Assembly: GCF_027319265.1 (NCBI RefSeq)
Contig: NZ_DAHVNP010000031.1
Location: 248,001 to 312,000, forward strand
Source: Ferrimicrobium sp.
Lineage (GTDB): Bacteria; Actinomycetota; Acidimicrobiia; Acidimicrobiales; Acidimicrobiaceae
DNA: 64,000 nt
Reading direction: 5' to 3'
In this document: piece by piece, positions 1 through 64,000 of the stretch
Layout of the letters: every line of letters starts with the position of its first letter
How positions within the stretch are numbered: position 1 is the first letter of the stretch
Notes under the pieces: generated by a model
Seen by the model: only the letters and a program-made list of their open reading frames with translations
Told to the model about the DNA's origin: nothing
Database searches by the model: none
Translations under genes and position numbers: made by a program

Positions 1-888
1 CCATCATGCCTCGCATCAGTACTTGATCGTGCCCTCCACCATCGTGGACCCCACTCAAGGTTTCACCCATCCGCAGCGGGTACCGCATACATCCCCAACC
101 GCGCCGAACTCCATTCTTGGCTTCGACAACTGTGTACTATGGCCATCGATCACAACGAAACCCCCGGGATGCTCGAACTGGCTGAGCTGGCCCGACGTCT
201 CCGCCAACCATCGACAGCGAGACTCGACACAGCGCTCCCTGCTATGCCGCCTCCGCTTGATAGCAGTCGTGTTGATGATGCCGGGGGGACGGGAGGACCG
301 GTCTTGCCCGTCGCGGTAGCCGGGGTCGAGTGGACAGGCGTTGGCCTCGTCACCACACCGGACCCGGCAGATAACCTCATCATCGGTATCGTCACGCGTG
401 TGGAAGCATACGTCGTATTGCCATCCTGGTTGAGATCACTGATGCGGATCCCCATAAATTGGACAATCCTTGCCAAGCTCGAACGCAGGCGCGTTGACAA
501 GGAGCCAATCGCGAGCGTCACCAGATGCTTCCCGTCCTCCCGAACACCACTTCAGCTGGGTTGCCTCGGTGGTGCTAGCCGGCGCTACGCTGACGTGTCT
601 GGGCGATCTCTCTTGTGCTAGTTGAAGAAGTTCCAGCTGAGTATGCAGGCTTTTGTGACCGTTAACACCCTTTCCATTGAAAGAAGCCTTGACGCGAACC
701 TTTACTGGAACTTCGAACTTGAGTGGCGAATCTTCACAGTCGTGCCTACGAATCGATCGATCGTCTATCCGTTCGCTGGCCTATCGGATCGAAGTTTCGT
801 GGGAAGGTGCTCCAATCCTCTGGTACTCCACAACTGCGCTACTTCGATGGCTAGTTATCAGCCATGGTGTCCAGTTGATCTCCGCTGA
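1..888. other. Region without a supported gene
   Basis: Nothing in these 888 bases could be assigned. A 160-codon plus-strand frame (139-621) and an overlapping 123-codon minus-strand frame (150-521) exist, but neither shows a recognisable motif or an upstream Shine-Dalgarno, and the minus strand is partly open in a second frame too. This pattern fits decayed or non-coding DNA downstream of aroE. A small species-specific gene on the plus strand (ATG at 139, no SD) cannot be excluded. Confidence 0.5.
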
Positions 889-1749
889 TCAGCCATGTGG
901 GTCTCGATCGCTATTGTGGTGACCCAGGGCGTCCATGAACACCTGAAGGTCGGGTCGACCACCATAGAAGAGTGCAAAAGCAATCCTCGCCTGGGCAGCT
1001 AGCATTGACCGTCCATCAAAAGCGCTGATTCCCAGGCGTCGAGCCGCTTGCATGAGAGGTGTCGTCGTTGGCTCATAGACCATGTCATAGACGAATTGGC
1101 ACCCTTTGAGCTCAGTAAGGTCGATCGGAGCCTGTCCCTCCGCTCCCGCACCCTTCATACCGACGATCGTTCCATTGATAACGAGGTCGACCGACAGCTC
1201 TCGCGTATCCTCGCAGATACCTACCGGACCCGTAAAGGATTCCACCAACAGCCGTGCCCGAACGGGGTTACGATTCGCGACCCAAACCTCGACGGCTCCG
1301 GCGGTGAGCATCGCGAAGACGGCGGCTCGCGCAGCACCGCCAGCCCCCAAGATCAGCACTCGTTGCCCCGATGGCTCGAAACCCACAATCGTCCGCAACG
1401 CCTCCAAGAGCCCAGGTGCATCGGTATTGTAACCGATCACAGAGCCCTGGGAAAACAGGACGGTATTGGCTGCGCCGATCGTGCGTACCTCATCGGTCAT
1501 CCGATCGAGGAGCGGCAGCACCTCTACCTTGAGTGGTGCTGTAAGGTTTGCACCTTGGAACCCAAGCACCTGCAGCGCTCGCAGGGTATCCTCGAGTTGA
1601 GAAGATGGGGTCCGAAAGGCAAGGTAGTTACCAGCGAGTCCGCTCCGGGCAAGAGCAGCGAGGTGAAGTCGAGGCGACAGACTCTGGGCGATCGGATCAC
1701 CGAGCACGCAGGCCAATGGCACACTCGGCTGGCTGAGCGCTGTACTCAC
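889..1749 (-). CDS. aroE: Shikimate dehydrogenase
   Basis: NADP-dependent reduction of 3-dehydroshikimate to shikimate in aromatic amino acid biosynthesis (cytoplasm). The 286-residue product has the family length. Visible are the substrate-binding SLSPRLH segment near residue 23, GANLTAPLK with the catalytic lysine near residue 74, the NTDAPG aspartate, the Rossmann loop GAGGAARAA, the NADP-selecting NRNPVRA segment, and a C-terminal substrate-binding Gln in MLAAQARIAF. The GTG start overlaps the mltG stop by four bases (GTGA) and has GGAGAG upstream. It is last in an alaS-ruvX-mltG-aroE operon, an order common in actinobacteria. Confidence 0.95.
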   Translation of the reverse strand: MSTALSQPSVPLACVLGDPIAQSLSPRLHLAALARSGLAGNYLAFRTPSSQLEDTLRALQVLGFQGANLTAPLKVEVLPLLDRMTDEVRTIGAANTVLFSQGSVIGYNTDAPGLLEALRTIVGFEPSGQRVLILGAGGAARAAVFAMLTAGAVEVWVANRNPVRARLLVESFTGPVGICEDTRELSVDLVINGTIVGMKGAGAEGQAPIDLTELKGCQFVYDMVYEPTTTPLMQAARRLGISAFDGRSMLAAQARIAFALFYGGRPDLQVFMDALGHHNSDRDPHG

Positions 1750-2753
1750 GACTGCTCTCCGTAACGCGCGATCGCCGCCTGCTGTTGTGCAAAGGTATCA
1801 TAAAACGACAGATGTCGGTGCCCCCGAAGGGCGACGAAGTACAGCCACGACCCCCGCGCTGGATGCAGAACGCTGGAGATGCCAGCAGCATCGACTGCTC
1901 CAATCGGTCCAGGAGGCAGACCTACATGGGTGTAGGTGTTATAGGCCGACGCATCTTGTAGCTGTGCGCCGGTGATAGGGTTCGAATAGTTGGCGGTCGC
2001 AAAGCGAACCGTCGAGTCCATCTCGAGCGGCATGCCAGCGGCAAGACGATTGAGGATAACCCGAGCTACCTTGGCGTACCCGGCCGGTGTGTTAGCCTCC
2101 CGCTCTGCAATCGAGGCCGCCACGATCACCTGATTCGCCGTGAGCGAATGGTATCTTCCTGTAGATGAGAGTCCAGCCGCCTCGTACTCCTGGGTCGACC
2201 GATCCAACATCTGCTGGATAAGCTCCTTCGGCGTCCCAAGCGGATCGACAAAGTAGGTATCCGGATAGAGTAACCCCTCCAAGCTTGTGGCTGTCGCAAG
2301 AAATGGCGAATGGAACGCATGCAGATCGCTGGCCTGGCGCAGGAAACTCGCGCCCGAGAGGCCTTCCCCCGGTAGGCCTCGTAACTCCGCCGCTATAGCG
2401 TTCACGGTCATGCCTGGCAATACGGTAATCTTTAGCGAGGAAGGACCGCCGGTCAGGAGGTCTAACGTTTTGGCGTACCCCTCATTCGTGCGCAAAAAGT
2501 AGACACCAGCGTCGATCACGCCTACTCCTTTGATCTCTGCATAGGTCTTGAAGAGCAGCGGCGAACGCACCACCCTTGCATCCCCGAGCTGATCAAAGAT
2601 CGCGTTCACAGACTCACCTGGAGCAACCACCACTGCCACTGAATGTCCCTGCGGGCCGGGTCGTGATTCGAGGTAGTAGCTAATCCCCACCACACTGATC
2701 GCGATCACGACGACGATGATGCCCGCCAGGAGTAACTGCCGGAGCCTAGACAT
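1746..2753 (-). CDS. mltG: Endolytic murein transglycosylase MltG (YceG family)
   Basis: Membrane-anchored lytic transglycosylase that cleaves nascent peptidoglycan and is thought to terminate glycan strands. The 335-residue protein has one N-terminal transmembrane segment (about residues 7-27), a LysM-like subdomain, then the catalytic YceG domain. SIAEREANTPAGYAKVA carries the catalytic glutamate, and the family-typical YNTYTHVGLPPGPI is present. It lies between ruvX and aroE and overlaps aroE by four bases, which indicates translational coupling. Confidence 0.93.
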   Translation of the reverse strand: MSRLRQLLLAGIIVVVIAISVVGISYYLESRPGPQGHSVAVVVAPGESVNAIFDQLGDARVVRSPLLFKTYAEIKGVGVIDAGVYFLRTNEGYAKTLDLLTGGPSSLKITVLPGMTVNAIAAELRGLPGEGLSGASFLRQASDLHAFHSPFLATATSLEGLLYPDTYFVDPLGTPKELIQQMLDRSTQEYEAAGLSSTGRYHSLTANQVIVAASIAEREANTPAGYAKVARVILNRLAAGMPLEMDSTVRFATANYSNPITGAQLQDASAYNTYTHVGLPPGPIGAVDAAGISSVLHPARGSWLYFVALRGHRHLSFYDTFAQQQAAIARYGEQS

Positions 2754-2776
2754 GACGCACTCCCTGCATGGCTACC

Positions 2777-3181
2777 CTAAGCATCACGGAGCCCATCAAG
2801 ATAGCGCTGGAGAATGTCAGCGGCAGCGAGATCGTCGACGCGACCACGTTGGTCGCGGGTAGAGACCCCAGCCTCTCCTAATGCTCGTTCCACACCGCGG
2901 CTCGAGAAGCGTTCGTCTACCTCGACAATAGGAGTTCCGAACAATGGCTGCAGTTCCTCGATGAAACGCCGGGCCATTCGGGTGCTTTCGGTCTCTGCAC
3001 CTGCGAGGGAGAGTGGCACACCGACGACAGCCATCTCGACATTATACTCGGCAACAATATTGCGGATATGATCTTGCCAACCAGCGACGCGCGAAATCAC
3101 CGCCAATGGAAAACCAGCTCCATCGACACTCAATGCAACCCCGATCCGCCGAAGACCAGGATCAAAACCGGCAACTCTCAT
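2777..3181 (-). CDS. ruvX: Putative pre-16S rRNA nuclease / Holliday-junction-resolvase-like YqgF
   Basis: RNase H-fold protein of the YqgF/RuvX family, implicated in 16S rRNA 5' end maturation. At 134 residues it has family length. The N-terminal FDPGLRRIGVALS holds the first metal-binding aspartate, followed by VVGVPLSLAG, the ESTRMARRF segment and VDERFSS with the conserved acidic residue. The ATG overlaps the alaS stop by four bases (ATGA), so it is likely translationally coupled to alaS. Confidence 0.93.
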   Translation of the reverse strand: MRVAGFDPGLRRIGVALSVDGAGFPLAVISRVAGWQDHIRNIVAEYNVEMAVVGVPLSLAGAETESTRMARRFIEELQPLFGTPIVEVDERFSSRGVERALGEAGVSTRDQRGRVDDLAAADILQRYLDGLRDA

Positions 3182-5745
3182 CGTTGGGAATCGAACCCTT
3201 TGCGGAGCTCCTCAAGGGCTTGATCCAGCTGATCGACCTGACGACCACCTGAGAGCGCAAGTTCACGCTGAGGACCGACGCGGCCACCGACGGCCTGAGC
3301 AAGCGGCGCAAGTACCTCGCTCGCATTGAGCACCGTCGGGTCGGCCACCGTCGCCACCAACGCCACCTTGGCGTCGAGCACACTGGCTAAGACGACCACC
3401 TCGGCCTCGGTGCGATTGCGCAGTTCAAGGGCGACAAAACGCAACTCCTGGGCGGAGAGGCCATCAAGTCGTTCTATCAGCGCTCGAGAAGGGTGTTGCG
3501 CCCAGATGTTGCGAACGAGCGAGCGCAACTCCTCTTGGCGCATCGTTGCAAGCTGGGTCTCAAGCTCTCTATGCCGCATGGCTAAGTTCTCGACTCGCTC
3601 TGCGAGTGCCTCACGACCTCCAGGCAGAATCTTCTCGATCGTATCGAGTTGGCGTTCAAGCCTATGCACTGCATCGAGCGCCGCCAGCTGGGTGACCGCC
3701 TCGATCCTTCGCGTATTCGCACCGATGGAGCCCTCCGATACAACCTTGAAGAGTCCAATCTCACCCAGCGAACCGACGTGCGTGCCACCACAAAGTTCCA
3801 CCGAGTGCGTGCCTGCGTGGACCACGCGAACCACGTCTTGATATTGATCACCAAAAAAGGCGATGGCGCCTTCGTTGACGGCTGCTTCTTTGTCTTTGAT
3901 CTCCGTAACCACCGTAGCGGCAGTCACCACCTGCTCCATAATGAGCTGCTCAACTCGCTCAATCTCCTCGACCGTGAGCGCTGACCAATGGGTGAAGTCA
4001 AAGCGCAACCGCTCTGGTGCAACCAATGACCCCTGTTGCGCCACGTGCTCGCCAAGTACCTCGCGGAGCGCCCACTGCAACAGATGGGTAGCGGTATGGT
4101 TTGCTCGGATTCGCGCACGCCTCCCTCGATCGACCACGAGTTCGAGCGAGGTACCCACCACGGGCTCGCCCTCCACGACCTCAATCCAGTGACGAACCAC
4201 GCCCTGTACTGGCTGATCGGTATTGACAACCTTGGCCCGGAAACCCTCGGCGCTGATCCAACCCGTGTCGCCCACCTGCCCACCACCCTCAGGGTAGAAG
4301 GGGGTTCGATCCAAATATAGCGCGAGACCCGCTGGCTCTTGCTCCACAAACTGGATCTCGCCAACCGCCTCTTCGACCTCGTAGCCAAGGAACTCAGTTT
4401 TGCCGAGTGTTTCGAGTACCCATAGCGCACCCGTCGCCTGTTCGCTCGTCGCCTCATCACCAAGGCCGGCCTGACGCGAGCGATGGCGCTGTTGGGCCAT
4501 GGCATTGTGGAACCCATCAAGATCAACATCGACACCGCGGTCGGCCGCTATCTCGGTCGTCAGTTCGATCGGAACTCCAAAGGTATCATGGAGACGAAAA
4601 GCGACGTCACCAGTGACCTTGCCACTGGTGATCGCCGTCTCCAAAATAGGCGCACCAATCGTGAGCGTCTGTTCGAACCTCGCCTCCTCCCGAATGCCTA
4701 GTTCGAGAATCCGCTCTCGCCGGTCAATCAGCTCCGGGTAGGCCTCCCCCATGGTCGCAATCACTCCGTTGACCAAACGCTCAACTACCTCATGGCGTGC
4801 ACCAAGTAGCTGCGAACGCAGAACCAACCGGCGAATAATTCTTCGCAGTACATACCCTCTACCCTCATTGGTGGGAACCACCCCATCAGCGAGGAGAAAG
4901 GTCATCGCACGGGAGTGGTCTGCAATGATGCGCAGTCCAACATCCTGTCGGTGCTCAACACCATAGGTCCTACCGGTGAGCGACTCTGCCTCTTGGAGAA
5001 TGGGATAGACAAGGTCGGTCTCAAAGACCGAAGGTCGACCTTGGAGAATCGGGACAATGCGCTCGAGGCCAGCTCCCGTATCGATGCACGGCTTAGGCAG
5101 TGGCACAAGGTCACCATCAGACTGCTGGTCAAACTGCATAAAAACGAGATTCCAGATCTCTAGGAACCGCTCATCCGATCCATACGCTGGCCCACCGTCG
5201 GCGCCATACTCGCTTCCTTTGTCGTAGTAAATCTCCGAGCACGGGCCACAGGGACCCGTGTCCCCCATCTGCCACCAGTTATCCTCCTCCAGCCTCTGGA
5301 TGCGAGCCGGATCAACCCCGATGGCGTCACGCCAGATCGCTGCGGCCTCATCATCACTGGTATGCACCGTAACCCATAGCCGATCGGGTTCCAAACCAAG
5401 GACATTGGTCACGAGCTCCCAGGCGTAGGGAATCGCCTGTTCTTTGAAGTAGTCCCCAAAGGAGAAGTTTCCCAACATCTCAAAGAAGGTGAGGTGGCGC
5501 AGTGTCTGGCCGATCTGATCGAGATCGTTGTGCTTTCCGCCAGCGCGCATACACTTTTGGATACTTGTCGCTCGCGGATACGGAGCTGGCTCCTCGCCCA
5601 AGAAGTACCGCTTAAACGGGACCATCCCCGCCACCGTAAACAACACCGTCCGATCAAAGGGGATCAGGCTGGCTGATGGTACCGGAGTGTGGCCACGTTC
5701 GACAAAAAAGTCTCGAAACGCGCGTCGTAGCTCATTAGAGTCCAT
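3178..5745 (-). CDS. alaS: Alanyl-tRNA synthetase
   Basis: Charges tRNA-Ala with alanine. The 855 residues cover all domains: class II catalytic core at the N terminus (HLTFFEMLGNFSFGDYF, GPCGPCSEIYYD), tRNA-recognition region, editing domain with zinc-type motifs NHTATHLLQWAL and CGGTHV, and a C-terminal coiled-coil/C-Ala region. The C-terminal glycine-rich C-Ala segment is compact (VGGRVGPQRELALSGG). ATG start; the frame overlaps the upstream small membrane-protein gene by 11 bases. It heads the enzyme part of an operon continuing into ruvX. Confidence 0.97.
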   Translation of the reverse strand: MDSNELRRAFRDFFVERGHTPVPSASLIPFDRTVLFTVAGMVPFKRYFLGEEPAPYPRATSIQKCMRAGGKHNDLDQIGQTLRHLTFFEMLGNFSFGDYFKEQAIPYAWELVTNVLGLEPDRLWVTVHTSDDEAAAIWRDAIGVDPARIQRLEEDNWWQMGDTGPCGPCSEIYYDKGSEYGADGGPAYGSDERFLEIWNLVFMQFDQQSDGDLVPLPKPCIDTGAGLERIVPILQGRPSVFETDLVYPILQEAESLTGRTYGVEHRQDVGLRIIADHSRAMTFLLADGVVPTNEGRGYVLRRIIRRLVLRSQLLGARHEVVERLVNGVIATMGEAYPELIDRRERILELGIREEARFEQTLTIGAPILETAITSGKVTGDVAFRLHDTFGVPIELTTEIAADRGVDVDLDGFHNAMAQQRHRSRQAGLGDEATSEQATGALWVLETLGKTEFLGYEVEEAVGEIQFVEQEPAGLALYLDRTPFYPEGGGQVGDTGWISAEGFRAKVVNTDQPVQGVVRHWIEVVEGEPVVGTSLELVVDRGRRARIRANHTATHLLQWALREVLGEHVAQQGSLVAPERLRFDFTHWSALTVEEIERVEQLIMEQVVTAATVVTEIKDKEAAVNEGAIAFFGDQYQDVVRVVHAGTHSVELCGGTHVGSLGEIGLFKVVSEGSIGANTRRIEAVTQLAALDAVHRLERQLDTIEKILPGGREALAERVENLAMRHRELETQLATMRQEELRSLVRNIWAQHPSRALIERLDGLSAQELRFVALELRNRTEAEVVVLASVLDAKVALVATVADPTVLNASEVLAPLAQAVGGRVGPQRELALSGGRQVDQLDQALEELRKGFDSQR

Positions 5746-5983
5746 GAATCTCCCTTACCTCTCCTTCGAGCACACGAGTCTTGCCATCGCGACTGGGCTC
5801 ACCGCGGTAGGCCGCAGCCGCTTCGCGAAGCGCCGTACGCAGGTCACCCCGCATACGCGCCACCGCATGACGTGTCGTCCGCTCGAGGGAACGCTCCAAC
5901 ATCGGTCGCGCCAGTGCCCGCAAGCGGCGCGTACCCATCACTCCCACACCAATCCCTAGTAAGAACCATCGACCACGTCGCAT
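5735..5983 (-). CDS. Short membrane-anchored protein upstream of alaS
   Basis: An 82-residue protein with a hydrophobic N-terminal segment (WFLLGIGVGVMG) followed by a basic, helical tail. No catalytic motif is visible. Small membrane proteins of this kind sit just upstream of alaS in many actinobacteria, and the position here is the main reason to call it a gene. The ATG at 5983 shares one base with the upstream stop (TGATG); the open frame extends one codon further to a TTG. Function unknown. Confidence 0.75.
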   Translation of the reverse strand: MRRGRWFLLGIGVGVMGTRRLRALARPMLERSLERTTRHAVARMRGDLRTALREAAAAYRGEPSRDGKTRVLEGEVREIHGL

Positions 5984-6336
5984 CAACTGTAGCCCTCCCT
6001 TCGGTCTCGAAACACTTTGCGACCACGCCGAATGGCAAGACGGAGTCGCCCCATCGAGATAAACGGGTAACCGATGGTATGCACGACGGTTTTCGTCATG
6101 CGATCGATCGCTTGCACATCACTCGCACGTTCCTCAAGGAGTTCCTTCGTTTCACTCGCTGTTGTCGTGGCGTCGTGAGCCAGCGTACTGGCGTAACGAA
6201 TAAGGTCAATCATCTCCTGGCGCCATTCGCTGGCAAAGGCGTCCATCTGGGAGCGCAAGGTACGGACCTGTGCCACGAGAATCAGACAGATGACCAGCAA
6301 GACGATTGAGGCGATCGATGCTATCAAAGAAACCAA
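5983..6336 (-). CDS. DUF948-like membrane protein
   Basis: A 117-residue protein with one N-terminal transmembrane helix (IASIVLLVICLILVAQV) and a long helical region rich in Ala, Thr and Glu likely to form a coiled coil. This resembles the DUF948 proteins that precede alaS in mycobacteria; the assignment rests on shape and context. TTG start at 6336 with GGAGG seven bases upstream. Together with the next gene it probably forms a small membrane complex of unknown role. Confidence 0.78.
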   Translation of the reverse strand: MVSLIASIASIVLLVICLILVAQVRTLRSQMDAFASEWRQEMIDLIRYASTLAHDATTTASETKELLEERASDVQAIDRMTKTVVHTIGYPFISMGRLRLAIRRGRKVFRDRREGYS

Positions 6337-6443
6337 CGCGCGACCTCCAGGGCTGGGTTTGCGCTCAGTCTATCGACCATCATGAACCAGGGGAACCATG
6401 CGGATGCCTCCAGAAGGGCTATCGTCGAGGTACTGGAACCTAC

Positions 6444-8639
6444 TCATGAACGCGAACCATCCTGAACAGCATCGGTTGCCCGGCGTGAGCCACCGGGCAG
6501 CATTCGATACGCATTGAAAACCCCATCGAGTTGGCGGATGGCCCCAAGCACCGATGAGAGATGGCCTGGGTCAACCAACTCAAATTCGAAGCGCATGCGA
6601 GAGACGTGGTCGCCACCCGTCCGCGATGAGCTCATGGTGATATTGACGTGGTGCTCACTTAACACCTTCGAAACGTCAGCGAGCAATCGTGCTCGATCCA
6701 AGGCCAATACTTCAATGGCCATCTGATAACTCGCACCGCTGTCATGGGCCCACTCAACGTCGACACGACGCTCACCAGCTCGCTTCAGAAGGTCAAGAAC
6801 GTTTGGACAGTCGGCACGGTGAATCCCCACCCCACGTCCCTGCGTGATGAAACCTACAATCTCGTCACCGGGAATCGGGTTGCAGCAACGCGATATGCGA
6901 ACAAGCACATCCTCCATGCCCTCGACGAAGACCATGGGACCCTTTGACAGATGCCGAGGGCGCTGGTGCGACACGGTGGGAGCGTAGCCGTCAGTCTCAA
7001 GCTCATTGCGTTGGACGCGCTGCGCTACCGCTCGTGCCGAGACGTGTCCTTCTCCAATGGCTACCAGTAGTCCCTCACCATCATGGAGGCCGTTCATCTT
7101 GGCCAACTTGGCGAGCCCAGCCTGCGAAAGATGGGTATTGACCGCCAGATTCTCCCGACGAAAGGCCTTGGTCAGTTCGTCACGACCGATCTCAACGGAC
7201 TCTTCGCGCCGTTCTCTGGAAAACCACTGACGAATCTTCGCCTTCGCCCTCGGGGTAACCACAATGGAGAGCCAGTCACGCGAAGGCGCAGCGGAACTCG
7301 ACCGAGAGCTAACGATCTCTACTGTATCCCCAGAGCGCAACGTCGACTCCAGCGGGACCAGTCGACCGTTTACCTTCGCACCGATGCAACGATGCCCAAC
7401 CTCAGTATGAATCGAGTAGGCAAAGTCAAGAGGGGTTGCGCCGACCGGGAGGGTGACAACCTTGCCCTTGGGGGTAAACACATAGACCTCATCCATCTCA
7501 AGATCCGACTTGAGGTGTTCAAGAAACTCCAGCGGGTCAGGTAGCTCCTCCTGCAGCTCCATAATGCGATCAACCCAGGCAGCATTCGTGGAGTTCGAAC
7601 CCTCCTTGTAACCCCAGTGCGCAGCGATGCCGAACTCGGCCCGCCGGTGCATCTCGCGCGTCCTGACCTGAACCTCAAGCGGATTCCCCTTGTCGAGCAG
7701 CACGGTGGTATGGAGGGATTGGTAGAGGTTGAACTTCGGCGCGTTGATGTAGTCCTTGAAGCGGCCAGGGATGGGTGCCCACAATGAATGCACGACACCG
7801 AGGGCAGCCCAACAGTCCCGATCGTTGTCCGTGACAATTCTGACCCCGATGATGTCGTAGATCGAGTCGAAGTCCTTATCCTTGATGATCATCTTTTCAT
7901 AGATCGACCAGAGGTGTTTTGGTCGACCCGTCACCTCTGCATCGATGCCAACCACCTGAAGTCGCTTCCCCAACTCCTCGATAACCTGGGCGAGGTAACG
8001 CTCTCGTTCAGGCGCCCTCGTCTCGATCATGTGATCGATCTCGGCGTAGCGTCGTGGATGCAAGGTGGCGAACGCAAGATCCTCGAGCTGCCACTTCATA
8101 TCCTCGATACCGAGTCGATTCGCGAGGGGTGCATAGATATCCATCGTCTCTTGCGCGATACGGCGTTGCTTCTCCACTGGCAGTGCAGCAATGGTGCGCA
8201 TATTGTGGAGCCGATCAGCGAGTTTGATGACCAGGACCCGTGCATCTTTCGCCATCGCGATCAGCATTTTGCGCATCGTCGCCGCCTGCTGGGCCTCACG
8301 CGAGTCAAAGCTGATACGATCAAGTTTGGTGAGACCATCGACGACCTCAGCAACCGTGGGTGAGAACTCTGCACTGATCTGAGCCAACGTCACCGAGGTA
8401 TCCTCGACCGTATCGTGGAGCAACGCGGCCACCACTGCGGTCATGTCGCCTCCAAGTGCAGCCGTGATCGTCGCCACCCCGATGGGATGGGTCACATAGG
8501 GTTCGCCGGATCGCCGCCGCTGGGAGCCATGCGCCACACGCGCAAACTCCAACGCCCGTTCGATGGTCGCACCCGCCTCACTCGATGGGTCAAGTGCCAT
8601 TGCATCGATGAGTGATTGCAGATCACGATCGGCCAACAT
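6444..8639 (-). CDS. rel: Bifunctional (p)ppGpp synthetase/hydrolase (Rel/RSH)
   Basis: Long RelA-SpoT homologue controlling the stringent response. In 731 residues the order is HD hydrolase (about 25-180; H51, H75-D76 and E79-D80 in LLHDTVEDT), synthetase (YDIIGVRIV, NLYQSLHTTV, EVQVRTREMHRRAEFG), TGS domain starting VYVFTPKGKVV, a zinc-finger/RIS region with RISRCCNPIPGDEI, and a C-terminal ACT domain. The intact HD site plus the RFKD signature of the synthetase domain argue for a bifunctional enzyme. It follows secF after five bases, as in mycobacteria (secD-secF-rel). Confidence 0.96.
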   Translation of the reverse strand: MLADRDLQSLIDAMALDPSSEAGATIERALEFARVAHGSQRRRSGEPYVTHPIGVATITAALGGDMTAVVAALLHDTVEDTSVTLAQISAEFSPTVAEVVDGLTKLDRISFDSREAQQAATMRKMLIAMAKDARVLVIKLADRLHNMRTIAALPVEKQRRIAQETMDIYAPLANRLGIEDMKWQLEDLAFATLHPRRYAEIDHMIETRAPERERYLAQVIEELGKRLQVVGIDAEVTGRPKHLWSIYEKMIIKDKDFDSIYDIIGVRIVTDNDRDCWAALGVVHSLWAPIPGRFKDYINAPKFNLYQSLHTTVLLDKGNPLEVQVRTREMHRRAEFGIAAHWGYKEGSNSTNAAWVDRIMELQEELPDPLEFLEHLKSDLEMDEVYVFTPKGKVVTLPVGATPLDFAYSIHTEVGHRCIGAKVNGRLVPLESTLRSGDTVEIVSSRSSSAAPSRDWLSIVVTPRAKAKIRQWFSRERREESVEIGRDELTKAFRRENLAVNTHLSQAGLAKLAKMNGLHDGEGLLVAIGEGHVSARAVAQRVQRNELETDGYAPTVSHQRPRHLSKGPMVFVEGMEDVLVRISRCCNPIPGDEIVGFITQGRGVGIHRADCPNVLDLLKRAGERRVDVEWAHDSGASYQMAIEVLALDRARLLADVSKVLSEHHVNITMSSSRTGGDHVSRMRFEFELVDPGHLSSVLGAIRQLDGVFNAYRMLPGGSRRATDAVQDGSRS

Positions 8640-8644
8640 CTTCG

Positions 8645-9739
8645 CTACGATGCCGGTAAGCCTTCAGCCTCGACGGGAGCGTTACGACGCTCAAGACGAG
8701 CTCTGATCTGGCGATAGCGCCGCTCACGCTCCTTGAAACGTGCCAACAACGGTGCGGCGATGAACAGTGAAGAGTAGGCCCCACTCGTGAGACCCACCAC
8801 CAGTGCGAGACCGAAATTCTTCAGTGTGGTGGCCCCAAGCACGTACGCTCCCAAGACCAACACGGACAGGATAGGGATGACGGCAACCAACGACGTGTTC
8901 AACGATCGGGCCAACGTCTGATTCACCGAAAGATCGACCGCATTCGAGTAATTCATCTTCCCCGGGTCGACGAGTCCACCCACGTTTTCCTTAATACGAT
9001 CAAAGACCACAATGGTATCGTAGAGCGAATAGCCAAGGATCGTGAGTACGGCGATCACCGTCGAAGGAGTGACCTGGAAACCACTCAACGCATAGATCCC
9101 AATCGTCACCAAAAGGTCATGCACCACCGCAACAAAGGCGGCGGCAGCCATCTTCCACTCAAACCGAATGGAGATGTAGAGGATAATGCCGACGAAGAAC
9201 GCGATCAAGGCCTTGACCGCAGCGTTGGTGATCTGTCCTCCCCAGGTTGGACCCACAAACTCGATCGCGACCGCCGAGGAGGGGAGATGGGCCTTGGCCG
9301 CCAGGAGGGCGGCGACCTGGTTCTCCTTTGCTGTCCTCGCAGCACCCGAGAGTTTGGTGAGACCAGCCTGTACCTCGACGGTACGGGCGGAATGCGAACC
9401 AAGGGTTACCACGGTCGCCTGGGTGACACCAGCTCGTGCCACGATCTTGCTGGCTTGGGCTACCGTGAGGGTCGCTGAAGGCACCTGCCAACTCACGCCT
9501 CCCTTGAAACTGATCCCGAAGTTGAGACCCCTGGCCGACAGCGCTGCCGCCCCAGCGACGATCACAAGAAAGGAGATCACAAAGTAATAGCGGGACCGTT
9601 GCACAAATGGGTAATGGGTGGCGCCGGCGCCCAGACGCCGCCACCACGACGCCTCACTCGCGTCAATCGTCTTGGCTTTAAAACCCTCACTCTCAATCGA
9701 GTCCGAGGTATCCGATCCTTCCCTTACCATCTCGCTCAT
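8645..9739 (-). CDS. secF: Protein translocase subunit SecF
   Basis: Inner-membrane SecDF component that uses the proton gradient to help complete protein export. The 364 residues have a cytoplasmic N-terminal extension of about 45 residues, TM1, a periplasmic domain with the SecF signature LNFGISFKGGVSWQV, and five further TM segments including VVFDRIKEN and the SLNTSLVAVIPILSVL stretch. The ATG overlaps the secD stop by four bases (ATGA), consistent with equimolar coupled synthesis. Confidence 0.95.
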   Translation of the reverse strand: MSEMVREGSDTSDSIESEGFKAKTIDASEASWWRRLGAGATHYPFVQRSRYYFVISFLVIVAGAAALSARGLNFGISFKGGVSWQVPSATLTVAQASKIVARAGVTQATVVTLGSHSARTVEVQAGLTKLSGAARTAKENQVAALLAAKAHLPSSAVAIEFVGPTWGGQITNAAVKALIAFFVGIILYISIRFEWKMAAAAFVAVVHDLLVTIGIYALSGFQVTPSTVIAVLTILGYSLYDTIVVFDRIKENVGGLVDPGKMNYSNAVDLSVNQTLARSLNTSLVAVIPILSVLVLGAYVLGATTLKNFGLALVVGLTSGAYSSLFIAAPLLARFKERERRYRQIRARLERRNAPVEAEGLPAS

Positions 9740-11235
9740 ACTCCCTTCGCCGCGACACGGCTCGGCTTAATCACTCCGCTGCCGACGGTCGATTCTCGAG
9801 TTACCTGGACCACCGGGACGCCAAGCCATCGATAGTGCTTCGGCGAGATCGAATTCCCAATCCATAGCACCAACGGCCGGGTGAAGAACCACGCTGAAGC
9901 CACATCGAGGATCGTCGATAGCCCCAGGAAGAAGGCAAATCCCCGCACATCGCCGATGCTAAAGTAATAGAGTAGCGCTGCTCCGATAAAAGAGACGAGG
10001 TCGGCAGCGATGATCGTGCGGAACGCTTTGGTAAAGCCGGTATCCACCGACGCCCGCAAACTCCGGCCGTTGCGAGCCTCATCCTTGAGTCGCTCAAAGA
10101 AGACGATGTAGGAGTCCACGATGACGCCAATCGAGACGATAATACCTGTCACTCCAGCCAGATTGAGCGTCAGCTGTACGCTGTGCCCCAGGTAGCCGAT
10201 AATCGCCCAGAGTGCGGCGAAAGTGGTAGCGAGCCCACCAACGACTACCAAGCCGAGGAGTCGGTAGTAAAAGATCGTGTAGAGCATGACCAGGACGAGA
10301 CCAGCGATGCCAGCAATTAACCCTGCGCGTAACGAGGCGGCGCCCAACGTCGGTGAGATCGTCTGGACTGTCTGCTGCACAAGCTGCACCGGAAGGGCTC
10401 CATAGTGCAAGATAGTGGCGAGATCGGTTGCAGAGGCCTGGGTATAATTGCCGGTGATCTGTCCCTGCCCATTGAAGTTGGTGGAGTTGATCTGCGGAGC
10501 CGACTGCACGGTTCCGTCCAACACCACGGCGAGGAGCTGATGGTAGTAGGTCTTGGCAATCTGGTTGAAGAGGGGCGCTCCCTTGGATGTCAAGGTGAAA
10601 TTAATCGCCCACTGGTTGGAGGCACTCTGGGCTACCGGCGCCGCAAAGACACTCTTGATCGCGTTGCCAGTCATGAGCGTTGGTCCAACGACATAGCGCG
10701 CAATCACCGTCTTCGTGTTGCCCTGATACTCCGGCAGCAGCGCTGTCGAGGCACTGGTTGCCTTCAATGGACTCGTGGAGGGAACGTATTGCAGAGTCGA
10801 AGCCGTTTTAGAGGTAGCCGTTGGGCACGTGGGAGTCAGCTGTGACTTTTTGAGATGAAGGCTCGTTGGGGGCTTAGTGTAGAGCGGTGCGGTGCACAAA
10901 ACCGGACGAAACTGCAGAATCGCTGTCTGACCGATGTAACTGAGTGCTGTCTTTGGATCCTTGATTCCAGGCAGGTCCACGACGATGTCGCTACCTTGCT
11001 GACCAATGGATGGCTCCCCCACTCCGAGTGCATTCACTCGATCCTGGATAATGGAGATCGTCTCATTGAGCGTCGCTGTGTTGACTTTCCTCGCAGGCTT
11101 ATAGACGACTGACGCGCCACCCTGGAGGTCAAGGCCAAGGACAGGATGATAGTGGGCAGAGATCACCGCCGCAAAAGCGGCGAGCGCCACCACCGTGCTA
11201 ATGAGGACCGAACGGATCCAACGCCCTTTACGCAT
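9736..11235 (-). CDS. secD: Protein translocase subunit SecD
   Basis: Partner of SecF in the Sec translocon accessory complex. The 499-residue protein has TM1 near residues 9-27, the conserved LGLDLQGGASVVY, a large external domain rich in Ser/Thr/Ala (residues about 120-190 look poorly conserved), and five C-terminal TM helices with IVSIGVIVDSYIVFFERLKDE. The usual small neighbour yajC is not between tgt and secD here: only about 60 bases separate them. Confidence 0.95.
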   Translation of the reverse strand: MRKGRWIRSVLISTVVALAAFAAVISAHYHPVLGLDLQGGASVVYKPARKVNTATLNETISIIQDRVNALGVGEPSIGQQGSDIVVDLPGIKDPKTALSYIGQTAILQFRPVLCTAPLYTKPPTSLHLKKSQLTPTCPTATSKTASTLQYVPSTSPLKATSASTALLPEYQGNTKTVIARYVVGPTLMTGNAIKSVFAAPVAQSASNQWAINFTLTSKGAPLFNQIAKTYYHQLLAVVLDGTVQSAPQINSTNFNGQGQITGNYTQASATDLATILHYGALPVQLVQQTVQTISPTLGAASLRAGLIAGIAGLVLVMLYTIFYYRLLGLVVVGGLATTFAALWAIIGYLGHSVQLTLNLAGVTGIIVSIGVIVDSYIVFFERLKDEARNGRSLRASVDTGFTKAFRTIIAADLVSFIGAALLYYFSIGDVRGFAFFLGLSTILDVASAWFFTRPLVLWIGNSISPKHYRWLGVPVVQVTRESTVGSGVIKPSRVAAKGV

Positions 11236-11294
11236 TCGCCACCTTTATCTCTGCAACCAAACACATGATCATAGCCACCTCTGGCTCTATAAAG

Positions 11295-12419
11295 TTAGTC
11301 GGCATGGCTACCACTTCTTATGACTGGGGTGCCCCAAACCTTATCGATATCGACGAGCAGTGCTTTGATCGTGCCCTCCCTGATGGATCGTCTGAGCCTC
11401 GTGATCAACCGAAACTGGAAGGCCAGGTTGTGTAGGGATAACAGCGTGCCCGCACTCTCCGTGTCCACATGGGCCAAGTGATGCAACAGGCCACGGGATA
11501 CTCTTTGGCACACCCGACAATTGCAGTCTAGTTCAAGCGGTTCATCAACCCCACGGTTTGCGAGTCCCTTCACGCGCAAGGGACCCTGGTTGGTGAGTGC
11601 CGTTCCGTGTCGTGCGATCCGCGTCGGAGCCACACAATCGAACATATCGACACCGAGCGCCGTCGCGTGTGCCAGCAGGTACGGATCGCCGACGCCCATA
11701 AGGTAGCGCGGTCGTTCCGCCGGTAACCCCTCCACCACCGTGCGGACCGCCTCTAGCGTATTCTCTCTGGACTCTCCAACGGCAAGACCGCCAATCGCGT
11801 AGCCATCAAAACCGATAGCCGTGATCGTCGCCGTACTTTGCTTGCGCAGTTCACTATCGACACCGCCTTGCACGATGCCAAAGAGCTGCTGCGTGTCGTC
11901 GGTGTGGGCCGCGCGGGAGCGCTCCGCCCACTGACCGGTGAGCATAAGATTCTGCCTGAGCACCGCTTCGGGACTAGGGAGTTGCGTGCACACGTCGAGC
12001 GCCATCGCGATGTCGGCCCCGATCTGCTCCTGGGTGGTCATGGCATCCTCGGGCGTCAGCGTCACCCAGGAGCCGTCATAGACGTTGCGGAAGCGTGCCC
12101 CTTCGTCGGTGATCTTCGCTCCGAGTGACATGATCTGAAAACCTCCAGAGTCCGTCAGCGATGCGCCACGAAACCCGGTGAAGGCATTCAACCCACCCAT
12201 CGTTGCGATAAGCTCCGCTCCTGGTCGCAGCATGAGATGATAGGTATTAGAGAGCAGCACCTGAAAGCCGAGGTCGGCGACGAGTTCACTCGGGACGTAA
12301 CGCACGATCCCACGCGTCGCGACGGGTATGAACAAGGGGGTCTCAACAGTAGCAGATCGGAGGTGCAACTGCCCGCTCCGTGCAGACCCATCAGTGTGGG
12401 TTACCAAGAGGTTACTCAT
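11295..12419 (-). CDS. tgt: Queuine/preQ1 tRNA-guanine transglycosylase
   Basis: Exchanges guanine-34 of GUN-anticodon tRNAs for preQ1 in queuosine biosynthesis. Seen: the substrate-site TDSGGFQIMS, GIVQGGVD, GGLAVGE, the nucleophile region DMFDCVAPTR, and a zinc site formed by CNCRVCQ and the later SLHN histidine. Bacterial tgt is about 370-380 residues; the ATG at 12419 gives 374. The longer frame to 12470 adds an unrelated 17-residue leader, so the inner start is preferred. The start overlaps the queA stop by eight bases. Confidence 0.95.
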   Translation of the reverse strand: MSNLLVTHTDGSARSGQLHLRSATVETPLFIPVATRGIVRYVPSELVADLGFQVLLSNTYHLMLRPGAELIATMGGLNAFTGFRGASLTDSGGFQIMSLGAKITDEGARFRNVYDGSWVTLTPEDAMTTQEQIGADIAMALDVCTQLPSPEAVLRQNLMLTGQWAERSRAAHTDDTQQLFGIVQGGVDSELRKQSTATITAIGFDGYAIGGLAVGESRENTLEAVRTVVEGLPAERPRYLMGVGDPYLLAHATALGVDMFDCVAPTRIARHGTALTNQGPLRVKGLANRGVDEPLELDCNCRVCQRVSRGLLHHLAHVDTESAGTLLSLHNLAFQFRLITRLRRSIREGTIKALLVDIDKVWGTPVIRSGSHAD

Positions 12420-13473
12420 CAATCTCCTGAGCGGGGGTACCGGTTCCCGGGGGACGAGTACTGGCTCCACGACCAGTGGGAATCAACATGGCATCCCCGA
12501 GGGAGAGAAACCGGAAATCATTGGCAAGCGCGTATTCGTAGAGCGTTCGCCAGGAAGAACCTACGGCTGCCGCCACCAGTGCCACCAAGGTCGACCTCGG
12601 AACATGAAAGTTCGTGAGGATAAGATCAACGCTTTGGAACTCAAAGCCAGGGACAATAAACAGCTGAGAGGAGCCGCACAACGCTCCCCCATGGGCGATA
12701 GTCTCCAACGTTCGTACCACTGTGGTTCCAACCGCGACGACTCTTCGTGCAGAACGAATCCGGTCATAGGCATCCGCTGTGACACGATAGCGCTCGGCAT
12801 GCATCGTGTGCTTGGCAAGCTCACGGTCCTTCACCGGCGCAAAGGTGCCAAGTCCCACCTCGAGCTCCACCCTCACCACTTCAATGCCGCGTCTTGTGAG
12901 ATCCTCAAGCAGTTGCAGATCAAAGTGCAGTCCTGCAGTCGGGGCCGCCACCGAACCTGGCCGATTCGCATAGACCGTCTGATATCGCTCAGGGTCAATC
13001 TCTACACCCGCAAGGTAGGGGGGAAGGGGAATCTCCCCATGGGCCAAGATCGCATCGCCAAGGACCTCAAGCCGTCGTGTTCGCAGGCCAGACTCCTCCG
13101 TCGTACCCTCAAGAACTCTAAAGACGGGACTGGCTTCATAGTAGAGAAGTTCACCATCATGGACTCGTGCGTTGGGTCGTATCAGCGCCTCAAAGGTCGC
13201 CCCCTGCGGAGATAGCAATAACACCTCCACAGCACCGCCGGTCGCACGTTGCACATGGAACCGTGCAGGAATGACTTTGGAGTCATTAACGACTACTACA
13301 TCGCCCGCTGAGAGGTAGGACCCCAGGTCAGCGACCGTTGCTACCTGTGGTGGCACTCCAAGACCCACCAGCAACTTGGCAGAGCTTCGCGGCTCTGCCG
13401 GTACCCTCGCGATCCGTTCTGGAGGGAGGTCGTAATCGTAGGCATCGATAATCGACCAATCCTCGCCTGTCAT
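12412..13473 (-). CDS. queA: S-adenosylmethionine:tRNA ribosyltransferase-isomerase
   Basis: Transfers and isomerises the ribosyl moiety of SAM onto preQ1-tRNA to give epoxyqueuosine-tRNA. Seen: N-terminal YDLPPERIARVPAEPR, VVNDSKVIPARF, the SAM-site PTAGLHFD, and C-terminal NFHVPRSTLVALV and AYALANDFRFLSLGDAMLI. The ATG at 13473 gives 353 residues, the family length, and has GAGAGAGG about nine bases upstream; the open frame runs another 36 codons without homology. Coupled to tgt by overlap; queG, the last step, is 12 kb away. Confidence 0.95.
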   Translation of the reverse strand: MTGEDWSIIDAYDYDLPPERIARVPAEPRSSAKLLVGLGVPPQVATVADLGSYLSAGDVVVVNDSKVIPARFHVQRATGGAVEVLLLSPQGATFEALIRPNARVHDGELLYYEASPVFRVLEGTTEESGLRTRRLEVLGDAILAHGEIPLPPYLAGVEIDPERYQTVYANRPGSVAAPTAGLHFDLQLLEDLTRRGIEVVRVELEVGLGTFAPVKDRELAKHTMHAERYRVTADAYDRIRSARRVVAVGTTVVRTLETIAHGGALCGSSQLFIVPGFEFQSVDLILTNFHVPRSTLVALVAAAVGSSWRTLYEYALANDFRFLSLGDAMLIPTGRGASTRPPGTGTPAQEIDE

Positions 13474-13584
13474 GCGCGCAACGACCTCTCTCAACCCACC
13501 AATCTGAACTCGTACGCTCCGAAGAATCCCGCGCGCCGACCCTAAGTAGCTTAGCAAACGAAAGCTTACGATCAGCGCCAAGCG

Positions 13585-14112
13585 TCATTGGGCGCTTTCG
13601 AGCGCCTCCGCGATGATCGGATAGAAGCTCTCCAGTTGCGCCCTGGGTCGCGAGGGATCTTTGGCCATGTCGTCAGCCAACCGAAGTCGGATCGCGTCAT
13701 CGAAGTAGGGGCTCGCCTCAAAGGGTCCTACTTCATCAACGCCCAACTCGCCTCCCTGCTCGACGAGGGTGGCGCGTGACTCCCTGGAGAGGCGTCCCCA
13801 ATAACGCGAATCCGTCCTCACCAGATAACGTTTCGCCGTCACGTGCAGTCCGATGAGTTGACCAACACGTTCTGAAAAGCCCAATGCAAGTGCCAGCCGC
13901 AAACCATCGCTTGCGTGCTCTGCCTCCGTCGATCCAGATGACCAACCAAGATCGTGGAGAAGGCCTGCAACCGCCAGCTCGGAGTCGTCGCTGTCATGCC
14001 AGAGCACCTCTGCTGTCTGGCAGAGATGATCGATGAGGGGAAGCTCCTCACCAAAAGTACCTAGCAGTCTTGGTTCGCCGAGGAGCTCGAGCACCGAACG
14101 CGCGCTTCCCAT
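13585..14112 (-). CDS. HD-domain oxygenase homologue of the PhnZ family
   Basis: A 175-residue HD-fold protein resembling PhnZ-type mixed-valent diiron oxygenases that cleave the C-P bond of 1-hydroxyphosphonates. The metal set looks present: H29 in IDHLCQTAE, H53-D54 in GLLHDLGW, H66 in EAEHASDG, H90 in GLHVTAKRYL, and D138-D139/D147 in YFDDAIRLRLADD; the H-x-x-AKRYL and DAxRLRxxDD blocks are typical of the phosphonate HD group. E22 may match the flexible Glu of PhnZ, but no Tyr sits at the expected spot (Thr19/Phe20). It follows the transporter ATPase after six bases, supporting a phosphonate-related role. No PhnY hydroxylase is in the window, so substrate is unknown. Confidence 0.75.
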   Translation of the reverse strand: MGSARSVLELLGEPRLLGTFGEELPLIDHLCQTAEVLWHDSDDSELAVAGLLHDLGWSSGSTEAEHASDGLRLALALGFSERVGQLIGLHVTAKRYLVRTDSRYWGRLSRESRATLVEQGGELGVDEVGPFEASPYFDDAIRLRLADDMAKDPSRPRAQLESFYPIIAEALESAQ

Positions 14113-14118
14113 CGGAAC

Positions 14119-15204
14119 CTAGTCCGACTCAGCGAACTCGGGAACCGGTCCGCCTACCCTGTCCTCTGGTAGCACCAACAGGGTTGGGCCACGCTGGAAG
14201 ATCTCGACGCGATCGCCGACACTCAGGGCGATCGATTCCTCTGGCGAGACGGCCACCACCACCTTGGTTCCGTCGATCCCCTGGACATGGGCGGCGAAAC
14301 TCGAACCCAAAAACGACATCTCCACTAAGCGACACTCACCATCCCCGGTCACTCGAATCCCCAATTGCTCAGGCCGAACCAGGACGGCGACTTCCCCACC
14401 GACTGTGAGCGGACCGCCAATCGAGAAGGCGCCAAACCCTGGGGTAAGCACCGTCGATTCACGTGTGACGGTGCCGTGGATCCGATTCACCTTCCCGACG
14501 AACTCGGCGACGAACTCTGTAGCCGGCGCGGCATAGATCTCCGCTGGCGTCCCTAATTGCTCCAGAATGCCACGGTTCATTACCCCGATCCGATCCGCGA
14601 TGGCGAGTGCCTCCTCTTGATCGTGGGTCACGAAGATGGTGGCGATTCCCACCTCCTTTTGCACTCTACGGATCTCCTCACGTAGACTGACCCGCACCTT
14701 GGCATCGAGTGCCGATAGTGGCTCATCGAGCAAAAGGACGGCGGGCTCGATCGCGAGCGCACGGGCAAGGGCAACCCGCTGCTGTTGTCCGCCAGAGAGC
14801 TGGTGGGCAAAGCGGTCACCAAGATCCCCAAGACCCACCAGATCGAGCAGTTCACGAGAGCGCTCACGGCGTTTGGCCGCGCCCACATGGCGAATCTTGA
14901 GGCCGAATTCGATGTTCTGCGCCGCCGTCAGATGTGGGAAGAGGCTGTACTGCTGAAAGACGATGCCCATGTTGCGTTTTGCGGTCGGCTGAAGGGTGAT
15001 ATCCTGATCATCCACGAACACCCGGCCTCCATCCAAGCGTTCGAGTCCGGCCACCGATCGAAGCGCTGTCGTCTTGCCGCATCCCGAGGGCCCCAACAGG
15101 ACGACCAGCTCACCAGCTTGTATCCGCAGAGAGAAGCCATCGAGCGCATGCATCGTACCGTAGTACTTCTCTAACCCCTCAAGCCGAAGTTCACCTTGTG
15201 ACAC
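14119..15204 (-). CDS. ABC transporter ATP-binding protein, PhnT/PotA-like
   Basis: ATP-hydrolysing subunit of an importer. The start is GTG 15204 with AGGAGG five bases upstream; the longer open frame to 15300 lies over the preceding permease gene. The 361 residues contain Walker A GPSGCGKTT, Q-loop VFQQYSLFPHL, signature LSGGQQQRVALARAL, Walker B LLLDEPLSALD, H-loop VTHDQEEAL, and a C-terminal TOBE-type domain (VLVRPEQLGIRV). The subunit type matches iron, polyamine and 2-aminoethylphosphonate importers; the neighbours favour phosphonate. It overlaps the preceding permease by 14 bases. Confidence 0.9.
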   Translation of the reverse strand: MSQGELRLEGLEKYYGTMHALDGFSLRIQAGELVVLLGPSGCGKTTALRSVAGLERLDGGRVFVDDQDITLQPTAKRNMGIVFQQYSLFPHLTAAQNIEFGLKIRHVGAAKRRERSRELLDLVGLGDLGDRFAHQLSGGQQQRVALARALAIEPAVLLLDEPLSALDAKVRVSLREEIRRVQKEVGIATIFVTHDQEEALAIADRIGVMNRGILEQLGTPAEIYAAPATEFVAEFVGKVNRIHGTVTRESTVLTPGFGAFSIGGPLTVGGEVAVLVRPEQLGIRVTGDGECRLVEMSFLGSSFAAHVQGIDGTKVVVAVSPEESIALSVGDRVEIFQRGPTLLVLPEDRVGGPVPEFAESD

Positions 15205-16021
15205 GCATCCTCCTTGTTTTCTTGGTACGGCCACCACCGAAGATAGTGACCAGTGAGAGTGGTACAAATGCCACCAATAGCGCGACCAGAGAGACCGCAA
15301 CCGCCTCAGCTGCAGCCGTGAGACCGATCTGGACGATATAGACGGGAAAGGTGTTGAAACTGAGGAGAGAAGCCACTACGAATTCACCCAATGCGTAGGC
15401 GCCAGCCAGGATTAGCGCGCCTACCATCCCCGCGCGAAGGTTCGGCAACAACACCCCCACCAGAGTGCGAGTCCAGCTTGCACCCAACGACTGCGAAGCC
15501 TCAACAAGGGTGTTGACATCAAGCGAACGCACAGCTGTATCGAAGGTCCGATAGCTATAGGGGAGCGCAAGCATCACATAGATCGGTGCCAAAATAAACG
15601 GAGAGGTGAGAATCAGGTTCAAGATACTGTGATACGCTCCCAACAGCCCCAGAACGACGACGACAGAAGGTACGCCGAGTGGGACAATGCTGAGCGCATC
15701 GAGTAGGCCTCGCAGCTTGGGTATACGCACGGTCACCCAGATGGAGGTGGGAATGACCAACAGTCCCGTGAGGATCACGGTCGCAATGGCCACTTGGAAG
15801 GACAACCAGAGCGATGAGCGGAAGTTCGGATCATCAAAAAGTGACCGGTACGCCGAAAGGGTGAGGTGGTTGTGGACCCCGAGGACCGAGTACCGTGCCG
15901 ACGCGAGAATCGGAATCAAGAAGAACGCACCGACGAAGATCAACACAGCGGCACGGAAGACACGTCCGATACCGGCTTGTCGAAGATGAAGCCCATCGCC
16001 TCCGGGTGTTACCGTAACCAA
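15191..16021 (-). CDS. ABC transporter permease (second subunit)
   Basis: A 276-residue integral membrane protein with about six TM helices and the permease EAA loop (EASQSLGASWTRTLVGVLLP) that docks onto the ATPase. Of the PotC/PhnV-like type. It overlaps the upstream permease by 13 bases and the ATPase by 14, so the four transporter genes are one transcript. The basic tail (TKKTRRMRVTR) is cytoplasmic by the positive-inside rule. Confidence 0.9.
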   Translation of the reverse strand: MVTVTPGGDGLHLRQAGIGRVFRAAVLIFVGAFFLIPILASARYSVLGVHNHLTLSAYRSLFDDPNFRSSLWLSFQVAIATVILTGLLVIPTSIWVTVRIPKLRGLLDALSIVPLGVPSVVVVLGLLGAYHSILNLILTSPFILAPIYVMLALPYSYRTFDTAVRSLDVNTLVEASQSLGASWTRTLVGVLLPNLRAGMVGALILAGAYALGEFVVASLLSFNTFPVYIVQIGLTAAAEAVAVSLVALLVAFVPLSLVTIFGGGRTKKTRRMRVTR

Positions 16022-16914
16022 CGTGAAGCCCTCCTCTGGCTGAGAACGTAGACGGTAGCGGCGAGTGCGACCACGATGATCATGCCGAGCCCAAGTGCAT
16101 TGCCGAGGTTCCCTTGGCCGGCGGCCACATTTCCCGAGATGAGACTACCGATCTGAATAGGCACGAGCGGTAACGTTCCCGATGTCAACGCCTCAGCGGT
16201 CGCGTAGGCTGCAAAGGCATCAGCGAAGATCACCACAGTACCCGACAGAATGGCTGGTAGGAGAATCGGCAGACCAACCGACCACCAGAAGCGCACCTTG
16301 GAGGCCCCCAACGAACGCGCCGCCTCGACCCAGGCTGATCTGATGTTTTGGATCGGCCCCAGCATCACCAGGATCATGACCGGAATCAGGAAGTATTGAT
16401 AGACAATAATGAGGCCAACAACCGAATACAGTGAGAAACCATGGGCGTACAGATTGATACCCATGCCAGAAAGGATCTTGGTAACGATCCCAAAATTGCC
16501 AAGCGTGGCGATGAAGGCGAAGGCGAGGGGGACGCCCCCGGTATTCGCAAGCACACTGGAACTCGACTGGACCAACGCACGCGGTCGTCCCCGTGTCGCA
16601 GCAACCGCCAACGCCGCTACGAACCCAATAACGACCGCGATCACGGTGCTGCCGATGGAGAGTTCGAAGGAGGCGACATAGGAGTGCAGGTAAGGACCCG
16701 AAAATGCCAGGCGCAGATTTGCCAGTGTCGGCTTGCCACCATCCGACTCAAAGGCACCCACCAACACTGACACCGCTGGGATAATCAAGAAGATGGCTAG
16801 AAACAAGAGATACGGAACGACACCGCCGTAGCGTCGCAATTGACGCCGCGGTCGGGTCGCGGGAGGAGAGCTGGGGGAACTCTCCTCCCGATTGCGGGTA
16901 AGCGTGGAGACCAT
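16009..16914 (-). CDS. ABC transporter permease (first subunit)
   Basis: About 301 residues, six TM helices and an EAA motif (EAARSLGASKVRFWWSVGLP). PotB/PhnU-like. The ATG at 16914 shares one base with the stop of the binding-protein gene (TGATG), which makes it a better start than the TTG five codons upstream (16929). The first 35 residues are Ser/Pro/Arg-rich and cytoplasmic. Confidence 0.9.
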   Translation of the reverse strand: MVSTLTRNREESSPSSPPATRPRRQLRRYGGVVPYLLFLAIFLIIPAVSVLVGAFESDGGKPTLANLRLAFSGPYLHSYVASFELSIGSTVIAVVIGFVAALAVAATRGRPRALVQSSSSVLANTGGVPLAFAFIATLGNFGIVTKILSGMGINLYAHGFSLYSVVGLIIVYQYFLIPVMILVMLGPIQNIRSAWVEAARSLGASKVRFWWSVGLPILLPAILSGTVVIFADAFAAYATAEALTSGTLPLVPIQIGSLISGNVAAGQGNLGNALGLGMIIVVALAATVYVLSQRRASRWLR

Positions 16915-18053
16915 CAGACCTTTGGCCAATTAGCAAGGATGACGGTCTGTGCAGCATTGAGCTGTGCTTGGCTCGGGAAGACAGGCGTGCCGCTCACCGG
17001 AGGCACGGCGGCAAGGTAGGTCTTGTTAACGGTCCCGTCCTTGATCATCGAACTCAGTCGGATTGGATCGGTGTAACCCTTCAACCAGAGGTTCTGGCCC
17101 GTGTTCGAGTACAGGTACTCCTCCCAGAGGCGAGCGGCTGCAGGATGCGGAGCATACTTAGCGATCGCCTGGGCATAGTAGGAGGCGTAGTGCACACCCT
17201 TGGGAATGACGACCTTCCAGTCGATCTTACCTTTGAGCGCATTCTCGTAGGCGACGTTCAGATAGTCCCAATCGATGTTGACCTTGACCTCTCCGGAACC
17301 AATTGTGGCTGCCGAAGATTGGACGGGAATGAAGTTGCCGATCGCCTTGAGATGCTCGAAGTACTTGATACCTGGCATGATGTTGCTGTAGGACCCGCCA
17401 TTGCCAAGGGCTGCTGCAATCACGCCCGAGAAAGCAGCTCCGGCATCCTCTGGATCTCCATCGAGTGCGACCCCACCATGGAAGGCAGGATTGGTCAGAC
17501 TGGCAAAGCTCGTCACCGGTGTCTTGGTGAGGGCAGCATTGTAACCAATGGAGATATAGCCGCCATAGTCGCAGTACCACTGGCCAGAGTCTGACTTGCA
17601 GCCAGCGGGGATCTGACTCCAGTCTTGGACCTCGTAGTTGGCGAAGAGGCCTTTCTTTGCACCTGTGACGGCAAAGGGAATTCCCACATCAACCACGTCG
17701 GCAGACCGCGAGGAACCCTTCAACGTAGACAAACCATCGATCTCGGTAGCAGACGAGGCTTCTGGGCTCACGTCAGTAATTTTGATGCCATACTTCTTCT
17801 GGAAATCCGTCATGATCTGGCCATAGTTGGCCCAATCGCTTGGCAGTGCCGTAACGGTCAGCGCACCCTCGGCCTTAGCCGCCTTGACAAGATTCGCCAT
17901 CCCACCGCAAGCAGCGAGCGAGGAACAGGTCGCATAATCCACTGCCTTGCTTGACGTGGTTGCGCTGGTGCTCGCACTCGATGCGCTCCCACAAGCGCCA
18001 AGCAGCACCGCTGCCGCGCCTACCATCGCTACTCCAACCTTCATTGCCTTCAA
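16914..18053 (-). CDS. Extracellular solute-binding lipoprotein, 2-aminoethylphosphonate/Fe-type
   Basis: Binding protein of the importer encoded downstream. It has a lipoprotein signal peptide with lipobox LLGAC (lipid-modified Cys near residue 21), a Ser/Thr-rich linker, and a family-1-like binding fold (SADVVDVGIPFAV, ISIGYNAALT, VNIDWDYLNVAYENA). Start chosen as TTG 18053 because AAGGAG lies six bases upstream, whereas the ATG three codons later is 15 bases away. Homologues of this type occur with phosphonate catabolism genes, but the ligand could also be a polyamine or iron chelate. Confidence 0.85.
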   Translation of the reverse strand: MKAMKVGVAMVGAAAVLLGACGSASSASTSATTSSKAVDYATCSSLAACGGMANLVKAAKAEGALTVTALPSDWANYGQIMTDFQKKYGIKITDVSPEASSATEIDGLSTLKGSSRSADVVDVGIPFAVTGAKKGLFANYEVQDWSQIPAGCKSDSGQWYCDYGGYISIGYNAALTKTPVTSFASLTNPAFHGGVALDGDPEDAGAAFSGVIAAALGNGGSYSNIMPGIKYFEHLKAIGNFIPVQSSAATIGSGEVKVNIDWDYLNVAYENALKGKIDWKVVIPKGVHYASYYAQAIAKYAPHPAAARLWEEYLYSNTGQNLWLKGYTDPIRLSSMIKDGTVNKTYLAAVPPVSGTPVFPSQAQLNAAQTVILANWPKV

Positions 18054-18068
18054 CGCTGACTCCTTTTT

Positions 18069-18098
18069 TGCATATGATTGCTCTGCATATGATTGCTC
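18069..18098. repeat. Perfect tandem duplication of a 15-bp unit in a divergent promoter region
   Basis: The unit TGCATATGATTGCTC occurs at 18069-18083 and again directly at 18084-18098 with no mismatch. It lies 16-45 bases upstream of the TTG start of the solute-binding protein and on the other side faces the truncated oxidoreductase frame. Each copy holds CATATG and a TATGAT element resembling a -10 box. It may be a regulator-binding direct repeat or a duplicated promoter element. Confidence 0.85.
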
Positions 18099-18201
18099 AT
18101 TGCCTCACAACCTACGAGAGCGAAGAGAACACCGAGTCTCGGTTGTACCAACACTTGGTGAACGACAACCAAACCTTTCTTACCACCCACCTTGGGCCTC
18201 G

Positions 18202-18618
18202 ATGGAGAGCGAGGAGACCGACTCCTTTCGCTACTATCCAGCCTTTGCATCATTGCAACCTCTCCTAGCCCCACAGGAGCCCATCGCCGCCGTTCATGGT
18301 GCCCAACTCCTCCTCGCACAACGTGATGATGGTTCACTGACGATTGGCGACACCCACGAAGAGTACGGTTCTCCCTTTCTCGAAGCCGCCATCGAAACCC
18401 ACCTTTTACAACGGGCCAAGGTTCTGCCCGGTCAGGAACTCGCACCCACCAGCCAACGTTGGCAAGGTGTCTACTCACGATTACGACCAGCGGACGAGGC
18501 GATCTTCTTCGCCGAGAGACCAAGAGCGAATGCAACATGGGTGACCGGCCTTGGAGGTCGTGGCATGACGATAGCACCACAGGCCGCCTATGAGGTGGTG
18601 GAGGAGGTTCTCCAATGA
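18202..18618 (+). pseudogene. C-terminal remnant of an HpnW-type FAD-dependent oxidoreductase
   Basis: Only about 139 residues remain, against roughly 360-370 for the family. What is left matches the C-terminal half of the FAD oxidoreductases found beside PhnX-like hydrolases in phosphonate operons: SFRYYPAF, the SLTIGDTHEEYG strand, TSQRWQGVYSRLRP and the FAD-contacting TGLGGRGMTIAP. The N-terminal FAD-binding GxGxxG domain is absent: the oppositely oriented binding-protein gene begins 150 bases upstream. A short stretch in another frame just upstream (about 18110-18200, containing LGPRW) may be more of the same gene, which would imply a frameshift as well. The stop overlaps the next gene by four bases (ATGA), so the 3' end of the old operon is intact. 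Confidence 0.7.
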
Positions 18619-19298
18619 ACGCTGTAGGGTTTGAACTAGCCGACGTGGAACTCGTTTGTCTCGACATGGCCGGCACTACCGTGAGGGACGCTGGCCGTGT
18701 ACTCGAGGTGTTCGATCGTGCTATCGTAGAGATCGCCCAACGTCAGCCTACCGACCAGGAACGCGACTTCGTCGTCAAGACGATGGGACAGTCCAAGATC
18801 GAAGTCTTCACCGCGCTGCTTCACGATGAGGCCAAGGCACTCCAAGCGACGCGAGCATTTGAACGTTACTACCAAGAGGCAGTTGAGGTCCTTGGAGTCG
18901 AGGAGATGCCCGGCGCAACCGAGCTCTTCCAACGGCTCCGCGACCGAGGCGTACACGTCTTCTTGACCACTGGGTTCTCCGCCAGTACCCAGGAGCTCTT
19001 GATCCACAAACTCGATTGGTATTCGCTGATCGATGGTGCCCTATGTCCTACCGAACAGCTACGTGGTCGGCCACACCCGGACAAGCTATTGGCGGCCTCG
19101 CTGGCTGCCCGGGTGACAAGTATGACCAATGTCGTGTACGTCGGTGACACTATCATGGATGTTCAGTCTGGCAAGAACGCGGGACTCGGTGGCGTCATCG
19201 GCGTCTTAACCGGAGGCTTTTCCGAACAAGCACTTCTTCACGCTGGCGCAGACAGGGTACTATCGAGCATCACCGAACTCGCCGTTGTCCTCGCCTAA
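18615..19298 (+). CDS. PhnX-like (phosphonatase-like) HAD hydrolase
   Basis: A 227-residue HAD-superfamily hydrolase. Motif I is DMAGTTV (nucleophile Asp and acid/base Asp replaced by Gly-Thr-Thr as in phosphonatase-like enzymes rather than DxDxT), motif II TTGF, motif III around GRPHPDKLL, motif IV VGDTIMDVQSGKNAG. These features fit the phosphonatase-like group found next to HpnW oxidoreductases and HD oxygenases. It starts in an ATGA overlap with the truncated oxidoreductase, so it is translated from a transcript beginning near 18.1 kb. Whether it still has a substrate without that partner is unclear. Confidence 0.82.
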   Translation: MNAVGFELADVELVCLDMAGTTVRDAGRVLEVFDRAIVEIAQRQPTDQERDFVVKTMGQSKIEVFTALLHDEAKALQATRAFERYYQEAVEVLGVEEMPGATELFQRLRDRGVHVFLTTGFSASTQELLIHKLDWYSLIDGALCPTEQLRGRPHPDKLLAASLAARVTSMTNVVYVGDTIMDVQSGKNAGLGGVIGVLTGGFSEQALLHAGADRVLSSITELAVVLA

Positions 19299-19610
19299 CG
19301 ACGTTGACGATGTCTCACCCATCGTTCAGCCATGTGGGAGACATCGCTCAACCGTGCGACAGATGTTGACGCTTGCTCCTTCAGGAGATGGCGACTAGAC
19401 CAGTTAACCCAACGTGCACCACACGTCTGCATCCCTCACCACTCGTCTCCCGCGTGCAACAGCACCCTCGCCGGACGACTTGGCGCCGTCCGTTGATGGT
19501 GCACGCGCCCATCCATCGACCTACTTGCCAGCACCAACCGGGAGTATCGCCACCTCGATGGAGACGAGGCAACGACAGCGAAGCGATGCTCCCGCCTACA
19601 ACCCTCTCCC
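19299..19610. other. Intergenic region with a weak hairpin
   Basis: This 312-base gap lies between two convergent genes. At 19309-19345 GATGTCTC pairs with GAGACATC across a 21-base loop, which could end transcription from either side, but no T-run follows on either strand. No promoter or open frame with support is seen in the remainder. Confidence 0.4.
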
Positions 19611-21104
19611 TCAGGAGTTCGTCACGAAATGCATGCCTGTGGCAATCCTGTCCTCTCCCGGCCATCGCATAGTGACAGCTTTCGCGCGCGTGTAGAACCG
19701 GATCCCCTCCTCCCCATGCACATGGGTGTCTCCAAAGAGTGAAAACTTCGAGCCGCCGAAGGAGTGATAGGCCACCGGAACCGGTATCGGCACATTGACA
19801 CCAACCATGCCGGCGTCGATATGACGGATGAAGGTTCGAGCGGCACCACCGCTGCCAGTGAAGATGGCGGCCCCGTTCGCGTACGGGTTCTCGTTGACCA
19901 ACGCAATCGCTGCCTCGAGGTTTGGGGCGCGCAATACGAGAAGGACGGGACCAAAGATCTCCTCTTGATACGCCTCCATGTCTACGCGCACACCATCGAT
20001 AAGCGTTGGACCAAAAAAGAATCCTGCCTCCTTGATAAGGGGATGCTGGCGACCGTCGACCAGAATCTTGGCACCCTTTGCCTCTGCCTCGCCGACAAGG
20101 CGTGCAACCCGATCACGGTGGATACCGGTGATGAGTGGACCCATCTCGGATTTGGGGTCAAGGTAGGAACCAACCGTGAGGCGTTGCATCCGGTCCTTGA
20201 TCGCCGATAGATGCGCCTCACCATCGTCTCCGACGAGCACCATCACCGAAATGGCCATGCATCGCTCGCCCGCGCTGCCATAGGCCGCCGAGACCGCCGC
20301 CTCAGCGACCGTATCAATATCGGCATCGGGCAACACCACCATGTGGTTCTTCGCCCCGCCAAGAGCCTGTACTCGTTTGCCCGCGTGAGCAGCACGCTCA
20401 TAGATCGAACGCGCAATAGGGGTCGACCCGACAAACGAGATCGCCTTGACGTCGGGGTGCTCAAGAAGACGACCGACGGCACGCTGATCCCCATTGACAA
20501 CATTAAAGAGCCCCGGGGGTCCACCAGCCTCGACGAAGAGTTCGGCGAGGCGCAGGGCGGTAGAAGGGTCCTTCTCTGAAGGTTTTAATACAAAGCCATT
20601 GCCAGCGGCGAGTGCTACCGGAAACATCCACATCGGAACCATCGCTGGAAAATTGAACGGGGTAATCCCTGCAGCCACACCGATGGGATATCTCACTGAC
20701 ATGGCATCGACCCCACGCGAGACCGAATCGTTGTACTGTCCCTTGAGTAACTGGGGTAGACCGGTGACAAACTCGACCACCTCCACGCCGCGGGCGAACT
20801 CCCCGCCAGCGTCACCAAGGACCTTGCCATGTTCCTCGCTGATCAACGCAACGATTTCGTTACGATGCGCCAGCAGAAGACTCCGGTAGTCGAACATGAC
20901 CCGCTGGCGACGCGCCAGCGACTCCTCACCCCAAGCGACCTGAGCGGCTTTTGCTGCTGCAACTGCTCGATCGACGACAGCCTCATCGGCGAAGAGTACT
21001 TCGCGAACCGGTCGTCCGAGGGCCGGGTTATAGACCGGACCACGCCCATCGCCCTCGAAGATCTCCTTGCCATCGATAAAGTGACCAATCAATTCCCGCG
21101 TCAT
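19611..21104 (-). CDS. mmsA: CoA-acylating methylmalonate-semialdehyde dehydrogenase
   Basis: Oxidises (methyl)malonate semialdehyde to propionyl-CoA or acetyl-CoA with NAD and CoA. The 497 residues have the family pattern: GITPFNFPAMVPMWM, cofactor-site FVLKPSEKDPS, NADH-site SFVGSTPI, and the catalytic cysteine C282 in GSAGERCMAISV; VGVNVPIPVPVAYHSFGG is characteristic of MMSDH within the aldehyde dehydrogenases. It overlaps the aminotransferase stop by four bases (ATGA), which places it in beta-alanine/beta-aminoisobutyrate (pyrimidine or valine) breakdown. Confidence 0.88.
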   Translation of the reverse strand: MTRELIGHFIDGKEIFEGDGRGPVYNPALGRPVREVLFADEAVVDRAVAAAKAAQVAWGEESLARRQRVMFDYRSLLLAHRNEIVALISEEHGKVLGDAGGEFARGVEVVEFVTGLPQLLKGQYNDSVSRGVDAMSVRYPIGVAAGITPFNFPAMVPMWMFPVALAAGNGFVLKPSEKDPSTALRLAELFVEAGGPPGLFNVVNGDQRAVGRLLEHPDVKAISFVGSTPIARSIYERAAHAGKRVQALGGAKNHMVVLPDADIDTVAEAAVSAAYGSAGERCMAISVMVLVGDDGEAHLSAIKDRMQRLTVGSYLDPKSEMGPLITGIHRDRVARLVGEAEAKGAKILVDGRQHPLIKEAGFFFGPTLIDGVRVDMEAYQEEIFGPVLLVLRAPNLEAAIALVNENPYANGAAIFTGSGGAARTFIRHIDAGMVGVNVPIPVPVAYHSFGGSKFSLFGDTHVHGEEGIRFYTRAKAVTMRWPGEDRIATGMHFVTNS

Positions 21105-22387
21105 ACCTGCGTACCCCCTAGCACCTCTTTGAAGATCGCAATGGCTTCGTTCATCTCCTCCTGGGTTACCGACAGTGGAGGAGCGATGCGCAAGACGTTG
21201 CCAAAGAGACCGCCCTTGCCGATCAAGAGTCCACGCCGTTTGGCATGCTCAAGCGCCTCATTGGCCAACTTCGGTGCCGGATCCAAGTTGGGTCCTTCAA
21301 CGAATTCGACACCAAGCATCAAACCCTTGCCCCGAATCTCCCCGATGGAGGGGTTACCGGCTGCTGCTTCCTCAAGTCCTTGCCGGAGTTCGGCGCCTCG
21401 TTGCAGCGCATTCTGTTGTAGCTGATGGCGCATCAAATAGTCAAAGGTCGCCACTCCCGCACTCGCAGCCACCGGTGAACCGCCAAAAGTCGAGATCGAA
21501 CTCGCACCGAGCGAGTCCATAATCTCCCCGCGAGCGATGACGCCTGCCAGTGCCATACCGTTGCCGACACCCTTCGCGAAGGTGATCATATCTGGTTGCA
21601 CACCCTGTGCTTCATAACCCCAGAAATGCTCACCCGTACGACCGAAGCCAGTCTGAACCTCATCGGAGATGTAGAGAATGCCATGCGGAGCCAGGATCTT
21701 TTGGAGTTCACCGAAATAGCCATCAGGAGGCAGACAGAAGCCACCAACCCCCTGGATCGGCTCGGCGATAATGGCCGCAACATCCCCACTGGTTGTTGTC
21801 ATCAAAACATCCTCGAGATCCGCCTTACCACGCGCAAGGTATTCGGCATCGGTGAGGCCTGCTAGCGGACCGCGCAAGCGTGACCCACCCTGCAACCAGC
21901 TCACCGCCAATGGCGAGAACGAAGACGGCGACCAGTTGCGGTTGCCGGTCACCGAGATCTGCGTAAAAGATCTCCCGTGATAGCTATTCTTGATCGCAAT
22001 CACTTGGTTCGACCGACGATAGGAAGAGGCGAGCAACAACGCCGCATCATTGGCCTCGGTCCCCGACGTAGTGAAGAACACTTTGGCATCGGGGATCCCT
22101 GACTGACCCGCCAGGCGCTCAGCGAGCTCGACCATTGGTTCGATCAGGTACAGCGTTGAACTATGAATGATCCGGCCCGCTTGCTCGGCAATCGCATCAA
22201 CGACTTCGGGGACTGCGTGACCTACCATGGTGGTCAGAATTCCGCCAAAGAAATCGAGATAGCGACGCCCATCCGCGTCGAAGACATAGCGACCCTCGCC
22301 ATGTACAAGTTGGATCGGTTCGTCATAATAGAGTGAAATCCATGTTGGTAGCACCGCTCGATGGCGTTGCAAAAGACTATCGGCCAC
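21101..22387 (-). CDS. Class III aminotransferase, AGXT2-like
   Basis: PLP-dependent omega-aminotransferase of about 428 residues. Seen: RYLDFFGGILTTMVGH, FFTTSGTEANDAALLLA, NSYHGRSFT, the PLP ring-binding SDEVQTGFGRTG, and the Schiff-base lysine in ITFAKGVGNGMALAGV. The GTG at 22387 is chosen because AGGAGG lies about seven bases upstream; the longer frame to 22447 has no SD and no homology. Most similar in pattern to alanine-glyoxylate/beta-aminoisobutyrate aminotransferase 2, fitting the coupled mmsA. A lyase of the phosphonate PbfA type shares this fold and is a less likely alternative given the 2-kb-distant phosphonate genes. Confidence 0.85.
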   Translation of the reverse strand: MADSLLQRHRAVLPTWISLYYDEPIQLVHGEGRYVFDADGRRYLDFFGGILTTMVGHAVPEVVDAIAEQAGRIIHSSTLYLIEPMVELAERLAGQSGIPDAKVFFTTSGTEANDAALLLASSYRRSNQVIAIKNSYHGRSFTQISVTGNRNWSPSSFSPLAVSWLQGGSRLRGPLAGLTDAEYLARGKADLEDVLMTTTSGDVAAIIAEPIQGVGGFCLPPDGYFGELQKILAPHGILYISDEVQTGFGRTGEHFWGYEAQGVQPDMITFAKGVGNGMALAGVIARGEIMDSLGASSISTFGGSPVAASAGVATFDYLMRHQLQQNALQRGAELRQGLEEAAAGNPSIGEIRGKGLMLGVEFVEGPNLDPAPKLANEALEHAKRRGLLIGKGGLFGNVLRIAPPLSVTQEEMNEAIAIFKEVLGGTQV

Positions 22388-22498
22388 GTTATCCCTCCTA
22401 CGATTACGGCTAACATCTCCTATATTAGCGAACATTGTATGACCCATAGAGGGTTTAATGTACCAAACATTCTTTGTGATCTGCTAAACTAGCGTTCG
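22388..22498. promoter_or_regulatory. Divergent promoter/operator between the aminotransferase operon and its MocR regulator
   Basis: The plus-strand TAAACT at 22485-22490 ends only eight bases before the regulator ATG and no SD precedes that ATG, which suggests a leaderless mRNA. On the minus strand TAATAT (22422-22427) is a good -10 candidate for the aminotransferase operon, leaving a short leader with a strong SD. AACATT occurs twice (22431-22436 and 22466-22471) and could be part of the MocR operator, which in this family is usually a direct repeat. Confidence 0.45.
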
Positions 22499-23884
22499 AT
22501 GATTGAGAGGTCCAACTTCCATACCACCGAAGAGATCTGCCAGATGCTCGGCGCTTCCATTAGTCGCAATGGTATGCGAGGTCTCACCGAGGCGTTTATC
22601 CAGCTCACACGTGACGGAAGGCTCCGGTCGGGAGATCGTTTACCGTCAATACGACAGCTTGCTGACCATCTCGGCGTCTCGCCAACGACCGTGGCCGCAT
22701 CCTGGTCACACCTTGCACAGCTCGGTCTCTTGAGTTCCCATGGACGTCGAGGCAGCTTTGTGACCGAGACAACGCGATTCACACCCGCAGCCGCTCGGTG
22801 GCACTTCTATGAGGACTCCCAGAGCTATGCTCTGGACTTTGCCTCAGGTGTCCCCGATCCGCGCCTGCTCCCAAGTCCAGTTGCATCCCTCGTCCACCTG
22901 GGTAGCTCTGCGATATCCTCCTACCTCGACCCACCGGTCTATCCACCGTTGGTCGAGACCCTCGCCCAATTGGTCCCCAGTCGCCTCACTGAGTCCGACT
23001 TCGACCTCACCATCGTCGACGGTGCTCTCGATGCCATCGATCGCGTCTTGGCGATCGGCCCCTCCTGCCATCGGGCCGTTATTCTCGAGGAACCCAACTT
23101 CCCCGCCCTCTACGATCTCGTGGAGAGCCATGGCCTTGAGATCCGGCCGGTTGCTATCGATGATCAAGGCATCACTGCCGCTGGTCTGCGCGCAGAACTG
23201 GCTAAGGGTGGTGTCGGTGCGGTTTTGCTCCAGCCCCGATCGCAGAATCCAACGGGCTCCTCGCTCTCCAAACAACGGGCCGCCGAGATCGCAGAGATTC
23301 TTGGTCAATACCCTGAGGTGATGGTGCTCGAGGACGATCACTCTGGTCTAGTGAGTGGCGAGCCGCTCTGGACGATGGCTGAAGTGCTCGGCAGCCGAAT
23401 CGTCTACATCTTGAGTTTCTCGAAATCTCATGGTCCAGACCTCCGCCTTGCCGCTGTGTTCGCCAACCCAGATCTGATCACCGACCTCAACCGCAGACGC
23501 ACCCTCGGGCCGTCCTGGTCCTCCAAGCTGCTGCAGGCGACCTTGAACCAAATGCTCACTGATCCCCAAATTCAAGACCTCACGTTGGCGGCCCAGTTCG
23601 CCTATAGCGAGCGGCGAGCAGCGGTAGCAGACCTTTTCCAAATGAAGGCGACCGGATCCGGCATCAATGTCTGGGTAGACACCGCCGATTCCCTACATGC
23701 ACTGCTCCAACTCACCCATGAGCACATCCGGGTGGCACCGGGAACGAACTTCTACGCCACCACCCCAACCACCGCCCACCAGTTCCGCTTCACCTTGAGC
23801 GAACCAACCACGGAGTTCAACCTCGCACTCAAAACAGTTGCCTCCGCCATCGCCCAGATGCCCCGGACAAGTTCCTACCGATAG
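22499..23884 (+). CDS. MocR/PdxR-type transcriptional regulator (GntR HTH fused to aminotransferase domain)
   Basis: A 461-residue fusion. Residues about 25-93 form a GntR winged helix (GDRLPSIRQLADHLGVSPTTVAASW), followed by a type I aminotransferase-like domain that binds PLP: LLQPRSQNPTGSS near 245, EDDHSG near 278, and the PLP lysine K309 in SFSKSHGPDLRLA. Such proteins sense PLP, amino acids or their adducts. Divergent from the aminotransferase-mmsA pair, it probably controls them in response to an amino acid substrate. Starts at ATG with no SD (see promoter entry). Confidence 0.9.
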   Translation: MIERSNFHTTEEICQMLGASISRNGMRGLTEAFIQLTRDGRLRSGDRLPSIRQLADHLGVSPTTVAASWSHLAQLGLLSSHGRRGSFVTETTRFTPAAARWHFYEDSQSYALDFASGVPDPRLLPSPVASLVHLGSSAISSYLDPPVYPPLVETLAQLVPSRLTESDFDLTIVDGALDAIDRVLAIGPSCHRAVILEEPNFPALYDLVESHGLEIRPVAIDDQGITAAGLRAELAKGGVGAVLLQPRSQNPTGSSLSKQRAAEIAEILGQYPEVMVLEDDHSGLVSGEPLWTMAEVLGSRIVYILSFSKSHGPDLRLAAVFANPDLITDLNRRRTLGPSWSSKLLQATLNQMLTDPQIQDLTLAAQFAYSERRAAVADLFQMKATGSGINVWVDTADSLHALLQLTHEHIRVAPGTNFYATTPTTAHQFRFTLSEPTTEFNLALKTVASAIAQMPRTSSYR

Positions 23885-24106
23885 TAAAGGAACCATCCCT
23901 CACCACACAGTAACGCTATCGTCAAATGAGCGAGTCGGCCCACCGTCTTCGATCATGGCCACAATCGGTCAGAGGACCCCAAACGACGTGACTCAAGAGT
24001 GTAACGCCGACGGCGTCCCCACGTCGATCCAGTCATCCAGTCAGGAAATTTCACCGACGGGCCGGCTCCAAAGGATCACCCGGAGATAGCTCCGCGGTGG
24101 GATGCT

Positions 24107-24577
24107 TTAGCTATGGGTCCCGTCAGCGAGTTCGTCGTTCGCGTGTGACTGCACTCGCTCTGCAAGATCATCAAGGGCGGTTCGAATGATCTTCACCTCA
24201 GCCCTGCGCTTCACAAAAGACGGAAGCGGGACGATGAGCTCCGCGGAGAGTTCGTAGGTAACCTGCGTCGTCTCGTTCGCGCCGCGATCAAAAGTGTAGC
24301 GACCGTCCATCTTTGAGGTGATATCCCCCGCCACCTGACTCCAACTGATGGAGTGCGGTGCATCGCTGTAGTCATAGAGCAGGGTATAGGAGGCACTGCG
24401 TCCGAAGGCACCAGTACGGAAGGCAACCCTCAGTGGCCGTCCAACGGCATCATGTTCAACGACCTGCACGCTCCGTACATCAGAGGCCCAAGTTGGATAG
24501 CTTTCAACCTCAACAACGGCCTGAAAACAGGCGTCAACGCTCGCAGGGATCTCCTTTGAGTCCGATGTGATATCCAT
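24107..24577 (-). CDS. SRPBCC/polyketide-cyclase-like protein
   Basis: A 156-residue START-like (Bet v 1 fold) protein, with the family pattern of an N-terminal strand, ACFQAVVEVESYPTWASDV helix, central strands and a long C-terminal helix. Such proteins bind lipids or hydrophobic ligands. In mycobacteria a protein of this type lies near pimB, and here it directly follows a PimB-like gene (24 bases), hinting at a lipid-related role. GAGGAGG precedes the ATG. No catalytic residue can be named. Confidence 0.8.
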   Translation of the reverse strand: MDITSDSKEIPASVDACFQAVVEVESYPTWASDVRSVQVVEHDAVGRPLRVAFRTGAFGRSASYTLLYDYSDAPHSISWSQVAGDITSKMDGRYTFDRGANETTQVTYELSAELIVPLPSFVKRRAEVKIIRTALDDLAERVQSHANDELADGTHS

Positions 24578-24601
24578 CGCTTCCTCCTCTACCCATTGAC
24601 T

Positions 24602-25717
24602 CTACCCACTGGCCAAGGCCTGCAGTGACACCGCATATGCCTTACTTAGCTGATCATAGTCAAAATGCGTTCGAATGTATGCGCTTGTCTCGCGGCGGTA
24701 CGACTTGAGATGCGCCGGATCCTCGAGCAGCTCACGCAGCAACCGAGCCAACTCATCCGGCCCTGCCGCCCCCAAGAGATGCCCACTCATCGGAGCGAGC
24801 GCCTCACCGGTTCCGCCAGAGGCACCGACGATGGCGGGCGTTCCGCACGCCTGCGCCTCAAGGATGACGATGCCAAACCCCTCTCGCTCGATGCCAAACC
24901 ATCGGTCTCGGGCCGGGAAGACGAAAAGATCGGCCGCCTGATACAGCTCAATTTTGGCCTCCTCTGTGAGGCGACCATGGAAGACCACCGAGCTGGAGAC
25001 CGCGGCGGCGAGCCGCATGAGACGGGCCCGATCACGCCCATCGCCAACGATATGGATCTCCGTGCCGGTCCTCGAATCGAGCTCGGCCGCGGCGCGCAGG
25101 AGGGTATCGGCACCTTTGCGAGGAACCAGGCGTGAGACGAAAAGAATAAGTCGATGCTCAGGGTTAGCCATCCACTGACGGCGCAGTCTGGAACGGTCAT
25201 CTTCCTCTGGAGGACAGTAACGACTCGCATCAATGCCAGGGGGGACGACGAAGACGTTGGTGCCGGGAACAAGTTGGCGCACCTCATCCGCAGGATAACC
25301 TCCCGCCGCGATCACTCCACGGGCGCCACGTATGGTGCGCTGGAGCTGTGCACGTACGAGCGGCAGATAGGCGGGAACGCGAACCTCGGCACCATGCGCA
25401 ATGAGTGCGTACGGATGCCCGAGCGCCTCGCCAACGGCGCCAATTGGGAAGATTGGATCGTAGACCACCAACTCAGGATGAAAGCTCGCTAGCAGCTGTC
25501 GCAGCGCGAGAATCGTCGATGGTATCGGCAAAAGACGCTTCCCGAGGCGCACCACGGGTGCACCAAAGTTCCGATCGAACTCCGAAGCTCCCGGAACCGT
25601 CGTGGTGATCACCAAGAACGACTCCGGGTCAAGCCTTCGATAGATCTCGCCAAGATACGCCTGGATCCCACCTACCTTGGGCAAGAAATCATTGGTAATC
25701 AACACGTGACGGGTCAT
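24602..25717 (-). CDS. pimB: GT4 glycosyltransferase, PimB-like mannosyltransferase
   Basis: GT-B fold glycosyltransferase of about 371 residues. N-terminal TNDFLPKVGGIQAYLGEI is the acceptor-side loop with GGIQ; the C-terminal half has SRLVPRKGADTLL, VGDGRDRARL, and the nucleotide-sugar motif EREGFGIVILEAQACGTPAIVG. The pattern fits PimB, which adds the second mannose to PIM1 on the cytoplasmic face. The ATG at 25717 overlaps the queG stop by four bases and is preferred to the ATG four codons upstream. pimA is 10 kb away, so both early PIM mannosyltransferases are in this window. Acceptor specificity is inferred. Confidence 0.75.
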   Translation of the reverse strand: MTRHVLITNDFLPKVGGIQAYLGEIYRRLDPESFLVITTTVPGASEFDRNFGAPVVRLGKRLLPIPSTILALRQLLASFHPELVVYDPIFPIGAVGEALGHPYALIAHGAEVRVPAYLPLVRAQLQRTIRGARGVIAAGGYPADEVRQLVPGTNVFVVPPGIDASRYCPPEEDDRSRLRRQWMANPEHRLILFVSRLVPRKGADTLLRAAAELDSRTGTEIHIVGDGRDRARLMRLAAAVSSSVVFHGRLTEEAKIELYQAADLFVFPARDRWFGIEREGFGIVILEAQACGTPAIVGASGGTGEALAPMSGHLLGAAGPDELARLLRELLEDPAHLKSYRRETSAYIRTHFDYDQLSKAYAVSLQALASG

Positions 25718-26706
25718 CGTCGTACCCACCGTACTCCAAGCAAGGAACGCAACCCCTCTGTCCGGTGTCGTTGATCGCGTGCGGTGCAGAGCCGGGCAAG
25801 GGCACGTCGCTCGTCATAGGTGAGGGATCCTCGGTTCCTCAACGCGTTGGCGACATTGCGACGGACATAAAATGCATCACGTCGAGGGATGTACCAATGC
25901 CCTAGTTCGGCGAGGAGTTCATGGTCTCCCTCGCGTAGCCAGCGGACAAGGGGTGCAAGATCGGCTGGCTCGCGACGGCGCCAGCCGATTGGGCACGCAT
26001 CGATGCAGCTATCACACCCGTAGACGCGCGTCCCGACCTCCCGACGATCATCAAAGGACCAGGTCTCTTGTTGGAGAATATTGGCGATACAACGAGAAGC
26101 CACTACGACCCCGGGCAAGCGAATCGCACCCGTTGGGCAGGCATCCACGCAGCGGCGACACCCGCGGCAGGGGTCGACTCCAAAACGGCGTCCGATCTGG
26201 ACCTTGAGCACCTCCTCGGTGAAGATCGATCCGAGGACCACGCGCGCTCCCACCTTGGGCACCATCACGAGGGAATGGCGTCCCACCAGTCCGATGCCGG
26301 CCCGACGGGCCAGCGCCTTATCGAAGGCTTGGTTTGCATCGTACAACGATGTTGCGCGCAGTCCTGACGCTCGCAGGCTGCTCACCGCAGCTGCCAACGT
26401 CGCATGTAGGTGACGATAACTGTGTTGCTGGGCGTAACCAGCGACCACCGCCTCGTCCTCAAGGGTCGTGCGGTAAGGAATCGCAACAGACACATATCCC
26501 CGACTCCATGGGAAGGTGCTCTGTAACGTCGCCGCCCGTTGGGGGTTCCGGAAGGTGAAATGGTCCTGGTCGGCCTCGCCCGCGGCGATGCGGAGGCGGG
26601 CCTGATGTGCATCAAAATGCAGGATAGTCGTCGGGCCAGATCCGGCCGCCACAACCCCCCGCTCCGTCAACAACTCCTCAAGTTGACGCTCGATCTCTGT
26701 TGGCAT
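25714..26706 (-). CDS. queG: Epoxyqueuosine reductase
   Basis: Cobalamin- and Fe-S-dependent enzyme that reduces epoxyqueuosine to queuosine in tRNA. The 330 residues contain two 4Fe-4S motifs, CRGCRRCVDACPTGAI and CDSCIDACPIGW, behind an N-terminal domain with VSVAIPYRTT, and a C-terminal region with repeat-like helices. It completes the pathway with tgt and queA 12 kb downstream. Overlaps the glycosyltransferase gene by four bases and follows the DUF4031 gene by two bases. Confidence 0.93.
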   Translation of the reverse strand: MPTEIERQLEELLTERGVVAAGSGPTTILHFDAHQARLRIAAGEADQDHFTFRNPQRAATLQSTFPWSRGYVSVAIPYRTTLEDEAVVAGYAQQHSYRHLHATLAAAVSSLRASGLRATSLYDANQAFDKALARRAGIGLVGRHSLVMVPKVGARVVLGSIFTEEVLKVQIGRRFGVDPCRGCRRCVDACPTGAIRLPGVVVASRCIANILQQETWSFDDRREVGTRVYGCDSCIDACPIGWRRREPADLAPLVRWLREGDHELLAELGHWYIPRRDAFYVRRNVANALRNRGSLTYDERRALARLCTARDQRHRTEGLRSLLGVRWVRR

Positions 26707-26708
26707 GG

Positions 26709-26963
26709 TTACCGGGTGCGAGGCACACGCAGCCCGGCCCGACGTAGCGCCCGCACAATCTCACGTGGGTCGACCTGGCGGACTCCTGCCGCCAACACGG
26801 CCGCCACATACTCCTCGGGAATGTCATAATGGTCGCGATGGAAACTACGATCGAGACCCAACCGACGAGCGCCCCGATGAAGCTCGTCTAAGGACAGGTC
26901 ACTGATCAGATGAGCAAATCGACGCCCATCTCGATGAAAGATTGGTCGATCGATCAGCAGCAT
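26709..26963 (-). CDS. DUF4031 protein
   Basis: An 84-residue protein with the DUF4031 pattern: N-terminal hydrophobic strand ending in a Pro (LLIDRP), FAHLISDLSLDELH, and HYDIPEEYVAAVL. Proteins of this family are small cytoplasmic actinobacterial proteins of unknown role. The ATG shares a base with the stop of the upstream reductase (TAATG), so it is co-translated. Confidence 0.8.
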   Translation of the reverse strand: MLLIDRPIFHRDGRRFAHLISDLSLDELHRGARRLGLDRSFHRDHYDIPEEYVAAVLAAGVRQVDPREIVRALRRAGLRVPRTR

Positions 26964-27724
26964 TAATCGTACTTCTCTGTCTTGATCACATCCGGTTCAA
27001 GACCTAACTCCAGGAGCGAGCGTTCACAGTCATCGACCATCTCCGGCGGGCCACACAGATACGCGAGCTTGGGAGCCGTCTCCACAAAGACCTCCTCCAC
27101 CATCTCTTTGTCGATACGTCGATGGTAGCGAGCCAATGGGTTGTCCGTTTCACGAGTGAACGTGTGCGTTACCTGGAGCCAGTCATACTGATGCGCCAAG
27201 GTGGAGAGTTCATCGCGATAGATGACATACTCAGCCGATTTGGAGCTAAAGACGAGATGCATTGGAACGGTCGTCCCCTTGGAGACTTGATAACGGATCA
27301 TGGCCATGAGGGGTACCACACCGGAGCCAGCGCCGATCAAGAGAACGGGGCCACCCTCCTCTTCGGTCCAGGTGAAGGCACCATACGGCCCGCGCACCTC
27401 AAGAATGGAACCCACTGGACACTCCCGGACAAGGACCGGCGAGACCAAGCCCCCTTCCATCTCCTTGACACCGACCTCGATCACATCAAAACGCGGATGT
27501 GGGCTGGATCCAACGGAGTAAGCGCGCTGGATAGGACGCGGTCGTCCAACGACGGGAATGCGGATGTTATAGTACTGTCCTGGAAGAAAAGGCTCTGGTT
27601 GCGGCAACTGGATACGCAAGCTGCTGGTCTCTGGTGTCTCAACGACCACCTCAACGACCTCACCAGCCTGCCAAATCGGGGCCGGGCGGCGTGGGCGGCC
27701 TGGCTGACTCAACTCACTCATCAT
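26963..27724 (-). CDS. FAD/NAD(P)-binding ferredoxin-reductase-like oxidoreductase
   Basis: A 253-residue FNR-family reductase without an iron-sulfur domain. FAD-binding RAYSVGSSP near residue 65, phosphate-binding EGGLVSPVL and GSILEVRGPYGAF, NAD(P)-site LLIGAGSGVVPLMAMIRY and the C-terminal YLCGPPEMVDDCE are all present. It resembles the reductase part of multicomponent oxygenases. It overlaps a two-CxxC zinc-ribbon or rubredoxin-like gene by four bases, so the small protein may be its electron acceptor or partner. No oxygenase is in the window. Confidence 0.85.
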   Translation of the reverse strand: MMSELSQPGRPRRPAPIWQAGEVVEVVVETPETSSLRIQLPQPEPFLPGQYYNIRIPVVGRPRPIQRAYSVGSSPHPRFDVIEVGVKEMEGGLVSPVLVRECPVGSILEVRGPYGAFTWTEEEGGPVLLIGAGSGVVPLMAMIRYQVSKGTTVPMHLVFSSKSAEYVIYRDELSTLAHQYDWLQVTHTFTRETDNPLARYHRRIDKEMVEEVFVETAPKLAYLCGPPEMVDDCERSLLELGLEPDVIKTEKYD

Positions 27725-27948
27725 GCCTCGCTAACGCTGTGCTCAGCCCCCTCAGTGATGATCTCGACAAATTTTGGGGTCGCACACCATCGACATGACA
27801 CCTCCTCGACCACTCGGGAGATCTCTTCAGGTTCCTCAATCTCCAGGTCACCCGCAACGCTGTAATGATAAAAACATCGACTACGAACCATTGAGGTCAC
27901 ATCAAACCGCGTCACATTGCCGCAATTTGTGCACCGATACCTTCTCAT
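27721..27948 (-). CDS. Small two-CxxC protein (zinc ribbon or rubredoxin-like)
   Basis: A 75-residue protein with CTNCGN near the N terminus and CRWCAT near residue 52, enough to coordinate one metal. The acidic middle (LEIEEPEEISRVVEEV) is likely helical. ATG start with AGGAGAAGG just upstream. First gene of the run that continues into the reductase, DUF4031, queG, glycosyltransferase and SRPBCC genes. Function is not recognised. Confidence 0.75.
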   Translation of the reverse strand: MRRYRCTNCGNVTRFDVTSMVRSRCFYHYSVAGDLEIEEPEEISRVVEEVSCRWCATPKFVEIITEGAEHSVSEA

Positions 27949-28459
27949 GCCTTCTCCTCATGCAAACTTCTACTTCAGGCTACCAGCCAAAGGCGCGAAC
28001 CCGAATTCCAGTACCCTAGATCGGTTTGCTATTCCGCCTATCGTCAACATCACGCACATGATGCTGATTCCACCCACGCAGAGGAATGCTGCTGGAGCCC
28101 AGGATCAGGGGAACGCAACCAGCTGCGCCCGCTCCCTAGGATTGGTGCCGTCGAACTCGTATACGCAGTGCAGCGCACGGGGCCATGGGGTGCGGCGGGC
28201 ACCCCAGGTCAACCTATCGCCCCATGAATCGCATCCACGACTGCTCACGTGAGCCTGCGGGTCGCATCGCTTTGGGCCACATTTCGCTTCGTCCATCACG
28301 AAACCAAACCCTGTGCACCCTGCGCTTTGCCCTCTCGAGAGCCGTTCCCTCTCAAGGACACGCTAGCGGGCAATACGACGTCGCAACTCTCAATCACTCG
28401 ATACGCCCATGTCCGGTATCGGGAGTCGTTTTCCCAACCGTAGCTCACGACTTGAATCT
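27949..28459. other. Intergenic region with a compact hairpin
   Basis: This 511-base gap separates ruvB (ending at 28460) from the zinc-ribbon operon downstream of it on the minus strand. At 28187-28205 GGGGTGC and GCACCCC form a perfect 7-bp stem with a GGCGG loop; no T-run follows. It probably contains the promoter of the zinc-ribbon operon near 27950-28020. No convincing open frame is present. Confidence 0.5.
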
Positions 28460-29530
28460 TCATGGTTGTTCGGTTGGGACGGTCAATCCAAGGTGGCGAT
28501 AGGCGCGTTCGGTGGCCAACCTCCCCCGTTGCGTGCGTAGCAGCAGTCCTCTCTGGATCAGAAACGGCTCATAGACCTCTTCCAAGGTTCCGGCATCCTC
28601 ATGGACACTCACGGCGATAGAGCTCACACCAACCGGCCGGCCTTCGAAGCGTTCACAGAGTACACGGAGAATCTCAAGGTCCACCTTATCAAGCCCGAGC
28701 CTATCGACGCCAAAGAGTTCAAGAGCATCGGCGGCCAACTCATGAGTCACCACTTCGGCGCCTTCTACTTCGGCATAGTCGCGTACCCGTCGCAGATGTC
28801 GGTTCGCCAGTCGCGGCGTACCTCGAGAACGTGACGCGATCTCATCCGCTGCACTGGTGGCGAGTTGCATGTGCATCAGCTTGGCGGAACGCTGTACGAT
28901 CTGACGCAATTCTGGGTCAGAGTAATAGTCAAGCCGGTAGGAGTAACCGAAACGATCGCGCAGCGGTCCCGACACCATCCCAGATCGGGTGGTCGCCCCC
29001 ACAAGCGTAAACCTCGGAATCTCCAAGCGTAGAGTACGCGCACCTGGCCCTTTCCCAATGACTACATCCAATCGAAAGTCCTCCATGGCGATATAGAGAA
29101 GCTCTTCCACCGGTCGCGGCAAGCGATGAATCTCGTCGATGAAGAGCACGTCACCGGCTTTGAGATCGGATAGCAGCGCGGCTAGATCGCCAACGCGTCC
29201 AAGCGCTGGCCCGGAGGTCACTCTAATGCCACGACCGAGCTCCTCAGCCACAATGAAAGCCAGTGACGTCTTCCCGAGGCCAGGGGGGCCTGCAAAGAGG
29301 AGATGGTCCGGTGGTTCACCCCGTGAATCAGCAGCCTGGAGGACGACTCGCAATTGCGACTTTAGTTCGCTCTGACCGATGAACTCCTCAAGCAGCGAGG
29401 GTCGGAGCGCAGAGTCGACATGAGCATCATAGGTATCGATGAGATTCTTCTCGACACTGACCTCACTACGCAAGTCATCTCCAAGTACCTCTCTGCGCGG
29501 GCTCAACGTTGTAGCTCCTTCAGTGCCCAT
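28460..29530 (-). CDS. ruvB: Holliday junction branch migration ATPase RuvB
   Basis: AAA+ motor that drives branch migration with RuvA. In 356 residues: Walker A GPPGLGKTS, Walker B VLFIDEIHRL, sensor GATTRSG, arginine-finger region GPLRDRFGYSY, and a C-terminal winged helix ending with ERAYRHLGL. The N-terminal 30 residues before DTYDAHVDSALRP are poorly conserved. The start lies inside ruvA (28-base overlap). Confidence 0.96.
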   Translation of the reverse strand: MGTEGATTLSPRREVLGDDLRSEVSVEKNLIDTYDAHVDSALRPSLLEEFIGQSELKSQLRVVLQAADSRGEPPDHLLFAGPPGLGKTSLAFIVAEELGRGIRVTSGPALGRVGDLAALLSDLKAGDVLFIDEIHRLPRPVEELLYIAMEDFRLDVVIGKGPGARTLRLEIPRFTLVGATTRSGMVSGPLRDRFGYSYRLDYYSDPELRQIVQRSAKLMHMQLATSAADEIASRSRGTPRLANRHLRRVRDYAEVEGAEVVTHELAADALELFGVDRLGLDKVDLEILRVLCERFEGRPVGVSSIAVSVHEDAGTLEEVYEPFLIQRGLLLRTQRGRLATERAYRHLGLTVPTEQP

Positions 29531-30066
29531 TTCAATGCATCCTCAAGACCAAAGGTAGCGGGAATCCGGACGAGGACGGGCTCGCATTCACTCGCACGAA
29601 AACCCAAACTGAGCAAGGCTTCGCGTACCTCAGAGCGAGCAGCAAGCGCCGACAAAGGTACTCCTGATCGTCGTGCCGCAGCCCCTAGATCAACGATGAT
29701 GCGGCGCGCTGTCTTCTCCCCTACTCCTGGTGCGCTCTTCAAACGAGCGAGGTCCTCGGCGGCAACCGCCTCATAACATCCCTGCACGCCTAGCGCCGAA
29801 AGGAGTCCGAGTGCCACACTCGGACCAACTCCTTGCACCTTGAGGAGCTCATCAAAGAGCGATCGTTCAAGCACATCTGCGAACCCGTAGAGCATGATGG
29901 CATCCGCGCGTACAATCGTCCGGATGGAGAGCTCGACCTCACTGCCAAGCGCAAGCCGGGCGAGTTGTGCCGAAGAGAGCGCCACTTCGTAACCGATACC
30001 ACCAACCCGTACCACCGCCATCGGTGGTTCTATTCCCTGTACTGTACCGGCTAAAAAACCAATCAA
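29503..30066 (-). CDS. ruvA: Holliday junction DNA helicase subunit RuvA
   Basis: Tetrameric junction-binding partner of RuvB. The TTG at 30066 gives MIGFLAGTV, the family's normal N terminus, has GGAG six bases upstream, and forms a TTGA overlap with the ruvC stop; the frame extends four codons further to another TTG. Two helix-hairpin-helix motifs (VQGVGPSVALGLL and APGVGEKTARRII) and a C-terminal UBA-like RuvB-binding domain are visible in about 187 residues. Confidence 0.95.
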   Translation of the reverse strand: MIGFLAGTVQGIEPPMAVVRVGGIGYEVALSSAQLARLALGSEVELSIRTIVRADAIMLYGFADVLERSLFDELLKVQGVGPSVALGLLSALGVQGCYEAVAAEDLARLKSAPGVGEKTARRIIVDLGAAARRSGVPLSALAARSEVREALLSLGFRASECEPVLVRIPATFGLEDALKWALKELQR

Positions 30067-30554
30067 CCGCGACTCCAATTGCCAGAGAGATGAGCATAGG
30101 CGATCGCGATCGCATCCGAGACATCGGCTGGTTCCGGTGCTCGCTGCAGACCTAACAACAGCACCACCATCTTCTTCATCTGCGCCTTAGAGGCGTGTCC
30201 ATCGCCGGAGAGCGAGAGCTTCACCTGGTTCGCACCGATCTCACTCGCTTCAAGGCCATGCTGGGCACCGGCTAGCTTGATCACCCCAACCGCCTGTGCA
30301 ACGAGTAATGCCGAAGTCACGTTCTTGGCAAAAAGAATTCGCTCGAGCACCAGTTGATTCGGTTGGTACTCGCGGATCAACTCATCCACCGAACCAAAGA
30401 TATCCGATAGCCGATCCCCAAGAGCGACCTCTGGGTCAGTGGTAATTAAGCCAGCGCAACGAAGACCGATCCCCGTTTGCGTCTGTTCGAGAACGGAGTA
30501 CCCAACCCGTTTGAGCCCTGGGTCGATACCGAGCACCACCGTCACCAGAACCAT
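30063..30554 (-). CDS. ruvC: Crossover junction endodeoxyribonuclease RuvC
   Basis: Holliday-junction resolvase, RNase H fold, 163 residues from the ATG at 30554. Catalytic acids: D11 in LGIDPG, E71 in LVLERILFAKN, D144 and D147 in PADVSDAIA. The open frame extends 125 codons upstream to 30932 but that part overlaps the peroxiredoxin gene antiparallel in quality and shows no homology, so the inner start is used. No strong SD; a GTG three codons in is an alternative. Confidence 0.93.
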   Translation of the reverse strand: MVLVTVVLGIDPGLKRVGYSVLEQTQTGIGLRCAGLITTDPEVALGDRLSDIFGSVDELIREYQPNQLVLERILFAKNVTSALLVAQAVGVIKLAGAQHGLEASEIGANQVKLSLSGDGHASKAQMKKMVVLLLGLQRAPEPADVSDAIAIAYAHLSGNWSRG

Positions 30555-30705
30555 CCCGCGGAGGCATGCGGCATGGACCCTACTGGCAGAGCGGCCAAGG
30601 CAATGCCCAAAGCCCTCCGTGCGGCGATTCCACTGTGCATTCCTCCAAACTAATACATATGATCGCCCATCCGTTCCCTGGCGGCCCGAAATAGCGCCAA
30701 CCCCG

Positions 30706-31164
30706 CTAGGCAACCGCCTTTTGCACCGCCTGTAGCAGCTCGTCAGAGCTCCGGAACGTGAGACCCGCTCGTGAAACATGACGATAGACAATGTGGAGCT
30801 CGCGATCGAGGACAAAGACAGAACGACGATAGAACCCAAGCGGACCCAACACCCCATACGCCTTGGCCACCGTGCGCTCACGGTCGGACAGGAGTGGGAA
30901 ACGGATTCCGAGCCGGTCCTTGAAGGATTCATGCGAGCTCAACGTCTGTGGGGAGATACCCAGCATCACCGCACCAAGTTGGGTAAAATCGTCGATATTA
31001 GCCGAGTAGGCACGTAGCTGCGTGGTACAGACAGGCGAAAAGTCATCAGGATAAAACGCGAGCACCACCGGATGACCTAAGAACCCTTCCAGTGCATACC
31101 ATCGGTCACCCGTACCGATCAGATTGAACTCTGGAGCAAGATCGCCCAGCTGCAACTCGGGCAC
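30706..31164 (-). CDS. Peroxiredoxin, AhpE/BCP-like
   Basis: Thiol peroxidase of the AhpC/TSA family, 152 residues. The peroxidatic cysteine is C46 in DDFSPVCTTQ, with Pro-x-x-x-Thr/Ser-x-x-Cys geometry. No second Cys is present, so it is a 1-Cys type that would be recycled by mycothiol/mycoredoxin or another small thiol; mshC in this window makes mycothiol likely. GTG start directly abuts the yebC stop (TAA-GTG), so the two are co-translated. Confidence 0.9.
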   Translation of the reverse strand: MPELQLGDLAPEFNLIGTGDRWYALEGFLGHPVVLAFYPDDFSPVCTTQLRAYSANIDDFTQLGAVMLGISPQTLSSHESFKDRLGIRFPLLSDRERTVAKAYGVLGPLGFYRRSVFVLDRELHIVYRHVSRAGLTFRSSDELLQAVQKAVA

Positions 31165-31914
31165 TTAGTCCTCAAGCTCCTCAAAAAATTCATCTGGGAT
31201 ATCGAAGTTTGCAATCACATTCTGCACATCATCGAGATCCTCAAGGGCATCGATGAGCCGGAGCACCTTCCTCGCGTCACCAGCGTCATCGATGGCAATC
31301 GTCGACTGCGGCACCAACTCTACTTCGGCCGAATGGATCGTACATCCCGCCTCCTCGATCGCCGCCTTCAACTCAACCAGTGACGCCGGGGGCCCGGTAA
31401 TCTGCCATTCATCTTCGATACGGGTCAGATCCTCACCACCGCCAGCGAGGACAGCGAGCATCAACTCTTCCTCCGGGGCAGCACCATCGACGTGCATCAC
31501 CGCTTTACGCGAAAACTGCCAATTGACCGCTCCCGGTTCCGCCAAGGAACCACCGGACTTCGAGAAGGCTGATCGAACGTCGGCACCGGTACGATTACGG
31601 TTGTCGCTGAGACACTCCACCATCACTGCGATACCACCTGGACCGTAGCCCTCGTAGGTAATCGCCTCATATCGGACCCCTTCGAGCTCGCCCGTCCCTC
31701 GTTTAATGGCGCGATCGATGGTCGCTGCGGGGACAGAGTTGTCACGAGCCTTTTGGACCATGCCGCGGAGATTGGCGTTCGCGCTCAGATCGCCACCACC
31801 CTCTCGTGCGGCTACCTCAATTTGACGAATCAACTTAGCAAAGAGTTTTCCGCGCGCCTTATCCTGTGCGCCCTTTTTGTGCTTGATCGTCGCCCACTTG
31901 GAGTGACCCGACAT
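31165..31914 (-). CDS. yebC: YebC/TACO1-family regulatory protein
   Basis: A 249-residue protein with the invariant N terminus SGHSKWATIKHKKGAQD and the central YEGYGPGGIAVMVECLSDNRNRT. Family members act as transcription regulators or help ribosomes at proline-rich stretches. Position before ruvC matches mycobacteria and E. coli. Confidence 0.95.
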   Translation of the reverse strand: MSGHSKWATIKHKKGAQDKARGKLFAKLIRQIEVAAREGGGDLSANANLRGMVQKARDNSVPAATIDRAIKRGTGELEGVRYEAITYEGYGPGGIAVMVECLSDNRNRTGADVRSAFSKSGGSLAEPGAVNWQFSRKAVMHVDGAAPEEELMLAVLAGGGEDLTRIEDEWQITGPPASLVELKAAIEEAGCTIHSAEVELVPQSTIAIDDAGDARKVLRLIDALEDLDDVQNVIANFDIPDEFFEELED

Positions 31915-31969
31915 GTATTACCTCTCTTCGTTCCAACGTACTCACGATACCACCCAACCGTCGCTGGGC

Positions 31970-32563
31970 CTAACGGGTGAAGGCCAACTCGTGTAAACGT
32001 GGATCCTGCGATACCTCTGGATGAAACGAGGTTGCAACGATGGATCCGCTAGCGACCACAACCGGGACCTCCCGACTCGTACCGTCGACGAATCGATACT
32101 CCACTGCGGCGAGGGTCTCAACCTTTTCACCCATCTCGGTGATGACTGGCGCTCGGATAAAGATTGCACGCATGGGAGTGTCAAGCCCAGAAACGGCGAG
32201 ATCGGCCTCGAACGAACGTACCTGCCGACCAAAACCGTTACGAAGCACCGTCACGTCGAGGGCTCCATAGCTCCACTGATCTTGGCGCCCACCGATGATG
32301 GTTCGGGCCAACATGATCAAACCTGCGCAGGTGCCCAAGACCGGAAGCCCAGACTGCACCTCTGCTGTGAGCGGCTGACGCAGACCACTCGCTTCACTCA
32401 GGATGCACTGCGTGGTGGACTCGCCACCGGGAAATACCAATCCATCGAGCCCGAGCAACTGACTCGGTTCCTTGACGGCTACACCTTGCCAACCCAGCAT
32501 GGCGACCATAGCAAGGTGCTCGCGGAAATCACCCTGGAGGGCAATCACTCCGATCCGCAGCAA
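31970..32563 (-). CDS. pdxT: Pyridoxal 5'-phosphate synthase glutaminase subunit
   Basis: Supplies ammonia from glutamine to PdxS for PLP synthesis. 197 residues: IGVIALQGDF, GLVFPGGEST, nucleophile Cys in LGTCAGLIML, and HPE in SFHPEVSQD of the catalytic triad. TTG start with AGGAGGG seven bases upstream. Follows pdxS by 12 bases; PLP is needed by the aminotransferase and MocR elsewhere in the window. Confidence 0.95.
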   Translation of the reverse strand: MLRIGVIALQGDFREHLAMVAMLGWQGVAVKEPSQLLGLDGLVFPGGESTTQCILSEASGLRQPLTAEVQSGLPVLGTCAGLIMLARTIIGGRQDQWSYGALDVTVLRNGFGRQVRSFEADLAVSGLDTPMRAIFIRAPVITEMGEKVETLAAVEYRFVDGTSREVPVVVASGSIVATSFHPEVSQDPRLHELAFTR

Positions 32564-32575
32564 AGACCGACCCTC

Positions 32576-33463
32576 CTACCAACCTCGGTCAGCCATGTGC
32601 TGGTCAAGAGCGTCCATCTCGATACCAACCATCGCCTCACCAAGATGCTCGGAGACGCGAATCAACACCTTTGGATCTTGGAAATGCGTGGTTGCCTCAA
32701 CGATCGCTCGTGCCCGCTTTGCCGGGTCACCGCTCTTGAAGATACCCGATCCAACGAAATTCGCCTCAGCCCCTAGTTGCATCACCAAACTCGCATCGGC
32801 TGGTGTTGCGATTCCTCCAGCACAAAACAGGGGTACGGGGAGGTGACCGCCGTTGGCATGAATCTCGGCGACAAGCTCATAGGGTGCGGAGAGCTTCTTC
32901 GCCCAACCAAAGAGTTCCTGCTCCGATGCTGTCGCGATGGCACGAAGATCCGAGGTGATCGAGCGCAGATGGCGGACGGCCTCCACCACGTTGCCGGTAC
33001 CAGCCTCACCCTTTGAGCGGATAAGAGCCGCCCCCTCTGCGATACGCCGTAACGCCTCACCGAGGTTTGTCGCACCACAAACAAACGGCACTTGAAAGGC
33101 CCACTTATCGACATGATAGCTTTCATCTGCGGGGGTGAGTACCTCACTCTCGTCGATATAGTCGACCTCCATCGCCTCTAGCATCTGTGCTTCAGCAAAG
33201 TGGCCGATCCGCACCTTTGCCATCACAGGAATCGTGACGGTATCTTGGATCTCGCGAATTAATGCTGGATCGCTCATACGCGCAACACCACCATCACGAC
33301 GAATGTCAGCGGGAACCCGTTCGAGTGCCATTACTGCAACCGCGCCGGCATCCTCAGCAATCTTCGCCTGTTCGGCGTTGACGACGTCCATGATGACGCC
33401 ACCGCGCAACATCTCCGCGAGCCCACGCTTCACCCTGGCAGTACCCTCTGTCAACTCAGCCAC
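32576..33463 (-). CDS. pdxS: Pyridoxal 5'-phosphate synthase lyase subunit
   Basis: Forms PLP from ribose 5-phosphate, glyceraldehyde 3-phosphate and ammonia. 295 residues of a TIM barrel with [37 protein letters not shown] (catalytic Lys), [13 protein letters not shown] and [15 protein letters not shown] start with GGAGG five bases upstream. Forms an operon with pdxT. Confidence 0.97.
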
Positions 33464-33520
33464 CGTCGCCTCCTCAATTACGTCCTAGTACACAGCCTAG
33501 TACGTTCCATTACAAAACCG

Positions 33521-34318
33521 CTAAGATGCACCTATCGTCCAGACCTCATCGAGCAGCAGTTGCTCACGAAGTGCGAGGTCCGACTCAAGGTCCTCGACGC
33601 CAACCGGACAGAGCCACAGCCATGCCGGGAGGCTCGTCGCTGGCACCGACCGACTCGCGAGTGCTTTCTCCAGCACCGCTGCCATGGCAGGTGGATAGCG
33701 TGTAACTGAAACGCCAAGTCGATCCAGTAGCACCGCCTCGGCCCGTTGCCAATCGCTGAGTTGGCGCCCAGCGCGATGAAACACCTGATCCCAGTAGGCC
33801 ACTAGCGAATTCAGGCCAACCAATCCAAGTCGGAGCTCTCCAAGTTGGCGGGCGAGCAACGCCTCCAACTCGATGGTCTCCAGTTCACGAAGTGCACCAG
33901 TCGTGATGACGACGACTGGTTCCTTACGCCCAAGCACCGCGGCATTGACCATTGGATAGGCAACGACTGCAACACGGCAGACCGGAATCCCAAGCTGGAA
34001 CCCCAGGCCTGAGAGGAGGGTGTCGATCCGCCTGCGATCCGCTGCCTCCGGCTCAACCCACGGTAATCGTCGACCAAGACGAGCCGGCCCAATGACCGTA
34101 GCTACGGCCGTGATCAGGAGTCCGATGATCACACCGGCCACAATCGTCACCGCTACGGGGAGGATCCCCGTCAGCCCAAACGCGAGCGTCAGTACAATGA
34201 CAGCGATCCCACCCGCCACTAACCAGGCCGCGACAAGTCGGACAATCACCTGTCTCACCCGCGCCGAACGAACATTTGGCGTGTCATAGCCCCAAATGCT
34301 CATAGAATCCGAACTCAT
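33521..34318 (-). CDS. M48-peptidase-like membrane protein lacking the zinc-binding motif
   Basis: About 265 residues with two hydrophobic segments (about residues 28-75) followed by an M48-like domain: MVNAAVLGRKEPVVVITTGALREL and then ELEALLARQLGELRLG. In active M48 enzymes the last block is HExxH; here both His positions are replaced, so proteolysis by that site is not expected. Start is ATG 34318 or the GTG two codons earlier (34324) after GAGGT. It replaces the NUDIX/other genes usually found between pimA and pdxS. Function unknown. Confidence 0.65.
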   Translation of the reverse strand: MSSDSMSIWGYDTPNVRSARVRQVIVRLVAAWLVAGGIAVIVLTLAFGLTGILPVAVTIVAGVIIGLLITAVATVIGPARLGRRLPWVEPEAADRRRIDTLLSGLGFQLGIPVCRVAVVAYPMVNAAVLGRKEPVVVITTGALRELETIELEALLARQLGELRLGLVGLNSLVAYWDQVFHRAGRQLSDWQRAEAVLLDRLGVSVTRYPPAMAAVLEKALASRSVPATSLPAWLWLCPVGVEDLESDLALREQLLLDEVWTIGAS

Positions 34319-34472
34319 TGCCACTTCTACCTCACGATCTCAACTCGTTATCGTTACGTCGCAGTTGTACGTTCCTCTATCAATCTACCAGCTCACCAAT
34401 GGTGATGCCCCAAAAGTGTCCAGCCGTAGCGCCGCGCCCGCGTTCGGTTCTCCATCACCTTGATCGCATCGA

Positions 34473-35567
34473 TCATGGAGCGACAAACAACTGCAGGTAC
34501 CGCTCAGCGAGGGTATCGAATGAGAAGGAGCGTACCTGTTCGAACGCGCGCTCGCGCAAATTGCCCCTGAGTGCGGGGTCCGTCAACACGTTACGTAGTG
34601 CCATGGCGAGTGCATCAGCATCCCGGGGAGGAACAAGCACCGCTGAGGATCCCTGGCAACTGAGCCATCGGTAAGCCGGAATATCGCTCGCGACCACCAC
34701 AGCACCGTTTGCCATCGCCTCTAACAGCACGACTCCAAAGGATTCACCCGCTAAAGAGGGCGCCACCACCACATCGACACTCCGATAAAGCGTCATGAGT
34801 GTGGTCTGGTCGACCCTGCCCAACCAATCAACTCTCCTGTCGGGATACCGCGCCTGTAAGGCCTCCGTGAGCGGACCACTACCGACCACGATCAGGCGCA
34901 CCGTCAAGTCGAGCGAGGTGAGTGCTTGGAGAGCGACTTCGAGACCCTTTCGTTCCTCATGGCGTCCTACAAACAGTACGCGGTATCCCGCCTCAGCGCA
35001 CCGAACGGCGCTCCCGTCACTTGGCTTGCGCTCCTCTTGGGTGCGAGTGAGGCTGTTATCGAGTGTGACACCATTGGGGATCTGGTATGGGTCAACACCG
35101 GCAACGATCTCGGCGGTGCGCGCAGCAAACGGCGAAACCGCAATCTGATGATCCGATCGTGGTAAGAGGTAGGCCCACCACTGCGCCCAGCGGCGGTAAC
35201 CCTGAGAGACTCCATCTCGATGGAAGGTCACCCAGAGACGATCGAGGGCATCATGGGTGTAGGCCCAGCGAAGGACGGCGACCCCACCCATTGGTGCGAA
35301 GGGTTCATGAAGATGGATCACGTCGGCCCACTCCAGAACCCCAGAGATCTGGCTCATACGCGGGAAGAGAGTAATCGGCGCAACAGAACCGTTGGCGCGC
35401 CAACGCGACACCGGCCCCAGCGAAGCCCTGACGCCTTCCGCATCTCCCGGTGCGATGATCTCCACCTCACACTGGAGTGACCGAAGGGCTTGCGCGAGGC
35501 CGCTCACCTGTGCCTGCACACCACCCACCGAACCAAGATCGTAAGGAGAGATCTCAACGACCTTCAA
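34473..35567 (-). CDS. pimA: Phosphatidylinositol alpha-mannosyltransferase PimA-like
   Basis: GT4 enzyme adding the first mannose to phosphatidylinositol on the cytoplasmic face. 364 residues: SPYDLGSVGGVQAQVSGLA acceptor loop, DVIHLHEPFAP, SPFAARTAEI, VGRHEERKGLEVAL, and donor-site GESFGVVLLEAMANGAVVVASD. TTG start in a TTGA overlap with the upstream acyltransferase gene. Order pgsA - acyltransferase - pimA equals mycobacterial Rv2612c-Rv2610c. Confidence 0.92.
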   Translation of the reverse strand: MKVVEISPYDLGSVGGVQAQVSGLAQALRSLQCEVEIIAPGDAEGVRASLGPVSRWRANGSVAPITLFPRMSQISGVLEWADVIHLHEPFAPMGGVAVLRWAYTHDALDRLWVTFHRDGVSQGYRRWAQWWAYLLPRSDHQIAVSPFAARTAEIVAGVDPYQIPNGVTLDNSLTRTQEERKPSDGSAVRCAEAGYRVLFVGRHEERKGLEVALQALTSLDLTVRLIVVGSGPLTEALQARYPDRRVDWLGRVDQTTLMTLYRSVDVVVAPSLAGESFGVVLLEAMANGAVVVASDIPAYRWLSCQGSSAVLVPPRDADALAMALRNVLTDPALRGNLRERAFEQVRSFSFDTLAERYLQLFVAP

Positions 35568-36460
35568 TCAAACTCCCGAGTGGCTGGAAGCTCGTATTTT
35601 TGAAAGTTGTGCCACTGACCGGGCTCTTCGGTCACGATGACCTCCAGAGCCTTGGCCACCTGATGCATCACTGCGCTGACACGTTCAGCTCTCGTCCCCT
35701 CCTGTGGTGGAACAATCGGTGGGTAGAACCGCACCTCTTGCCGGCCACGCCGCTGATAGGTTCCTACTGGGTAGATCGGCGCGCCACTCATGACACTTAG
35801 GACTCCAGGACCGCTCGAGAGGGGCACACGTGTGCCGAGAAAGTCAACCATCTCACCCGTGCCACTGACATCACGATCGACGACCAGTGCCACCAGCTTT
35901 CCCTGCCGTAACGCCTTCAAAAGCGTACGGACAACGTCGCCACCGGTCAGCACGATCTCCATGCCAAGTCGCCTCCGTGCAGTGAGGAACCAATCGGTCA
36001 TTTCAGCATCATCGAGCGCCTCAGCGACGGCGGTGACGCCATTGCAAGCCAACGACACCCAAGCACCGCCCCACTCCCAGTTACCAACATGGGCAAGCAC
36101 CGCTATCGTGGGCTGTGACGCCATGCGCCGTGCCACGAAGTCCTCTGCCCGCACCGGATCGACCGCTAACACGATGTCCTCTGGGGCGAGGGATTGTACG
36201 CGCAAGACCTCGACCCAGTAGCGAGCATAAAAATAGTAGGCACGATAGGTAGACAGCTCGAGTCGCGATCGAGCGATTACCTGCGACCCAGTGCGGGCGC
36301 TCAACGCAAGACGCTGATTGCCTCGAACGATCGCGCGCCGCTGGCGGTTGCTCACATAACTTGTCGCTCCAGCGATCGTCCAAACGACTGGATCAAGGAC
36401 CCGTGGAACGCGATTGAGCACCACGACCGCCGTGCGCATAAGGCGTACTCGCGAAATCAA
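35564..36460 (-). CDS. PIM acyltransferase (LpxL/HtrB family, PatA-like)
   Basis: A 298-residue membrane-associated acyltransferase that in this operon context acylates PI-mannoside. The HX4(D/E) motif is HVGNWE at about residue 121, followed by VALVVDRDVSGTG. Family homologues in Mycobacterium use HX4D; Glu here is as in LpxL. TTG start overlaps the pgsA stop (TTGA). Lipid substrate inferred from pgsA and pimA on either side. Confidence 0.85.
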   Translation of the reverse strand: MISRVRLMRTAVVVLNRVPRVLDPVVWTIAGATSYVSNRQRRAIVRGNQRLALSARTGSQVIARSRLELSTYRAYYFYARYWVEVLRVQSLAPEDIVLAVDPVRAEDFVARRMASQPTIAVLAHVGNWEWGGAWVSLACNGVTAVAEALDDAEMTDWFLTARRRLGMEIVLTGGDVVRTLLKALRQGKLVALVVDRDVSGTGEMVDFLGTRVPLSSGPGVLSVMSGAPIYPVGTYQRRGRQEVRFYPPIVPPQEGTRAERVSAVMHQVAKALEVIVTEEPGQWHNFQKYELPATREFD

Positions 36461-37197
36461 GCCCGCTTGCGACCTGCGGAGTGTCGCCGAGAGAAGCTGG
36501 CACGCCCAGTAGCGCCAGGCAAAAAGCGTTGGAGGCTCGCTCGAGACCGGATACGCCGACGTCGATTGACGCGCCGAAGATTTGTTATCCGTGCCAGTGC
36601 CGCAACACGATCAGGTCGACGCGAAGCCTGGCGCCAAATCGAGACGAAACGCTGCACCACGGTGACCACCGACCCGACGAGGAGGACGAGGAGTGCAATA
36701 CGCAACAAGGGATGGATCAACAGGGCGAAGAGCAGAAGGACAACGCGCTCTGCACGTTCCATAATCCCGCCCTTGCCGCTCAAACCCAGCGACTCGGCCT
36801 TGGCCCGTTGATACGAGATCAACGAGGCAAACCCATAACCAAAGAAGGAGAGCACCGCGAAGAGTTCATCGTGCACGCCGAGAAAATAGATACTCAATCC
36901 ACCAAGAATGGCGAGATCACTGATGCGATCAGCAAAGGAATCGAAAAAGGCACCGCGGCTCGAGGAGGTCTGCGCGGCCTTGGCCACCGGCCCGTCAAGC
37001 AAATCCGGTATCGCGCCGAGCAGGAGCAACCCAAATCCTAGATAGAGCTCCCCAAATCCAACCGCGACTCCGGCTCCGATCGAGAAGACGATGCCTATCA
37101 CCGTAAGGAGGTCAGGACTGACACCGAGACGCGACAGTGAACGACCAACAGGAGCAGTACGGCGATCAACCGAAGCTCTAAAATTACCATCAAACAC
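36457..37197 (-). CDS. pgsA: CDP-alcohol phosphatidyltransferase (phosphatidylinositol-phosphate synthase type)
   Basis: Membrane enzyme that condenses CDP-diacylglycerol with inositol phosphate (by context). The core motif is DLLDGPVAKAAQTSSSRGAF with FDSFADR; the usual DGxxAR arginine is lysine. Several TM helices follow. The GTG at 37197 is preferred, with GGAGGT nine bases upstream; the frame extends eight codons to another GTG. A basic C-terminal tail of about 60 residues (Arg-rich, after residue 190) is longer than usual. Confidence 0.85.
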   Translation of the reverse strand: MFDGNFRASVDRRTAPVGRSLSRLGVSPDLLTVIGIVFSIGAGVAVGFGELYLGFGLLLLGAIPDLLDGPVAKAAQTSSSRGAFFDSFADRISDLAILGGLSIYFLGVHDELFAVLSFFGYGFASLISYQRAKAESLGLSGKGGIMERAERVVLLLFALLIHPLLRIALLVLLVGSVVTVVQRFVSIWRQASRRPDRVAALARITNLRRVNRRRRIRSRASLQRFLPGATGRASFSRRHSAGRKRA

Positions 37198-37372
37198 TTG
37201 AGCTACACCTCCGTGGGCCACGCCCAGTGAGCTTTTTATCTATCCTAGCTGCCCATAAGCGTCCGTGGGGCAATACACGGATGTTTTTGGCTTCCCCACA
37301 CGCCATCATATGCTCTGCTACTGTGGGTACAACGACGTTTGCGTCGTCCCAACGCAAAAGGAGGCACTGCCA

Positions 37373-39376
37373 GTGAAGGCCTACCCAACTGAACAAATCC
37401 GCACCATCGTCTGCGTTGGCCCCCCAGGTGCCGGCAAGACGAGCTTGGTAGAAGCGATACTATTTCGAACTGGATCATTATCTCACAAGGGACGGATCGA
37501 GGATGGTACTACCGTCTCCGATCGCACGCCAGAGGAGATCAACCACGGTTACTCGATAGACTCAAGTACGATCGCTACCGAGTACGAGAACGTCAAGATC
37601 AACCTTATCGACACCCCTGGCAGCTCCGAATTCTTCGCCACCACCGCACTCGCCATGGAAGCTGCCGATGCCGCGCTCGTGGTGATCGATGCACAGACGG
37701 TAACCAACCCTGAATTGCTCCTCCTCTGGAACCTGCTGAACACCCGTCAATTGCCACGTCTGCTCTTCATCAACAAGTGTGACCGCGATCCTGAGGCCTT
37801 TGCCAAGACGGTCAGCCTCTTACACGAGACGCTCGGCGAACACATCGACCCCATCGAGCTTCCGTTGCCCGAGGGCAATGGCCTCGGTGGAGTCATCGAT
37901 CTCATTGCCAATCGTGGCTTTCTCGAACACGGAACTACCGAATCCGAGATCGGCATTCCTGCGGACCTCGTCGACCAGGAGCGAACGGCTCGCGATACCT
38001 TGCTCGATGAAATCGTCCAGGAGGACGATGCAATTATGGAACGCTATCTCTCCGGCGAAGAATTGCCGATCGATGAACTCGCTCGTGCCCTCTCGATGAG
38101 TGTGCGAGCCCTCCACCTCAGTCCCCTGCTCTGCGGCTCCGCAACGGGGGATGTGGGTATGCATCACCTCGTGGACGCACTCGTTAGTCTTGTGCCCCCA
38201 CCGACGTTGCATCCTCACCCCGGATGGTCGGTGCTTGTTGTCTCGGCAATCCAGGATCAATATCTCGGGCGCTTGAGCGTGCTAAAGAATCTCGGAGCCG
38301 CGTTGCACCCAGATGATGTGCTCACGTCGGCTGATGGACATGAAGAGCGGCTGCATCAACTCCTCGTGCCCACCCCATCGGAACTGCATCAAGTACCCAC
38401 GATCGATCCCGGCGACCTTGTCGTCGTTCCCAAGCTCGCCGCTCCTGTCGGAACACTCTTGACCCGAGGAGTACAGCCCTCCGATCAACCGACCCTCCAT
38501 CCCGCACCGGTACCAGGGTTCACGGTCGCGATTACGACCGAGGCCCCACAAGACGAGGAACGACTGGCGGCTAACCTTTTCAAAATTGCCGGTGATGATC
38601 CAGGTATCACGATCGACCGTGAACCGGGAACCCATCGCCTTCTTGTGCAGGGTTTTGGGACCAACCATCTCGCCATCACGGTTGAACGTATCCAACGACG
38701 TGGGCAGTTCAAAATAGAGACCCACGAACCGATCACCCAGTATCGTGAAACGTTCCGTGCACCCGCGCAGGCGGAGGGTCGTTACAAGAAACAGACTGGA
38801 GGCCATGGCCAATTTGGCGTCGCGACCATCATCGTCGAACCCCTGTCTCGTGATAGCGGTTTTGAGTTCGTGGATGAGATTGTCGGTGGTGCCATTCCAC
38901 GTAACTTCATTCCCGCGGTCGAGAAAGGTATTCTTGAGGCAATGGAGGCTGGTGGGCTCATGGGATATCCGATCACCGACATACGCGTACGCCTTATCGA
39001 TGGCAAATATCACAGTGTCGACTCATCCGAGATGAGCTTTAAGATGGCCGGATCCCTCGCCCTACGAGAGGCCCTTAACCAAGCCCAATCACAGTTACTT
39101 GAGCCGATCACTCGCCTTTGCGTCACCACGCCTGTAACACATCAAGGCGATGTCCTTGGTTATCTCAGTTCCAAACGCGGCAAAATTCTCCACACCACTA
39201 CACCAGATAGCGCCTGGGTGAGCATAGAAGCCGACGTACCAGCCGCAGAGCTCGTCTCCTTCGCCCCCGATCTGCGAGCGATGACAAATGGCCTTGGTTC
39301 ATTCGTGGGGCAAGCCCATCACTACGATGCCGTGCCAGACCATATCGCGACCAAGCTCACCGTCTCAGCGACCTAA
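37373..39376 (+). CDS. Elongation factor G-like GTPase (FusA2 type)
   Basis: Five-domain translational GTPase of about 668 residues. G1 GPPGAGKTSL (16-25), G3 DTPGSSEF, G4 NKCDRD, later EF-G domains with GGHGQFGVA and the domain IV/V region RLIDGKYHSVDSSEMSFKMAGS. Such second EF-G-like proteins are common in actinobacteria and their role is unclear (not necessarily translocation). Start is GTG 37373 with AAAGGAGG eight bases upstream; the frame extends 36 codons further without homology. It interrupts, on the opposite strand, the conserved HIT-pgsA order. Confidence 0.88.
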   Translation: MKAYPTEQIRTIVCVGPPGAGKTSLVEAILFRTGSLSHKGRIEDGTTVSDRTPEEINHGYSIDSSTIATEYENVKINLIDTPGSSEFFATTALAMEAADAALVVIDAQTVTNPELLLLWNLLNTRQLPRLLFINKCDRDPEAFAKTVSLLHETLGEHIDPIELPLPEGNGLGGVIDLIANRGFLEHGTTESEIGIPADLVDQERTARDTLLDEIVQEDDAIMERYLSGEELPIDELARALSMSVRALHLSPLLCGSATGDVGMHHLVDALVSLVPPPTLHPHPGWSVLVVSAIQDQYLGRLSVLKNLGAALHPDDVLTSADGHEERLHQLLVPTPSELHQVPTIDPGDLVVVPKLAAPVGTLLTRGVQPSDQPTLHPAPVPGFTVAITTEAPQDEERLAANLFKIAGDDPGITIDREPGTHRLLVQGFGTNHLAITVERIQRRGQFKIETHEPITQYRETFRAPAQAEGRYKKQTGGHGQFGVATIIVEPLSRDSGFEFVDEIVGGAIPRNFIPAVEKGILEAMEAGGLMGYPITDIRVRLIDGKYHSVDSSEMSFKMAGSLALREALNQAQSQLLEPITRLCVTTPVTHQGDVLGYLSSKRGKILHTTTPDSAWVSIEADVPAAELVSFAPDLRAMTNGLGSFVGQAHHYDAVPDHIATKLTVSAT

Positions 39377-39383
39377 CCAACCG

Positions 39384-39872
39384 TTAGCGCGCGGGCCAAT
39401 GCGTGCGCAGTTTCATTAGTGAGTCCGAAAGCGTCTCTGGCAGAACTCGGGTCTCCGCCAGAGTCGACATAAAATTCGCATCACCCGACCAGCGAGGTAC
39501 AAGGTGTACGTGGACGTGCTCAGCAATTCCTGCCCCAGCGGCTCTGCCTAGGTTCATGCCAACATTGATACCTTCCGGGTGATAGGCCGCACGTAGTGCA
39601 TCATGGGCTGCCCGGATGAAGACCAACATCTCCTCGGCTAACACACCATTGAGGCCTGCAAGATCCCCCACATGTGCATTGGGTACCACCATGAGATGTC
39701 CGGAAGTGTATGGATAGAGGTTGAGCACTACAAAACAGCTATCCCCGCGAGCAATCACATAGTGCACATCATCACGGTCTGGTTCGGCACCGATCGTGCA
39801 GAACACGCATCCGACCGGGCGATCCTCTCCTGCGACAAATTGTGCGCGCCAACCGGCAAAGAGATGTTCCAT
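39384..39872 (-). CDS. HIT-family nucleotide hydrolase/phosphorylase
   Basis: A 162-residue histidine-triad protein with the catalytic motif HVHVHLVPRW and N-terminal CVFCTIGAEPDRDD with two Cys. The closest pattern is the actinobacterial HIT protein next to thrS (an AP4A phosphorylase in M. tuberculosis). The ATG shares one base with the thrS stop (TGATG). Confidence 0.9.
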   Translation of the reverse strand: MEHLFAGWRAQFVAGEDRPVGCVFCTIGAEPDRDDVHYVIARGDSCFVVLNLYPYTSGHLMVVPNAHVGDLAGLNGVLAEEMLVFIRAAHDALRAAYHPEGINVGMNLGRAAGAGIAEHVHVHLVPRWSGDANFMSTLAETRVLPETLSDSLMKLRTHWPAR

Positions 39873-41800
39873 CAGAAGGCGTCGAGAGTAGGTTCCTGAA
39901 GGGCCTGCACCGCCTCGGCGATGAACACGTCGAGTGCAATACCACGCTGCTCCTTGGTATCCCCTCGGCGGTTCACGCCAACGGTCTCAGCGCTCACATC
40001 GTTGTTGCCGACGACGAGGATATAGGGAACCTTATCCATCTTCGCCTTGCGAATTCGACCACCCAAGGGCTCGCCTGCAGAACCGACAACGACCCGCAAC
40101 CCGTTGGTTTTACAGGTTTGGGCCACAGTGTGTGCCCAATCCTGTGCCTCCTCGGTGACCGGCAGGATACGAATCTGCTCCTCTAGCAGCCAGCCTGGCA
40201 ATGCTCCTGCATAGTGTTCTGTCAAGATGGCAAAGAACCGCTCCACCGATCCAAACAGCGCCCGATGAATCATATAGGGACGCAGTTTCTGATTACTGGT
40301 ATCTTGAAACTCCAACGCGAACCGTTGCGGCTCCTGGAGATCGATCTGGAGCGTCGAGAGCTGCCATCGTCGGCCGATCGCATCCGTAAGATGGATGTCG
40401 ATCTTGGGCGCATAGAAGGCTCCCTCCCCCTCGGCTATCGAGTACTCGATGCCAGAGGTGTCAAGAGCAAGCCGGGCGGCCTCGGTAGCGAACTCCCACT
40501 CAGCATCGTTACCTACGGACTTCTCCGGTCGCGTCGAAAGCTCTGCATCAAAATCCTCGAGTCCAAATGCGCGTAAGATTGCGATGACAAACCGCAGAAG
40601 CCGTCCTAACTCATCCTTGAGTTGGGAAGGAGTGCAAAAGATATGAGAGTCATCTTGGGTAAGACCGCGCACCCTGAGCAAACCGTGAAGGGTTCCTGAA
40701 CGTTCGTAGCGGTAGACCGTTCCGAACTCGAAAAGTCGTAGTGGCAGGTCACGATACGAACGTGGCTGTGAGCGATAGATGAGCATGTGACCAGGACAGT
40801 TCATAGGCTTCGGGTAGTAGAGATCCCCCTCATCAAGCTCCATGGGTGGGTACATCCCCTCCTTGTACCACTCCAAGTGACCCGAGGTTTCGTAGAGCGT
40901 CGATTTCGCGAGATGCGGGGTCCACACGAGCTCATAACCCGCGTCGAGGTGCTTGGTTCGTGAGAACTCCTCCATGCGATAACGGATATAGGCTCCCTTT
41001 GGGTGAAACACCACAAGTCCAGAACCGATCTCCGGCGGAAAGTGGAACCAATCCAACTCCTGGCCTATGCGACGGTGATCTCGTTTTTCTGACTCCTCCA
41101 GGAAGGTGAGATAGTCCGTAGTAGCCTTCTCAGAGGCGAAGGCGATGCCGTAGATACGCTGCAGCTGCGGGCGCTTTTCGTCTCCACGCCAATAGGCGCC
41201 TGACACCCGTTGTAGTCGGAAGCTCTTGAGGTAACGAGTTGAGGGAACATGTGGCCCCCGGCACAGGTCAACAAAATCGGGGCGATTACGGTAGACTGAG
41301 ACGATCTGCGCCGCATCAACATCACGGATAGCGGCCAAGATCTCTCGCTTGAAGAGCTGCGAAGCAAAGAGCTCTTCAGCCTCCTCAATCGTGACCTCAG
41401 CCCGTATAAACGGTTGATCTTCGGCCACGATACGGCGCATCTCCCCCTCGACCTTCGCGAGGTCAGATTCCTCGAAACGCCCATCATTTGGTAGGAGAAA
41501 GTCGTAAAAGAAACCGTCTTCAGTCGTTGGACCAATCGCGTACTGCGCTCCCGGAAACAGTCGCACCACAGCCTGGGCAAGCACGTGGGCCGACGAGTGT
41601 CGCACGATGTCGAGCCCATCATGACTATCGGCATGGATGAGCACTACCTCATCATCAGGATCAAGCGAGTGCCTGATATCAACCAGTACACCGTTAACCC
41701 GTAAGGCGACCACATCCTTAGCGGTTGCCTTGGGCAGCCGAGCGAGAAGATCGGTACCACTGCTCACGGACTCCTCATAGCTCTGACCGTCTAGCTTCAC
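39872..41800 (-). CDS. thrS: Threonyl-tRNA synthetase
   Basis: 642 residues: N-terminal TGS domain, editing domain with HSSAHVLAQAVVRLF, catalytic core with the zinc-site MNCPGHML, the RVRGLTQDDSHIFC motif, and the C-terminal anticodon-binding domain. GTG start in a GTGA overlap with mshC and GGAGG upstream. Order mshC-thrS-HIT shows mycothiol synthesis embedded in a translation operon. Confidence 0.97.
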   Translation of the reverse strand: MKLDGQSYEESVSSGTDLLARLPKATAKDVVALRVNGVLVDIRHSLDPDDEVVLIHADSHDGLDIVRHSSAHVLAQAVVRLFPGAQYAIGPTTEDGFFYDFLLPNDGRFEESDLAKVEGEMRRIVAEDQPFIRAEVTIEEAEELFASQLFKREILAAIRDVDAAQIVSVYRNRPDFVDLCRGPHVPSTRYLKSFRLQRVSGAYWRGDEKRPQLQRIYGIAFASEKATTDYLTFLEESEKRDHRRIGQELDWFHFPPEIGSGLVVFHPKGAYIRYRMEEFSRTKHLDAGYELVWTPHLAKSTLYETSGHLEWYKEGMYPPMELDEGDLYYPKPMNCPGHMLIYRSQPRSYRDLPLRLFEFGTVYRYERSGTLHGLLRVRGLTQDDSHIFCTPSQLKDELGRLLRFVIAILRAFGLEDFDAELSTRPEKSVGNDAEWEFATEAARLALDTSGIEYSIAEGEGAFYAPKIDIHLTDAIGRRWQLSTLQIDLQEPQRFALEFQDTSNQKLRPYMIHRALFGSVERFFAILTEHYAGALPGWLLEEQIRILPVTEEAQDWAHTVAQTCKTNGLRVVVGSAGEPLGGRIRKAKMDKVPYILVVGNNDVSAETVGVNRRGDTKEQRGIALDVFIAEAVQALQEPTLDAF

Positions 41801-42918
41801 GAAACCTCCAAATCGATTCCCAATAATGTAACCGTATCCCTGACGCCCTGACCCTCAGCGACGGCACGTTCGATTGCCGCAATAGCCGTTGGCGTATCGA
41901 GGTCATTATCGAGAGCCGCCGCTACTTCATCAAAAGCGCCTCTACCAGGTCCGCTCGCACGCCACCTGGCAATACGCTCCTTTGCGCTCGCCAACACGGC
42001 ATCGGACCAGTCCCAGGTCGATCGATAGTGATGGCTCAAAATGGCCAAGCGAATCTCCTCGCCAGTGGAATCTTTAAGTAAGTCACCGACAAACACAAGG
42101 TTCCCAAGCGACTTGGACATCTTGACTCCGTCAAGGCAGACCATCCCAACGTGCATCCAGTGTTTCACGAACTCACCGCCGGTGATCGCCTCCGTCTGTG
42201 CCGCTTCACACTCATGGTGAGGGAAGATCAGATCTGAACCGCCTCCATGGATATCGACAACCGGACCCAATTCTCGCATGGCCAGTGCCGAACATTCGAT
42301 ATGCCATCCAGGACGTCCGGGTCCAAAGCGTGACTCCCATGAAGGTTCGTCCGGAAGCGACGGTTGCCACAACACAAAGTCGAGCGGATCACGCTTTCGC
42401 AGATCACCTGGATTGCCACCTCGTTCGGCGGCAAGCTCCATCATCATGTCACGCGGAAGGTGGGACACCTTCCCAAAATGAGGCGCCTTCGCCACCTCAA
42501 AGTAGACCCAGCCATCGACTTGGTAGGCAAAGCCACCATCCATGAGATCACCGACCATCGTCAAAATCTCTGGAATCGCCGAGGTCGCCCTCGGCTCTGC
42601 ATGCGGTCGAGCAAGGCCAAGGCCAGCCATATCACGATCGAACTTAGCCATCTCTCGCGCAGCGAGATCCAGATAGTTCGCGCCAATCGTTCGAGCCTTG
42701 CGCAGGATATCATCATCGACGTCGGTCACATTCCGGACACACGTAGAGATCACGTTATGCCTCGCGAGATTGCGCTGCAAGAGATCAAAGGTCACATAGA
42801 CCGCTGCATGACCCATGTGGGCAGCATCATAGGGAGTAATGCCGCAGGTGTAGATACGGGCGACTTGGTGGACATCAAGCTCAACGAGCGCCTCGCGGGC
42901 GGTATCAAAGATCTTCAC
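41797..42918 (-). CDS. mshC: Cysteine:glucosaminyl inositol ligase (mycothiol biosynthesis)
   Basis: ATP-dependent ligase joining cysteine to GlcN-Ins. It is homologous to cysteinyl-tRNA synthetase but shows the MshC version of the first motif, TCGITPYDAAHMGHAAVY (CysS has CGPTVYDxxHIGHAR), plus RNVTDVDDDIL, GWHIECSALAM (zinc Cys), GGGSDLIFPHHECE and KMSKSLGN. At 373 residues it is shorter than both CysS and most MshC (about 410), the missing part being N- and C-terminal. GTG start directly after the npdG stop. Alternative: a short CysS. Confidence 0.85.
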   Translation of the reverse strand: MKIFDTAREALVELDVHQVARIYTCGITPYDAAHMGHAAVYVTFDLLQRNLARHNVISTCVRNVTDVDDDILRKARTIGANYLDLAAREMAKFDRDMAGLGLARPHAEPRATSAIPEILTMVGDLMDGGFAYQVDGWVYFEVAKAPHFGKVSHLPRDMMMELAAERGGNPGDLRKRDPLDFVLWQPSLPDEPSWESRFGPGRPGWHIECSALAMRELGPVVDIHGGGSDLIFPHHECEAAQTEAITGGEFVKHWMHVGMVCLDGVKMSKSLGNLVFVGDLLKDSTGEEIRLAILSHHYRSTWDWSDAVLASAKERIARWRASGPGRGAFDEVAAALDNDLDTPTAIAAIERAVAEGQGVRDTVTLLGIDLEVS

Positions 42919-43578
42919 CTACGCAACCTCCACGCCAGTCAGGCGGATTGACGCCGTCGCCTTGTACCGCAAATTGATGTTTAACAGCACCGCCGTCATC
43001 GCCTCGATAGCGGGTGCCTGGGCCAGTGATCCAGCCTCCAAGACCCGCAGTCCCGGGATCCTTGACAGGATGACCGCCACCTGACTCCTCGCACTGGAGG
43101 AGTCAGCACAGACAAGCGTATCGACCTCGACAGGTCGGGAAAGGTTGGCAAGCGATCGTGCGGGTACATGATGCAGGGCTGCCACCACCATGGCTGCGGG
43201 CAGTCTCGCCTGTAGGAGTTGGGCCGCCGAGCCTCGTGGGACGGTAAGAGCGGCGAACTCGTCACCCACCTTCACCAGCGCGTTCGCCATGGAGACGACG
43301 ATCTTACCCTCCAAAACGTGTTCGAGTGGTTCCACCAACCGGATCGTGGCTTCCCAGGGAACCGCTACAAAAACCATTTGCGCTCTGGCGACCTCTTCGT
43401 TGTCGGCGCCAACCAGGTATCCATCCACCTCCGGCCACCGGCCCATCATGCCCTTGGCAACCTCGACGGCCTTGGTCCTGTCCCTCGAACCCAACCCCAC
43501 TGACAGATGGCTCGCCGCAAGTCTTGCACCCAGCGCACTGCCCAGAGGGCCTGTCCCTCCCAATATTCCGATCTGCAA
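42919..43578 (-). CDS. npdG: F420-dependent NADP reductase (NpdG)
   Basis: About 219 residues; moves hydride between reduced coenzyme F420 and NADP. N-terminal MQIGILGGTGPLGSALGARL is the NADP Rossmann motif, with VGLGSRDRTKA, VFVAVPWEATI and the F420-site region VVAALHHVPA. TTG 43578 is chosen because AGGAG lies six bases away; the TTG two codons upstream is only one base from the SD. Divergent from the fabI-like gene. Confidence 0.87.
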   Translation of the reverse strand: MQIGILGGTGPLGSALGARLAASHLSVGLGSRDRTKAVEVAKGMMGRWPEVDGYLVGADNEEVARAQMVFVAVPWEATIRLVEPLEHVLEGKIVVSMANALVKVGDEFAALTVPRGSAAQLLQARLPAAMVVAALHHVPARSLANLSRPVEVDTLVCADSSSARSQVAVILSRIPGLRVLEAGSLAQAPAIEAMTAVLLNINLRYKATASIRLTGVEVA

Positions 43579-43670
43579 ACCCAACTCCTCACTCGATGTC
43601 GTTTCGTAGTGTGCTCATACCAATCTAAGCTGCTATTACTCTGAGTAGAGTTTACGGCCAGGGAGATGGA

Positions 43671-44444
43671 ATGGGCATCCTAGACGAAAAGCAGCTTCTG
43701 ATCACTGGTGTTCTCAACACCTCATCGATCGCGTATCATATCGCCTCCGTCGCGCGCGACGAAGGCGCCGAGATCATTCTCACGGGTTTTGGTCGGGGTC
43801 TCTCAATCACACGACGAGTCGCAGCGAAGTTGGGTGCCGATGTGCAGGTCATCGAACTCGACGCTGGCAACCCCACCTCAGTCGATCAGGCAGCCGTCGA
43901 AGTGGGTAAGAGCTGGGCACATCTTGACGGAATTGTCCATGCCATCGGTTACGCGCCACCCTCCTGCCTGGACAAGCCGATGCTGGAAGCCCCATGGGAG
44001 GATGTCGCCATTGCCCTCCAGGTATCGGCATTTTCCCTCTCGGAGCTGGCCAGAGCTTTTCGCCCGTTATTGGCAGCCGCCGAGGGGGCATCCATCGTGG
44101 GCCTTGACTTCGACGCAACCGTCGCGTGGCCTGGCTACAACTGGATGGGTGTCGCTAAGGCTGGTCTCGAGTCGCTCAGTCGCTATCTGGCTCGAGAACT
44201 TGGAGGTTCCCAAATCCGCGTCAATCTCATCTCTGCAGGGCCGATTCGCACCATCGCTGCCAAATCGATTGAGGCCTTCAAAATGTTCCAGGACAATTGG
44301 GGGGATCGCTCTCCTCTCGGTTGGGACCCTGAGAATGCCCTGCCTGTCGCTCGGAGCGTGGTAGCTCTCTTGTCCGACTTCTTCCCGATGACCACTGGCG
44401 AACTGATTCACGTCGACGGCGGTTATCATGCCTTCGGAGCGTAA
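43671..44444 (+). CDS. fabI: Enoyl-ACP reductase (InhA/FabI family)
   Basis: NADH-dependent enoyl reductase of fatty acid synthesis. 257 residues: GVLNTSSIAYHIA cofactor loop, LDGIVHAIGYAP, and catalytic Y156 and K163 in PGYNWMGVAKAGLES; the active-site Phe is in GLDFDATVAWPG, closest to InhA. AGGGAGA precedes the ATG. Confidence 0.93.
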   Translation: MGILDEKQLLITGVLNTSSIAYHIASVARDEGAEIILTGFGRGLSITRRVAAKLGADVQVIELDAGNPTSVDQAAVEVGKSWAHLDGIVHAIGYAPPSCLDKPMLEAPWEDVAIALQVSAFSLSELARAFRPLLAAAEGASIVGLDFDATVAWPGYNWMGVAKAGLESLSRYLARELGGSQIRVNLISAGPIRTIAAKSIEAFKMFQDNWGDRSPLGWDPENALPVARSVVALLSDFFPMTTGELIHVDGGYHAFGA

Positions 44445-44507
44445 CCAGGACGTTAGCCACATGTTTTGGTCCAAGATCGTCTGACCACATCATCCTTGAC
44501 GGATGCC

Positions 44508-44536
44508 TTGACGGCGCGCAATCGGATGGCTAGTGT
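44508..44536 (+). promoter_or_regulatory. Sigma-70-type promoter candidate with repeated -35 motif
   Basis: TTGACG (44508-44513), 17-base spacer, TAGTGT (44531-44536), about 130 bases before the secreted-protein ATG at 44664. CCTTGACGG also occurs 12 bases earlier (44494-44502), so the -35 element is duplicated. Confidence 0.4.
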
Positions 44537-44663
44537 AGGTCTTGGCTCATGGAAGAGCCACCGGGGTCACCACTCGATGATAGGTGGAGCACACCTTGGA
44601 AAAGGCCCCGATCTATCGGGTCAAGACGATACCCCAGACTGAAGAAGCTGCCAAGGAGGGCTC

Positions 44664-45455
44664 ATGTTGCAACCGTTGCGCAATCTGCGCATCGCGGCCG
44701 CTATTATCATCGCCGCGGTAATCGCCACAGGCGCACGCGCGTCGACGCAACTCACCGCTGTAATCATCAAGGGTGAAGGATCGGGATCAACCTATCATAT
44801 CGTCCTGCGCGGATCGCGCACGGAGACCGCAAACCCTGGTGTTCCCTCACTCGGGCCAGTCTTTATTCCTTCACTCGTAACCCATACCGGGGCATCGCTA
44901 GCAGTGAGCTGTGTGACCTATCACACAGTTGTTCCCCCTTCTCAATCCCTGTACCAAGCCGAAGTGTCGTGGGCAGAGGCGATGTGGGCACGCCTGAGCG
45001 TGTACCCACGATGCGACACCAACCCCATCAGTCATCTGGATCTCCTCGCCCTCTGGATCCAAGTCGTGAACGACCGGCTACCTCGACCCAGCATCGCGGC
45101 TCATCCGTCGTTCGGTATCGTCAACGTTCCTTTGCAACTGCTCACCTCGACGACTCCGACCGCTACCACTACGCTGTCCACCAACGACGGACTGCTCGTG
45201 ATCCACGCCTGGTCATGGAGTTCATGGCAGTTCAACCACGCGCCCCCGCCCGGAGTTCCTCCAACTGGAAACGCTGCCCTGACCTGGTACCGTCCGGAGC
45301 AATCAGGCCTCCTCGAGGCTTCCTTAATAGAACATTGGTCAGCCGACTATCGCGTTGGAGGCCTCACCGGGTCACTCCCCAACCTCGATGTTGGCGCAAA
45401 CACTATCAGCCTCCCGGTCGTTGCACTCACGACCGAACTCCGGAACGTACAGTAG
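44664..45455 (+). CDS. Secreted protein of unknown function
   Basis: 263 residues with an N-terminal signal peptide (basic NLR, then AAAIIIAAVIATGARA, likely cut after ARA). The mature part is rich in Ser/Thr/Pro/Trp with two Cys and no known motif. Strong SD AAGGAGGG three bases before ATG. Not recognised. Confidence 0.75.
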   Translation: MLQPLRNLRIAAAIIIAAVIATGARASTQLTAVIIKGEGSGSTYHIVLRGSRTETANPGVPSLGPVFIPSLVTHTGASLAVSCVTYHTVVPPSQSLYQAEVSWAEAMWARLSVYPRCDTNPISHLDLLALWIQVVNDRLPRPSIAAHPSFGIVNVPLQLLTSTTPTATTTLSTNDGLLVIHAWSWSSWQFNHAPPPGVPPTGNAALTWYRPEQSGLLEASLIEHWSADYRVGGLTGSLPNLDVGANTISLPVVALTTELRNVQ

Positions 45456-45795
45456 TCTGGGTGGATGCAGGCTGCTACATAGCTACCAGTTGCCCTCCAT
45501 TAGCCAAAAACACGCGAACCATTCTGATCTCTTGCGCCGCGTCCCCATCAGCGGACGCGGCGGAGGAAGGTCCGAATCGGCTCCAACATCTCATGAGGAA
45601 CCATGACTGTCCATACCGCGCGATGACGCGACACCGGAGCGAAAACCCGTTGTGTATCGGTGTTCGCCGGCACTGCCGTTGGCAGACGGTAATGGATCTG
45701 CGGGCCGAAGGGGCCTCGCGAATCGAATGCACGCTGCAAGAGTCCCAATCGGCAAAGCCAAGATCAGGGACTGACACCCGGTAGGGTATGACGGT
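45456..45795. other. Intergenic region with an uncertain small open frame
   Basis: A 340-base gap between two plus-strand genes. A minus-strand frame of 66 codons (45548-45748, TTG start) has a protein-like composition but no SD and no motif, so it is not called. No terminator or promoter is clear. Confidence 0.35.
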
Positions 45796-46455
45796 GTGAG
45801 CGAAGCGGAATCCATACGCACCACAACCGGGACGCCCCCCGCTACCGCCGTTGTCTTCGATCTCGGTGGGGTCTTCATCGATTGGGATCCACGGCACCTC
45901 TACCGCAAAATCTTCGCCAACGAGCGCGACATGGAACGCTTCCTCGAGCAGGTTTGCACACCAACTTGGCATGCCCAGCTCGATCGCGGCGTTCCGTTCT
46001 CCATCGCATCACAAGCACTGCTCACCGCCAACCCTGGGCTCGCGGGCCCGATCCGCGCCTATCACGATCGCTTTCCAGAGATGTGGGGGCCCGTTTCGCG
46101 CCAGATGGTCGCGCTCTTGCATCGGCTCAACGATGCCGGCCACCCAACCTATGCGGCAACGAACTGGCCCGCCGAGTACTGGGATGGGGCGATGGCGACG
46201 TTTGCATTCCTAGCAACCTTTCGCGGCATTCTCGTATCAGGACTCATCGGTGTTGCCAAACCATCTCGAGACTTCTTCAATACCCTCTCCACAACGTTCC
46301 CAATCACGCCTTCGCAGACAGTCTTTATTGATGATCGCGCTGAGAATGTGAGGGCCGCGACCGACGCCGGCTACCGCAGCCACCGATACGTTGGCATGAA
46401 CGCACTGGAGTCGTATCTACAGGATAATGGCCTCGAGGTCAATGGAGAGATCTGA
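45796..46455 (+). CDS. HAD-superfamily hydrolase
   Basis: 219 residues; HAD IA type. Motif I VFDLGGVFIDWD, motif II AATNWP, motif III GVAKPSRDFF, motif IV FIDDRAENVRAA. The DxGGV and FIDD pattern fits the epoxide-hydrolase-like/YihX phosphatase subgroup. GTG start, weak SD. Substrate unknown. Confidence 0.85.
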   Translation: MSEAESIRTTTGTPPATAVVFDLGGVFIDWDPRHLYRKIFANERDMERFLEQVCTPTWHAQLDRGVPFSIASQALLTANPGLAGPIRAYHDRFPEMWGPVSRQMVALLHRLNDAGHPTYAATNWPAEYWDGAMATFAFLATFRGILVSGLIGVAKPSRDFFNTLSTTFPITPSQTVFIDDRAENVRAATDAGYRSHRYVGMNALESYLQDNGLEVNGEI

Positions 46456-46563
46456 AACACCGACGAGTCGCTGCCGATCCCAAGAACGACTACCCCAGCG
46501 AGTTCTGCGAATCGACACCCTCAACGCTGGCGCACACGGGACCAACACGCAAGCATTTGGCAC

Positions 46564-47418
46564 TCAGGAGCCTGACGCTCCAGAGTTTGCTAGCGCATCT
46601 CGCAGCTGCACGACATCTTCGATGCGAGGCCCGTCACCGGAACCAGGTACCTCAAGAATGAGATCGGCAGATTGAAAGACCTCGTGATGGACAAAATCGA
46701 TCAGCGCATCTAACCCAATCTCACCCTCACCAAGATTGGCATGACGGTCATGCGCCGAACCGAGTTCCGACGCTGAATCATTGAGATGGACGACGGCTAC
46801 CTTGCCAAATGTGCTCTTGAGTTCATCAGCCAGCTCATCGGCGAGAGCCCGATCGCGCAGATCATAACCAGCAGCAAAGAGATGTTGAGTGTCGATGCAG
46901 ATGCCCACCACCTCTGGCCGCTCGCATCGTTCAACGAGTTGGCGAAGCTCAGCGACTGACCGACCCATCGAAGCGCCTCCTCCGGCTGTGTTCTCAAGAA
47001 GCAATTGCGTCGTCTCCGAGGCAAGGGACACCGTTGGCGCTACCGCTCGCCGCCAACTTTCAAGGCTCTCCAAAAAACCATAACCCTTATGCGATCCCGG
47101 ATGGAGAACCACGGCAGAGAGCGACTTCTCAACCGACGTGGCCATGACGGCCGCCAGCAACTCGCTCGATTTGGTGACGAGTTGCGGATCATTCGACCCC
47201 AAATTGATGAGGTAGGAGGCGTGAACGACGAGGTCGTCAACTCCACGGAGCCGTGCCGCCTGGCTCACCGGACCACTCGCCGGAGCCGCTAGCGGGCGAT
47301 ACTTCCAGGTTCGGGGCGAAGAGAGAAAGAACTGTGCTGCTTGCACACCAAGCGCACCTGCCCGATCTATCAGACCATCGAATCCTCCAGCCGCCGAGAC
47401 ATGAGCACCTACCCGCAT
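46564..47418 (-). CDS. nfo: Endonuclease IV (AP endonuclease)
   Basis: Cuts DNA 5' to abasic sites in base-excision repair. 284 residues with the family metal blocks: GAHVSAAGGF, VVHASYLINLGS, LLENTAGGG, ICIDTQHLFAAGYD, HLNDSASELGSAHDRHANLG and LILEVPG near the end. Convergent with the HAD gene; divergent from the Arg/Gly-rich gene. Confidence 0.94.
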   Translation of the reverse strand: MRVGAHVSAAGGFDGLIDRAGALGVQAAQFFLSSPRTWKYRPLAAPASGPVSQAARLRGVDDLVVHASYLINLGSNDPQLVTKSSELLAAVMATSVEKSLSAVVLHPGSHKGYGFLESLESWRRAVAPTVSLASETTQLLLENTAGGGASMGRSVAELRQLVERCERPEVVGICIDTQHLFAAGYDLRDRALADELADELKSTFGKVAVVHLNDSASELGSAHDRHANLGEGEIGLDALIDFVHHEVFQSADLILEVPGSGDGPRIEDVVQLRDALANSGASGS

Positions 47419-47524
47419 TGGAGCAAGGCTAGCTGCTGACCCCTCTCCGTCGTCCGACTAGTATTGCCCGATGGTGGTCGACCGAGGACCACCGCAATTC
47501 GAACAACATGCTAGGTGGAGGTTC

Positions 47525-48847
47525 ATGGCGACCAAACTCGAGATTGAGCTGACCAGTCAGCTCGACAGCGACAACTGGACATGGCGCGCAGCAGGCGCCC
47601 GTAGTCCAAAGGGAACGGTCGCCAGCCAGCTTCTCTATGACGGAGCAAAAATTGGCGATGTAGCGCGAGCTGATGTATCAATGGGTCTCGATGGCATCGA
47701 GATACTTTCCGTCACTGCACCGACCGCCAAGAAGGCGCCGGAGAACCGAATTGAACTGATCGGTTCCTCCAGCGATGAACCTTTAGTCAATATTTCACTG
47801 AAGAAAAAGGGACGTCCTGATCGTCCAAGCCGTGGGCCACGTGAAGGCGATGATCGCTCGCGGCGAGGTGGCGAGCGTGCTCGCCAAGGGCAACCGGCAA
47901 AGGGGGGCCGAGGTGATACCGATCGGCCCCGACGATCGGGTGACGGACCTGGCGGCCAAGACCGACCGCCCCGGACCAACCGTCCCAACGCCACAGATCG
48001 ACGACGACCGAACCGGCCGGAGGCGAAGCGGCTCCACCCCAAAGAGACACACCGCAGAGAGGTCCTTGACTCTCTCCTCCCCGAGCATCGACCGATTGGT
48101 GAGGCCTTAGTGAAGGGTGGGCTGCCCGCTGTGCGAGCGGCTATCGCCGAACAGAATGCCCTTGCTCTTGCGGCAGGCAATCCCGAGACGCCGGTTGACG
48201 CAACACTCAAGATCGCAGAGGGCATCCTTCCTCGCATCCGAGTCGCAACGTGGCTCGACCGAGCAGAAGCTGCGAGCGAGATCGCGCAAGAAATCTCGCT
48301 GAAAGACTTGCGGGCGATCTTAGCGGCGGCCGATCGCTCGGCAAAGAACCCACAGGTGACGGAACTCTTCAACACCTTATCGACGGTACTCGCTACCCGC
48401 TCGAGTGCTGAGACTGAGAAGTGGCAGCAGGAGGTGGCGAGTGCTGTGGACGAGAACCGCCTCGTACGCGCCTTGCGCCTCGCTGCGAAGCTGCCTGATC
48501 CGGCGGCAAAACTGCCGACAGAACTCGCCGAACGTCTGGTTGGCCTCTGCAATGCAGAGATGAGTGCCGAAACTCCCTCGGAGCGCTGGATGGTACTCAT
48601 CGATGCCGTTGCCCAGAGTCCCATCCGCCGTCAGGTGCAGCCAACGAGCCTTCCCAACGACGCGACACCTGAACTGATCGAGTTCGCCAAGGAGAACGCC
48701 GGACGCATCCCAGCCCTCGCTCAGTTGACGGGTGTCTCCGTGCCACCTCCTCCTCGTCCGGAGATTCTTGCAATGGTGCCAAAGACCTCCCGCCCTGCTA
48801 AGTCGGCACCGAGCGATGAACCCCCGATACCTACTGACGACCTCTAG
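47525..48847 (+). CDS. Arg/Gly/Pro-rich protein of unknown function
   Basis: 440 residues from the ATG at 47525 (GGTGGAGG five to ten bases before; the frame starts 18 codons earlier). Layout: a folded-looking N-terminal domain (1-90), a low-complexity linker of Arg, Gly, Asp and Pro (about 93-178), then an all-helical C-terminal region of leucine/alanine helices to about 400 and a Pro-rich tail. The linker is typical of RNA-binding or phase-separating proteins; the C-terminal part resembles a helical repeat. Not recognised. A GNAT gene follows after three bases. Confidence 0.7.
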   Translation: MATKLEIELTSQLDSDNWTWRAAGARSPKGTVASQLLYDGAKIGDVARADVSMGLDGIEILSVTAPTAKKAPENRIELIGSSSDEPLVNISLKKKGRPDRPSRGPREGDDRSRRGGERARQGQPAKGGRGDTDRPRRSGDGPGGQDRPPRTNRPNATDRRRPNRPEAKRLHPKETHRREVLDSLLPEHRPIGEALVKGGLPAVRAAIAEQNALALAAGNPETPVDATLKIAEGILPRIRVATWLDRAEAASEIAQEISLKDLRAILAAADRSAKNPQVTELFNTLSTVLATRSSAETEKWQQEVASAVDENRLVRALRLAAKLPDPAAKLPTELAERLVGLCNAEMSAETPSERWMVLIDAVAQSPIRRQVQPTSLPNDATPELIEFAKENAGRIPALAQLTGVSVPPPPRPEILAMVPKTSRPAKSAPSDEPPIPTDDL

Positions 48848-48850
48848 ATC

Positions 48851-49210
48851 ATGACGGTGCGCATCGCTACGGTGCGAACTCCCCCGGAGGAGTTTCTTGG
48901 CTGGATTCCGGCTGAGCTCGTTCTCGAACACAGTGAGGCCGTGGTCGCCTATTGGGATCAGACCCCAGCAGGGCTTTTGCTGTTTGCTGTAGACGGAGCC
49001 GTTGCAAAGATTCACTTCCACTACGTTGAATCTGCACTACGCAACCTCGGGATCGGCGAGCAGCTTCTCGAAGAGACGCTCACCCTCGCCAAGGGGGCCG
49101 GTTGCACAACCTGTTACGGTTGGGTCTCTCCAGGAGATCGCATTGCAAAACTCACCTATGAAGCACAAGGCTTCCGATCAGACCAGATCCGCGTGAAGAG
49201 GGAACTCTAA
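48851..49210 (+). CDS. GNAT-family N-acetyltransferase
   Basis: 119 residues of a compact GNAT fold, with the acetyl-CoA loop in ALRNLGIGEQLLEETL (Q/R-x-x-G-x-G/A type) and the strand GVQ-like YEAQGFRSDQ at the end. Substrate unknown. Starts three bases after the upstream stop, so it is probably co-transcribed with the Arg/Gly-rich protein and the NUDIX gene. Confidence 0.75.
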   Translation: MTVRIATVRTPPEEFLGWIPAELVLEHSEAVVAYWDQTPAGLLLFAVDGAVAKIHFHYVESALRNLGIGEQLLEETLTLAKGAGCTTCYGWVSPGDRIAKLTYEAQGFRSDQIRVKREL

Positions 49211-49239
49211 CGCCTACGCATTTAGAGAAACCTCCCAAA

Positions 49240-49614
49240 GTGGCCGTCTCCGGCGTCACCATCGACCACGACAAGGTGCTGTTGGTTCGGCGTTCACCAC
49301 TCAACCCAGAGGTATGGGCCCCGCCCGGGGGCAAGGTCGAACGACACGAACACCTTGTCCAAGCCCTAGAACGCGAGACTCACGAAGAGATCGGCGTCAC
49401 ACTTCATCCCCTCAGGCTGCTCGCTCAGATCGAGCTCCACATGACAGACCGCTCGTATGCACTCTTTAGCTTTCTCTGTGATGTCGTCAACGAGCCGAGT
49501 GCCCTGGCCCCCAGCTCCGACGCGCTCGACCTCCGCTGGTGGCGCTTTGAGGACACCCTTCACGCACCCCTCGCCCCCGGCGTCTTCACTGTTTTACGCC
49601 AACTCACCCAGTGA
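49240..49614 (+). CDS. NUDIX hydrolase
   Basis: 124 residues; cleaves nucleoside diphosphates linked to another moiety. The Nudix box spans residues 30-53, beginning GGKVERHE and ending RETHEEIGV. GTG start. Closest in shape to MutT/ADP-ribose-type enzymes; substrate unknown. Confidence 0.85.
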   Translation: MAVSGVTIDHDKVLLVRRSPLNPEVWAPPGGKVERHEHLVQALERETHEEIGVTLHPLRLLAQIELHMTDRSYALFSFLCDVVNEPSALAPSSDALDLRWWRFEDTLHAPLAPGVFTVLRQLTQ

Positions 49615-49639
49615 ACGGAGTCCACTGCGAAGGGTGACC

Positions 49640-49668
49640 AACCTTGATGGAGTGGTTCCATCAAGGTT
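49640..49668. terminator. Perfect 12-bp hairpin between convergent genes
   Basis: AACCTTGATGGA and TCCATCAAGGTT enclose the loop GTGGT with no mismatch. It sits between the NUDIX stop (plus) and the stop of the hypothetical minus-strand gene, so it can stop transcription from both sides. No T-run on either strand. Confidence 0.65.
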
Positions 49669-49677
49669 CTCAGTTGA

Positions 49678-50238
49678 CTACTGTTGTTCCTCGCGCAACT
49701 TAGACACGCGACCTAAGACCGTTCGACGGCGGCGGTGCTCAAGTTCAAACGCCTCTACCTCGCCGAGCTGATCAAGCGTTAACCCTTGGAGGTGACCGAT
49801 CACCTCAGCGGCGGTCATCGCCTCATATCCAACGATTCCGCCAACGGTCTCGCTTCCTTGTGCCTCATGGACAGTAGGCTCCGCGGCCGTGGGGTCTGCT
49901 TGCGAGTTGCCCTCCCCACCGAAACCACCCACCCGAGACTGAGCGGTCTTAAAGACAAGATCGGCAGCACCCTCAACGGTCCTGCGCACGTCAGATACTC
50001 GCTCCTCGAGATCGTTGATCTGCGTCCCGTATCTAGCTTTCATGACTCCGGCCGCCATGTCGCCGACGAATTTTGCGGTCTGTAACGGACCTTGCACCAC
50101 ACGCCGACCCTCTTCAGCGGCGTTTGGGAGGGTCTTTACGACTGCGGCAAGCAGACCAATCGGCTGATAGAACAACCGATTCACTACCTCCTGTTTGAGG
50201 TCATCGAAATCGAACGATGGAGTCTCTTGCGTAGCCAT
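49678..50238 (-). CDS. Conserved actinobacterial hypothetical protein
   Basis: 186 residues. N-terminal helix-rich part (VNRLFYQPIGLLAAVVKTLP), amphipathic middle, and a C-terminal helical motif YEAMTAAEVIGHLQGLTLDQ with VEAFELEHRRRRTVLGRV, a block seen in several actinobacterial proteins. AAAGGAG before the ATG. No enzyme motif. Confidence 0.7.
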   Translation of the reverse strand: MATQETPSFDFDDLKQEVVNRLFYQPIGLLAAVVKTLPNAAEEGRRVVQGPLQTAKFVGDMAAGVMKARYGTQINDLEERVSDVRRTVEGAADLVFKTAQSRVGGFGGEGNSQADPTAAEPTVHEAQGSETVGGIVGYEAMTAAEVIGHLQGLTLDQLGEVEAFELEHRRRRTVLGRVSKLREEQQ

Positions 50239-50288
50239 GGTTACTCCTTTCTGACGGAGCCGAGAACGGCCCGACTAGTTATAGCCTA

Positions 50289-50813
50289 CTAGACACAGTC
50301 ACGGCAGAACATCTTCTCCTGGTCAGCCAGTTGTATCATGCTCTTAACAAGGAAACATGACTGACAGACAAACTCATCTGGCTGACGAGGCTTGACCCGG
50401 ACAACCGTGTCTCCAGACTCATCGACCTCCTCTTCGTCGTCGACCTCGGTAACTACGAAGCGCTCACGAAGAATATCATCGAGGGCTGACTCAACCTCAT
50501 CGTCGTCAACCTCCTCCTCATCATCAGACTCCTCAGCGTCCTCTGACTCCTCGGCTTCGTCATCAGCGTCTGGTGTCAACTCTTCGATTTCGACACCATC
50601 CATCTCGTCAAGCACAATCTCATCGTCGACTTCTTCGTCTGCATCGAGATCGTCATCGAGATCGAGCTCTTCGTCGATCTCTTCATCAACGATCAGTTCG
50701 TCATCGAGATCGAGCTCGTCCTCTTCATCAACGTCGAGTTCATCAACATCGATCTCGTCCTCTACCGGTGCTGTCGCCGCCTTTGGATCTATCTTCTTCT
50801 TACGATCGGCCAT
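50289..50813 (-). CDS. DUF4193 protein with a very acidic N-terminal region
   Basis: 174 residues. The C terminus matches DUF4193 (VCQSCFLVKSMIQLADQEKM plus CRDC, a CxxC...CxxC zinc site). The preceding residues (about 19-135) are almost entirely Asp and Glu, a stretch longer than the whole usual protein. The ATG at 50813 has GAGG five bases upstream. The antisense frame is an artefact that reads as poly-Ser. Function unknown; the acidic tract may be a nucleic-acid mimic or a charge buffer. Confidence 0.8.
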   Translation of the reverse strand: MADRKKKIDPKAATAPVEDEIDVDELDVDEEDELDLDDELIVDEEIDEELDLDDDLDADEEVDDEIVLDEMDGVEIEELTPDADDEAEESEDAEESDDEEEVDDDEVESALDDILRERFVVTEVDDEEEVDESGDTVVRVKPRQPDEFVCQSCFLVKSMIQLADQEKMFCRDCV

Positions 50814-50897
50814 CACTACCTCTTTCAGTTTGCAAGCACGTGTTTCAATTCGGCAATGCTAACCACTTTCACACCCATTTAGTTCCGCAAAACTCGC

Positions 50898-52496
50898 CTA
50901 ATTTCCAAGTTTTTCAATCAGGCGCTCCTCCTGTACCCGCCGACCAAGCAAATAGCTCTCGGTATCGACAAAACGCATCGCAGCAGCGAGGTGGTGATGA
51001 CCGATACGGTCCAATGATCGATACATCTCTTGTGCGATGGTCCGATAGACTGGATGTCCCTGCGGTTGCGATCGCAACTCTACCAGATGCAACAATTCTC
51101 GTGCATTCAGCTTGACAGCAAAGCGAACGCGAGCAGCCAGGGGGAGCACCATCCGAGCGGTCGGAGCAACCACTGTATCATGAAGATCCTCAGCAAAGCG
51201 GAAAGCGGCATCAAAAACCGGATCAATCGCTTCGAGTAACCCCTCATCGGCAAGCGCCGGATCGACTTGGTAACCAGCGATGGCAACAGGATCCTGTTCG
51301 AGCAGGGTCAGGAGACGGTGACGTGCGAGGTCACGGTAGGACCCATAATCAGTCTCGATCTCGAAGGTATAGGAACTCATCTCCCACGCCCGCGAAGGCT
51401 TATGACGACGATTTTCTCGATCTCCACTGTAGGCCCGAAAGATCTCGACACGTTGGGCATCAGAGAGCTCGCGTGCCCGGCGTTCGCACTCTGCAAAGGA
51501 GACCCCGCTCTGTTCGTACAACATCCAAGGAATCAGCTCCGCATCACTCTGGGGCTCGTAGCCTAACAGTCGCACACTAGGCGCCCAGTAAGGTGTGGGC
51601 GACCGTTGCACGGGTTCCTCGGGCCATGATGGATCGACAAGCGCTTCGATATTCGCCTGTCTCTGAGCGAGATAGGTGGTCCATCGACCACCTCGGTCGG
51701 GTCGATCCATCCGACCGACCAGTAGCCCGAGTACCTTGGTGACTTCACGAGCGATCGCATCTGCCGTATACAGACTCTCATACGAGCCGATGGATCGGAG
51801 ACGAACGACGAGATACTCCAGCGCCTGCGCGCTACCGACGATTCCGACGTTGGTCATCGTCGCCATCGGGAGGCACCCGCGTGCGCTATCGAGCGCAGCT
51901 GCTCGAGCGGCACGTACCCTCGCCATATCATCAGTAGGTACGTCTTGGGTGAACCGAGCCTTCATAGCATCGAAGACCGTCGCGTAGAGATCGAACTCTT
52001 GAGCGATGATCTGGTGGTAATGGCGCCGAAGCTCTCCCGCAAACTCCTCAGGGATAACGGCTCGCAGGCTCCCATCTTCTCGCAGAGAGGACAGGTTGAC
52101 ATAGCGCGTCGATTGTTCAAGGAATGACAGCAATCGATGACGTTCTAGCGTCCGTGTCAGCACCGTTGACACCTGTTCAACTGCGACGTGTGTCGTGGCC
52201 AGCTGAGCAACCGAATCATCACCGTAGTCACCGATAACTCGACCCATCAGCGCCCTGGTGCGCGATCCTGTGCCGAGACTCACGTGCGTGGAGACGGGAT
52301 CGAGATCGTGCGCAAACTCATCAAGAAAGATACGCCGCAGCGACTTGCTCGAACGAGAGTAGCGTGCGAAAAGGGCAGCAGCGAGCTCCTGGGGAACATT
52401 CTGTAGACAAAACACCGGTTCGTCGACGTTGGTGAAGTATCTCTCCAGGGTAGCCCGCTCCGCCGGCGCGAAGACTTCGGGAAGGTAATTAGCCAC
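50898..52496 (-). CDS. Double-length ThyX-like protein
   Basis: 532 residues made of two ThyX-like halves. ThyX is the flavin-dependent thymidylate synthase (dUMP to dTMP), usually about 220-250 residues. Half one has the ThyX motif RHRx7S intact (R119-H120-R121 to S129, HRLLSFLEQSTRYVNLS). Half two has RHR at 392-394 in DLARHRLLTLLEQ but Asp402 instead of Ser; it keeps the C-terminal NARELLHLVELRSQPQGHPV. GTG start. Whether it is an active synthase or a repurposed protein cannot be told. Confidence 0.75.
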   Translation of the reverse strand: MANYLPEVFAPAERATLERYFTNVDEPVFCLQNVPQELAAALFARYSRSSKSLRRIFLDEFAHDLDPVSTHVSLGTGSRTRALMGRVIGDYGDDSVAQLATTHVAVEQVSTVLTRTLERHRLLSFLEQSTRYVNLSSLREDGSLRAVIPEEFAGELRRHYHQIIAQEFDLYATVFDAMKARFTQDVPTDDMARVRAARAAALDSARGCLPMATMTNVGIVGSAQALEYLVVRLRSIGSYESLYTADAIAREVTKVLGLLVGRMDRPDRGGRWTTYLAQRQANIEALVDPSWPEEPVQRSPTPYWAPSVRLLGYEPQSDAELIPWMLYEQSGVSFAECERRARELSDAQRVEIFRAYSGDRENRRHKPSRAWEMSSYTFEIETDYGSYRDLARHRLLTLLEQDPVAIAGYQVDPALADEGLLEAIDPVFDAAFRFAEDLHDTVVAPTARMVLPLAARVRFAVKLNARELLHLVELRSQPQGHPVYRTIAQEMYRSLDRIGHHHLAAAMRFVDTESYLLGRRVQEERLIEKLGN

Positions 52497-52569
52497 GCCG
52501 CTAGCCTATCGAGACCAGCGCTTTGACTGCGCCGCCCAAGAGGAAGTAGGTTACCGGTGCCTCACGTTG

Positions 52570-55089
52570 CTACAGTCCGACTACGTCAAAACCACTCTCA
52601 TCGGTGAACTGAGCATCCTCATTGGCGAGCACTGCCACCTCCGAGGAGATAGCCACGATTCCGCGCACGACGGCGGCTTCGGTACGCCTAGCCAACTGGC
52701 CGAGAGGCTGGTCAACATAGACCGCCGCAATCTGACGGGCAAGATCTGCGATCTGCTTGGTGTTACGCACGAAGTCTCCAGGAGGGATCGGTGATAACCG
52801 CAAAATTCGCTCCAACGGTTTCCCATCGGCCCAATCGTAGATCAATTCGCTAAAGCCAACATCTGGAACGCGAGTCAGTGGCAGTTCACGTACCCCCTCG
52901 AGACGCTGCAGCTCACTCGACAGACGGCGAACTTCTCGAAAGCGCTCGATGAGCTCGGGGTGACTAGAACGCAGACCGGTTCCCGTGAAACTCGGTCGTG
53001 GTTCGAAGGTCATCCACGAAAGCACCGAGGCAAAACCTGGTTCGTTGAGCGCTTCGAGCTCCAATGTATCTAGTGCCAGCGCCAACAGGATGTCAGACTC
53101 AGAGTAGAGGCTTGACAAAATGGTGCCAGTGGGAGTGAGCGACCAGCCTCGCGAAAAACCAAACGCCTCCATGACAGAGAGCACACGGTCAAAATAGCCG
53201 GATAAAGCAGCCCGTCGTTGGTTGATGCGCTCCTCGAGTCGCGCTGCCCGACCCTCTTCTCGTAGCTCATGCTCTCGACCAACACCGGTCTCAAGAAACT
53301 CCCTCGATGGTTCCTGATGGTGACGTGCCTTCAGACTCCGCTTGAGTTCCTTGGCAGCCTCTCGCCGCATGAGCTCCTTGCGCCCACGATCCACAGGCGG
53401 CAGCGCGATCCGCTTTTGCAGACGTGCTTCCCGCAGATGCGTTGCGCCGAGGGTGTAGCCGCGACCAGAAGGCGACACCGTCTGAATCTTCATACGACCA
53501 TGAGCGCGATTCGACACCGAAAGGACCACCAGCGAGGCGCGATGCCGAGTCCCTTCAGCCGAAGGGACCGAGATCACCGACCCAGGCACTACCCGTACCT
53601 CATCAACCTCTCCAATCGGCCGGAAGGGGCCATGTCGACGGCGCAATCCACGAAGCTCAGCCTCTAGCCTCACCACCTCAGCATCCTGTGAGAATTGAGC
53701 GAAGGAGAGATTGAGGAGCTCCCTCGCCGCCTCGGGTGTGTAGCGTTTGACAAGATTCGCAGCCATATTGTAGGTAGGTCGAAACGACGATGTGATGGGA
53801 TAGAACTCCCCCTCGACCACCCGAGCGACATCCGCAAAGGTGACTCCGCCACCCCAAGCGACATAGCTGCTACCTCGGTGATCAATCCCACGCCGTCCTG
53901 CCCGTCCTGAGAACTGCGTGTACTCTCCTGGCGAGAGTATCTTATGGGTCTCGCCATTGAACTTGACCATCTTCTCTATCACGACAGAGCGCGCAGGCAT
54001 ATTGATCCCCAGCGACAGGGTCTCGGTCGCAAAAACCACCTTGATCAATAGTCGTTCAAAACACTCCTCCACGATCTCTCGAAACGGAGGGACCAATCCC
54101 GCATGGTGAGGTGCAAAGCCGGCCTCCAAACCCGCCATGAACTCCACATATCCCAATACCTTGAGATCGCGCGGATCAAGTTTCGCCAAACGTCGATCGA
54201 CCACTTCACGAATCATCTCCCGCTCGATCTGGGTCGTCAAGCGAAGGCCACTCGCGACCGTCTCATCGGCGGCAGCCTGACAGCCAGCTCGCGAGAAGAT
54301 GAAGATGATCGCCGGCAATTCTCGGTTCGCTGCGAGGAATTCAATGAGTTCAGGACGGGCCACGCCCCGAGCCTTGGGACCAAACGAGCGTCGAGTGCTC
54401 GAAAGCCATGGAGGGTCAAGTTCGGAACCCTTCGGGTTTGGTCGTCCCCCCTGGAGCACCGGAAGTGCCGTGACTTGACGAGAACGACGATCCGCATAGA
54501 GGTATCGATGCTCAAGGGGTACGGGCCGACCACGTGCTTCGACGACCGTCATCTGGCCCCGAACCTCTCGCATCCAAGCAGCAAAATCATGGACGTTAGA
54601 GACCGTCGCCGAGAGGCATACCAGATTCACATTTCGCGGCAGGTGAATAATCACCTCCTCCCAAACAGCACCTCGGTAAGGATTCTGGAGATAGTGCACC
54701 TCATCAAGCACCACGAGTCCGAGATCGTCGAGCGACTCAAGGCTGGCGTAGATCATGTTACGCAATACCTCGGTCGTCATGACCACCACGCGCGCACCAG
54801 GGTTAATCGAGTTATCACCGGTGAGGAGACCCACATTCTCGGCTCCGAAGGCACGCACAAATTCAGCATATTTCTGGTTTGAGAGCGCCTTCAGCGGAGT
54901 CGTGTAGAAGGTGCGAAGTCCAAGGTCAAGAGCGCGACACGCGCCAAACACCCCTACCAGCGTCTTGCCTGACCCCGTAGGTGCGGCGACAAGCACCGAT
55001 TCATCCCGAAGGATCGCTACAATAGCCTCCTCCTGGAACGGATCAAGCTCGATATCAACCCGATCCTCAAAATGAGAGACAAATGTCAC
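52570..55089 (-). CDS. helY: Ski2-like ATP-dependent helicase (HelY)
   Basis: 839 residues. Walker A AAPTGSGKTLVGVF, DEVH box VVLDEVHYL, SATVSNV, QFSGRAGRRGIDHRG, then a C-terminal helical region with two long arms. RNA helicase of the Ski2/Mtr4 type. Gene order helY-tatC-tatA with proteasome genes nearby equals mycobacteria. Confidence 0.93.
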   Translation of the reverse strand: MTFVSHFEDRVDIELDPFQEEAIVAILRDESVLVAAPTGSGKTLVGVFGACRALDLGLRTFYTTPLKALSNQKYAEFVRAFGAENVGLLTGDNSINPGARVVVMTTEVLRNMIYASLESLDDLGLVVLDEVHYLQNPYRGAVWEEVIIHLPRNVNLVCLSATVSNVHDFAAWMREVRGQMTVVEARGRPVPLEHRYLYADRRSRQVTALPVLQGGRPNPKGSELDPPWLSSTRRSFGPKARGVARPELIEFLAANRELPAIIFIFSRAGCQAAADETVASGLRLTTQIEREMIREVVDRRLAKLDPRDLKVLGYVEFMAGLEAGFAPHHAGLVPPFREIVEECFERLLIKVVFATETLSLGINMPARSVVIEKMVKFNGETHKILSPGEYTQFSGRAGRRGIDHRGSSYVAWGGGVTFADVARVVEGEFYPITSSFRPTYNMAANLVKRYTPEAARELLNLSFAQFSQDAEVVRLEAELRGLRRRHGPFRPIGEVDEVRVVPGSVISVPSAEGTRHRASLVVLSVSNRAHGRMKIQTVSPSGRGYTLGATHLREARLQKRIALPPVDRGRKELMRREAAKELKRSLKARHHQEPSREFLETGVGREHELREEGRAARLEERINQRRAALSGYFDRVLSVMEAFGFSRGWSLTPTGTILSSLYSESDILLALALDTLELEALNEPGFASVLSWMTFEPRPSFTGTGLRSSHPELIERFREVRRLSSELQRLEGVRELPLTRVPDVGFSELIYDWADGKPLERILRLSPIPPGDFVRNTKQIADLARQIAAVYVDQPLGQLARRTEAAVVRGIVAISSEVAVLANEDAQFTDESGFDVVGL

Positions 55090-55178
55090 GAAGCTCCCTA
55101 TGCGACACTACGAGCTGGCAGGAACTCTTTCCACCATCAGCGACGAGTATCTACCCTCTTGAGCCTACCACCGCCGGA

Positions 55179-55955
55179 CTACGCCTCCTGACGAACCGTC
55201 TTGCTCCCAGGACGAAGCAGTATGCGTCCCACCAGGATAGCCAACTCATAGAAGACGAGCAGGGGGACCGTCATCGCTGTCAGCGAGTATGGGTCATTGC
55301 TCGGGATAAAGACCGCCACAACAACGATGATGCCTAGCCAGGCATAGCGCCGACGCTTACGGAGCGCCGTAGGTGAGACCGCACCCAATAACTCCAAGAC
55401 AACAAGTACCAGCGGAAACAGAAAGGAGATCCCAAAGGCGATCATCAAGAGCATGAGAAAGTTGAGGTAGTTCTGCGGCGTATAGATTGCATGCACATGG
55501 GCGCCAGCAGCTGATTCGAAAAAGTGGAGGGCATGCGGGAAGACGAGATAGGCCACCATCGCGCCCAAGCCGAAGAGGACGAGCGAACTCAGCACAAAGG
55601 CAAGACCATACCGACGTTCCTTGGAGCGCAACCCCGGTGCGATGAAGCGCCAGAACTGCCACAAGACGATCGGTGAAGCGAAGAACAGACCCGAGATCGC
55701 AGCGACCTTCAGACGGATCGCAAATCCATCAAAGGGACCAGTGACATAGAGACCACAGTTATCCGCACCATTGGTAACGCAGAGCGGATGCATCAAAAAG
55801 GTCAAGATCGAGGGATAGACGATGTAACCGACCACGGCTCCGATCGAAACTGCGATAATGGAGATGATGAGCCGTTTGCGCAGTTCACGCAGATGCTCGA
55901 TCATCGACATCTCATTCGGCGATGTCACCGGCCGTCGGTGCAAACTCAGTCCCAT
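55179..55955 (-). CDS. tatC: Twin-arginine translocase subunit TatC
   Basis: 258 residues, six TM helices. N-terminal MSMIEHLRELRKRLI and the periplasmic FRFIAPGLRSKE-like block FWRFIAPGLRSKERRYG. Core of the Tat system that exports folded proteins. Two bases after the tatA/B stop. Confidence 0.95.
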   Translation of the reverse strand: MGLSLHRRPVTSPNEMSMIEHLRELRKRLIISIIAVSIGAVVGYIVYPSILTFLMHPLCVTNGADNCGLYVTGPFDGFAIRLKVAAISGLFFASPIVLWQFWRFIAPGLRSKERRYGLAFVLSSLVLFGLGAMVAYLVFPHALHFFESAAGAHVHAIYTPQNYLNFLMLLMIAFGISFLFPLVLVVLELLGAVSPTALRKRRRYAWLGIIVVVAVFIPSNDPYSLTAMTVPLLVFYELAILVGRILLRPGSKTVRQEA

Positions 55956-55957
55956 GA

Positions 55958-56389
55958 CTAATTCAGATCCGGGGATCCGAGGGTGTACCCAGGACTCGGT
56001 GCCAGAGAGCGCGTCGTCGATGGCGTGGCTGCAGACGAATCATCGAGTGTTCGCGAGGCCCTCGTTTGCACCTCTGGAGCCCTTGTTGCGGGCTGCAGGA
56101 CCGAGTTGACCATTCTTGCTGGCTGCAGGACCGAGCCGACGATACCAGCTGGTTGGAACATCGATGTCACCGTGCCGGCGGTCTTGAGCGTCTCACCTAG
56201 AAAACCACTCACCGCCGAATTGGGAAGATTGCTTACCGAATTGATCTGATTGGTGAGCGACTCTCGATGGCTGCGCAGCGTAGCAAGCAACTCTCCCCCC
56301 TTCTTGGCGAGCTGGGGAAGTCGTTCCGGCCCAAGAAGCACGAGTGCAGCGATAGCCACAAAGGCCAGCTTGATCGGATCAATCTCCAT
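55958..56389 (-). CDS. TatA/TatB-family protein with repeated C-terminal segment
   Basis: 143 residues. N-terminal TM helix FVAIAALVLLGPERLPQL with the conserved GPE/RLP and amphipathic helix, closer to TatB by the Glu after the TM. The tail (about 80-143) is Ser/Thr/Ala-rich and contains near-repeats SVLQPARMVNSVLQPAT. Start ATG 56389 has AGGAGG six bases upstream and overlaps trpS by 11 bases; ten more codons are open but have no homology. No second TatA gene is in the window. Confidence 0.85.
   Translation of the reverse strand: MEIDPIKLAFVAIAALVLLGPERLPQLAKKGGELLATLRSHRESLTNQINSVSNLPNSAVSGFLGETLKTAGTVTSMFQPAGIVGSVLQPARMVNSVLQPATRAPEVQTRASRTLDDSSAATPSTTRSLAPSPGYTLGSPDLN
56091..56135. repeat. 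Internal 15-bp direct repeat in tatA/B
   Basis: GGCTGCAGGACCGAG occurs at 56091-56105 and 56121-56135, a 30-base period matching the SVLQPA repeat of the protein. Confidence 0.8.
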
Positions 56390-57395
56390 ACGTAACCTCC
56401 TTGCTGGGTAGAAACCCAATCGCGTCGTAGGCGCGTGATAACGTCTGCGAAGCTACCTCACTTGCTCGCTCGCGACCAATCGCTAACCAGGACACAAGTT
56501 GAGAGCGGTCACCCATGTAGTCCTGATAGCGTTCGCGAATCGGGCTCAACTGCTCGATGACCGCCGTCGCGGTAGCCTCCTTGAGATCGCCATAGCGTAC
56601 AAAGTTGGACGCCACGTCTTTTGGCTCGCGATCGGTCAAAACCGCCAGGATCTCCAGTAAGTTTCGCACGCCTGCCCGCGCCGGATCATCTTCCACATAG
56701 AGTACTTCGTTGAAGAGGTCGGTTTTGGCTTTCGCAATCTTCCTGCGAATCTGATCGTCGCTATCGAGCAGGTAAATATTCCCCTGTCCGTCCGCCGAGG
56801 ACTTACTCATCTTCGCCTCAGGATGGCTAAGATCCATCACCCGTGCCGCCAAAGGCGGGATCACCGCCCGGGGAATCGTGAAAATATCTCCATAGGCATG
56901 GTTAAACCGCGTCGCAACCGTACGAGTGAGCTCGATGTGTTGGCTCTGATCCTCGCCAACCGGCACGAGATCTGTTTGGTAGAGCAAGATGTCTGCCGCC
57001 ATCAGGGCTGGGTAGGTGAACAAACCAGCGCGTACCATCGCCGAACCCCTGGACTTATCCTTGAATTGGATCATCCTTGAGAGCTCCCCATAGGTTGCAG
57101 TGCACTCCATGAGCCAGGCCAACTGCGCATGCCCAGCGACATGACTCTGGACAACCACCGTTGACCGTGTCGGATCAATGCCCACGGCAAAGAGAAGGGC
57201 CGCCATCTGGAGGGTACCCTCCCGCAGTGCTGCCGGGTCGTGTTCGACGGTGAGCGCATGCTGATCAACGATCAAGAAGGTGCTTTCATACTCCTCCTGT
57301 TGGATGCGCCACTGACGAAAGGCACCAAGAAAATTACCAAGGGTCGCCTGCCCTGTTGGCTGTACTCCTGAGAGCACCCGTTCACGCTCGGCCAC
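56379..57395 (-). CDS. trpS: Tryptophanyl-tRNA synthetase
   Basis: Class I enzyme charging tRNA-Trp. About 338 residues: LSGVQPTGQATLGNFLGAF (HIGH region, degenerate TLGN), DLVPVGEDQSQHIELTR, KMSKSSADGQG. GTG at 57395 or TTG at 57401 are the likely starts; the frame begins at 57413. An inserted gene in the tat-paf order when compared with mycobacteria. Confidence 0.93.
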   Translation of the reverse strand: MAERERVLSGVQPTGQATLGNFLGAFRQWRIQQEEYESTFLIVDQHALTVEHDPAALREGTLQMAALLFAVGIDPTRSTVVVQSHVAGHAQLAWLMECTATYGELSRMIQFKDKSRGSAMVRAGLFTYPALMAADILLYQTDLVPVGEDQSQHIELTRTVATRFNHAYGDIFTIPRAVIPPLAARVMDLSHPEAKMSKSSADGQGNIYLLDSDDQIRRKIAKAKTDLFNEVLYVEDDPARAGVRNLLEILAVLTDREPKDVASNFVRYGDLKEATATAVIEQLSPIRERYQDYMGDRSQLVSWLAIGRERASEVASQTLSRAYDAIGFLPSKEVTYGD

Positions 57396-57772
57396 AACCA
57401 ATCCCCACTCCAATCCCGATCGACATCACATCCGCATCGCTCTACCCACCTGACACATGGCCACCTGACACATGGCCAACATCACAAGGGCAGCACTCGC
57501 CACAATGGGTAGCACTTCACGTGCAGAGCCGACCATGATCGGCGCCGCCGATTCCTGCGGACATCATCGGTGTCGGTCCACCCGCCGCCAGCAAAGAGCC
57601 TATTTACCCACCCTCTCAGACTAGCGCTATGGCTTCGCAAACACTACGGCATGAGCCTGCAAGCACCCGCGCTACCGACGACTCACCCGTCGGTGCATAG
57701 CATCCGGGTCATCGGGGCGAGTAGCGAGAACGATATCGGCACAAGCGAGCCCATGGGGCCCGAGCGGAGACG
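57396..57772. other. Intergenic region upstream of trpS with a tandem duplication
   Basis: A roughly 377-base gap. CCACCTGACACATGG is repeated directly at 57446-57460 and 57461-57475, about 50-80 bases before trpS. Possible promoter or operator. The rest has no supported frame; part lies after the stop of the zinc-ribbon gene. Confidence 0.75.
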
Positions 57773-58114
57773 CTACTGCTCGTATTTGCCTTGGCTATAG
57801 CGGATCAGTCGTTCAAGCCAGGTGGGATCTGCGAGCTGCTGATGAAAGGCGAGAAGGTCGTCGAAGTCGACAGGAGGTCCCACCACCTCCTCCCCTGACT
57901 CCTCGGGCAGTCGCCAGAAGTGAATCTTGACCCCAGAAGAGACCAGAATCTCAACGATACGTTTGTCGACAGCCTTGGAGACGACCATCATGCAACTTGG
58001 GCAACGGAAGACATAACTCGCCTCTCCATTGGATGAACAGAGCATCACCGTCATGGCGTTCGGCGCGATATCGACGTCCCCACACGTCGGACATGAAGCT
58101 CTAATGATTGGCAT
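57773..58114 (-). CDS. Small zinc-ribbon protein
   Basis: 113 residues with CPTCGD near residue 8 and CPSCMM near residue 38, one likely zinc site, followed by helices and a C-terminal WLERLIRYSQGK. Pattern seen in other actinobacterial small zinc-ribbon proteins. Function unknown. ATG start. Confidence 0.75.
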   Translation of the reverse strand: MPIIRASCPTCGDVDIAPNAMTVMLCSSNGEASYVFRCPSCMMVVSKAVDKRIVEILVSSGVKIHFWRLPEESGEEVVGPPVDFDDLLAFHQQLADPTWLERLIRYSQGKYEQ

Positions 58115-58398
58115 TGCGACTCCCTTCGCCCCTCAAATTCATCCAGTGTCCCAAGTATCGGTACGTTCTGCCTCGACACTAAACCTAATCTGGGATAATT
58201 CCTGGGTTTCTTGAACCGGCTACGATCGCCCTGTTGAGGGAGTCCGACAGCCACAGACGATCTCTGGCACCAGGGCCCATCGCGGGAGCTGGGGCAGCAA
58301 GGAAGTCTCTGTCGCACGGTTGCCAACGAGTGCATGACGGCTACACCCGCGCAACTGCGCACCAAGACCATCCGGGCCCTCTGTCTGTGTGTATCCGC

Positions 58399-59001
58399 CT
58401 AAAAGTAGTGCCACTGTGAGAGCGGCCAGTAGATCAGGATCACCCGACCCACGATCAGTGACCTTGAGATCGGACCAAATACGCGCGAATCTGCAGAGTC
58501 ACCTCGATTGTCGCCCAAGACGTAGTACTCGTTCTTTGGGATATGGATCGGCGATTCTGATGCCGCACTCAACGGGTAGGTCTTGACACCCTTAGGCAGG
58601 AAGGGCTCAGCGATGGGCTTACCGTTGATGTACACCTGGCCATCATGGAACCAGATGGTCTGCCCTGGCAGGCCAATCACCCGTTTCACAAGATAGTGGA
58701 TATTGGCGCTAGTGTGGTCATCAGCCGGTTTATGAAAGACGATGATGTTGCCAAAGCCCACGGAGTGGAGGTGGTAACTCAGCTTGTCAACGATCATATG
58801 ATCGCCGATTTCAATCGTTGGTATCATCGAACCCGACGGGACGAAGAAGGACTCAAAGACATAGGCTCTCACCCCAACGGCGACCACTAGTGCAACCACG
58901 ATGACGATTAGCCAGTTGCGCAGTGTGTGACGTTGTGGATGGGCCGAGTCGTCACCCTCCCCAACTACCGGAGCTGTGTCGTCGGTCGTCTGCTCTGTCA
59001 T
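58399..59001 (-). CDS. lepB: Signal peptidase I
   Basis: Removes signal peptides of exported proteins. 200 residues: one N-terminal TM helix ([19 protein letters not shown]), catalytic S58 in PSGSMIPT, K106 in [11 protein letters not shown], and [14 protein letters not shown] start overlaps the pafA stop by four bases (ATGA), so it is in the proteasome operon. Confidence 0.93.
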
Positions 59002-60371
59002 AAACCTGCTATCAACCTCTCCACCCGGTCATCATAGGACGCAAATGGGTCTTTCAACATCACCGTCCGCTGCGCCTGGTCATTGAGCTTAAGGTGCACC
59101 CAATCTACCGTGTAATCGCGGTGATGCGCCTTCGCCGCCGCAATAAACTCCCCGCGCAGACGAGCACGCGTGGTCTGCGGCGGGACATCAACTGCCCGCT
59201 TGATACGCTCCTCATCCACGAGTTCAACCGTGCGACCATGCTCAACCAACTTATAGTAGACACTGCGGTTACGGTTGATATCGTGATACTGTAGATCGAC
59301 TAGAGAGACCTGCGGGTGTGACAACGGCAGATCGTGTCGTGCCCGGTACTCTTCAATCAGCCGATACTTCGTTACCCAGTCAACCCGTCCATCGAGCTTC
59401 ATCGGATCAGTACGCAGCGCCTCCAACGCCTCACCCCACATCACCAACGCACGCTGCTCATCCGGTGGAATCGCGTGATTGGCACTGAAGCGTTGCGCGC
59501 GCTCGTAGTAACTCTCCTGTATCTCGAGCGCCGTCATCTCACGACCATTGACCAGTCGCACACGCTTGGTCAATGAAGGATCATGGGAGATCTCACGAAT
59601 CGCTCGAATCGGATTTTCCATAGAGAGATCCCTCAAGACGATGTCATGTTCGAGCAGTCGCAGCACCAGCGACATCGCACCAACCTTCAAGAAGGTGGCC
59701 CACTGCGACATGTTTGAGTCACCAACGATCACGTGCAACCGACGAAAACGCTCCGCATCCGCATGGGGTTCGTCGCGAGTATTAATGATCGGGCGAGAAC
59801 GGGTCGTAGCGGAGGAGACGCCCTCCCAGATGTGCTCAGCACGTTGCGAAAGGGTATAGACCGGGCCTCTGGAGGTGAGCAGCACCTTCCCAGCTCCTGC
59901 ATAGATCTGCCGTGTCACGAGGAAGGGGATCAGCACCTCCACCAAACGCGAAAGATCATCCACGCGCAACGTCAGAAAGTTTTCATGACAACCATAGGAG
60001 TTGCCCGCCGAGTCGGTGTTGTTCTTCAGGAGATAGACCGAACCACGGATCCCCTCCTCACGCATCCGCACCTCCGCAGAGTACGCCAACGATTCAAGGA
60101 TGAGCTCACCAGCTTTGTCATGACTAATCAGGTCCTCAAGACTATCGCATTCCGGGGTCGCGTACTCCGGATGACTGCCAACATCAAGATACAGGCGAGC
60201 ACCGTTTTCAAGGAAGACATTGGAAGAACGCCCCCAGCTCACCACTCGCCGGAATAGGTATCTAGCTACCTCGTCAGGGCTCAAACGACGCTGTCCCCGT
60301 AAGGTGCACGTGACCCCGTATTCATTCTCAATACCAAAGATCCTACGATCGAGCTCCGCCACCCCGCTCAA
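58998..60371 (-). CDS. pafA: Pup-protein ligase PafA
   Basis: Attaches Pup to lysines of target proteins through the Pup C-terminal Glu, using ATP; carboxylate-amine ligase/glutamine-synthetase fold. 457 residues: [10 protein letters not shown] with the metal-site Glu, [67 protein letters not shown] start in a TTGA overlap with prcA; a GTG three codons in is possible. Confidence 0.95.
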
Positions 60372-61054
60372 CCAGGATCACCAACCAAGCTCTGCAACTC
60401 AACTCCAACGATCCTACGAAAGGTTCTGCGTTCGCCGCGATCCTCGAGGACTGCAATCTCAAGATCCTCATACTGCAACTGGTGCTCGTCCTCGCTTAAG
60501 GCTCCGATACAGGCATGGAGAGCATCCCGAAGGTCCCAACCATCTGCATACGATCCCGCAAAACGCTCCGCGATCGCGTCAGAGTCGCCCCCGATCACCG
60601 CAAAGTGTTGCTCGTCAACGACCGTCCCGTCGTAGAGAATATGGAACAGCTGCGAGTCCTTACCTGCGGTCCCAAGTTCAGCCACCAGAATCTCCACCTC
60701 AAGCGGCTTCACCTCGTGGGTGAAGACTTGGCCGAGATACTGCGCATAGAGGTTTGCCAGACTTCTCGCGTCGACATCGTCGCGAGCGTATGCAAATCCC
60801 TTCGTGTCCGCATGGCGAATACCCGCCACTCGCAGCTGATCGAATTCGTTGTACTTACCGACCCCAGCAAAGGCAATCCGGTCATAGATCTCCGAGACCT
60901 TGTGGAGAGAACGCGAAGGGTTCTCTGCGCATAACAAAACGCCGACTTGGTACACGGCACCGATGAGCGCACGCCCCCGAGCAATGCCCTTTCGGGCATA
61001 GTCGGCGCGATCCTTCATCATCTGCTCAGGAGCTACGTAAAAGGGCATACTCAT
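60368..61054 (-). CDS. prcA: Proteasome alpha subunit
   Basis: Forms the outer rings of the 20S proteasome. 228 residues with [21 protein letters not shown], the alpha-type N-terminal gate sequence, then [22 protein letters not shown] overlap with the prcB stop. Confidence 0.95.
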
Positions 61055-61857
61055 TCTGGCTGTCTCCTTGTCGTCAACTCCGTCTCCAATTCATGGGCGA
61101 GCATGCTGAGCTCGTCATCACCAACCCGTGCATACCCAGAGGCATCGATCACACCAATCACGGGGAAAATACCTCGCAAAAGGTCCGGCCCTCCGGTGGC
61201 AGAGTCCTCTTGAGCCGCCTCAAAGAGCGCCTTCGTCGCCAAGCGGACGACATCGTCACGACTCATCCCAGGACGGAAGCCGAGTCGAAGCGTGGCACGA
61301 GCATCGCGACCACCCGATCCTGTCGCATAGAACGACTCCTCCTCGTACTTGCCTCCTGCGATATCGTAGGTAAAGATTCTCCCTTGATTTCGATGGAGAT
61401 CCCAACCCGCAAAAAGCGGGACAACTGCAAGCCCCTGCATCGCCATGCCAAGATTCGACCGAATCATCTGTGCCAGCTGATTCGCCTTGCCCTCAAGGGA
61501 AAGCACGGTCCCTTCAACCTTCTCATAATGCTCCAGCTGGACCTGGAAAAGCCGCACCATCTCGATAGCAGGGCCAGCCGCGCCGGCAATCGCTACCGCC
61601 GAGAAGCGATCTGCAGGAAATACCTTTTCGATGGTCCGATTCGCAATGATATTGCCCTCGGTGGCACGACGATCACCAGCGATCACCACGCCATCGCGGA
61701 ATCGCACCGCAGCGATGGTGGTCCCATGAGGAACGCCCGAGATCTCCGGTGAACCCGACTGTCGCGTCACCTGCGTACCGCGCTCATCGAGGCGACCTAA
61801 AAGACCACAGAAATCTGGACCCGGGTCACGAACTACATCAAACAATGGCAGCGCCAA
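61051..61857 (-). CDS. prcB: Proteasome beta subunit
   Basis: Catalytic subunit, N-terminal nucleophile hydrolase. 268 residues. A 45-residue propeptide ends at G45 and the mature enzyme starts at T46 in [11 protein letters not shown]62, K in TIEKVF, and the GSGG segment complete the site. TTG start with GAGAGG upstream. Confidence 0.95.
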
Positions 61858-61894
61858 CGCCTACCGCCTCTCTCTTTCCATCAGCCAGCAGTGT

Positions 61895-62089
61895 CTACTG
61901 TCCGCCCTTTTGGACATAGTTGCGGACAAACTCCTCCGCGTTATCCTCTAGTACCTCATCAATCTCATCGAGAATGTCGTCAAGCTCTGCCTTGAGCTGA
62001 TCGGAGCGCTCCGTCGAAGGAGCAGCCTCCTCCTCGACGACCTCCTCTCGATTCGATGACGATTTTCGCACTTGTTCACGTTCAGCCAT
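61895..62089 (-). CDS. pup: Prokaryotic ubiquitin-like protein Pup
   Basis: 64 residues, mostly acidic, intrinsically disordered. C terminus YVQKGGQ: Pup ends in Gln, so Dop must deamidate it to Glu before ligation. The helical LDDILDEIDEVLEDNAEEF binds Mpa. ATG with GAGGTGG upstream. Confidence 0.96.
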   Translation of the reverse strand: MAEREQVRKSSSNREEVVEEEAAPSTERSDQLKAELDDILDEIDEVLEDNAEEFVRNYVQKGGQ

Positions 62090-62120
62090 GCATCCACCTC
62101 ATCTTTGCACTTTATCCTAG

Positions 62121-63614
62121 TTATGAACCTAATGCCTCGACCAACTCGGCAGCACTCTTCACTCGGCGGAGAAGTTCACCAACATGACTCTCCGTCCCGC
62201 GCAATGGGTCCATCATGGGTACCCGTCGCAGTGGGTCCGACCCAAGGTCGAAGATGATGGAGTCCCAGTTGGCCGCCGCGATCGAGCCAGGGAAACGGGC
62301 GAGGCAGGTGCCCCGGAAGAAGGCACGAGTATCCGGTGGTGGGTTACTCACCGCCGCATCGATCGCACCATCCTCAAGCCTGCGTCGCATCGGCAGCCGC
62401 CGAAACAGTGACTTTTGTGGCCGCATGTCGTGGTACTGTAGATCGATCGCTGCGAGCCTAGGGTCCTGGTTCTCAACGCCATGTCGCTGCTGATAACCCT
62501 GAACCACTTGCCACTTTGCCACCCAATCGAGGGTGTCAGCCAACTCCATTGGATCATCCGCGAGAACACAAAGGATACGCTCCCACTCGGCCAGTAGCGC
62601 CGGACCGTCGGTCTCATTTCCAAGGTACGCCATACCATAGTGCTCCGCGTGTGCGATAGCGTGCTCAAGGTACGCTTCTTGAATCTCAAGGGCACGGAGA
62701 TGCCTCCCGTCTCGAAGAAGTACTCTTTGCTTGAGCGTCGGGTCCCACGAGATCTCCCGTAACGACGAAACCGGATCAGCCATCTCGATCTTGAGATCCT
62801 CAAGAAATCCATCCTCGATCATCGCTAACACGATGGCAGTGAGGCCCAGCTTCAACCAAGTGGAGGTCTCTGACAGGTTGGCATCACCTAATATCACATG
62901 CAGCCGCCGGAAACGTTGTCCATCAGAATGTGGTTCGTCGCGGGTATTGATAATAGGCCGCTTCAACGTGGTCTCAAGACCAACCTCCTCCTCAAAGAAG
63001 TCAGCCCGCTGTGAGAGTTGGAATGGCACCTTCGAGGCGCTCGCGCCCGGAAACTCAGAGCCAACCTTGCCAGCTCCGATCATGATCTGTCGAGTCACGA
63101 AGAAGGGAACGAGTTCAGCGACCACTTTTTGAAAGGGAATACTACGATCGACGAGATAGTTCTCGTGACAACCATAGGAATTACCTTTTCGATCGGAGTT
63201 GTTCTTGTAGGCCACGATCTCTTGGCCCTTTGGAAGCAGCCGTTTCGCGTTCGCCATGGCACGGATCATGACCTCCTCCCCAGCCTTATCGTAGAGCAAC
63301 GCCTGCGAGGGAGAGATACACTCCGGGGAGGAGTACTCAGGGTGCGCATGGTCGACGTAGAGTCGCGCTCCGTTTGTCAACACCGCATTCACTAGATGGG
63401 TATCTAGTTCGATGCCAGATCCCCCTTCAAGAGCAAAACCACGAGCATCCACACCAGGAGACTCGTCGACAAAATCCCACTCGACCCGTTCCGATAACCC
63501 GGAGACATAGGCGTTGATCAACATCGAGGATGTCGTAATAGGATTCGCATCCGGTGCACCGGCGACGACAATCCCGTATTCAGTCTCAATGCCGAGCACT
63601 TTTGGTATTGACAT
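62121..63614 (-). CDS. dop: Pup deamidase/depupylase Dop
   Basis: Deamidates Pup and removes it from substrates. 497 residues: [64 protein letters not shown] at 63614 has AGGAGG four bases upstream; the frame runs another 58 codons without homology. Confidence 0.95.
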   Translation of the reverse strand: MSIPKVLGIETEYGIVVAGAPDANPITTSSMLINAYVSGLSERVEWDFVDESPGVDARGFALEGGSGIELDTHLVNAVLTNGARLYVDHAHPEYSSPECISPSQALLYDKAGEEVMIRAMANAKRLLPKGQEIVAYKNNSDRKGNSYGCHENYLVDRSIPFQKVVAELVPFFVTRQIMIGAGKVGSEFPGASASKVPFQLSQRADFFEEEVGLETTLKRPIINTRDEPHSDGQRFRRLHVILGDANLSETSTWLKLGLTAIVLAMIEDGFLEDLKIEMADPVSSLREISWDPTLKQRVLLRDGRHLRALEIQEAYLEHAIAHAEHYGMAYLGNETDGPALLAEWERILCVLADDPMELADTLDWVAKWQVVQGYQQRHGVENQDPRLAAIDLQYHDMRPQKSLFRRLPMRRRLEDGAIDAAVSNPPPDTRAFFRGTCLARFPGSIAAANWDSIIFDLGSDPLRRVPMMDPLRGTESHVGELLRRVKSAAELVEALGS

Positions 63615-63664
63615 CACTCCTCCTTCGACTCCACTACTCACCGGGACGCTTGAACAGTTAACTC

Positions 63665-64000
63665 TTACAGGTACTGCCCAGTGGCGACCCGCTCGATGGC
63701 GCGACCGCCCTCCGCACCCTCCTCCTGCGAAAGCAGGATACGCATGAAGACGATTCGCTCCCCCTTCTTGCCTGAAATCTTGGCCCAATCATCAGGGTTC
63801 GTTGTGTTCGGAAGATCCTCATGCTCCTTGAACTCCTTGGCGATCGAAACCAACAAATCCTCCTGGTTGATACCAGCGGGCTGACCAGAGATCTCACGCT
63901 TGATTGCAAGCTTCTTGGCACGTCGCACGATATTTTCAATCATTGCTCCAGAGGCGAAGTCCTTGAAGTACAGGACCTCTTTCTCTCCGTTTTGATAGGT
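63665..64000 (-). CDS. mpa: Proteasome ATPase Mpa/ARC (partial, cut by window edge)
   Basis: C-terminal 111 residues of the AAA+ unfoldase: [20 protein letters not shown] near the left, then a C-terminal GQYL, the penultimate-Tyr motif that docks in the 20S alpha ring and opens the gate. First gene of the operon in this window. The N-terminal coiled coil and ATPase core lie outside. Confidence 0.93.

Follow-up and report, generated by a model that had tools for sequence, protein, structure and literature searches.

A single reading frame in the window (the whole 64,000-nucleotide stretch of Ferrimicrobium sp. DNA that we analysed) encodes a protein resembling two copies of the flavin-dependent thymidylate synthase ThyX in one chain. 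This essential enzyme is a target for antibacterial drugs, and its four active sites are shared between subunits. The locus raises the question of how a chain with two ThyX-like halves would build such sites, and whether it makes the thymidylate of its host. The first-pass annotation, made from the sequence, had described one half with an intact RHRx7S motif and one with Ser replaced by Asp, and had suggested either an asymmetric enzyme or a protein with a new role. The gene, whose reading frame contains no internal stops, and its two halves are laid out as follows.

50898..52496, reverse strand: two-domain ThyX (flavin-dependent thymidylate synthase), 532 amino acids (aa), GTG start, PF02511 match
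51621..52496, reverse strand: N-terminal half (N-half), aa 1-292, ThyX fold, carries the dUMP/lid loop (Pfam match, predicted fold)
50901..51608, reverse strand: C-terminal half (C-half), aa 297-532, ThyX fold, RHR and the N-A-R...H...E-L-R helix (Pfam match, predicted fold)

The Pfam profile Thy1 (PF02511) matched the 532-aa protein in two stretches (whole-protein E value of 7.4e-41 and 140.5 bits, with a cut-off of 24.8), and in the profile search of the genome each half exceeded the PF02511 cut-off singly (75.4 bits, E value of 3.2e-21; 65.8 bits, E value of 2.9e-18). An AlphaFold2 model of the whole chain, built from a 30-sequence alignment that included the window's protein, had a mean pLDDT of 86.3 and a pTM of 0.86. 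Residues 303 to 515 of the C-half model matched Thermotoga maritima ThyX (1o26_C) with a Z score of 16.9 at 2.6 Å over 195 residues. The N-half modelled alone (pLDDT of 82.0; pTM of 0.81) matched Mycobacterium tuberculosis ThyX (3gwc_A) with a Z score of 13.6 at 3.0 Å over 197 residues; ranks 1 to 47 of its matches were ThyX-family chains throughout, two of them being PolB, and the following row had a Z score of 4.5. Both halves are thus predicted to adopt the ThyX fold. The first-pass annotation had made the duplication depend on a ThyX fold in the second half, and the match of the C-half to 1o26_C lets the duplication stand. The 532-aa protein is a real ThyX duplication in one chain; a chance motif or a wrong reading frame is ruled out by the PF02511 matches and the folds of both halves.

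The fused protein scored 82.5 bits against TIGR02170, the thyX equivalog profile with a curated cut-off of 87.9, and we have therefore filed it as a separate two-domain subfamily apart from canonical thyX. It also departs from the canonical single unit, in which RHRx7S and the further catalytic residues lie together in about 230 aa, as the N-x-R...H helix residues of the window's protein are found in the C-half only. Two genes flank it on the same strand.

50289-50816, reverse strand: directly downstream, a strongly acidic 175-aa protein with a CxxC...CxxC stretch at its end and a weak likeness to DUF4193 (22.2 bits, with a cut-off of 25)
52570-55089, reverse strand: directly upstream, 73 bases off, an 839-aa DEAD/DSHCT helicase, presumably Ski2/Mtr4-like going by its domains

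To place the two halves in a family, we gathered 146 fused proteins, 142 of them distinct (four duplicates, L063 to L066, were dropped before counting). Thirty came from a search of relatives (the best 30 of 59 genomes with a match), 80 from a scan of genome_contigs (four being copies of the relatives' loci), and 20 from other families of the phylum or class. Plasmid and phage records gave seven (out of 10 records; H7, H9, and H10 were left out), further phages gave four (out of 16 records, the rest being L163 itself and near-copies by name and score), and viral contigs gave five. The N-half motif was among the search patterns of the genome_contigs scan and of one viral scan, so the 78 distinct proteins contributed by these scans are biased for it; the other 64 distinct proteins, including the window's own, form a fair sample. 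The reading frame was chosen with the help of the motif in 23 of these 64 (20 phylum loci and 3 viral contigs), and no phylum locus among the 20 dropped out through lacking the N-half motif. The intein-bearing L173 was left out of counts and trees, and L046, a single-domain row in a wrong frame, was left out of trees. L129, whose N-half loop reads EKSTRY, is included in the final counts. For residue mapping, 41 representative fused proteins were aligned with 18 single-domain ThyX rows, and we followed residues that are near-invariant in the 18. Placed against T. maritima (Tm) and M. tuberculosis (Mtb) ThyX, the motifs of the window's protein are the following (all on the reverse strand).

52350..52364: RYSRS, N-half aa 45-49, by alignment at what we take to be the folate-loop place of ordinary ThyX
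52200..52220: DDSVAQL, N-half aa 93-99, S95 aligning with Tm T55/Mtb Ser71 and D93 with Tm His53
52134..52142: R119-H120-R121, intact RHR of the N-half, within the family only in the window's genus (7/142)
52101..52118: EQSTRY, N-half aa 127-132, dUMP/lid loop, equivalent of Tm E86-S88-R90-Y91
51867..51887: SARGCLP, N-half aa 204-210, R206 aligning with Tm R147 (136/136)
51390..51413: NRRHKPSR, C-half aa 362-369, nearly invariant in the main family
51315..51323: R392-H393-R394, C-half RHR, FAD binding by homology, RHR or RHNR in 142/142
51282..51299: EQDPVA, C-half aa 400-405, degenerate place of the S-x-R-Y loop, S-x-R-Y in 0/142 C-halves
51072..51107: NARELLHLVELR, C-half aa 464-475, R466 aligning with Tm R165/Mtb R190 and R475 with Tm R174/Mtb R199

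The two motifs singled out at the start are as first described: the N-half has intact RHRx7S, with R119 to R121 followed by Ser129 in RHRLLSFLEQS, and the C-half has Asp402 in place of this Ser, in RHRLLTLLEQD. The window's protein also lacks the FAD-helix N-x-R and His in its N-half and the whole S-x-R-Y loop in its C-half. Judged from the alignments, the Ser-to-Asp change belongs to a wider division of residues between the halves. In the N-half RYSRS, S47 and R48 are found in 136 of 136 aligned fused proteins and are invariant across 28 N-halves, divergent ones among them.

In the fair sample, all 64 N-halves carry E-x-S-x-R-Y/F (F once, in a Microcoleus phage) and 7 carry an exact RHR; the C-halves carry RHR (58) or RHNR (6) in 64/64 and S-x-R-Y in 0/64. 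The 78 motif-biased proteins agree, with an exact RHR in none of the N-halves and all 78 C-halves and with no S-x-R-Y in any C-half. Taken together, the 142 proteins always have E-x-S-x-R-Y/F in the N-half and RHR (RHNR in six) in the C-half, where S-x-R-Y never occurs. An intact N-half RHR is limited to 7 of the 142, every one from the window's genus (7 distinct sequences), and the other 135 N-halves are without it; outside the genus, the same place reads WGR, RGR, RSR, RPR, SN-, or similar. By this comparison the N-half RHR of the window's protein is an exception within the fused family.

Mapping of single residues extended the division. Tm S88 and R90 are each present in 41/41 N-halves and 0/41 C-halves, Tm Y91 in 40/41 and 0/41, the Mtb Ser71 equivalent in 41/41 and 0/41, and Tm R147 in 41/41 and 4/41. 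Tm H79 occurs in 2/41 N-halves and 41/41 C-halves, and Tm R78 in 11/41 and 41/41. Tm R174 is found in all 41 C-halves and in 25/41 N-halves, the latter figure hanging on a gapped alignment. The FAD-helix His is present in 33/41 C-halves and 0/41 N-halves, the equivalent of Mtb Arg190 (the Arg of N-x-R) in 30/41 and 9/41, and Tm His53 is represented by Asp in 30/41 N-halves. The aligned losses in the two halves are complementary, and these opposite residue sets bear out the suggestion of an asymmetric enzyme. The idea of one intact and one altered half does not survive the comparison: neither half of the window's protein holds a complete residue set, and RHR is absent from most N-halves of the family (135/142).

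The window's protein by itself, with its intact N-half RHRx7S and with Asp402 in the C-half, could be read as a complete catalytic ThyX unit followed by a decayed regulatory or structural copy. We consider this highly improbable. The half that would be catalytic lacks RHR in 135 of 142 proteins and the half that would be decayed has RHR or RHNR in 142 of 142, the N-x-R Arg (9/41 N-halves versus 30/41 C-halves) and the FAD-helix His (0/41 versus 33/41) likewise favor the C-half, and decay would not leave C-half residues invariant. The retention of R119-H120-R121 in all 7 distinct sequences of the genus could also mean that all four sites are active there. Such an N-half RHR would, however, need an S-x-R-Y from a C-half, and this motif is found in 0/142 C-halves, the genus included, which makes four active sites extremely unlikely.

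The known architecture of ThyX suggests how the divided residues may come together. According to passages of PMC6514825, the active site lies between three subunits: subunit A gives RHR (Mtb residues 95 to 97) and Arg199, subunit B gives Ser71 and Arg190, and subunit C gives Ser105, Arg107, and the lid Tyr108. Passages of PMC8316439 describe Tm S88, R90, and Y91 as important in catalysis and R174 as participating in dUMP activation. In the fused family the subunit-C residues occur only in N-halves and the subunit-A set in C-halves, so a complete site would need an N-half beside a C-half and not beside its own kind. We therefore propose, as the likely explanation, a two-domain ThyX whose active site is split between its halves, which converts dUMP to dTMP and is probably the sole thymidylate synthase of the organism. 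An ancient ThyX gene would have been duplicated and fused, after which the halves would have shed opposite parts of the active site. The C-half would supply RHR and the dUMP-activating Arg (R392-H393-R394 and R475), and the N-half the lid loop (E127, S129, R131, and Y132). Two fused chains would form a pseudotetramer in which two composite sites are complete and the other two are dead, compared with four sites in ordinary ThyX, and each chain would bind one FAD and one dUMP; the count of two assumes that the tetramer keeps the 2-fold symmetries of ordinary ThyX. We infer the spatial pairing of the halves, the number of sites, and catalysis itself from sequences and models.

Several observations count against the composite site. 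The N-half RHR kept in the window's genus is not required by it, the subunit-B set (Ser71/Arg190) is, by alignment, not cleanly divided between the halves, most N-halves (30/41) have Asp for Tm His53, and the protein falls below the TIGR02170 cut-off. We considered assigning this third contribution (Tm H53, T55, and R165; Mtb Ser71 and Arg190) to one half, going by the Bacillota plasmid forms, which have GHSS and N-G-R in the N-half. One Bacillota plasmid form also keeps a His-Asp-Thr-Pro stretch in its C-half, and the single-half assignment was dropped.

The main-family C-halves carry an N-R-R-H-x-P-x-R stretch at or near the His53/Thr55 place, with R363 and R364 conserved in 132/136, P367 in 134/136, R369 in 133/136, and H365 in 125/136. 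It may be structural, may serve a live site, or may mark a new use of the dead site pair. That near-invariant R363, R364, H365, P367, and R369 have no catalytic role in the composite-site model speaks for a two-site enzyme whose dead pair has been re-used, e.g., for binding NADPH or a regulatory nucleotide, and passages of PMC6514825 report that NADP+ can occupy the FAD place in M. tuberculosis ThyX. Against this, the forms from Bacillus, Paenibacillus, and phage Tunturi have lost R363 and R364 (some of them retain P367 and R369), and the near-invariant residues could just as well have a structural part or act in the live sites. As an explanation of the fused protein, re-use is very doubtful. 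The fuller proposal, in which a homotetramer has become an enzyme obligately built from two parts and the main family keeps a dead pair for NADPH or a regulatory nucleotide beside two catalytic sites made from opposite halves, is unlikely as well. If true, fused ThyX would have a reductant or allosteric site apart from its catalytic ones, which to our knowledge is not known for ordinary ThyX.

A composite ThyX that supplies the thymidylate of the organism should be seen in the genomes that carry it. The assembly that holds the window is 2.88 Mb and 95.9% complete. The first-pass annotation had called for a search for another thymidylate synthase, and our profile search of this assembly gave no second PF02511 match and no ThyA match; nor did it give a match to thymidine kinase (Tdk, PF00265) or to FolA-type dihydrofolate reductase. 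The absence of FolA fits the use of ThyX, because ThyX yields tetrahydrofolate (THF) and not dihydrofolate (DHF) according to passages of PMC11940539. Among the families searched, the assembly holds no other thymidylate route. A thyA or tdk gene missed in a 95.9% complete assembly is possible though unlikely, given the relatives: the relatives search, which covered 60 genomes with the own one among them, found the fused gene, whole or in part, in 59 and ThyA in 0. The one miss (G035) is an 82% complete genome, and G020, G029, and G036 show the fused gene in pieces or cut short.

A sample of 197 genomes from the phylum gave a similar picture. Fifty-eight were of the fused type, 55 of them lacking a ThyA match; in the other three the match was in two pieces (G244), partial (G181), or weak (G211). 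The loci of 19 fused-type genomes (20 loci) were read as sequence and most others were typed by score alone, single-type best matches having E values of 5.0e-32 or better and fused-type ones 7.9e-28 or worse; only one half was seen in 5 of the 58. ThyX was missing from 47 genomes, 43 of which had a ThyA match, many of them weak. Such weak PF00303 matches (E values of about 1e-8 to 1e-12) stand alone in many ThyX-less genomes of the phylum and probably represent a divergent ThyA type. Within the window's class, genome G224 has ThyA and lacks any match to ThyX. Two fused thyX genes (L147 and L148) are present in genome G098. Across the own genome, the 60 relatives' genomes, and the phylum sample, the fused gene stands in for ThyA.

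Elsewhere, the fused gene lies downstream of dcd on a Euzebya plasmid replicon, with two small genes between, and adjoins a dCMP deaminase gene in the Tunturiibacter jumbo phage Tunturi_5. Both dcd and dCMP deaminase feed the dUMP pool. From these gene distributions, the fused protein is very probably a thymidylate synthase of the organism and probably its only one. There is no need to invoke the new role once suggested for it, since no other thymidylate synthase candidate turned up in the genome and the relatives search gave no ThyA in any of its 60 genomes.

Alternatively, the fused protein could use flavin to methylate uracil in some other compound, acting on UMP as PolB does or making a modified base. 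The two best Foldseek matches of the whole model are chains of PolB, the UMP/dUMP methylase of Streptomyces cacaoi (PDB accession no. 4p5a and 4p5b), which has the ThyX fold, and some members of the fused family are phage genes. With VIA-align 2, however, the top rows for either half are ordinary ThyX and PolB ranks lower, and PolB chains are single-domain proteins of 239 residues, unlike the fused protein. The genomic setting of the fused gene suggests no biosynthetic side role as with PolB. The presence of the fused gene in 59/60 genomes, ThyA being in none, and the lack of a Tdk or FolA match in the own genome, which would otherwise leave no dTMP route found, further make a role other than housekeeping thymidylate synthesis most unlikely.

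We next considered the history of the split. N-halves cluster together, as do C-halves, in a 56-row IQ-TREE phylogeny (ultrafast bootstrap values of 100 and 81, respectively) and in a 100-row FastTree phylogeny (0.79 and 0.98). The simplest account of these trees is one old duplication, with the split already in place before the bacterial, plasmid, and phage lineages parted. Independent fusions in phages and bacteria are disfavored by both trees, which favor one duplication. Support for C-half monophyly is moderate, and long branches may group through shared losses.

The fused form also occurs in records titled Acidobacteria, Deltaproteobacteria, Dehalococcoidia, and Dormiibacterota, in a Parabacteroides, in Bacillota plasmid records, and in jumbo phages and cyanophages. 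The Tunturi phage protein as a query found no related locus in viral contigs. Two annotated features of a Vibrio phage suggested separate genes for the N-half and the C-half, and this was rejected, one 461-aa gene holding both halves. Proteins of 461 to 503 aa in phages Yong MS32, Ma-LMM01, My-WqHQDG, and BONAISHI (L176 to L179) are fused ThyX, two of the four being annotated as hypothetical proteins. L173 (IMGVR_UViG_3300033802_000519) is a Bacillota-type fused ThyX with an intein-like insert that has a LAGLIDADG domain; the insert interrupts the N-half at its conserved GHS/SVAEH stretch, which homology marks as a helix of the active site. Several members of the family are publicly annotated as FAD-dependent thymidylate synthases. 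The Pfam profile recognizes the N-half alone in the four phage forms L176 to L179, and fused enzymes can therefore be missed or misnamed.

The two-domain architecture is already known. Valas and Bourne (2009) reported a duplicated, uncharacterized ThyX in Chloroflexi (PMC3224940), the sole paper that we found on ThyX domain duplication. It too concerns a domain duplication used without ThyA, its passages give no residues or mechanism, and the Chloroflexi protein is probably of the same family as ours, the two being compared by that paper's description. The fusion and duplication passages of PMC9931769, PMC5954106, and PMC10733785 contain nothing on a duplicated ThyX. For the split active site and the prediction of two sites, we found no description in the literature searched, with subscription journals mostly outside it. 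Thermus thermophilus Thy1 (PDB accession no. 6j61), one of the structural matches, is also longer than the minimal chain and has an extra C-terminal domain, but its 270-residue chain is too short for a second ThyX fold. Ordinary ThyX (PF02511; T. maritima TM0449 and M. tuberculosis ThyX) has the fold predicted for both fused halves and likewise replaces ThyA, and the key catalytic residues tested are all present once the two halves of the fused protein are summed. The fused form differs from it in its double length, in the division of residues between nonequivalent halves, in its score below the TIGR02170 cut-off, and in the prediction of two sites where ordinary ThyX has four identical ones between three subunits.

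The sharing of sites makes the part of each subunit of ThyX hard to separate, and the natural split would allow single-site changes confined to one side of the interface. Fused ThyX may offer a clean way to learn which residues work together and whether the enzyme can function with only half of its usual sites. It would also exemplify how the assembly of an enzyme becomes fixed when a duplication is followed by complementary losses. For the organisms themselves, fused ThyX seems to supply thymidylate for nearly all sampled relatives (59/60) and for other groups.
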